DNA from: a virus
DNA: 24,680 bases
Virus record (IMG/VR): IMGVR_UViG_3300033388_002028
Span: 1 to 24,680 of that record
Strand: one strand, 5' to 3'
Below the pieces are notes generated by a model, which searched no databases, was not told the DNA's origin, and was given only the letters and a program-made list of their open reading frames with translations. Shown piece by piece: positions 1 through 24,680 of this stretch; position 1 is the stretch's first letter; every line of letters starts with the position of its first letter. A program made the translations under genes and the position numbers.

Positions 1-154
1 CGCTTTTGGCTTCACGCCCTAGGCAGTTACACGTAAATAGGTAGGATTGGCCACCTACCATATTTAAAATATCGTCTGCCCCATCACTTACGCAATCATG
101 GACAGCTTTTTTGCGGTTGAATAGATTTTCTTCTAGTATCTTTGCTAATTCCAT
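1..154 (-). CDS. Partial gene, unknown product, runs off the left edge
   Basis: An open frame starts with ATG at 154-152 and reads leftward off the window. The first 51 residues are visible, beginning MELAKILEENLFNRKK and including a CNC cysteine pair near the edge. Its start codon overlaps the stop of the upstream gene as TAATG, the coupling used by many neighbours, which supports the start. It lies at the end of the tail-fibre region, so a fibre-associated, chaperone or lysis role is possible by position only. I do not recognise the family. Confidence 0.6.
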   Translation of the reverse strand, partial: MELAKILEENLFNRKKAVHDCVSDGADDILNMVGGQSYLFTCNCLGREAKS

Positions 155-1113
155 TATATTAATCCGTTCGTTACTGGTTCGCCGTTAAATGTTACTAGTA
201 TACCATTGTTAGTTACGTAATCCCAATATCTGCGGACATATTTTAAATTTTTGGTCACCTCGCTAAAATCATCATCAAACAAGGTATCGAATATTACACT
301 TAGGAATACCAATTGATCGTTTTTAGGGAAATAGGCTATGTACTTCCCAAATAACACGTACAAGTCAGTGAATATAGTATTGTATTGTTCCCTAGTTTTA
401 AAACCATTAAGAGTCCCAGCCGATAGCCCTAGAGCCGTTTCTAGTACTCCGTTGGGGTCTACATTATATAAGTCAAGGTCGTTATCATATAGGCCGTTAT
501 TGCCGTTTCCGCTCTTGTCGGGTAACTGGTTGTATTTACGGTATGTGCCGTTGGGATCGGTTGTAACTACTTCTGGGTAGGTTTGATCTACTTTGTAACT
601 ACCTTGACAATCCGACCAGTCACCACCAAAACCAGTAAACGAAGCAACACCAGTCCAACCCGTCTTACCTAAAGTATACTTAGTAAACACTAAGCTACTG
701 AATGTAACATTTGTTATAGTTGATGCACCATTTACAACACATTCTATTGAGCCTATTTTAAGCCCTAATTTTATATTATTCGATTCTTTTAGTATTACAC
801 CACTACCTATCTGCGTAACTGATATGCCATTTAATGCTGTAAATACGTCACCACTTGCGGTAATATAAAAAGTCCAATCATTCCCAAAACTGACAAAGCA
901 CTCGTTCCCATCTGGCGAAGTAGGTGTAATATCTCGATCATAAAAACACTTCCAATCAGACGTTATCTCAATGCTTTTAGTCACTGTATTATAGGTAGCC
1001 CCGTCATAGTAACCCAATGCCGTTTGTTTGCCGTCTAGCCATTGTAGTATATCGTCAAAGGCTGGCTTGTATCTAGGTAAAGCATGTCTTCGTCTTCTAA
1101 AAGTGCTATACAT
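154..1113 (-). CDS. Putative tail fibre or receptor-region structural protein
   Basis: A 319-aa protein of unrecognised family, placed after the baseplate genes where tail fibres are normally encoded. The N-terminus is basic (RRRRH near residues 6-10). The middle (about residues 65-160) is rich in alternating hydrophobic, Thr, Ser and Gly residues, suggesting beta-sandwich folding of the concanavalin or laminin type found in phage fibres. This is inference from composition. The segment near residues 195-215 (QLPDKSGNGNNG) resembles the loops of such domains. The start has an AGGAAG ribosome site about 8 bases upstream. The gap to the upstream gene is only 12 bases, consistent with one operon. 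Confidence 0.6.
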   Translation of the reverse strand: MYSTFRRRRHALPRYKPAFDDILQWLDGKQTALGYYDGATYNTVTKSIEITSDWKCFYDRDITPTSPDGNECFVSFGNDWTFYITASGDVFTALNGISVTQIGSGVILKESNNIKLGLKIGSIECVVNGASTITNVTFSSLVFTKYTLGKTGWTGVASFTGFGGDWSDCQGSYKVDQTYPEVVTTDPNGTYRKYNQLPDKSGNGNNGLYDNDLDLYNVDPNGVLETALGLSAGTLNGFKTREQYNTIFTDLYVLFGKYIAYFPKNDQLVFLSVIFDTLFDDDFSEVTKNLKYVRRYWDYVTNNGILVTFNGEPVTNGLI

Positions 1114-1125
1114 TTTTATAACTTC

Positions 1126-1437
1126 CTATGCAAAACAAAAATAAGCTTTTCCAGCAGTAACGACAATGTTATCAAACTCTGGGAGCCAATCAATATAGAG
1201 GATATTCCCATCTATAATGGCGAATGATTCAGAAATATCTTGATCTGCCTCAGTTGGGATTTCAGCACCTTTATCGGCTATTTTTGCTGTAAAAGTAAAT
1301 GGAGCTTCTTTAACTACAATTAATTTACATCGTCTTTCAGTAGGTAGTTGAGTTTCGCCACCTTCAACAGTTGCCCCGAAATTTGAACCGACTAGTTGAT
1401 TTTGTAGTTTTTCGTTTGGTGTATTTTCTTCTGACAT
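1126..1437 (-). CDS. Small protein of the tail-fibre cluster, unknown function
   Basis: A 103-aa acidic protein. The N-terminal third is polar and probably flexible (MSEENTPNEKLQNQ). The rest alternates like a small beta domain (KLIVVKEAPFTFTAKI, then NILYIDWLPEFDNIVVTAGKAYFCFA). The start is preceded by AAGGATG. It sits between two probable fibre proteins and could be a fibre accessory, attachment or chaperone protein. No family is recognised. The real-gene call rests on length, ribosome site and tight operon packing. Confidence 0.6.
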   Translation of the reverse strand: MSEENTPNEKLQNQLVGSNFGATVEGGETQLPTERRCKLIVVKEAPFTFTAKIADKGAEIPTEADQDISESFAIIDGNILYIDWLPEFDNIVVTAGKAYFCFA

Positions 1438-1467
1438 GGTTCACATCCTTGTTAAAATTTTATTATC

Positions 1468-2127
1468 CTATAACTCTACTAAGTCTGGAAGAACTTCGTA
1501 AGTTACAGTCATATCTCCAGCAGATCCACCGCCTGAGAAAGTACCTTTAACTATGATACTCCCATTTCCTGCAACTTTGAAAATAGTACTCGCTGATCCA
1601 TAATGTACCAGATCTGCAGTCGCATCTGTTGATTGATTACTATAGACCAAGACAGTTGTCGTTTCATCATCTACTTCTATTAATGCAACACCTGCTCCAT
1701 CAGTAATAAGCTTTCCAGTAACCGTAACTCTAATCAAAGTACCGACAGGCTGGCCAGATGCCCAACTAAGTGCCGCACTAGTACCAGAACTTACAGTGCT
1801 TTCTGACTTCTGCTTAAGCTGCATCTTTGCTGAATCAGCAATCTTATCAGAAGTAACCACCTGTGCACCCATCTTATCATTAGTGACGCAAAGATCTACC
1901 ATTACATTTGTATCAACAGCAGTTTGCGCTAGTTTTGCATTTGTAACGCTTAAATCTTGAAGCATTGCTGTAGTGATTGAAAGAGCGGTCAAAAGACCAA
2001 CCCTTAACTCTGCAATAGTCGCTGCTTTATCTCTATCTGTCCCGACTCCTTGAAGCATATAGACTAAATCAGTATCAACAATTGCATCTGGTGATGGATA
2101 TTGATTAACTGTTACTGCACTTCCCAT
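1468..2127 (-). CDS. Putative tail fibre or tail-tip structural protein
   Basis: A 219-aa protein with a typical fibre layout. A short N-terminal segment (about 1-50) may attach to the baseplate. Residues about 50-105 contain imperfect repeats of the type VTNAKL / VTNDKM / VTSDKI spaced by about 15 residues, a pattern common in trimeric fibre shafts. The C-terminal half (about 110-219) is Thr, Ser, Gly and Val rich and probably a beta domain. An AAGGATGG ribosome site precedes the ATG. It directly follows the DUF2612 baseplate gene, the usual place for the first fibre gene. Fibre assignment is inferred from composition and order, not from a recognised domain. Confidence 0.6.
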   Translation of the reverse strand: MGSAVTVNQYPSPDAIVDTDLVYMLQGVGTDRDKAATIAELRVGLLTALSITTAMLQDLSVTNAKLAQTAVDTNVMVDLCVTNDKMGAQVVTSDKIADSAKMQLKQKSESTVSSGTSAALSWASGQPVGTLIRVTVTGKLITDGAGVALIEVDDETTTVLVYSNQSTDATADLVHYGSASTIFKVAGNGSIIVKGTFSGGGSAGDMTVTYEVLPDLVEL

Positions 2128-2141
2128 AATTCCATCCTTCC

Positions 2142-2708
2142 TTAAGTTCCAGCGGTCGCATCAAGAGCAACGCCTAAAATTCTTTTTCCATTTGCATCAA
2201 CTAAATAATCACCATTTCCATCTTCTATCTGAGCACCAGGTAAACCCAGCGTTCCAAGGGCACCCAATCGCTTTGCTTGTGATCTTGATAACTGTATCCC
2301 ACCAGGCGTATAAACAAAATAAACCGCTGGAGCTTCATCAAAATAAATTGGATCAGAATCACCGCTTAAAGTTGACGCTTTTTCAATAGCATTTTCAGGA
2401 GTTCCACCAGTATAATTTGATGTTCTATCTAAAAATCTAATAAATAAATCTTCATCGGATTCACCAATATATCTTTCAATATTTACAAAAGAGCAGCAAA
2501 GATCTAATCTCGCGCCTGTAGGTGGATTATCTGATCTAATGATATCCTTAAAATCCATCAAAAGAGCAAAATCATAAGCCGATTTATCAACATCTGAAAG
2601 CTTTTCAATTACTGCACTAAGGCAAGCTTGCCACTTTTCAGAATCTTTGTATTCTTCTAGGATGTCGCCTTCGATCTCACCCCATAGATCTATATTTCCA
2701 TCATACAT
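2142..2708 (-). CDS. DUF2612-family baseplate protein
   Basis: A 188-aa protein matching the layout of the DUF2612 phage baseplate family. A central segment GARLDLCCSFVNIERYIGES (about residues 65-84) resembles the family core GAQLD..G...G..R. It is followed by EDLFIRFLDRTSNYTGGTPENAI, like the family's KI.....G....I region. In related contractile phages this gene follows gpJ and links the wedge to the fibre network. Here it starts 2 bases after the gpJ stop, with AAAGG 6 bases before the ATG. Composition and operon position agree with the call. Confidence 0.75.
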   Translation of the reverse strand: MYDGNIDLWGEIEGDILEEYKDSEKWQACLSAVIEKLSDVDKSAYDFALLMDFKDIIRSDNPPTGARLDLCCSFVNIERYIGESDEDLFIRFLDRTSNYTGGTPENAIEKASTLSGDSDPIYFDEAPAVYFVYTPGGIQLSRSQAKRLGALGTLGLPGAQIEDGNGDYLVDANGKRILGVALDATAGT

Positions 2709-2709
2709 A

Positions 2710-3873
2710 CTAGACCTTTATCACTACTACTCTATCAATGGTTAATGATCCGTAAAAGAATGCACTTACTTCAATCGGTTCTGATTGCCAAATTTCTGTT
2801 TCAAATGGTGCGATCAAAAGCTCAACACCTAGGATGCCAGGGACCATGTAAACACTTCCATAATATCGACTTGGAATTATGTCTTTATTTGCCGTTTGAT
2901 ACTGATCAGAATAGGCAGTGCAAGCCGCTTTTATTTGATCTATATAATCAGCCGGTAAAGATTCCTCGCTATATTCGGTAAATGTAACTCTAAGAAAGAA
3001 TTTTTGAGGTTCTGCATCAGCCCAGTACATTGTGTGGGTTTCTCCAGAGCTATCTGTAATTAATTGAGAGTTATTACCATAGGATTTTATTCCAGTAGGC
3101 TTGCAAAACCAAATCGCATCAGCAATTTCTTGATCAGATGCAGATCCTGTAATTGTAAACATAAAGCTATGTGGTGGAATTCCACTTACTTCATAATCCT
3201 CTTCATTTACGGAAAGAGTAACCGTTGAAACACCTGTAATCGATTCTAAATACTGCTTCATTGTGCCATAAGTAGCGAGGCCATTTCCAGAATATTCATC
3301 CATTCTAGCCACAAGCTGCTTATCGGTCTCTTCTTCGGTTCCAACATTGCCAGCACTTGCGGCAGTAATTGTAACACCACTTGGCGTTGAATCAACTAGC
3401 GACCAATCACCAGAAGGAGCCTCTATAGCTCCATCAACTAACGCTTGGCAATCAATATCAGCCGTTCCACTTACACCTATAGTAACCTCTGCCAAAGTTT
3501 CATAATTTGAAGCAATACCTGCAGCTGTGACTTCTTTTCCAAGGGTGATTATAGTCCCTTCTAGGGCTACAAAAGTAAGTGTGATTGTACTAAAAGTAGG
3601 GCCTTTTTTTGTGATATTCATGTATGAGGCTAGAATCTCAAGCCACTTGCCTTCTGCATTATTTCGATCTAAATTATTTGCAATCGCTTCCAGTGCCTGA
3701 GAAATAGAAGTTATTGATTTTGCTTCTAAGTCAATATGCAACCCATCAGGGGATGAAGAGGAAAGATCAATATTTTCACCAAAAATGGCAATCCATGACT
3801 CTTTTAAATCGGATCTAAGCTCTTGAAAGCTTTGTAGGTGGATTCCATTTTCTGTTAAAATCAATGAACTCAT
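2710..3873 (-). CDS. Baseplate J-like protein (wedge)
   Basis: A 387-aa protein of the baseplate J / gp47 / XkdT family, which forms the baseplate wedge ring. The characteristic core is visible near residues 165-195: GVTITAASAGNVGTEEE followed by TDKQLVARMDEY, matching the family pattern (A...G..GN...E.D..LR.R). N-terminal helices (about 15-85) and a C-terminal beta region (about 270-387) fit usual gpJ architecture. The start overlaps the upstream gp25-like stop by one base (TAATG), and the order gp25-like, gpJ, DUF2612 is the standard wedge operon. Confidence 0.88.
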   Translation of the reverse strand: MSSLILTENGIHLQSFQELRSDLKESWIAIFGENIDLSSSSPDGLHIDLEAKSITSISQALEAIANNLDRNNAEGKWLEILASYMNITKKGPTFSTITLTFVALEGTIITLGKEVTAAGIASNYETLAEVTIGVSGTADIDCQALVDGAIEAPSGDWSLVDSTPSGVTITAASAGNVGTEEETDKQLVARMDEYSGNGLATYGTMKQYLESITGVSTVTLSVNEEDYEVSGIPPHSFMFTITGSASDQEIADAIWFCKPTGIKSYGNNSQLITDSSGETHTMYWADAEPQKFFLRVTFTEYSEESLPADYIDQIKAACTAYSDQYQTANKDIIPSRYYGSVYMVPGILGVELLIAPFETEIWQSEPIEVSAFFYGSLTIDRVVVIKV

Positions 3874-4226
3874 TAAAATTCCCCTGTTGCAGTAGTTTCG
3901 TCTTCTAATAATATAGAATATGTGCCTGATAAATTCCTATCAGAAATCACCAATTTTATTTTATTAACCGACTTAACTCCCGGAACGGCCTCAACTTTCT
4001 CTCTAATGATCTGCTTAACTGCATCAGCGTATAGAGTAGGCTGCCCAAAAACATCATCAAACCATGGAATCCCTTGCTCTCCATCAGTCAGGCACTCAGT
4101 TTCAAATGCTTGAGTCATGTGTTTAATATTTTGCATGACTCTTGTTTTATAGTCGTGAATTCTTGCAACATTTTTACCGTCAAGATACACATCATTGTTT
4201 TCTGCATTCAATTTTCTTTCATTCAT
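3873..4226 (-). CDS. gp25/gpW-like baseplate wedge protein
   Basis: A 117-aa protein of the size and position of the T4 gp25 / P2 gpW / DUF2634 wedge family. Seen in sequence: VMQNIKHMTQAFETECLTDG, then GIPWFDDVFGQPTL, then an amphipathic helix (AVKQIIREKVEAVPGV) and a beta segment (NKIKLVISD). This matches the family order of W..D...G.P, a helix and V.GV..I. The protein would join gpJ and the Gp138 spike region at the sheath-baseplate junction. It lies between those two genes with gaps of a few bases or less. Confidence 0.8.
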   Translation of the reverse strand: MNERKLNAENNDVYLDGKNVARIHDYKTRVMQNIKHMTQAFETECLTDGEQGIPWFDDVFGQPTLYADAVKQIIREKVEAVPGVKSVNKIKLVISDRNLSGTYSILLEDETTATGEF

Positions 4227-4228
4227 AA

Positions 4229-4831
4229 TTAAAGACCTGGTGTCGGTGGTGATGTGGTTCCAGTTGCAGCAGGATGAGGGTGACTAGAAAGATTAACACC
4301 AGTACCTGGGATTATATCATTTGCTGTAATCTCTTTATGCGCTCGAATTGTCTCTTTGCAATCCAGCTCTTTTTCAACAGTTAGTGTCCCATCAATTTTA
4401 ACATTCCCAAGCATCTCAATTCTTCCATCTTGGAAAAGCTTGATCTTTGTTTTTTTAGCTCCTGCAGCACTAAAGTGAAAAGGTATTGCCACAAAGTCAT
4501 TTATAGTCATTCCAGAGCTTGACCTAGGAACAACCGCTTTTTCCCATGTTCCATTTTTCCAAACACCACCATCTCTAGAGGTAGCAATTAACAAAACAGG
4601 GTCGCCTTTTTTTAATTCATACTCAATATCACAGGCATCATTCCCGGAGTTCATTACTGGGATAGATCGAATCACTTTATTTCCAGTGTCAATAACCCCT
4701 TCTGGGGTGACTTTCATTATTGCCGGAAACACATCAACAACACCGTCACCAACCGCCGATATAATACCAGGCAATGCAGTCTCCATATTGGAAATAAAAC
4801 GAGCAAATAGCGCATCTGAATCCATGCTCAT
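4229..4831 (-). CDS. Gp138-type baseplate spike protein
   Basis: A 200-aa protein of the phage phi92 Gp138 N-terminal family, which forms the membrane-piercing spike under the tail tube. An OB-like N-terminal part (about 15-120) contains the family-typical KKGDPVLLIATSRDGGVW segment. A beta-helical segment follows (GRIEMLGNVKIDGTLTVEKE, about 136-155). The C-terminus has HPH at about 184-186 followed by AATGTTSPPTP. HxH motifs at the tip of such spikes bind a metal ion in characterised examples, so a metal tip is likely here. The start overlaps the hub gene stop. ATG at the third codon is an alternative start. Confidence 0.85.
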   Translation of the reverse strand: MSMDSDALFARFISNMETALPGIISAVGDGVVDVFPAIMKVTPEGVIDTGNKVIRSIPVMNSGNDACDIEYELKKGDPVLLIATSRDGGVWKNGTWEKAVVPRSSSGMTINDFVAIPFHFSAAGAKKTKIKLFQDGRIEMLGNVKIDGTLTVEKELDCKETIRAHKEITANDIIPGTGVNLSSHPHPAATGTTSPPTPGL

Positions 4832-5829
4832 TATCGGCCTATCGAGGTTGAGGTTGAAATAAAGTTATTAGATCCTGTACCATAATTATTCCCCTTGTAC
4901 TCGATTGAGTTTATCCACGATTTTCCACGATAAGAGATAGTATCTTTTGGACTAATCCTTGAATCTATATAAACAGGAGTATTTACCGTTAACATTGGGG
5001 TGATTAGGTTTTTAAATTGGATTTGTTTTTGCGTATTTTCTGGTATTTTCTGTTCTTTTGATGCTTTTTTTTGACCAGTATCACCTATAAAATACTTGTA
5101 ATTCTCTCTAAAAGCATCCTCAGTATTAATTTGTCGATCATTTCTTATAACTTTTGCGCTAATTAATCCTGTATCATAAGTCAAAATTATGGTATCTAAA
5201 GTGGATCCTTTTTCTGTAGTATCTATATAAATGATCTCATTATTATCAATCGTAACTTTGCCGCCAACTCTCCTCAGTATTCTTCTCACAAAGTTTGCCG
5301 TAACATCGCGAATGTTCCCAGAGTCCGCATAGGCTCCATCATCTGAATCTAATTTGTGATTCCTTAATGAAGAAGCACCACTTAATGGAACACCAGCATA
5401 ATCTGCAATTGTTTGAAGTATTTTATAATAAGTAGTGCCGACTGGGAAAGAAAACGAACAGTAGACCCTTGAAAGCCTATATTGCGCTCCTCTTTGAGCA
5501 GTGCATAAAAGAGTAGTCACAACGGTTCCATCAGGCTTTCTATCTGTCCATGCATCTGCTATTTGGCCGATAAATATATTACCAAACTGAGTTTTTTGAT
5601 TCTCATATCCAGCTTGGAAAATCACCGATGCGCCTTTATCAACTAATTCAGATATGGTATCTTGATTTGCGTTATAAATTGTAAATCGGGCTGTGTTTTT
5701 GTAAAATTCAGAAAACTTTTTTACTAGAAAATCATAATGAAGGCCATCAATTAGATAGCCGCTTTTGTCGGGGTTGTTTCCATCTTTGAAAACACCCACA
5801 TATAAGCTTGTTTTTCGCTTAAAGAGCAT
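4831..5829 (-). CDS. Baseplate hub protein (gp27/E217 gp41-like)
   Basis: A 332-aa protein beginning MLFKRKTSLYVGVFKDG, chosen because this ATG has GGAAG 6 bases upstream. An in-frame ATG 30 bases earlier lacks a good site and would lengthen the overlap. The N-terminal part shows the hub-family features NTARFTIYNANQD and KGASVIFQAGYENQ, followed by FIGQIADAWTDRKPDG. These match hub proteins of simple myoviruses, which form the trimeric adaptor between tail tube and spike. It overlaps the plug gene by 11 bases and is followed by the spike gene, the expected order. Confidence 0.78.
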   Translation of the reverse strand: MLFKRKTSLYVGVFKDGNNPDKSGYLIDGLHYDFLVKKFSEFYKNTARFTIYNANQDTISELVDKGASVIFQAGYENQKTQFGNIFIGQIADAWTDRKPDGTVVTTLLCTAQRGAQYRLSRVYCSFSFPVGTTYYKILQTIADYAGVPLSGASSLRNHKLDSDDGAYADSGNIRDVTANFVRRILRRVGGKVTIDNNEIIYIDTTEKGSTLDTIILTYDTGLISAKVIRNDRQINTEDAFRENYKYFIGDTGQKKASKEQKIPENTQKQIQFKNLITPMLTVNTPVYIDSRISPKDTISYRGKSWINSIEYKGNNYGTGSNNFISTSTSIGR

Positions 5830-6154
5830 CGAATTCTTCCCATTCCTCTGTATTTCCAAAAACTAACTTGTAGGATGAGCCAAAATTTTGACAACTTACA
5901 TCCTCAGTTTCTTGATTGTTTACCTTAAGTAATCTAAAGTTCCCGTCATAACCAAGGCGATTATTCGCACTTAGTAGGTTTCTATCTAAAACTAATCTTA
6001 CACCGTTATTTTCACCAACATCTGAGGAGAAATCACAAAAAAACCTACCGTCTCTTTCGTTCCATTGTATGCGAAAATCACAAACAAATTCACCCAGGTT
6101 TACGCTAAACGTTTGATATGCAGAATCTGTAAAATCTGAATCAATAAGAATCAT
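5819..6154 (-). CDS. Baseplate plug protein (Pam3 gp18-like)
   Basis: A 111-aa all-beta protein resembling the small plug proteins of Pam3-type baseplates. Visible features are YQTFSVNLGEFVCDFRIQWNERDGRFFCDF (shown here in parts: residues about 13-42), with the WN.R.G.FF.D pattern, and a VRLVLDRNLLS segment near 52-62. In the family this protein fits inside the hub. It lies between the Dit-like and hub genes and overlaps both (4 bases upstream, 11 downstream). That order is conserved in this phage type and is part of the argument. Confidence 0.68.
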   Translation of the reverse strand: MILIDSDFTDSAYQTFSVNLGEFVCDFRIQWNERDGRFFCDFSSDVGENNGVRLVLDRNLLSANNRLGYDGNFRLLKVNNQETEDVSCQNFGSSYKLVFGNTEEWEEFDAL

Positions 6155-6822
6155 TCAAAAACCTCTACTTCTAATCTAGCAAAAATCTCATCAGCGGCGG
6201 CCTCTTCTGCTGATTGTCTACCTTTGTTTTTCTTGGTAGAAATCAATCTTTCATTTGTGGTAATCGTAGATTCTGGGTTGTATATATATGATTGAGAAAC
6301 TTGCTTCAAAGTTACTGTTTCAAATTCGCGCAAAACCATTGTAAACTCAACCGACTCACCAGATTCAGGATTTCTATCAGCTGTAATACTTTGTATTAGC
6401 ATTTGAGGGTAAACAACAAGGCTTGTAACTAATCTAACAGGCTCTTCTTTTAGTGCTAGCGCTTCCAGGCGTTCGTAGTTCTTAAGGGAAAGGTTCTCTG
6501 TCATTTGCCTCAATTCAGAGCCTTCTTGAACCTCTATCGTATCGCCTTCTTCAAGACTTACGCTTGAGTTCATTGGGTGATTCGTAAACATTCCTCTCAC
6601 TGTACACGTTCTCAATTGCTTTATTATGTGATCAGATTTAACAGCCCCATTTTGCAAGGGGTGATCTGAGATTTTAAATTTTAAAGCGTGTGACTCGCTG
6701 ATAAACAAGTCAAAAGGAAGGCTTTCAATTCCCATGACTTCACTGCGAATAAACAAAGAAGCTGGAACACTAGTTGCCTGCTTGCTTTCTTGGCGATTTG
6801 CTGACTTTATTGCGCCAATCAT
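6151..6822 (-). CDS. Dit-like baseplate/tail protein
   Basis: A 223-aa protein resembling the Dit-like family of contractile phages, which forms the ring connecting tube end and baseplate. Key seen segments are HALKFKISDHPLQNGAVKSD (about 45-64), equivalent to the family's PVE.GA.ISDH, then RTCTVRGMFTNHP, YERLEALALKEEPVRLVTSL, and a Y..M.I.SI......ESGE..EF...L.E pattern at about 138-168. The C-terminal 40 residues are charged. It starts one base after the tape-measure gene stop and overlaps the plug gene by 4 bases. Confidence 0.75.
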   Translation of the reverse strand: MIGAIKSANRQESKQATSVPASLFIRSEVMGIESLPFDLFISESHALKFKISDHPLQNGAVKSDHIIKQLRTCTVRGMFTNHPMNSSVSLEEGDTIEVQEGSELRQMTENLSLKNYERLEALALKEEPVRLVTSLVVYPQMLIQSITADRNPESGESVEFTMVLREFETVTLKQVSQSYIYNPESTITTNERLISTKKNKGRQSAEEAAADEIFARLEVEVFE

Positions 6823-8547
6823 TTAGGCCTCCTGAATTATGGTTTCACGGCGATCTAAGTTTAATTGACTTTCTACCAGTTCTCTAAGATTTGCGTTTAG
6901 TAGAATCCCGATCTCTGCAAGGTCTGCTTTAAGGTCGACTTTTTGAGTTATATTGCCACTATTGTTATTATAAATATTTTGAGTAATTGGAACTTCTTTT
7001 TTCTTACCAAGATTCAAAAATGATTTTGATAAATTATGAGTTGCAACACCTTTAACTCCGGATTCAAATTTTTGTACTTTTGCAAATTCTCTTTTATAGC
7101 TTTCTTCTGAGATTGAGCCTTCTTTATATTGGCGATATTTTTTAATTAATCCTTTATATCGACCCCTGACCTCATTTCCTAACGCTCTGCGCTCTTTTCT
7201 TTTTATTCGCTCATCATGAGTCGAGTATAAACCTTTTACAACTGAACCCAAAGTATATGCCGTAGCACCAGCAGCGGCACCAACCGCACCACCTGTTGCT
7301 GCACCTGTGGCGGTAGCACCTGCAAAACCCTGTAATGCGCCACCTGTTGTTGATTGGCCTTCGCTATTAACCGCTGCAAAAACTCCAGCAGCAACACCCA
7401 TTGCCGCGCCTCTTGATTTAATCATTTTACCAAGCGACATATTTAAGCCAATTGTTTTTGATTTCAATCGATCAAAAGAAAACCCTAGTTTATCGGTAGA
7501 TGAGGCACCTATCAAACTCATTGCTTTATATGCGAATAATGCAGTCGTGACCGCCTGAATTAAATTAGGCATCGAGGCAAGAATCTCAATAGCCTCTCCT
7601 AGTAACTTAAGGAAAGGTGTCATTAATTCGATGATTTTTGCAAGCCCATCAATCATAGGAGAAAAATCAATTTCACCTAATTTTTTTACAAATTCTTTAA
7701 TTTTAACCTGATTCTTACTGATTGCACCTGCAAGACTCATTTTGATATTATCTAGAGCTGTTGACCATAGGCCTGATAAGGTTTTAGAACCTTTCTCCAT
7801 CCCTTTATAAAACCTGCCGCCTTCCATTGTGGCGTTCTTTATAGATTTTGCAACATCGTCAAAGGATATCTTCCCTTTTGACATCTTGTCTTTTAGGCTA
7901 GACATAGACTCGCCTGTTCTTTTTGCAATCTCAGCCAATGGATTAAAACCAGCACTGATGAATTGCAACATATCTTGCCCCATCAACCTACCTGCTGCTG
8001 AAACTTGCCCCATAACAAGGCCAAGCCTACCCATTGATTCACTATTCCCAAGAGCTATATCTCCCAGGTTTGACATTATATTCTTCGCTCTTTCGGCTGG
8101 CACATTATACTGTATAAGGCCTTTTGATAAACTCGCTAAATTAGATACTGCGTAAGGAGTTCTTTTTGCAAATTCAGTGATGTATGCAGTAAAGTCCTTC
8201 GACTTCTCAGCACTACCTAAAAGAACCTCCATGCTTGTTTCTAGATTTTCCATCTCAGAAAAAGTGGAAATACCAACACCAATAGTTCTAAAACCAACAT
8301 AACCAGCGGCAAGCCCTTTCATCTTTGAAAATAATGATGAAAATGATGAATTTAATGTGTTGAGTTTTTTTGAATTACGGGCGGCGGCTTCGCCAACCTT
8401 ATCAATGCCTTCTGAGGCTTTTTTTCCATCGATCTTTACTGATTTAAAGCTCTTATCGACTCGTTCCATTAAAGACTCTAAGCGAGAAAGGAACTCAGTG
8501 TTCCCTCCAAACTTAAACTCTAACGCAAAGGTATCTTTTTCGGCCAT
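6823..8547 (-). CDS. Tape measure protein
   Basis: A 574-aa tail length-determining protein. The N-terminal tape-measure domain is visible at about residues 85-285: EVLLGSAEKSKDFTAYITEFAKRTPY in consecutive parts, then QVSAAGRLMGQDMLQFISAG and LWSTALDNIKMSL. A hydrophobic region (about 300-350) and a Gly/Ala-rich stretch (about 380-440) follow, typical of segments that insert in the host membrane. The ATG at 8547 overlaps the stop of the chaperone frameshift frame (TGATG) and has AGGTGG upstream. A GTG one codon earlier is a weaker option. The length would predict a short tail of roughly 85 nm by the usual 0.15 nm per residue rule (inference). Confidence 0.9.
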   Translation of the reverse strand: MAEKDTFALEFKFGGNTEFLSRLESLMERVDKSFKSVKIDGKKASEGIDKVGEAAARNSKKLNTLNSSFSSLFSKMKGLAAGYVGFRTIGVGISTFSEMENLETSMEVLLGSAEKSKDFTAYITEFAKRTPYAVSNLASLSKGLIQYNVPAERAKNIMSNLGDIALGNSESMGRLGLVMGQVSAAGRLMGQDMLQFISAGFNPLAEIAKRTGESMSSLKDKMSKGKISFDDVAKSIKNATMEGGRFYKGMEKGSKTLSGLWSTALDNIKMSLAGAISKNQVKIKEFVKKLGEIDFSPMIDGLAKIIELMTPFLKLLGEAIEILASMPNLIQAVTTALFAYKAMSLIGASSTDKLGFSFDRLKSKTIGLNMSLGKMIKSRGAAMGVAAGVFAAVNSEGQSTTGGALQGFAGATATGAATGGAVGAAAGATAYTLGSVVKGLYSTHDERIKRKERRALGNEVRGRYKGLIKKYRQYKEGSISEESYKREFAKVQKFESGVKGVATHNLSKSFLNLGKKKEVPITQNIYNNNSGNITQKVDLKADLAEIGILLNANLRELVESQLNLDRRETIIQEA

Positions 8548-8828
8548 CACCCACCTGCTGTCTTCTTAAAATATTGTTCATAGGCTGTTGCGTAATCTCT
8601 TTTCATTTCAAGATAACTCAAAGCCATATTCATTTTATGAAACACCCATGTTTCGACCTCAGCAGGACTTATTCTAAAGCCCTCTGCGATCTTAAATATA
8701 GGTATCTCATCATCAAGCTCAATGGATGAAAGTCCTACTGTCCCTATCCCTGTAGAGAACTTTTGTTCGTCTCTGGTTGCTGAGGAGAGGTAGCTGTTGT
8801 TTCTGTTTGGCTCCCATCCTGTTGAGGA
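8547..8828 (-). CDS. Tail assembly chaperone, frameshifted C-terminal part (GT-like)
   Basis: An open frame of 93 codons lies in the -1 frame relative to the preceding chaperone and has no usable start before its conserved-looking core. That core includes KIAEGFRISPAEVETWVFHK and ends KKTAGG. It is open back to the slippery sequence and closed just upstream of it by in-frame TAA codons, so it is best read as a -1 frameshift product. The fused protein would be about 214 aa (121 zero-frame plus 93). Such G/GT pairs act during tail tube assembly around the tape measure, whose start overlaps this stop. The layout is seen directly. Frameshifting is inferred. Confidence 0.75.
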   Translation of the reverse strand, partial: SSTGWEPNRNNSYLSSATRDEQKFSTGIGTVGLSSIELDDEIPIFKIAEGFRISPAEVETWVFHKMNMALSYLEMKRDYATAYEQYFKKTAGG

Positions 8829-9190
8829 AAAGGGGTTAGTTTATTGACCCTCCAAACTCCCATCAGTAGCTCATAAAGTTCAGTAAGTTTCCCCTTGAAG
8901 TACTCGAAAATATAGTCTTCATCTAGGTTTCTAGCCTGCTCATTCTCATTCCCAACATAAGAAACGCCTTTAAGCGAGCTAATTACTAAATCCATATATT
9001 CATCTTCATCAAGAGTAGAGATTGAGCGCATTATTTCAATACCCATCTCTTCATCTGTCATTTTTTTACCTGAAGCACCGAAAAACAATCCCATGACCAA
9101 TCTATCGACCATGAAGCCATTTTTTCCAGTATAAAGTACTACCTGGTATTCTTTACCAACTACGGTAACCGTTTTAAATTGTTTTTCCAT
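8744..9190 (-). CDS. Tail assembly chaperone, zero-frame product (G-like)
   Basis: A 148-aa cytoplasmic protein positioned between tail tube and tape measure, the invariable place of tail chaperones. The first 120 residues look folded (KTVTVVGKEYQVVLYTGKNG, then a mostly helical region rich in Asp, Glu, Leu and Met). The last 28 residues after TPF are low complexity (Gln, Thr, Ser, Pro), as expected when the zero-frame tail beyond a slip site is unimportant. It is not expected to be in the virion. Family assignment rests on position, size and the frameshift rather than on a strong motif. Confidence 0.72.
   Translation of the reverse strand: MEKQFKTVTVVGKEYQVVLYTGKNGFMVDRLVMGLFFGASGKKMTDEEMGIEIMRSISTLDEDEYMDLVISSLKGVSYVGNENEQARNLDEDYIFEYFKGKLTELYELLMGVWRVNKLTPFPQQDGSQTETTATSPQQPETNKSSLQG
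8828..8834 (-). promoter_or_regulatory. Probable -1 ribosomal frameshift site
   Basis: On the minus strand the zero-frame codons read ACC CCT TTT CCT. This contains the heptamer C CCT TTT, which fits the canonical X XXY YYZ pattern for simultaneous -1 slippage. It lies inside the short overlap in which the -1 frame is open, 28 codons before the zero-frame stop. It joins the two chaperone frames as in lambda G/GT. Confidence 0.7.
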
Positions 9191-9224
9191 CTTTTAATCT
9201 CCGGGGTATGGATGATTTGTTTGC

Positions 9225-9629
9225 TTATCGTCCTCTAAACTCTGACTCAACAGCCACTTTCAGAACAACATTTCTTGCAGTAGCTTCTATAGATGCATTT
9301 GGTGGATCAATGCTTTCAATAGTCGCACTACCAAATAACTTATAGTCACCACCGATGATGGCAGAAGCCCAAGGAAATGGCCCCACTGCCGCATCAAGAT
9401 CCGCTATACGCATAGCCTCAATAATACTAAGCTGAGGAGAAGTAGCCATAAAAGGAACCGTGATAGTGATTAGCATGTTTCGATTTGCTGATCTTTCCGT
9501 TTTTCCATTTTGACCTTGTTTAAAGGTAAAATCTGGACTGTCAGATTCAACAGTGATATCACCATCAAGATCTGTAATTGACAAGCCATTGATGGTGTTT
9601 TTATACTTTTTATGATCCCATGTTTTCAT
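9225..9629 (-). CDS. Tail tube protein (DUF3277-type)
   Basis: A 134-aa protein of the DUF3277 family, which builds the inner tube of the contractile tail. Seen: NGLSITDLDGDITVESDSPD near the N-terminus, then FTFKQGQNGKTERSANRNML, matching the family's G.DG...R....D. The tail reads SIDPPNASIEATARNVVLKV, like the terminal beta hairpin of tube proteins. It directly follows the sheath gene by 11 bases, the normal sheath-tube order, with a CCC/GGGG-type ribosome site before the ATG. Confidence 0.82.
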   Translation of the reverse strand: MKTWDHKKYKNTINGLSITDLDGDITVESDSPDFTFKQGQNGKTERSANRNMLITITVPFMATSPQLSIIEAMRIADLDAAVGPFPWASAIIGGDYKLFGSATIESIDPPNASIEATARNVVLKVAVESEFRGR

Positions 9630-9640
9630 TTTATGACCCC

Positions 9641-10693
9641 TTAACCAGCTACAAAGTTAATATTTAAAACTGTATGAATACTATCCATTGGCGTGTAGTT
9701 CACTTTGATGTTTGGTAGATTTCTTTTATCTACATCTGCACTCGGAATAGATGCATATTCTGGAACAACAACCGTGAATACTTCCATGATATACTGTCTA
9801 TCACTAGATTTCGCCAAGTTGAATATGCTTGTGATGGCCGCGCCAACGCTTTGAGCACCTGCATCATCATAAGTAATACCATAGCCATCATTTGCAGTGC
9901 CAAGAAGGTTAAAAACTGCTTCCATGGTTCTGAATCTAAGCCAGTCATTTTTAATTGTGGTATCAATAAAAGTAGTGTTATCACCACAAGTACCAAAAAA
10001 TGTACGCTTTGTATTTGCAATATCAGTATAGACATTCAAACCACTTGCACTAGCTGCGGCAAGTTGCGCCTTTGTTAGTGTATCGGCAGTGGTTGAATTA
10101 ACTTCTTTGTGCGCCCACATTCCACGAGCTGGATCTAATCCACATCTTCGAGTACAAATTGCAATATTCAAGAATTCATCGTCATATTCAGAATGATCGT
10201 GAGACCAAATACTAACATAAATTAGAGTATTTGCCACAAGAGCAGTCATTGCTGCATCACCAACTGTATAACTTGGTGCTTCAATATGGAACATTTTGTA
10301 GTTTGCAATTCCATATGTTTCTAAAGAAGTTGCCAAAGCTGCAATAGTTGCATCAGTAGCAGCGTCGCCAGCATACAAACAAACATGATAAAAATCAAGT
10401 CCTTCGGCGGCATCACAACCAGCCTTAACCAAAGCATCAGTCATCGCTGTAACTGGAATAATAACAATACCTTGAGGTCTTACTGTTTGGCCAAAAAAGA
10501 TAACCGCTTGAGTATATGCTTCGACTGCATTCGTATAGTCAGCCTCAACATCATCAAGGTCTACATAATACTTTGCTTCCGTAAATGCTGCATCAATTAC
10601 ACAAATAGCCATTGTATTTACAGATGTAGGTGTAGCAGAAGAACCTGCCGATGATAGCGCAATATTTACAATCACTTCCATTTTCTTATCCAT
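9641..10693 (-). CDS. Tail sheath protein (DUF3383-type)
   Basis: A 350-aa sheath protein of the DUF3383 family, the contractile outer layer of the tail. Visible features are the N-terminal VNIALSSAGSSATPTSVNTM segment, a Rossmann-like central part with FYHVCLYAGDAATDATIAAL, and a C-terminal IKVNYTPMDSIHTVLNINF. The C-terminal part would form the inter-subunit beta sheet mesh. I chose the second in-frame ATG (MDKKMEV) because AGGAGG lies 7 bases upstream of it. The ATG two codons earlier would have almost no spacing. It overlaps the neck gene region closely, as expected for coupled late genes. Confidence 0.88.
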   Translation of the reverse strand: MDKKMEVIVNIALSSAGSSATPTSVNTMAICVIDAAFTEAKYYVDLDDVEADYTNAVEAYTQAVIFFGQTVRPQGIVIIPVTAMTDALVKAGCDAAEGLDFYHVCLYAGDAATDATIAALATSLETYGIANYKMFHIEAPSYTVGDAAMTALVANTLIYVSIWSHDHSEYDDEFLNIAICTRRCGLDPARGMWAHKEVNSTTADTLTKAQLAAASASGLNVYTDIANTKRTFFGTCGDNTTFIDTTIKNDWLRFRTMEAVFNLLGTANDGYGITYDDAGAQSVGAAITSIFNLAKSSDRQYIMEVFTVVVPEYASIPSADVDKRNLPNIKVNYTPMDSIHTVLNINFVAG

Positions 10694-10695
10694 CG

Positions 10696-11229
10696 TCATT
10701 CCTCCTCGGATATAGATACACTAAATTCGTTTTCATTCAATTCGCCCGAAACTGAAATCATTCTTTCAACTGGGGGCGCCATAATATCGTTAAACATAAC
10801 ATTAAATCTCAAAGACCTCTGATTAATCCAAAAGTCTTTTTCCTGTACCGAAATATCGCTAATTGATCCGATATCCTGAACAGTAAAACCATGGTAAAAA
10901 TCATCTTCTTCTGTATAGAAATAATTATTTATGAAATCCTGAAACTCATCTTCTTGAATCAGATTTTTAAGATTTCGTAAATAATCACCTTCACCCTCTA
11001 CTTCATAAAATATAACTTCTGCAATGTGTTGTGCTATCTTTCTTTTTGTGTTTTCTTCATCATTTGCACCAGGTGACATTATTCTTCCATGCTGCTCAAC
11101 TGTGCCGGTTCCGATTGCAATGTAATTACCATCTGGGGCTGGGTCGCTAGATGGGCTCTTGATAGCTTTTAAACTACCTAAAGAATTTACCCACCCACAA
11201 AGAGAGCCTTTCAATTCATCAATTGTCAT
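10696..11229 (-). CDS. LIC_12616-type neck/tail terminator protein
   Basis: A 177-aa protein with the pattern of the LIC_12616 neck family: a short N-terminal helix, then the early strand NYIAIGTGTVEQHGR (about 35-49), a variable acidic middle, and the C-terminal FYHGFTVQDIGSISDISVQ / WINQRSLRFNVMFND. That last part matches the family's DI..I.DIS....W..RA.L.F. Such proteins cap the tail and join it to the head. It lies between the head-closure-like gene (4-base overlap) and the sheath, the standard position. Confidence 0.75.
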   Translation of the reverse strand: MTIDELKGSLCGWVNSLGSLKAIKSPSSDPAPDGNYIAIGTGTVEQHGRIMSPGANDEENTKRKIAQHIAEVIFYEVEGEGDYLRNLKNLIQEDEFQDFINNYFYTEEDDFYHGFTVQDIGSISDISVQEKDFWINQRSLRFNVMFNDIMAPPVERMISVSGELNENEFSVSISEEE

Positions 11230-11606
11230 GGGAATAATAACTCTCTAACGCCATCTGGAACCGCTTCATCTGGAACCATATTCCCTACTAGTTCATAATG
11301 AGGGATGATACCGTTTTGATATGGATTGCAATCACCTAACTGATAAATTTCTACACCAAAAGCAATATAAACACCTTCATTCCCTGCTCTAACTCTAGAA
11401 TCTAGGAATTCAGATGCAATAACTTTACACATTCCAGTCGTTCGACTACCTTGAGTATATGCTAAAACTTCTTTGGCTGTCATTGGGTGAATAGAGCCCT
11501 CCATAGTACTTAATGAAGGAGTTCCATGCACATAATCACCAGAATCATTATGACTCCCAGTGATCATTTGAACGTAATTAAAAGAAAGACCGAAAGCGGT
11601 TGCCAT
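11226..11606 (-). CDS. Probable head closure / head-tail joining protein
   Basis: A 126-aa protein in the connector cluster between DUF4054 and the LIC_12616-type protein. Its central sequence MEGSIHPMTAKEVLAYTQGSR (21 residues at about 35-55; key residues G37, S38, P41) resembles the beta-barrel joining proteins with the pattern G.V.P......L....R. The end has a HYELVGNMVPDE strand. It would close the portal channel or connect it to the tail terminator. Assigned mainly by order and the SIHP pattern. It overlaps both neighbours by 1-4 bases. Confidence 0.6.
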   Translation of the reverse strand: MATAFGLSFNYVQMITGSHNDSGDYVHGTPSLSTMEGSIHPMTAKEVLAYTQGSRTTGMCKVIASEFLDSRVRAGNEGVYIAFGVEIYQLGDCNPYQNGIIPHYELVGNMVPDEAVPDGVRELLFP

Positions 11607-11956
11607 TATACACAGCCTCCAGTTATTCCAGTCCCTTTGTAATACTGTCTCATCAGGTTTTGATATTGTTGACCAAAAGAAGTAGAGGCAAGATCACTAT
11701 CACTTGCTTTATTTGCAAATGATTGAGAAATGGAGCCTTCTTTGCGACTTGAAATCGCCCCTCCAGCTCCGCCGCCTCTCATTTCCAATGTCCCAATATG
11801 CGAGGCCATCAATGAAAGAGCAAGAGAATAAGCATCACAAAAATATGATTTTCCAACACGATAAGAAGCCATATCTAACCAGATTGGTGCTCTTGGGTTG
11901 CTTGCTAAATCAACAGGCATATAGCTTAAAGCTTTGGTTAGTTCTTCACTTGTCAT
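11606..11956 (-). CDS. DUF4054-family head-tail adaptor
   Basis: A 116-aa protein of the DUF4054 family, an adaptor that binds the portal. The family's pattern is visible: ALALMASHIGTLEM-like helix (here LALSLMASHIGTLEM), a glycine-rich turn GGGAGG, AISSRKEGSISQSF (family G.V.S...G..S.S), and LASTSFGQQYQNLMRQYYKG (family LS.T.YG..Y..L.R). It follows the major capsid region and precedes the closure protein, the normal location. The ATG overlaps nothing upstream but lies 12 bases after the previous stop. Confidence 0.82.
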   Translation of the reverse strand: MTSEELTKALSYMPVDLASNPRAPIWLDMASYRVGKSYFCDAYSLALSLMASHIGTLEMRGGGAGGAISSRKEGSISQSFANKASDSDLASTSFGQQYQNLMRQYYKGTGITGGCV

Positions 11957-11968
11957 GTTGGATAAGAC

Positions 11969-12358
11969 CTATTTCTTTTTGTTGGCTTCTTCGGCTTCTA
12001 ATCTCTTGAATTCTGCAATATCGGCAGCTTTCTCTTCTTCTTCTTTTTCCAAAGCTTCTTCTTCTTTGATGCGCTTTTTCTTTTCAGCAGCAGTTTCTTG
12101 CTTAGGAGCATCAGAGCTATTCACGGCTTTTCCAACTTTTTTAAGAGTTTCTTTTGTATTTGCGTGTGCAATGGCTTGCTTTTTTTCATCACCAGTCATT
12201 TCTGATGGTCTATGGACAACCATTTTTCCTGCACTTACAAGCTTTTCAAACTGAGGTGATTTCGTAGCGAAGTCTTTATTAACTACGTTAGAGCCAGGCA
12301 TAAGATTAACGCCATTAACCGTATAAGGTGCTAGTAATTTATTGATAACTATTTTCAT
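11969..12358 (-). CDS. Small charged coiled-coil protein after the capsid gene
   Basis: A 129-aa protein of unknown family. The first 50 residues look like a small beta domain (MKIVINKLLAPYTVNGVNLM). Residues about 85-129 are extremely charged and probably a continuous helix or coiled coil (EEEALEKEEEEKAADIAEFK). The gene lies between the major capsid gene with its terminator and the DUF4054 adaptor. Genes here often encode small head decoration or connector accessory proteins, but no specific role can be given. A terminator immediately upstream implies lower expression than the capsid gene. Confidence 0.6.
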   Translation of the reverse strand: MKIVINKLLAPYTVNGVNLMPGSNVVNKDFATKSPQFEKLVSAGKMVVHRPSEMTGDEKKQAIAHANTKETLKKVGKAVNSSDAPKQETAAEKKKRIKEEEALEKEEEEKAADIAEFKRLEAEEANKKK

Positions 12359-12387
12359 AATTTAATCTCGGAGTTAAAGTTTAATTT

Positions 12388-12437
12388 AAAAAAGAAAGGG
12401 GAGGACGCGCACTAGTTACCCAGTACACGCCACCCCG
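12388..12437 (-). terminator. Strong hairpin terminator after the major capsid gene
   Basis: On the minus strand a GC-rich inverted repeat (GGGGTGG.CGTGTACT pairing with AGTGCGCGTCCTCCCC, with some G-T pairs and one bulge) is followed by TTTCTTTTTT. It starts a few bases past the capsid stop. It would partially stop transcription, raising capsid mRNA relative to the genes downstream. Confidence 0.8.
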
Positions 12438-12443
12438 AACTAA

Positions 12444-13385
12444 CTAGAAATCTAAATAAACGGCACCTGTTGGGCGTTTAAATACTGTTCCACCACATCG
12501 AGCAAAACAATTCACAATAGCAGATAACGCTACATACTGTGGATTCAATTGACGAAATGGAACCGGCAAGATGTATGAAAGAATTGATTTATCTTTCTTG
12601 TACAGCATTGCGCGATCATCATCTTTTGTTTCATTTTGATCATCAAGATAAATACATTCTTCCCAGGTTGTAATACCTTGAGCGGCAAAAATCTTTTTCA
12701 AAGAATCTAAATAAGTTTCAGAAACAGCATCAGAACGGAAAGTGGTTGTTAAGAATACCCATGCATCATGAGGAATCTTAATAGTTTCCATTTTGATTGT
12801 AGCCTTACCGTTTGTACCGGCTGTATTTGCTATACCAGTATCAATCATGGCTTGAATATCTGTAGTAATTTGAGCAAGAGTCTTTTTATTCCATGCTGTA
12901 GAACTACCAGTACCAGTTGCGGCAGCTGCCACAATAGGGACGTTTGGATGATTCACCATGCCAGTAAGGTTATAATCTTCACTACCGTAAAAAATTACTT
13001 CATCAACTTTTTCATCAATCTTTCTACGAGCCGTATCTGATTCGTCACGACTTAGGTTTTCACCCATGAAAGACCAAGCATCAAGCTCTTGAGTTGTGTA
13101 AGAGTATGAATCAGCGATAGTATAAAGCTGAGCGGTGATCAATTTGAAAGATCTACCAATAGCAGGAATATCTGTTGCGCCATCTTCTACTATTTTCGCC
13201 ATACCCATTTCTGAGAAGATTTTGAAAGTATAAGTTAAGGCAGATGCATTCACACCAGGTTGCATAGGAACAGATGATGTTGCTTCGAGGTTAGCTCTTG
13301 GCAAATCATAAGTTTCTGAAATAATCTGATTGAACATTCTTGTGACTTCGTTTAAAGTCTCCGTTGAATCGCGGAAAGTTCTCAT
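12444..13385 (-). CDS. Major capsid protein (DUF2184-type)
   Basis: A 313-aa major head protein of the DUF2184 family (HK97 fold expected). Family-like features include the N-terminal MFNQIISETYDLPRANLEAT, the SALTYTFKIFSEMGMAKIVEDGA segment in the first third, EKVDEVIFYGSEDYNLTGMVNHPNV in the middle and ILPVPFRQLNPQYVALS near the end. AAGGAG lies 6 bases before the ATG. It follows the cement gene by 9 bases and is the only late gene here with an immediately following strong terminator, in keeping with the most abundant virion protein. Confidence 0.87.
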   Translation of the reverse strand: MRTFRDSTETLNEVTRMFNQIISETYDLPRANLEATSSVPMQPGVNASALTYTFKIFSEMGMAKIVEDGATDIPAIGRSFKLITAQLYTIADSYSYTTQELDAWSFMGENLSRDESDTARRKIDEKVDEVIFYGSEDYNLTGMVNHPNVPIVAAAATGTGSSTAWNKKTLAQITTDIQAMIDTGIANTAGTNGKATIKMETIKIPHDAWVFLTTTFRSDAVSETYLDSLKKIFAAQGITTWEECIYLDDQNETKDDDRAMLYKKDKSILSYILPVPFRQLNPQYVALSAIVNCFARCGGTVFKRPTGAVYLDF

Positions 13386-13394
13386 TTCATCTCC

Positions 13395-14150
13395 TTAGGC
13401 GATGTTTAGTTTAATGTATGCTAATTCAGTGCCAAGAGCAGACGTTACGAACTTTGCATTAGGGATCAAAGTTCCACCTGCATTGCTAGAAATGCCATAA
13501 CTTGCATCATAGTAAACAGGTTTTTCAGATAAAACATCTTCTGAAACTTGAACCATGATTGTTCCTTTGCTCATCACGCCAACCATATCATCTTCTTGAG
13601 TAGTTGAACGAGTAGTGTTCAAAGTGGCAATTCCGATAAAAACGCTTCCTGGATTGAAATCAACACCAGCATTTGTTACTGCTACTGCAAAAGTAAAACC
13701 AGAAGTACCAGCATTTACAGTAAATTCGTCATCATTGGCATCAGTACCTTCGATAACTGCTGTCAATGTCATTTTTGTAGCACCATCAGCGGCTGTATAT
13801 AATGGATCGGCATAGTTTGCAACCAAATCATCTAGTAAGGTAGCAACAGTTGAGCCAGCAGTCGTTGCGGCTGTAGAAACCGAAACACCACCCTTATACA
13901 AGACAACTGAGCCAATCGCGGCCGTTACTTCCGTAGGAGTAATATCAACAGTACGAGCTTCGGCAGCCGCTGCACCATCATTTACCGTATACGCTTTGTC
14001 ATCTTCGCCATATCGACCAAAACAAAGAAAGCCACCATTTGCATCAATCGCATTTTTAAGCGATTTAGAAGCAATGCTTGAAGGTTCATTACGTTGTACT
14101 AAACCAGGAGAGCCAATTGATTTGCCATATTGATTAACATTATAAGACAT
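13395..14150 (-). CDS. Head cement / decoration protein
   Basis: A 251-aa structural protein between the protease/scaffold and the major capsid gene. It is rich in Ala, Thr, Gly and Val, with a C-terminal part typical of phage structural cement proteins: IGIATLNTTRSTTQEDDMVG, KGTIMVQVSEDV, KPVYYD, IPNAKFVTSA and ELAYIKLNIA. The middle (about 55-165) looks like an inserted beta domain that may be exposed on the capsid (inference). The start overlaps the previous stop (TAATG). Confidence 0.75.
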   Translation of the reverse strand: MSYNVNQYGKSIGSPGLVQRNEPSSIASKSLKNAIDANGGFLCFGRYGEDDKAYTVNDGAAAAEARTVDITPTEVTAAIGSVVLYKGGVSVSTAATTAGSTVATLLDDLVANYADPLYTAADGATKMTLTAVIEGTDANDDEFTVNAGTSGFTFAVAVTNAGVDFNPGSVFIGIATLNTTRSTTQEDDMVGVMSKGTIMVQVSEDVLSEKPVYYDASYGISSNAGGTLIPNAKFVTSALGTELAYIKLNIA

Positions 14151-15268
14151 TATTTATCCCCTTTTTCGCCAGATAATTTCTTACGCATTTTTTCAAATGA
14201 CGCTTCTGGATCAACTTTTTTGGTTTTAGTTCTGCGAACGCCATCCGTAAATGTGTTGCTTTCTGAAACAACTGCTTTTGCATCAAGAACTTGACAAGCT
14301 GTATCAAACATTCCACCAACATAGTCTTCTGATTTTCCTTCAAGTACTGTTTCATCACCAAAAGCTTTTTTGATAACTGCAGTTTGAACAACAAGTGCAG
14401 AATCTTCTGCTTTCACTTCACAATCGTAATCTTTTGCTTTTGAAATCAAAGTGATTTTTGCATTTACAGCATCATTAATTGCGGAATCATTTGTTTGAGT
14501 CTTTTTTAATGTTTCATTTTCGATATTGGCAGCGTCAAGTTTACCCTGTGCTGTATCGCGTTCTTTCGTCAACGTTGTAACAGAAGTTTCTGAATCGCCT
14601 AGGTTCTTTTTCATAGCTTGGTAAGCTGAAACCACGGCCTCATCTGCCTCATGTTGAACGCCATCAATGATCATTTTTTTCATTGCGCTGTCCTTTTGAA
14701 TTTGGCTACCACTTGGAGCCGTGTTAAATAGTTTTTCATAGTCGGCACTATCGCCAATTTTAACGGTCACGGAGTCACCAGCACGGCCTTTTTTTACTAA
14801 GGCAATGTGATTGTAGGAGATATCTGTCATGCGCTCCGTATGATCTGAGCCCTGCCAGTTGCCTTCATCCATGACTAAATTTGTATCATACCCACTAGAA
14901 AAAGCTTCGACCTCTCCAGCTTCAATAGCTCGAATTGCTTCTTTATCCGTTATTGTTACGGTTACAAATGAGTTTAAACCATCGAAATATGCATCATTTG
15001 CAGACATTCCAACGGATAGCTCTTTGGCGTTTTCTGGGGAGACATCTTCACCAGGATGATGCAGTGTCATTGGAATAGAGTTTAGAGAATGTGTAGCCTC
15101 ACCGACCTCATCAACAGGTCGTACTCGATGCACGTAATTACCGCTTGCATCCATATATCGAAAAACACCGGCACCAGTAACGCACATTCTACCAGTTAAA
15201 TACCCATCATTTGTACGAGTAAATGTATTTGGCCTGACTTCGGAAAAATCTCTAGCTTGTGTCTTCAT
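14150..15268 (-). CDS. DUF2213 prohead protease/scaffold protein
   Basis: A 372-aa DUF2213 protein, probably a capsid maturation protease fused to a scaffold. The N-terminal domain (about 1-170) shows GYLTGRMCVTGAGVFRY, the His-containing IPMTLHHPGED (about 66-76), the Ser-containing EAFSSGYDT (about 121-129) and DISYNHIALVKKGRAG (about 149-164), the hallmark order of the family. His and Ser are plausible catalytic residues (inference). Residues about 215-265 are helical and charged like scaffold. Start chosen as MKTQARDF. An ATG 18 bases upstream is possible, and neither has a clear ribosome site. Confidence 0.85.
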   Translation of the reverse strand: MKTQARDFSEVRPNTFTRTNDGYLTGRMCVTGAGVFRYMDASGNYVHRVRPVDEVGEATHSLNSIPMTLHHPGEDVSPENAKELSVGMSANDAYFDGLNSFVTVTITDKEAIRAIEAGEVEAFSSGYDTNLVMDEGNWQGSDHTERMTDISYNHIALVKKGRAGDSVTVKIGDSADYEKLFNTAPSGSQIQKDSAMKKMIIDGVQHEADEAVVSAYQAMKKNLGDSETSVTTLTKERDTAQGKLDAANIENETLKKTQTNDSAINDAVNAKITLISKAKDYDCEVKAEDSALVVQTAVIKKAFGDETVLEGKSEDYVGGMFDTACQVLDAKAVVSESNTFTDGVRRTKTKKVDPEASFEKMRKKLSGEKGDK

Positions 15269-15299
15269 ACTACAAAATATAAACATTAAAACTAAATAA

Positions 15300-15316
15300 A
15301 GTCATGAAAAATGACT
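15300..15316 (-). terminator. Weak hairpin between two head genes
   Basis: A 6-bp inverted repeat (AGTCAT/ATGACT, 5-base loop) followed on the minus strand by TTATTTAG lies in the 53-base gap before the DUF2213 gene. It could be a weak terminator or processing site. The gap is longer than other gaps within the head genes. Confidence 0.35.
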
Positions 15317-15321
15317 AATCG

Positions 15322-15849
15322 CTAGTTTTTTATGTGTTTAATCGTATCAACTGAAAAGCTAACGGCTCTAATTGTATCACCAGAATCAAATAATGGCCTT
15401 GCTGATTTTTTGGCCTTAATTGTATATGGTGCATTTGCTGCATACTTTTCGCTTTTGAGCATTGCCCTTTGTAATCGACCTTTACCCTCGACACCAATCC
15501 TATTTAAGGCATCTCCTGGCTTCTTTTTCATATTGACTACAAGCCTAAGCTGCTGTTCGCCTATTTTAAGCATGTCACGCCAATTAAATTTTCTATACAC
15601 TTCCATGAATGGCCGTGGAGGTAATGCTGGGTATTTTCGCCCACTATCCGAAACACCTGCAGGATGTCCATCATTTAAAATACGGGCAATTCTTGCATAA
15701 GTCATAGGCAATAATTGCCCTGGTTGTGGTTTTGCTTTTTTCCCGTCAACCCAGCCAATTCTCACCGTTCTTTTTTCAATGAACTCAATTCGAGATTTCA
15801 CAAGCCCTATTTTATTTATATAATCTCGTATATTCTTGATTTCTGACAT
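15322..15849 (-). CDS. Tail-completion / virion-morphogenesis-like protein
   Basis: A 175-aa basic protein resembling the HK97 gp10 / phage virion morphogenesis group. Seen: RTVRIGWVDGKK, YARIARILNDGHPAG (family A..A..HE.G), PALPPRPFMEVYRK (family PPRPFLR), and a C-terminal YTIKAKKSARPLFDSGDTI, matching the family's T...K....PL.DTG.M. The ATG at 15849 follows the upstream stop after one base (TAATATG) and has AGGCGG upstream. A longer frame starting 33 bases earlier is rejected. Its place before the protease gene, rather than after the capsid gene, is unusual. Confidence 0.75.
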   Translation of the reverse strand: MSEIKNIRDYINKIGLVKSRIEFIEKRTVRIGWVDGKKAKPQPGQLLPMTYARIARILNDGHPAGVSDSGRKYPALPPRPFMEVYRKFNWRDMLKIGEQQLRLVVNMKKKPGDALNRIGVEGKGRLQRAMLKSEKYAANAPYTIKAKKSARPLFDSGDTIRAVSFSVDTIKHIKN

Positions 15850-15850
15850 A

Positions 15851-16759
15851 TTAAGCCGCCTGTTGGGTGATTCCTGTCCCAACTGTGTCTAAAACGTATG
15901 AACCTGCAAAGGTTATATCCCAAGGTAATGCAATGCACCTACAATTGTAATCCTGACCCGTGTGCAAATGAACCATTCCAGAAGTACGAGGTTTTTTGAT
16001 CAACTTGTTATCCACTAATTCGTAGTAATAATCCACATTATCCCATGAGCAAATTTTTGTATTCATTCGTGCATGAGTTGCTCGAGTTCTTCCATCCATT
16101 CCTGCAGCCCATTGATAATAATCAAGCCCTACCTCTTGATATTGCTCTTTGGTTAGTGCTGAATTAAGCTTTCCGACCTCAGTCCTAGAAATAAGCTCAG
16201 CCTTGGATTTTGACATAGAGCGGACTTTCTTCATCATGAGTTTTTTAGTTTCGGTTCTTGTATTGCCTGACATCCAATTTTCAAAAGCTATTTGTGAGCA
16301 ATTCTTTTTCAAATCACTACGAACAGATGTGCAGAGCTCCATAAAATCCGCTTCCCATTGCTCTTTTATGCTATCACCAACAATAGGAGGAAAATACCTT
16401 TCACCAAAAACTGCCTCTGAGAACTTAACAGTACTTTTCATTGTGAAGGTTTGGACTTCGTTTGATAACTGAGCCACTTTTTCAACAATCAAAGGATTTA
16501 AAGCAGCCTCAGTGACCTGAGGCAATATTATTTCTTCACTCAATTCAGCATCAATAAGCTTGCTATTATCAAGCGTTTCTTCCGCGATAATTTCACCATA
16601 TTGGAAGAAATACTTTCTTAGAAAAGATTCAGTTTCGCGCTCAATCGCCCACGGATAAAAGCTGTTTACATTTAGCTTTTTTGGCTTAACTCTTTCACGC
16701 TTCCCTTCGGCCTTTCGATTAACTTTGACCGAATTAACGAAGTCTATGTAATTACTCAT
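15851..16759 (-). CDS. Minor head protein, Mu F / SPP1 gp7-like
   Basis: A 302-aa minor capsid or head morphogenesis protein. The conserved Mu F-like region is at the C-terminus: AELISRTEVGKLN (about 187-199), DGRTRATHARMN (about 222-233) and HTGQDYNCRC (about 266-275). These are the family's R.E......, D.RTR..H..., and H....NCRC signatures. Such proteins associate with the portal and may be packaged with DNA. It overlaps the portal gene by 8 bases and is the usual next gene after the portal. Confidence 0.88.
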   Translation of the reverse strand: MSNYIDFVNSVKVNRKAEGKRERVKPKKLNVNSFYPWAIERETESFLRKYFFQYGEIIAEETLDNSKLIDAELSEEIILPQVTEAALNPLIVEKVAQLSNEVQTFTMKSTVKFSEAVFGERYFPPIVGDSIKEQWEADFMELCTSVRSDLKKNCSQIAFENWMSGNTRTETKKLMMKKVRSMSKSKAELISRTEVGKLNSALTKEQYQEVGLDYYQWAAGMDGRTRATHARMNTKICSWDNVDYYYELVDNKLIKKPRTSGMVHLHTGQDYNCRCIALPWDITFAGSYVLDTVGTGITQQAA

Positions 16760-18032
16760 CTGCTTCTATACTAATGTTTGGATCAAATCCATTTACAAGC
16801 ATTTTGCGAATTTCAATTGGATTAAGAGCATCCATATTCCATAGCTTTTCAACTGATTCAGTCCATAATTTAAGTTGCTCAAGCTTCTCAGTGTTTGAGG
16901 CTGGCATGATATCGCCCCACTCAAATTCACAATCTTCTTTCTTACCTAGATTTCGTCTATTATAATCAGAAATCATTTTACACATTGGCCTATAAAGAAA
17001 CTTACTTCTCCAGCGACCAACCAAAGACCTATAAGCCTTTATATCACCTTCATTCGTTTGAGATAACCCAGTTGCAGTCTGTCCAAATAAAATACTTACA
17101 GGGATACCAGTAATAGCAGAAACAAACATCATCACTACCTTCAAAGTATCAGGAATGCCTGTAAATGTGTGAGAAACCAAATCAAATCCATCATCCGCAT
17201 CACCATAGGTTGCATTAAATGCACTAATATTTGCTTTTGTCAAAGTAATCCGCTCTCTAAGCTTTGCCTCGCCATCCGGGTGCGATAGAATATCAGAAAT
17301 ACCTTTAAATCCAAATACTTTTATTCCATTTTCCTGTAGCATGTGAGAAACACCACTTATTGATGCGCCAATTGCTTTGATTTCTTTTTCCACTTGATGA
17401 AGAAAGCTGATCCCAAAAAACCTTAGCTTTGCGTCATTAGTTCTGTGATCTGGGCAAGTAATACCCTTAATTACCGTAATCCTTGATTTGTGAACTTCGA
17501 TATACTCACCAGATCGATTCATAATTCTAATCACTTCTGGATCTTCTGCAAGTGAAACTTCATCAGCAGCTTTTAGATCATCATCATTCATTTCAACGGC
17601 AGCAGAGGAAAAGACTTGATAGCCTGTGACTTTTTCACTATCAGCTGGAGGTTTTGAAATCTCATTTTTGCCTTCATATTTTGTGATGATCAATCCACCA
17701 CCAAAAGCTCGCGCCCATGCTCCTGCTTGTATCACTTCCTCGAATAACCCAAGAGCAGACAAAGCTTTAAAGGTCGATCCATCAGTATCATTTGTGATTG
17801 AAATGTCACTTTCTAAAGCGGCCTCTGGAACCATATCACAAACACCTGATGCAAGCCTATAACCTGCATAAAGATTCGCTAATTGATCCTCATTCACACT
17901 AAATACAGCGGCTGTGGCTGTTATGCCCTCAGATTTGTCAGCAACCGTTCCAAGGCCAGTCATTACGTTTTGGAGCGCACCATCGTTTATGTTTACTTTT
18001 GGTGATTCTTTTGTTTCGCTTGTTTCACTCAT
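16752..18032 (-). CDS. Portal protein (DUF1073-type)
   Basis: A 426-aa portal protein forming the DNA entry ring at one capsid vertex. The DUF1073 portal pattern is clear. The N-terminal region has YRLASGVCDMVPEAALESDI (about 58-77) and ARAFGGGLIITKYEG (about 107-121). The C-terminal clip/stem region has SAITGIPVSILFGQTATGLS (about 305-324), then NEGDIKAYRSLVGRWRSKFL. It starts 12 bases after the large terminase stop and is followed by the Mu F-like gene, the canonical packaging order. Confidence 0.9.
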   Translation of the reverse strand: MSETSETKESPKVNINDGALQNVMTGLGTVADKSEGITATAAVFSVNEDQLANLYAGYRLASGVCDMVPEAALESDISITNDTDGSTFKALSALGLFEEVIQAGAWARAFGGGLIITKYEGKNEISKPPADSEKVTGYQVFSSAAVEMNDDDLKAADEVSLAEDPEVIRIMNRSGEYIEVHKSRITVIKGITCPDHRTNDAKLRFFGISFLHQVEKEIKAIGASISGVSHMLQENGIKVFGFKGISDILSHPDGEAKLRERITLTKANISAFNATYGDADDGFDLVSHTFTGIPDTLKVVMMFVSAITGIPVSILFGQTATGLSQTNEGDIKAYRSLVGRWRSKFLYRPMCKMISDYNRRNLGKKEDCEFEWGDIMPASNTEKLEQLKLWTESVEKLWNMDALNPIEIRKMLVNGFDPNISIEADE

Positions 18033-18044
18033 AATTCAATCCTT

Positions 18045-19472
18045 TTAAAGGTAATCCCATAGGCTTAAAGTGTCGTACAAGTTAGATAAAGCCATGGTAG
18101 TTGAATCAACCTGATCATCATGCGCCGCTTTAGGAAACTTTGTCATTTCATCAACATAATCTGCTGTGTAAGATGCGTTCTCTGGTAAATATACATTCCC
18201 TGCCTCGAAAAGAGGTGCCACGGCTGAGGCTCTTTCGACTTTTGACCCATGAGGCTCAATAGGGATAATACCAGGGATCTCTTTTTTTAGAGAATCAATG
18301 ATTGCGGAACCGTTCGCCTTGTCCTCCACGTATTTCGCTAATGCATTAGGATATTTGTCGTTAAATATCCGCATATAAGAGATTTGCTCAGTAAAAGACA
18401 TCTTCTTACAGACCAAATCAAGTAAATAAACTCTGGACCCTTTTTTCCCCCATACCGTACCGCAAACATTATCAGCACCATCGGTTTTCTTAAAAGTAAA
18501 ATCCCAACTTTGGATTAATTTATCGAAGAAAGTGGGTAGCTCTGCAGATGATTCGTAATACTGGAAATGCTCTCTTTTGAAAATATTACCAGATCCAACC
18601 ATAGGAGACTGCATATATTGAGAATAGAAAACACGCTTATCTTTCTTTAGAATCTTAATCTGATCTTTATTGTGGATTGCAGAGCATAATGGCTCACCGG
18701 CTGCGTCTACAATAGGCATTTTCAACGAGTGCCAAGGCTCCCCAGATCCGCCACCTAGCAAATAACCAGCCAAATCTACATCATGAAGGCGCTGCATGAT
18801 TACAATTATCGGTGTTTCTGTCGTATTATTCACACGGCTTGCTATCGTATCATTGAATCTATCGTTTAGCCGATTCCTAACGTTGTCGGATTCTGCATCA
18901 ACGGTCTTTAATGGGTCATCTATTATTATTGCACCTCCAAAGCCATCAGCAGGGGAGCCTGTATCAAGATAAGTTCGATTTCCACGAAGTCCAGCACCAA
19001 AACCCTGTATTTGCGCCTCGGTTGGTACTGCATATAGACCGCCCTTTGCTATGGTTGTCCATTCAGCGACACCTCTAGTGGCAAGTTGAGATTCTGGGAA
19101 TAGTTTATTATGAATCTTCAATCGCATTAAGTCACGGGCTGCAACTGAGTTTTGATTTACGAGCTTTTCAGATCTTGAAATATGGATAAACTTCCCATAG
19201 GGGTTGTTTGTCAAGCACCACGCAATAAACATTTTTACGGCTATCTCGGTTTTTCCATATCTTGGAGGTATGTTGATAACTAACCTTCTGATACGGCCAT
19301 CAGCCACTGCCATCAACACCTTAACAATCTTCTTTAGATGTGGATAGAATATGAAATCAGCACCATACATAGCCTTAAAAAAGTACTTAACAAAAGACTC
19401 GAAATCTACCAAAAGCATGGTTTTTAAAACGGTGAGCTCAACTTCGTCTAAATCATCGAGATCAATCATCAA
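18045..19472 (-). CDS. terL: Terminase large subunit
   Basis: A 475-aa DNA packaging ATPase and nuclease. The ATPase has Walker A PPRYGKTE (about 69-76) and Walker B AIIIDDP (about 181-187). A coupling-like segment LRGNRTYLDTGSPADGFGG precedes Walker B. The RNase H-like nuclease shows Asp in SWDFTF (about 322-327), VEDKANG (about 382-388) and HDDQVDS (about 451-457), giving three acidic clusters. Both domains appear intact and the length is normal. The start overlaps the small subunit stop by 4 bases. The next gene is the portal, its docking partner. Confidence 0.95.
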   Translation of the reverse strand: MMIDLDDLDEVELTVLKTMLLVDFESFVKYFFKAMYGADFIFYPHLKKIVKVLMAVADGRIRRLVINIPPRYGKTEIAVKMFIAWCLTNNPYGKFIHISRSEKLVNQNSVAARDLMRLKIHNKLFPESQLATRGVAEWTTIAKGGLYAVPTEAQIQGFGAGLRGNRTYLDTGSPADGFGGAIIIDDPLKTVDAESDNVRNRLNDRFNDTIASRVNNTTETPIIVIMQRLHDVDLAGYLLGGGSGEPWHSLKMPIVDAAGEPLCSAIHNKDQIKILKKDKRVFYSQYMQSPMVGSGNIFKREHFQYYESSAELPTFFDKLIQSWDFTFKKTDGADNVCGTVWGKKGSRVYLLDLVCKKMSFTEQISYMRIFNDKYPNALAKYVEDKANGSAIIDSLKKEIPGIIPIEPHGSKVERASAVAPLFEAGNVYLPENASYTADYVDEMTKFPKAAHDDQVDSTTMALSNLYDTLSLWDYL

Positions 19473-20098
19473 AGTTTTTCTTTTAGTATTCCTGCGATTT
19501 CTTTGATGACTCCTTCCTTGATACTTCCTTTGTGCTGTAGTACTAGTGGGTTGTCTTCTGTGCCTTTTGCGTTGATTTGGTCAGCAGTTAACCCACCCAT
19601 TCTCGCAAGGGCTTCAATCGCTTTGTAGTTGCCTTTTTCAATTGCGTTAATACAAACAGCCGTGATTGCAGCGGCGGCAAATGTCAACTTCTCAGGCATT
19701 GGGATACCTTTTGCTTTTAATTTCTCGTATAATACACAATCCTCTGGAACTTCTGCACTCAATACGTGCTGAGTGGTATTTACGATTAGAGCTGCTTGGT
19801 CTCTCAATTCCTTACGCTTTTCATTGCCTTTTTTTGCATAGAATGATGCATTTTCTTTGGTAAAGAATGGATTTGGCCTCCCTTTTCCGCGACCCTTACC
19901 GGCATTGTCGGGTGGAATGACCTTAACCTCCGGCTCCAAAACTTCCTCTTTGTCCCCGAAAAGTTCCTGATCATCCATATTAACATCAATGGAAAAGGGG
20001 TTGTTTTTTTCGGTGCTTACGGTTTCTTCTTTTTCTTCGGTTACGTTCTCAGCCATTTCGGCCTTCATTTTCTCTAGTTCGCTATCTTCTACTGTCAT
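19469..20098 (-). CDS. Probable terminase small subunit
   Basis: A 209-aa protein directly before and overlapping the large terminase by 4 bases. The first 65 residues are acidic and look disordered. A basic GKGRGKGRPNPFF segment (about 67-79) follows and may bind DNA. The C-terminal half is helical, with AITAVCINAIEKGNYKAIEA and EALARMGG, resembling the core of small terminases, which recognise the packaging site and stimulate the large subunit. It is longer than typical because of the acidic tail. AAAAAGG lies before the ATG, and a promoter is visible just upstream. Family identity is supported mostly by context. Confidence 0.72.
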   Translation of the reverse strand: MTVEDSELEKMKAEMAENVTEEKEETVSTEKNNPFSIDVNMDDQELFGDKEEVLEPEVKVIPPDNAGKGRGKGRPNPFFTKENASFYAKKGNEKRKELRDQAALIVNTTQHVLSAEVPEDCVLYEKLKAKGIPMPEKLTFAAAAITAVCINAIEKGNYKAIEALARMGGLTADQINAKGTEDNPLVLQHKGSIKEGVIKEIAGILKEKL

Positions 20099-20122
20099 TT
20101 TGAGCCTTTTTCGCTAGTGGGG

Positions 20123-20131
20123 TGCTATAAT
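20123..20131 (+). promoter_or_regulatory. Extended -10 promoter facing the tRNA
   Basis: TGCTATAAT on the plus strand is an extended -10 element (TGnTATAAT) and abuts the -10 of the minus-strand promoter. No good -35 is seen at 17 bases, which extended -10 promoters do not require. It lies about 50 bases before the tRNA and is the only plausible plus-strand promoter for it. Confidence 0.5.
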
Positions 20132-20160
20132 AGTATAAAAATAGTTTCCATTTTATGCAA
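20132..20160 (-). promoter_or_regulatory. Promoter of the late (terminase) operon
   Basis: On the minus strand TTGCAT and TATACT are separated by exactly 17 bases, close to the sigma-70 consensus. Transcription would begin about 20125, some 27 bases before the small terminase ATG. The same TTGCAT-17-TATAYT form occurs at 22412-22440. Confidence 0.6.
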
Positions 20161-20180
20161 ACATTATTTATATTAAATAA

Positions 20181-20253
20181 CGCAATGTGGAGCAGCTGGC
20201 AGCTCGAAGGACTCATAATCCTTAGGTCATGGGTTCAAATCCCATTCTTGCTA
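20181..20253 (+). tRNA. tRNA with CAT anticodon (Met or Ile2 type)
   Basis: A cloverleaf can be drawn by hand. The D arm is GAGC-AGCTGGCA-GCTC, the anticodon arm AAGGA-CTCATAA-TCCTT (anticodon CAT at 20214-20216), the variable loop AGGTC, and the T arm ATGGG-TTCAAAT-CCCAT. The D, anticodon and T stems pair fully. The acceptor stem is imperfect: GCAA pairs with TTGC, but the outermost pair and one inner pair mismatch. The discriminator base is A and no CCA is encoded. CAT could mean elongator Met, or Ile2 if the wobble C is modified. It is the only gene-like feature opposite to the coding direction, with its own promoter and terminator. Confidence 0.8.
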
Positions 20254-20299
20254 TAAAAACAACTTTCATTGCCCTCTCCTGTAATGACAACTCGCCCAA

Positions 20300-20336
20300 A
20301 AGTGGCTCATAGTACCTTATGAGTCACTTTTTTTAT
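20300..20336 (+). terminator. Rho-independent terminator after the tRNA
   Basis: A 12-bp stem (AAGTGGCTCATA with TATGAGTCACTT, one G-T pair, 6-base loop) is followed by a run of seven T on the plus strand. It would end a short tRNA transcript. On the minus strand it is followed by TTTTGGG, so weak bidirectional action is possible. Confidence 0.85.
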
Positions 20337-20479
20337 TTGTACATTTTCTTCAATCTGCCAGTAGGCGTGTAAATACCAGATGCAATAAGTACCCTACGAG
20401 ACTCACTTTTTGATGATAACTGCTTACGTTTTAATACTGAAAGCTCTTTCATGTATTCTTTGTATTCTTTATTATTCAT
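20333..20479 (-). CDS. 48-aa phage protein, unknown function
   Basis: A short ORF encodes MNNKEYKEYMKELSVLKRKQ followed by a Ser/Arg segment and ending in SGIYTPTGRLKKMYK. The pattern of a basic helical N-terminus and a terminal G.YT.TG.L...Y resembles small conserved proteins found in many phages, whose role is unknown. No strong ribosome site is visible before the ATG. Its stop overlaps the T run of the tRNA terminator. The coding call rests on the phage-typical sequence and on the lack of any other feature here. Confidence 0.55.
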   Translation of the reverse strand: MNNKEYKEYMKELSVLKRKQLSSKSESRRVLIASGIYTPTGRLKKMYK

Positions 20480-20516
20480 TTCAATACCATGTATTTTAGG
20501 GTGAACTTACACAAAT

Positions 20517-20557
20517 AAAAAACCACAGATTCCGCTTGTAAGCATCTGTGGTTTTTT
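20517..20557. terminator. Bidirectional terminator
   Basis: A perfect 14-bp inverted repeat (AAAAAACCACAGAT / ATCTGTGGTTTTTT) with a 13-base loop. Each strand ends in six T, so it can stop transcription from both sides. It isolates the tRNA/terminase region from the accessory genes. Confidence 0.85.
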
Positions 20558-20682
20558 ATGAACAGAACAATACTTCATTTTACTTTACAGCTACTTGGAC
20601 GGCATAAAGCTTGGCGGGAAAATGAAACAAATGAGAAGTAGTAGATCGTTTTCGGTTACTCTGTAAATATAAGTTATTAATG

Positions 20683-20715
20683 ATTAAAATACCATTAAAA
20701 TACCATTAAAATTCC
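20683..20715. repeat. Three tandem 11-bp repeats
   Basis: ATTAAAATACC occurs twice in a row and a third time with one change (ATTAAAATTCC). The 11-bp period places each copy on the same helix face, as in binding sites for excisionases, repressors or iteron-type proteins. The stretch 20558-20716 otherwise holds no gene. Confidence 0.75.
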
Positions 20716-20716
20716 A

Positions 20717-20746
20717 CAAAAAAAAGACCACCGCGAGGAGGTCTTT
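20717..20746 (-). terminator. Terminator of the secreted-protein gene
   Basis: A hairpin (AAAGACC-ACC with GG-A-GGTCTTT, GCGA loop) is followed on the minus strand by eight T. It lies 28 bases past the stop of the 111-aa gene. Confidence 0.85.
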
Positions 20747-20773
20747 CATAAAATAATTAGGCTTAGATTTGGA

Positions 20774-21109
20774 TTAAATGTCCACAATCGTAAAACCACA
20801 ATCACTCATTTTCATTTTTAATATAGTCGGATTAGAGCTAGGAAGGATAGACAGTTTCGGATTTTGCCTAAATTTAACCATGATTTCATTATGGACATTA
20901 GAAGTATTCGCTGCATTTAAAGCAACAAACAAACCTTCCACCTTAGCAGGACTCACAGAATCGACATCGATGCTATCAACACCAACGAACGAATCGGAAT
21001 CCAACGACAAGGATTTAATTTTGATTTCCGTATCTTCTAATCCGATAGCAAAAGCCAAGGATGAGAATAACGCCAAAATCATAAATAAAAGTATTTTAGA
21101 ATATTTCAT
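20774..21109 (-). CDS. Small secreted protein of unknown function
   Basis: A 111-aa protein with a clear Sec signal peptide: Lys at residues 2 and 5, a hydrophobic core ILLFMILALFSSLAFA, and a likely cleavage after Ala21 (AFA before IGLED). No lipobox Cys is seen. The mature part of about 90 residues has many Val, Ser and Asp and one Cys (about 105). AAGGG lies before the ATG. It is followed by its own strong terminator, so it forms a separable unit, like a phage moron gene that alters the host envelope. Exclusion or periplasmic roles are guesses. No family is recognised. Confidence 0.7.
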   Translation of the reverse strand: MKYSKILLFMILALFSSLAFAIGLEDTEIKIKSLSLDSDSFVGVDSIDVDSVSPAKVEGLFVALNAANTSNVHNEIMVKFRQNPKLSILPSSNPTILKMKMSDCGFTIVDI

Positions 21110-21139
21110 TTATTTTCCCTTTTATTGAACGGTTACAAT

Positions 21140-21152
21140 AGGATGTTATCCT
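21140..21152. promoter_or_regulatory. Short palindrome upstream of the secreted-protein gene
   Basis: AGGATGTTATCCT is a 5-bp inverted repeat with a 3-base centre, located about 30 bases before the ATG of the secreted protein in a 70-base gap. It could be an operator or a hairpin. No T run follows, so it is not a good terminator. Confidence 0.3.
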
Positions 21153-21179
21153 TTAGTGATTAAAAGATACATTCATTTT

Positions 21180-21407
21180 TTAGCTGGTAGTGATTTTATC
21201 TAGATGATCAATCAATTTTTTCAATGATTTCTTATTTTCTGCAACTGCATAAACTCCATCAAGCAATCCAGAATTGTAATTAACTACGTAATTAATCCCT
21301 ATCAATATCGGCAAAGAAATTAACACAGTTAAGCTTCGATCTGAGAAGGCACAAGCGATTACATAAATTGCAACATAAGTTAACGATGTAACTATCCTAT
21401 TCAACAT
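21180..21407 (-). CDS. Small membrane protein with two TM segments
   Basis: A 75-aa protein with two predicted membrane helices (about 4-20, VTSLTYVAIYVIACAF; about 26-44, LTVLISLPILIGINYVV), a short loop between them and a basic C-terminal tail (KKSLKKLIDHLDK). This is the size and shape of a class II holin, but no lysis genes are visible nearby, so holin is only one option. It overlaps the upstream gene by 11 bases, with AGGTGAGC before its ATG. Confidence 0.6.
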   Translation of the reverse strand: MLNRIVTSLTYVAIYVIACAFSDRSLTVLISLPILIGINYVVNYNSGLLDGVYAVAENKKSLKKLIDHLDKITTS

Positions 21408-21681
21408 CGCTCACCTTCTCCCAAGTAATCGCCATCTTACACTTATACCGGCCATCAGTAAACGTACCCTCTACTTCGAGATTAACGCTTTCAGCCTCAC
21501 CATCAATACCTTCTCTTGCTCCCATCAATAGAGCGGCAGTGCAAACCGTATTTATCGGTGACTTCTTGTTTTCTATGATAGATATTTGTTGACGTTGTTT
21601 TTCGGTCAACTCACTTGCAAAGTCTTTCACTTCGATGAACTTGTTTTCGACTTTCTTGTAGAATTTAGTTTTCTTTGACAT
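21397..21681 (-). CDS. 94-aa protein, unknown function
   Basis: A soluble 94-aa protein. The N-terminus is Lys rich (MSKKTKFYKKVENKFIEVKD), the middle helical (ASELTEKQRQQISIIENKKS), with a single Cys near 47, and the C-terminus beta-like (VNLEVEGTFTDGRYKCKMAI). AGGAG lies 7 bases before the ATG. It overlaps the membrane protein gene downstream by 11 bases, suggesting co-translation. I do not recognise the family. Confidence 0.65.
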   Translation of the reverse strand: MSKKTKFYKKVENKFIEVKDFASELTEKQRQQISIIENKKSPINTVCTAALLMGAREGIDGEAESVNLEVEGTFTDGRYKCKMAITWEKVSDVE

Positions 21682-21748
21682 TACTTTTCTCCTGTTTAAT
21701 TGAATAATATGCTACGCAAATTAGATAGTCGTATTTTTATTTAATGCT

Positions 21749-21913
21749 TTACGGTAGAACTTCGATTGCATAACCTTCACCACTAGCAATACCCATAAAT
21801 CCATAGTCAAATCTAGTCCCTTCTGTGAATCGCTCATGGTCACTATAAATTACTCTCATAGCTTTTTCGTAATGACTATCTTCTGGCATCCATTTTACAA
21901 TTATCTTTTTCAT
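21749..21913 (-). CDS. 54-aa protein, unknown function
   Basis: A short ORF encoding MKKIIVKWMPEDSHYEKAMR and ending GEGYAIEVLP, with an excellent AGGAG site 7 bases before the ATG. It lies 10 bases downstream of another small gene and appears to be part of one unit. The sequence alternates like a small alpha/beta protein. No function can be given. Confidence 0.65.
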   Translation of the reverse strand: MKKIIVKWMPEDSHYEKAMRVIYSDHERFTEGTRFDYGFMGIASGEGYAIEVLP

Positions 21914-21923
21914 TTCATATCTC

Positions 21924-22064
21924 CTATTTTGATTCTTTTTTTAGTTCTTCAATTGCCTTAACAAAATACTTCTCAAACTTGCCACCTCTTATTTTACTCA
22001 TAAGCAGGTGATCCGTTCGGTCGTGATCGCGTTCCTGTTTTTTTATGTGGCGTACTGCTGACAT
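21924..22064 (-). CDS. 46-aa basic protein, unknown function
   Basis: A short ORF (MSAVRHIKKQERDHDRTDHL, ending VKAIEELKKESK) with a GAGGAGG ribosome site 6-7 bases before the ATG. It is highly charged and helical, and could bind nucleic acid or a host protein. Its 5' end overlaps the end of the 108-aa gene upstream by 22 bases in a different frame. The strong ribosome site decides for a real gene. Confidence 0.65.
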   Translation of the reverse strand: MSAVRHIKKQERDHDRTDHLLMSKIRGGKFEKYFVKAIEELKKESK

Positions 22065-22369
22065 GCTACCACCTCCTCAACCTCTTCCAAATGGAAATAT
22101 TCATCACTATCAAAATCTATTATCGTGCCGAGATTATTTATTTTCTTGATTACTTCATAAACATATTCGTCAAGCCCTTCAATGAACAGGTAGTAAAGCC
22201 CAGGCTCAATCAAACCGCAACTAATGAAGTCACCCTTCAAAGTACCCCCCAAGAGGTCGGGGTCATTGTGCTGTTTTCCGTTGTCACCCATGACCAATTC
22301 GTTCTCACTGTTTTTCCGAAGAAAGTTAATGATCGTCTGATTTATTAAGCTTTTGCCTTGATCTGTCAT
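22043..22369 (-). CDS. 108-aa acidic protein, unknown function
   Basis: An acidic 108-aa protein with a mixed alpha/beta look: an N-terminal helix (GKSLINQTIINFLRKNSENE), a glycine-rich part, PGLYYLFIEGLDEYVYEVIK in the middle, and an acidic end (YFHLEEVEEVVACQQYAT). GAGGTG lies before the ATG. It is the first gene after a promoter at 22412-22440, so it probably leads a transcript running to about 20720. Acidic small early phage proteins sometimes mimic DNA or inhibit host factors, but nothing specific supports that here. Confidence 0.65.
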   Translation of the reverse strand: MTDQGKSLINQTIINFLRKNSENELVMGDNGKQHNDPDLLGGTLKGDFISCGLIEPGLYYLFIEGLDEYVYEVIKKINNLGTIIDFDSDEYFHLEEVEEVVACQQYAT

Positions 22370-22389
22370 TTAAAACACCTCGCCTTGTT

Positions 22390-22419
22390 TTGAATAGTTC
22401 TCCTACATCTAAATATAAT
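22390..22419 (+). promoter_or_regulatory. Possible opposing plus-strand promoter
   Basis: TTGAAT and TATAAT with an 18-base spacer on the plus strand. Its -10 overlaps the -10 of the minus-strand promoter (shared AATATAAT). It faces a plus-strand terminator at 22547. Confidence 0.4.
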
Positions 22420-22440
22420 TAAATGGTAAAGGAAATGCAA
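22412..22440 (-). promoter_or_regulatory. Promoter of the small-gene operon
   Basis: TTGCAT and TATATT on the minus strand with a 17-base spacer. The start would be near 22405, about 36 bases before the 108-aa gene. It matches the late-operon promoter in its -35 and spacing. Confidence 0.6.
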
Positions 22441-22575
22441 CTAATTTAATGATAAAAATAAACACACTTTTTAAACAATTAACTAACTTTGGATCTCACT
22501 GATTCAAAATCTAAACTTTAATCGACCCTGTTTAGGTTGATTTGGGAAGCCCTTCTAAATTGAGGGGCTTTTTTT
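22426..22575 (+). ncRNA. Candidate plus-strand small RNA
   Basis: About 150 bases lie between a plausible plus-strand promoter and a clear plus-strand terminator, in a 211-base stretch with no gene. Near the 3' end an 8-bp hairpin (AATCGACC with GGTTGATT, about 22520-22542) precedes the terminator hairpin. No ORF of note lies inside. The stretch contains the region upstream of the minus-strand promoter. This is inferred from signals only. Confidence 0.35.
22547..22575 (+). terminator. Plus-strand rho-independent terminator
   Basis: A 9-bp stem (AAGCCCTTC with GAGGGGCTT, one G-T pair, 6-base loop) followed on the plus strand by TTTTT. On the minus strand no T run follows, so it does not serve the minus-strand gene ending at 22581. 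Confidence 0.75.
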
Positions 22576-22580
22576 GTTGG

Positions 22581-22775
22581 TTAGTTCTTCGTCTTTCTTA
22601 TTAAAACAACTGCACCCACTGGGTTCTCATAGGAGCTATAAACTCGATACCACCCAGATTTGCCACCTAATGTATCATCAGCTTTACCATATTTATTAAA
22701 CCACCACACAACCAGTCCTAACGGTATTATATTCCAAAACATTCTAGGTATAAAATTTCTAATAGGTTCTTTCAT
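22581..22775 (-). CDS. Small single-pass membrane protein, unknown function
   Basis: A 64-aa protein starting MKEPIRNFIPRMFWN, chosen because GGGGAG lies 6-7 bases before this ATG. An upstream in-frame ATG would run through the T tail of a hairpin. One membrane helix is likely at about 12-28 (MFWNIIPLGLVVWWFN). The C-terminal part (GGKSGWYRVYSSYENPVGAV) is soluble. It sits at the edge between the cassette-like region and the small-gene operon. No family is recognised. Confidence 0.6.
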   Translation of the reverse strand: MKEPIRNFIPRMFWNIIPLGLVVWWFNKYGKADDTLGGKSGWYRVYSSYENPVGAVVLIRKTKN

Positions 22776-22794
22776 TTCATACTCCCCTATTTTT

Positions 22795-22838
22795 AAAAAC
22801 ACCCCACCCCTCAAGCATGCTGTGCAAAGAGGTGGGGC
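22795..22838 (-). terminator. Terminator at the end of the cassette region
   Basis: GC-rich arms (GCCCCACC and GGTGGGG on the minus strand, with further pairing inside) are followed by GTTTTT on the minus strand. It would end transcripts coming from the cassette-like genes. The gap 22776-22921 otherwise holds only this and a decayed attC-like site. Confidence 0.65.
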
Positions 22839-22871
22839 TAATCTAGGTCATTAGGTCGCTAGATTTGTTTC

Positions 22872-22921
22872 GATTAACTTCTATATTTTTACTGGTTATT
22901 AGCTTTATATGTAGTTATGTG
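22872..22921 (-). repeat. Decayed attC-like site
   Basis: Directly after the 56-aa gene the minus strand reads CACATAAC (R''-like), then AGCTAATAACC (L''-like). A GTTAATC lies 49 bases on, but the L' partner is not recognisable. CACATAAC is exactly complementary to GTTATGTG, the first bases of this same cassette at 23257-23264, which argues for a former attC. Confidence 0.45.
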
Positions 22922-23092
22922 CTATTTATTTTTATTCTGACAGGCTTTGCACTTCTGCCTAGTGTAGCCAACAAGCCAGCCCATTTTTCGTAATTCCTCA
23001 CCAACTGCGTGTAGGTTTGTTTTAGTTCTTTTTACTGTATATCCACACCATGTGCAAGATACCTCAATTGTTGAATCGTGCTTTATTGCCAT
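22922..23092 (-). CDS. 56-aa zinc-ribbon-like protein
   Basis: A short ORF encoding MAIKHDSTIEVSCTWCGYTV and ending KCKACQNKNK. Two CxxC pairs (Cys 13/16 and 48/51) suggest a structural zinc site, as in small phage zinc ribbons. AGGTGG lies 6 bases before the ATG. It is the second gene of the last cassette-like unit, and its stop is next to the R''-like box. Function is unknown. DNA or protein binding is the usual role of such ribbons. Confidence 0.65.
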   Translation of the reverse strand: MAIKHDSTIEVSCTWCGYTVKRTKTNLHAVGEELRKMGWLVGYTRQKCKACQNKNK

Positions 23093-23101
23093 TTCATCCA
23101 C

Positions 23102-23200
23102 CTAGTTAAAGATTAATTCAGTAATTTTCCAAGCTCCGAAGAATAACCCAATAAAAAAGATTATTGCGATTGACTTGATTAGTGTTTGTAATTGTTCCAT
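23102..23200 (-). CDS. 32-aa membrane peptide
   Basis: A very short ORF encoding MEQLQTLIKSIAIIFFIGLF and ending ITELIFN. Almost the whole length could be one membrane helix. GGATGG lies about 12 bases upstream of the ATG, so the ribosome site is weak. It ends 9 bases before the zinc-ribbon gene, whose ribosome site overlaps its stop. Its size makes it uncertain, but it fills the cassette's 5' part. Confidence 0.45.
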   Translation of the reverse strand: MEQLQTLIKSIAIIFFIGLFFGAWKITELIFN

Positions 23201-23257
23201 GATTTTACAACCATCCTTACGCTTTACAGCGTGTAAAAATAAACAGTCCGCTTCGCC

Positions 23258-23313
23258 ACATAACCCAACCTAAAAACAATCGTACCGACTGTGTTTAGCT
23301 CTCAACGTTATAG
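23258..23313 (-). repeat. attC-like recombination site A
   Basis: A 56-bp element. On the minus strand it reads R'' CTATAAC, L'' AGCTAAACACAG, a short central loop, L' TTGTTTTTAGGTT and R' GTTATGT. R'' pairs with R', and L'' with L', with a few mismatches, as in integron attC sites of about 57-60 bp. The stop codon of the upstream gene lies within R'', a common cassette feature. Confidence 0.75.
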
Positions 23314-23550
23314 ACAATTCCTAAAATAATCAGCACCTTCTTTAAATGCTTCATCGTAAGTTTTCTTAAATCTTGAATCACTCCAATCTTGCTGTGATTC
23401 ATCACAAGCTACTTGCGCTATATGCTCTTTACTTGGCAATAAAGAATCTAATGATCCATCCAGAAAGCCCATTAGGTAGTTAATATCTTGTATATTATCT
23501 AAATTCTCATTAGCAATCAAATACGCTAAATCTTTTGAAATTTTTCTCAT
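23308..23550 (-). CDS. Cassette gene, 80-aa protein of unknown function
   Basis: An 80-aa acidic soluble protein starting MRKISKDLAYLIANENLDNI, with GGAG 6 bases before this ATG. A longer frame starts inside the preceding attC-like site and is rejected. The central LMGFLDGSLDSLLPSKEHIA and the end FKEGADYFRNCL suggest an all-helical fold. It fills cassette 23264-23579 alone. The stop TAA overlaps the R'' box of its own attC-like site. No family is recognised. Confidence 0.7.
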   Translation of the reverse strand: MRKISKDLAYLIANENLDNIQDINYLMGFLDGSLDSLLPSKEHIAQVACDESQQDWSDSRFKKTYDEAFKEGADYFRNCL

Positions 23551-23573
23551 TATTTTCTCCATCGTTAAACTGT

Positions 23574-23630
23574 CTATAACCGAACCTAAAAACAATGCTC
23601 CGCACTGTTCCTAGCTCCTTTCCGTTATGG
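23574..23630 (-). repeat. attC-like recombination site B
   Basis: A 57-bp element. The minus strand reads R'' CCATAAC, L'' AGCTAGGAACAG, loop, L' TTGTTTTTAGGTT (identical to site A) and R' GTTATAG. The outer boxes differ from those of sites A and C, while the inner L' is conserved. Confidence 0.75.
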
Positions 23631-23635
23631 TGAAT

Positions 23636-23842
23636 TTACACCTCTTCCAATAACTCATTACAATCTACACAAACATTAAACCTAATATCTTTGTGTTCTG
23701 TCGTTTCATGCTCACATTCGTTAACATCTTTCGTAGCAAATAACTTTGTAATTTCGGCACTTTTTACCGTCAAATCACATTCAGTATTGTCTACACCAGA
23801 ATTATAAACATCAAACAGTAAATCAATAATTTTTTCTTCCAT
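23636..23842 (-). CDS. Cassette gene, 68-aa zinc-ribbon-like protein
   Basis: An acidic 68-aa protein. The N-terminal half is helical (MEEKIIDLLFDVYNSG). The C-terminal part has CEHETTEHKDIRFNVCVDCN (Cys and His at about 43-45, CxxC at about 58-61), a common small zinc-ribbon form. GAGGTTG lies before the ATG. It is the only gene in cassette 23580-23878, and its stop lies 6 bases before the attC-like site. Likely a binding protein of unknown partner. Confidence 0.7.
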   Translation of the reverse strand: MEEKIIDLLFDVYNSGVDNTECDLTVKSAEITKLFATKDVNECEHETTEHKDIRFNVCVDCNELLEEV

Positions 23843-23872
23843 TTTACAACCTCTATTTTTTAAACAAACTCA

Positions 23873-23928
23873 CCATAACAAAACCTAAAAGCAATACTAC
23901 GTACTGCGTTTAGCTCCGACCGTTATGT
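23873..23928 (-). repeat. attC-like recombination site C
   Basis: A 56-bp element. The minus strand reads R'' ACATAAC, L'' AGCTAAACGCAG, a loop, L' TTGCTTTTAGGTT and R' GTTATGG. It shows one covarying difference (GC in both L boxes) compared with site A, supporting a folded structure. Confidence 0.75.
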
Positions 23929-23937
23929 GTAATACTA

Positions 23938-24084
23938 CTACATTAATTCAGCAAGCCTACATTTTGGACATTTGTTTTTTGATTTGTTATCAGGTTTGTC
24001 CCTCAATGTAGGGACAATTGTAACACATCCACAAGCGTGTTTAATATTAGTATTATACTCTTTTCTAACTTTATTTTTTAACAT
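23938..24084 (-). CDS. Cassette gene, 48-aa zinc-binding-like protein
   Basis: A short basic ORF starting MLKNKVRKEYNTNIKHACGC and ending NKCPKCRLAELM. Cys pairs CGC (18/20) and CPKC (39/42) suggest a zinc ribbon. GGAG lies 7 bases before the ATG. It is the only gene in cassette 23879-24126, and its stop is about 10 bases before attC-like site C. No function is recognised. Confidence 0.65.
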   Translation of the reverse strand: MLKNKVRKEYNTNIKHACGCVTIVPTLRDKPDNKSKNKCPKCRLAELM

Positions 24085-24120
24085 AATTTTCTCCAATTAA
24101 ATTTAAAATATCCGTACTAC

Positions 24121-24142
24121 ACGTAACAAGACCTAAGCGCAA
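24121..24142 (-). repeat. attC-like half site D
   Basis: The minus strand reads TTGCGCTTAGGTCTTGTTACGT, aligning well with the L'-R' half of site C. The R''-L'' half is not recognisable; a 30-bp repeat with an inverted core occupies that place. GTTACGTGTA matches the complement of the R'' region of the next cassette's own end (TACACATAAC) with one mismatch. Confidence 0.5.
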
Positions 24143-24172
24143 CACTCCTTACACCTGTATAGGTGGGGTTAA
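24143..24172 (-). repeat. 30-bp repeat with inverted core, copy 1
   Basis: 27 of 30 bases match copy 2 at 24569-24598. The core CACCTATACAGGTG is a near-perfect inverted repeat, followed by an AAGGAG ribosome-site-like sequence. Here it encodes the last codons (LTPPIQV, stop) of the 68-aa gene. Confidence 0.7.
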
Positions 24173-24355
24173 ATTCTTAATTCCGCACGAGGGGCAGAAC
24201 TTAAATCTTTCTACATGACCAGGATAAGGCAGAGCTTTCCTGGATGTGTTAAATTCCACTATACGATCCGAAAGATCACATAGTGCATCTAACCATTCAT
24301 CCATTGTTTTATTTACGGCTCTTATCTGGCCTACAATGTGATTACATTCACTCAC
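24149..24355 (-). CDS. 68-aa zinc-ribbon-like protein
   Basis: A 68-aa protein starting at GTG with AAAGGGG 6 bases upstream. It begins MSECNHIVGQIRAVNKTMDE. A Cys/His pair near the N-terminus (about 4 and 6) and FCPSCG near 53-58 suggest one zinc site joined by a helical hairpin. Its last seven residues are encoded by the 30-bp repeat, so the C-terminus may have been added or altered by the repeat's arrival. It lies just upstream of attC-like half site D. Confidence 0.65.
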   Translation of the reverse strand: MSECNHIVGQIRAVNKTMDEWLDALCDLSDRIVEFNTSRKALPYPGHVERFKFCPSCGIKNLTPPIQV

Positions 24356-24382
24356 GCTACACCCCTTTACCTTACACCTAAA

Positions 24383-24565
24383 TTAATCAACTACTTTTTC
24401 GTAAAAAATGGGTGAAACATATTTATCCTCGTCTTTTGTTTTTATCAAATTGCCTCGTTTGCTTAAAGCTATAAATTTATTATCTTTGTTTTCTGGGGAT
24501 ACAATTTTCCGTCCCTGTGCGTTGTATTGCAACAAATCACCAATTTCTATATCCTTAGTCAGCAC
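24383..24565 (-). CDS. 60-aa protein, unknown function
   Basis: A 60-aa ORF best started at GTG (24565), reading MLTKDIEIGDLLQYNAQGRK, because AAGGAG lies 5 bases upstream. A GTG five codons earlier sits within the inverted core of the 30-bp repeat. The sequence has the look of a small beta barrel (DLLQYN..GRKIVSPENKDN, then LSKRGNLIKTKDEDKYVSP). No family is recognised. The inverted repeat just before its ribosome site could regulate it. Confidence 0.6.
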   Translation of the reverse strand: MLTKDIEIGDLLQYNAQGRKIVSPENKDNKFIALSKRGNLIKTKDEDKYVSPIFYEKVVD

Positions 24566-24568
24566 GTC

Positions 24569-24598
24569 CACTCCTTGCACCTATACAGGTGGGGTTAA
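24569..24598 (-). repeat. 30-bp repeat with inverted core, copy 2
   Basis: Core CACCTGTATAGGTG lies between the end of the partial gene at the right edge and the ribosome site of the 60-aa gene. Two of the three differences from copy 1 are at facing positions of the core. Confidence 0.7.
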
Positions 24599-24680
24599 TT
24601 AAAATAATTCTGTAATTCTTTCACAAAGGTTTTCAATTTCTTGATCGTTCATTTTACAATCAATCTCTTCTAAAACCCTT
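24599..24680 (-). CDS. Partial gene at the right edge, unknown product
   Basis: The C-terminal 26 residues of a frame entering from the right edge are visible: RVLEEIDCKMNDQEIENLCE followed by RITELF and TAA. An internal ATG would give a 17-aa peptide, so a longer gene starting outside the window is more likely. The stop lies one base before the 30-bp repeat. Confidence 0.45.
   Translation of the reverse strand, partial: RVLEEIDCKMNDQEIENLCERITELF

Follow-up and report, generated by a model that had tools for sequence, protein, structure and literature searches.

Integrons are treated as bacterial devices, and the question raised by the right end of this phage genome fragment is whether a row of small single-gene units there is an array of integron-type cassettes and, if so, to which recombination system it belongs. 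The window, i.e., the whole stretch of DNA analysed here, is an entire IMG/VR virus record (24,680 bases, linear). It is a myophage fragment whose minus strand carries the genes for the large terminase, portal, head maturation protease, major head protein, tail sheath, tape measure, and baseplate proteins, and the array lies upstream of the packaging genes and shares their direction of transcription. The terminase was 37–38% identical to terminases of Pseudoalteromonas, Idiomarinaceae, and other phages, a look-up of the portal protein found no relative, and a DNA-level search with the window or the array against phage and plasmid records returned no similar record. A tRNA-Met gene was also seen at positions 20181–20253 (plus strand), upstream of the terminase genes.

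Three palindromic sites divide the small single-gene units, and their coordinates, spacing, and unit boundaries were found as a first-pass annotation of this DNA had described them. Read on the plus strand, attC1 (23258–23313) consists of R'' (ACATAAC), a spacer of 3, L'' (ACCTAAA...), L' (...TTTAGCT), a spacer of 6, and R' (GTTATAG); attC2 occupies 23574–23630, and attC3 (23873–23928) again has spacers of 3 and 6. Of a fourth attC, the left arm (R''-L'') is present at 24117–24150 on the plus strand, where TACACGTAACAAGACCTAAGCGCAA matches the left arms of attC1–3, and the right arm is replaced or degenerate. Cut in attC orientation (TT...G, plus strand), the units are cassette A (22915–23307, holding attC1, starting with TTATGTG and ending in CACATAAC before the attC), cassette B (23308–23624, holding attC2), cassette C (23625–23923, holding attC3), and cassette D (23924–24150, with the truncated attC and an uncertain right limit). 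The left boundary of the array (22870–22914) has its junction at G22914^TT, a spot at which an attI would be expected. Each cassette carries one minus-strand gene for a small protein: cassette A encodes a four-Cys zinc-ribbon-like protein of 59 aa (22922–23101; CxxC...CxxC; weak match to phrog_12041), cassette B a protein of 95 aa from a TTG or 84 aa from the likely ATG (23308–23595), cassette C a Cys-rich protein of 68 aa (23636–23842), and cassette D a Cys-rich protein of 52 aa from a TTG or 48 aa from an ATG (23938–24096; HxCxC...CxxC), the last three without a family. Next to the array, a 30-bp repeat was observed in two copies (24143–24172 and 24569–24598, 90% alike). The 14-bp core is CACCTGTATAGGTG in one of them and the reverse complement of this in the second, and AAGGAG follows on the minus strand; the truncated fourth attC merges into the copy at 24143–24172, as if the array had entered a gene leader.

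The annotation had taken as decisive that the end of each unit is complementary to its own start, and this was borne out. Read on the minus strand, start and end pair at 10/10 positions in cassettes B and C (GTTATGGTGA/TCACCATAAC and GTTATAGACA/TGTCTATAAC), at 9/10 in cassette D (GTTACGTGTA/TACACATAAC), and at 8/8 in cassette A (GTTATGTG/CACATAAC), so that all four units have G^TT ends and an R'' complementary to their own start over 8–10 bp. For the chance test, GTTA...TAAC pairs 180–380 bp apart were collected, and their Watson-Crick pairs were counted in the window and in order-1 shuffles of it. Three pairs with at least 8 Watson-Crick matches were found in the window, all of them inside the array, against 0.48 expected in shuffles, and two had at least 10, against 0.017 expected. 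As a positive control, successive cassettes of Vibrio and Shewanella integrons gave 8–12 bp of own-unit pairing. Because it stands above shuffles and recurs in these controls, the feature is real and typical of true cassettes; own-unit complementarity is a hallmark of bona fide cassettes and is well above chance in the window. The sites are only 66–79% alike in pairwise comparison, over a short region, as might be expected if they arose by chance similarity and local repeat duplication, but the excess of pairs with at least 10 matches argues against that origin. The pairing also bears on another possibility, in which the sites would be copies of an intergenic RNA hairpin (a terminator or a processing or regulatory element) spread among the small genes of one operon. 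The sites do lie between genes, and G-T pairs give the gene-sense strand a slightly better fold than its complement, but a hairpin selected in place would pair inside the site, and here the R boxes pair over only 5–6 bp in place and over 8–10 bp with the far end of their own unit.

We then asked whether the sites have the structure of attC. A covariance model (R1) was built here on 23 integron attC sites (class 1, Vibrio, and Shewanella); planctomycete integrons, in which the unit finder detected no arrays, were left out of the training. Folded with RNAalifold, the training sites showed the R and L boxes and extrahelical base known for attC, and the model scored 25–41 bits on held-out sites of phages TJE1 and PH101. 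In the window, its two best matches, both on the plus strand, were a full site aligned at 24121–24174 (15.7 bits, E 0.08) and attC3 (11.8 bits, E 0.77); the remaining sites had no match to this model of bacterial attC, and the sites as a set do not show the bacterial attC structure by this measure. Taken alone, the result comes close to the outcome that the first-pass annotation had itself named as counting against its reading. A second model (R2) was trained on 31 attC sites of other viral contigs, with the window sites left out and the training alignment examined for covariation. Its three highest-ranking matches in the window were attC3 (30.3 bits, E 1e-4), attC2 (24.7 bits), and attC1 (21.5 bits), all on the plus strand; the next match reached 11.7 bits, and the fourth attC had none. 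The covariance check that the annotation had proposed is thus nearly negative with the ordinary model and positive, for the three sites, with the phage-array model. That independent matches ranked 1–3 all fall in the array and on one strand further argues against chance similarity and repeat duplication, an origin that we regard as scarcely credible. The background of R2 was two matches of at least 23 bits in 832 kb of unrelated terminase-bearing phage contigs; isolated matches in terminase-bearing contigs lie at L135:130–189 (27.3 bits) and L111:10798–10846 (23.4 bits).

The two models appear to separate two kinds of site. R2 found five sites in Polaribacter phage P12002L (23–30 bits), and R1 found no site at E≤1 when phage arrays of viral contigs were scanned (132 kb). 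In the phage-integron attC class, which was defined here from viral contigs L068–L091, the right R-L spacer exceeded the left by 3 or 4 in 29 of 38 sites, against no difference in 19 of 23 canonical sites, and the three window sites have asymmetries of +3, +4, and +3, the right spacer being longer in each. By their sequence, the window sites are a class distinct from ordinary bacterial attC, with a short left and a longer right spacer, and the ordinary model is nearly negative on the window because the sites belong to this different class. Scored with R2, the window holds two or more attC and no integrase, as a phage CALIN does; scored with the canonical R1, it does not. In PH101 (H101, a Pseudoalteromonas phage), two further canonical attC were seen at L015:30919–30976 and 32308–32384 (record positions 75919–75976 and 77308–77384), which stand between and beside those at 76529–76585 and 77931–77987; all four are on the plus strand, and the local genes are on the minus strand.

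The first-pass annotation had placed the attC on the minus strand with the genes along it, and this part did not survive: with R1 and R2 alike, the attC top strand in the window is the plus strand, and since the attC reads on that strand, the minus-strand cassette genes run against it in 4/4 window cassettes. For the phage class, the assigned polarity rests on the TAACA/CGTTA asymmetry, the attI layout described below, and the weak plus-strand R1 matches, and is to that extent a reading of sequence features. In related phages, cassette genes lie on the recombinase strand, antiparallel to the attC, in 86 of 91 distinct units; antiparallel genes are common to the window, P12002L, and PH101, and are not found in TJE1, Vibrio, or Shewanella.

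Patterns taken from the window sites led to viral contigs L053/G201 and L056, which have palindromic sites and 10-bp own-unit pairing; a single-arm pattern search of viral contigs gave 10 matches, most of them by chance, with L053 and L056 being true arrays. In L056 (IMGVR_UViG_3300025870_001680, a contig of 39.7 kb), the array at 8960–11740 consists of very small cassettes, four successive units each having 10/10 own-unit pairing, and has no recombinase. In G201, a tyrosine recombinase adjoins the cassettes. A search with the G201 recombinase protein gave 26 viral loci and a second search with an alignment gave 67, and a chain of cassette units was found upstream of the recombinase gene in linked loci. 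Linkage was counted over the 45 loci that extend 600 bp or more upstream, with 600 random anchors in other phage contigs as control. A cassette unit ended 35–80 bp before the recombinase start codon in 42/45 loci (25/600 random anchors), and a chain of two or more units was present in 32/45 (1/600), where 45 is not the number of independent lineages because several loci derive from the same virus population. In held-out recombinase loci, R2 found sites that were all on the strand opposite the recombinase.

The sequence after AAC, TAYTATATGTA on the recombinase strand, is constant across the recombinase loci, and judged by its sequence and position this element acts like an attI. On the other strand, these loci show the canonical layout of recombinase, attI, and then cassettes at G^TT. 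Among named phages, the nearest relative (35%) is the integrase of Polaribacter phage Leef_1, an isolated phage; AAAGCTAACGCCCCTATATACG, upstream of this integrase start (L238:2850–2995), resembles the attI-like sequence, and an R2 scan near the integrase found no attC. Several further observations were made among the viral contigs. At L201:4293–5459 and L218:3828–5021, near the array-linked recombinase but on the other strand, there is a second, longer integrase, possibly a lysogeny integrase. Contig L002 (IMGVR_UViG_3300003154_000385) opens with a near-perfect palindromic attC-like site (positions 1–53), followed by small genes, a fragment resembling a methyltransferase, and a terminase.

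The linked recombinase has the catalytic residues of tyrosine recombinases (conserved Arg, Lys, His-x-x-Arg, His, and Tyr). Its best NCBIfam match was NF040815 (212.5 bits, cut-off 220), and the integron integrase model TIGR02249 matched with 184 bits in two pieces (cut-off 265). Simple Xer-like tyrosine recombinases (XerA/XerC/XerD; NF040815) are thus the closest named family, from which the phage gene differs in that it adjoins cassette arrays, whereas Xer enzymes resolve dimers at dif. The phage recombinases group in a single clade (support 100/98 to 100/100) that is separate from IntI, with deeper branching uncertain; when long-branch recombinases were added to the tree, the IntI rows no longer formed one group, so the tree is used here solely to show that the phage clade holds together and stands apart. 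In the alignment, the linked recombinase is without the roughly 35-residue IntI insertion. This insertion is considered essential for integron function, though it is not fully conserved in an integron-like subgroup (Smyshlyaev et al., PMC8138268), and because the phage recombinases do without it, they may act differently.

Cassette movement was seen on comparing near-identical contigs. On the recombinase (right-hand) side of a junction, L075, L076, and L077 agree across 4,392 nt (1 and 13 mismatches), and they are unrelated immediately to the left of a shared TAAC, which places the breakpoint at the TAAC/GTTA triplet. L079 and L081 have the same junction as L076, and L074 and L080 the same as L078; this recurrence in separate contigs makes assembly errors an unlikely cause. 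L078 and L079 share three cassettes (326, 306, and 334 bp) at 100% identity, arranged 3-4-5 in the former and 7-4-3 in the latter. Breakpoints at GTT in related phages, the check that the first-pass annotation had asked for, were thus found in the L075–L079 group, not in the window phage itself. Identical cassettes in another order with breaks at the same triplet speak further against duplicated RNA hairpins, which we consider a very improbable account of the sites. For the window, DNA and protein searches found no close relatives of the phage or of its cassette genes, and tblastn of the window cassette proteins against the other arrays gave no match; exchange is demonstrated for other phages and not for the window phage, because no close relative was found. 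Together with the own-unit pairing, this exchange upholds the central claim of the annotation, that integron-type cassettes with junctions at G^TT are carried by a phage.

The window itself lacks the rest of the system. A PF00589 search of the 24.7-kb record detected no tyrosine recombinase domain, in agreement with the annotation, which had seen no integrase; there is no TIGR02249 integrase gene with the insertion, as a complete integron would have, and within the fragment the array does not abut a linked recombinase. As the recombinase is absent from the fragment, we classified the window as an orphan array of the phage attC class and not as a complete integron. At the left junction of the array, the attI test gave rank 136 of 843 AAC sites, and an attI at this edge is not supported in the expected orientation. 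The best attI-like match of the window among the 843 AAC sites is AACTTCTATATTTTTAC at 22876–22892 on the plus strand, which lies 22 bp from the left end of the array in the opposite orientation.

The cassette proteins of the window are small, some of them Cys-rich, and without a family. In the related arrays, a scan of the ten largest cassette ORFs gave four DNA methyltransferases, two TET-associated glycosyltransferases, three PAPS-reductase-like proteins, and one tyrosine recombinase; a cassette-side ORF at L176:460–1440 is a tyrosine recombinase of another type.

The annotation had called cassettes in a phage unusual. The array is real, but cassette clusters (CALINs, attC without an integrase) have already been reported from the virulent phages TJE1, PH101, and P12002L (Qi et al. 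2023, PMC9892861). In that study, IntI1 recombined several phage attC sites, and the cassettes were ascribed to bacterial integrons with no phage recombinase linked to them (PMC9892861). The window resembles these CALINs in being a cassette array in a phage without intI, and it shares its attC class with P12002L; TJE1 and PH101 differ in having canonical attC. With bacterial integrons (sedentary chromosomal integrons of Vibrio, class 1) it has in common the G^TT boundaries, own-unit R''/R' complementarity, palindromic attC, and one small gene per cassette, and the related phages add a recombinase divergent from an attI-abutting array. Differences from bacterial integrons are, in the window, the asymmetric attC spacers, antiparallel genes, and a fragment without a recombinase and, in related phages, a recombinase that falls outside the IntI group and is without its insertion.

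These likenesses bear on whether the window array is a piece of a bacterial sedentary integron that was captured by a phage and moved by host IntI, for which the prophages of Vibrio anguillarum and Shewanella described by Qi et al. are the precedent. The sites share their own-unit complementarity and R boxes with bacterial attC, the two best R1 matches of the window fall in the array, and a laboratory assay (PMC9892861) showed IntI1 recombining one attC of P12002L, a phage in which R2 matches sites. However, R1 is marginal in the window and silent on the 132 kb of phage arrays, in contrast to its scores on TJE1 and PH101, the attC pattern had a single match in bacterial genome contigs, which was without attC context, and elsewhere a phage recombinase is found next to sites of this class. 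We therefore consider capture from a bacterial integron unlikely, although a good deal less so than the hairpin origin.

Overall, positions ~22914–24150 probably form an array of integron-type cassettes, four in number and with a damaged attC in the last, whose sites are of a phage attC class linked elsewhere to a Xer-like recombinase. It is similarly likely that many phages, apparently AT-rich and perhaps largely of Bacteroidota, encode their own integrons, each comprising a Xer-like recombinase that is not an IntI, an attI-like site directly before the start codon of that gene, and attC of a private class, and that the window array comes from this pool. As part of the latter reading, cassettes of the private class (DNA methyltransferases, DNA-base glycosyltransferases, PAPS-reductase-like proteins, and many unknowns) would be captured and reshuffled between phages. 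Against the first reading stand its basis in metagenomic contigs and, for the window, the truncated fourth attC and the lack of a clear attI at the left edge of the array. Mechanistically, a cassette circle would carry the attC, palindromic or folded as a single strand, and the linked recombinase, as the presumed catalyst, would join the cassette at G^TT to the attI-like site (AAC|TAYTATATGTA on the recombinase strand) just upstream of its own start codon; the same reaction would excise and reshuffle cassettes. Cassette genes point toward the recombinase and are probably expressed by way of phage transcription. An enzyme of this kind may move the window array, either from a gene in the part of the genome that the fragment lacks or in trans from a co-infecting phage or the host. 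In the literature searched (no preprints and few subscription papers), no phage-borne, non-IntI integron was described, which does not establish priority.

Some viruses thus appear to run an integron-like gene-collecting system that was thought bacterial until now, with an attC class that is largely invisible to the ordinary attC model. The proposed phage system makes it testable whether the IntI-specific insertion is truly required for cassette recombination. If the reading is true, a phage-owned recombinase and site class would be a dedicated route for collecting and shuffling accessory genes, among them, in the larger cassettes of related phages, DNA-modification genes of the type that defeats restriction, and it would account for the arrays of virulent phages without requiring that their hosts have integrons.
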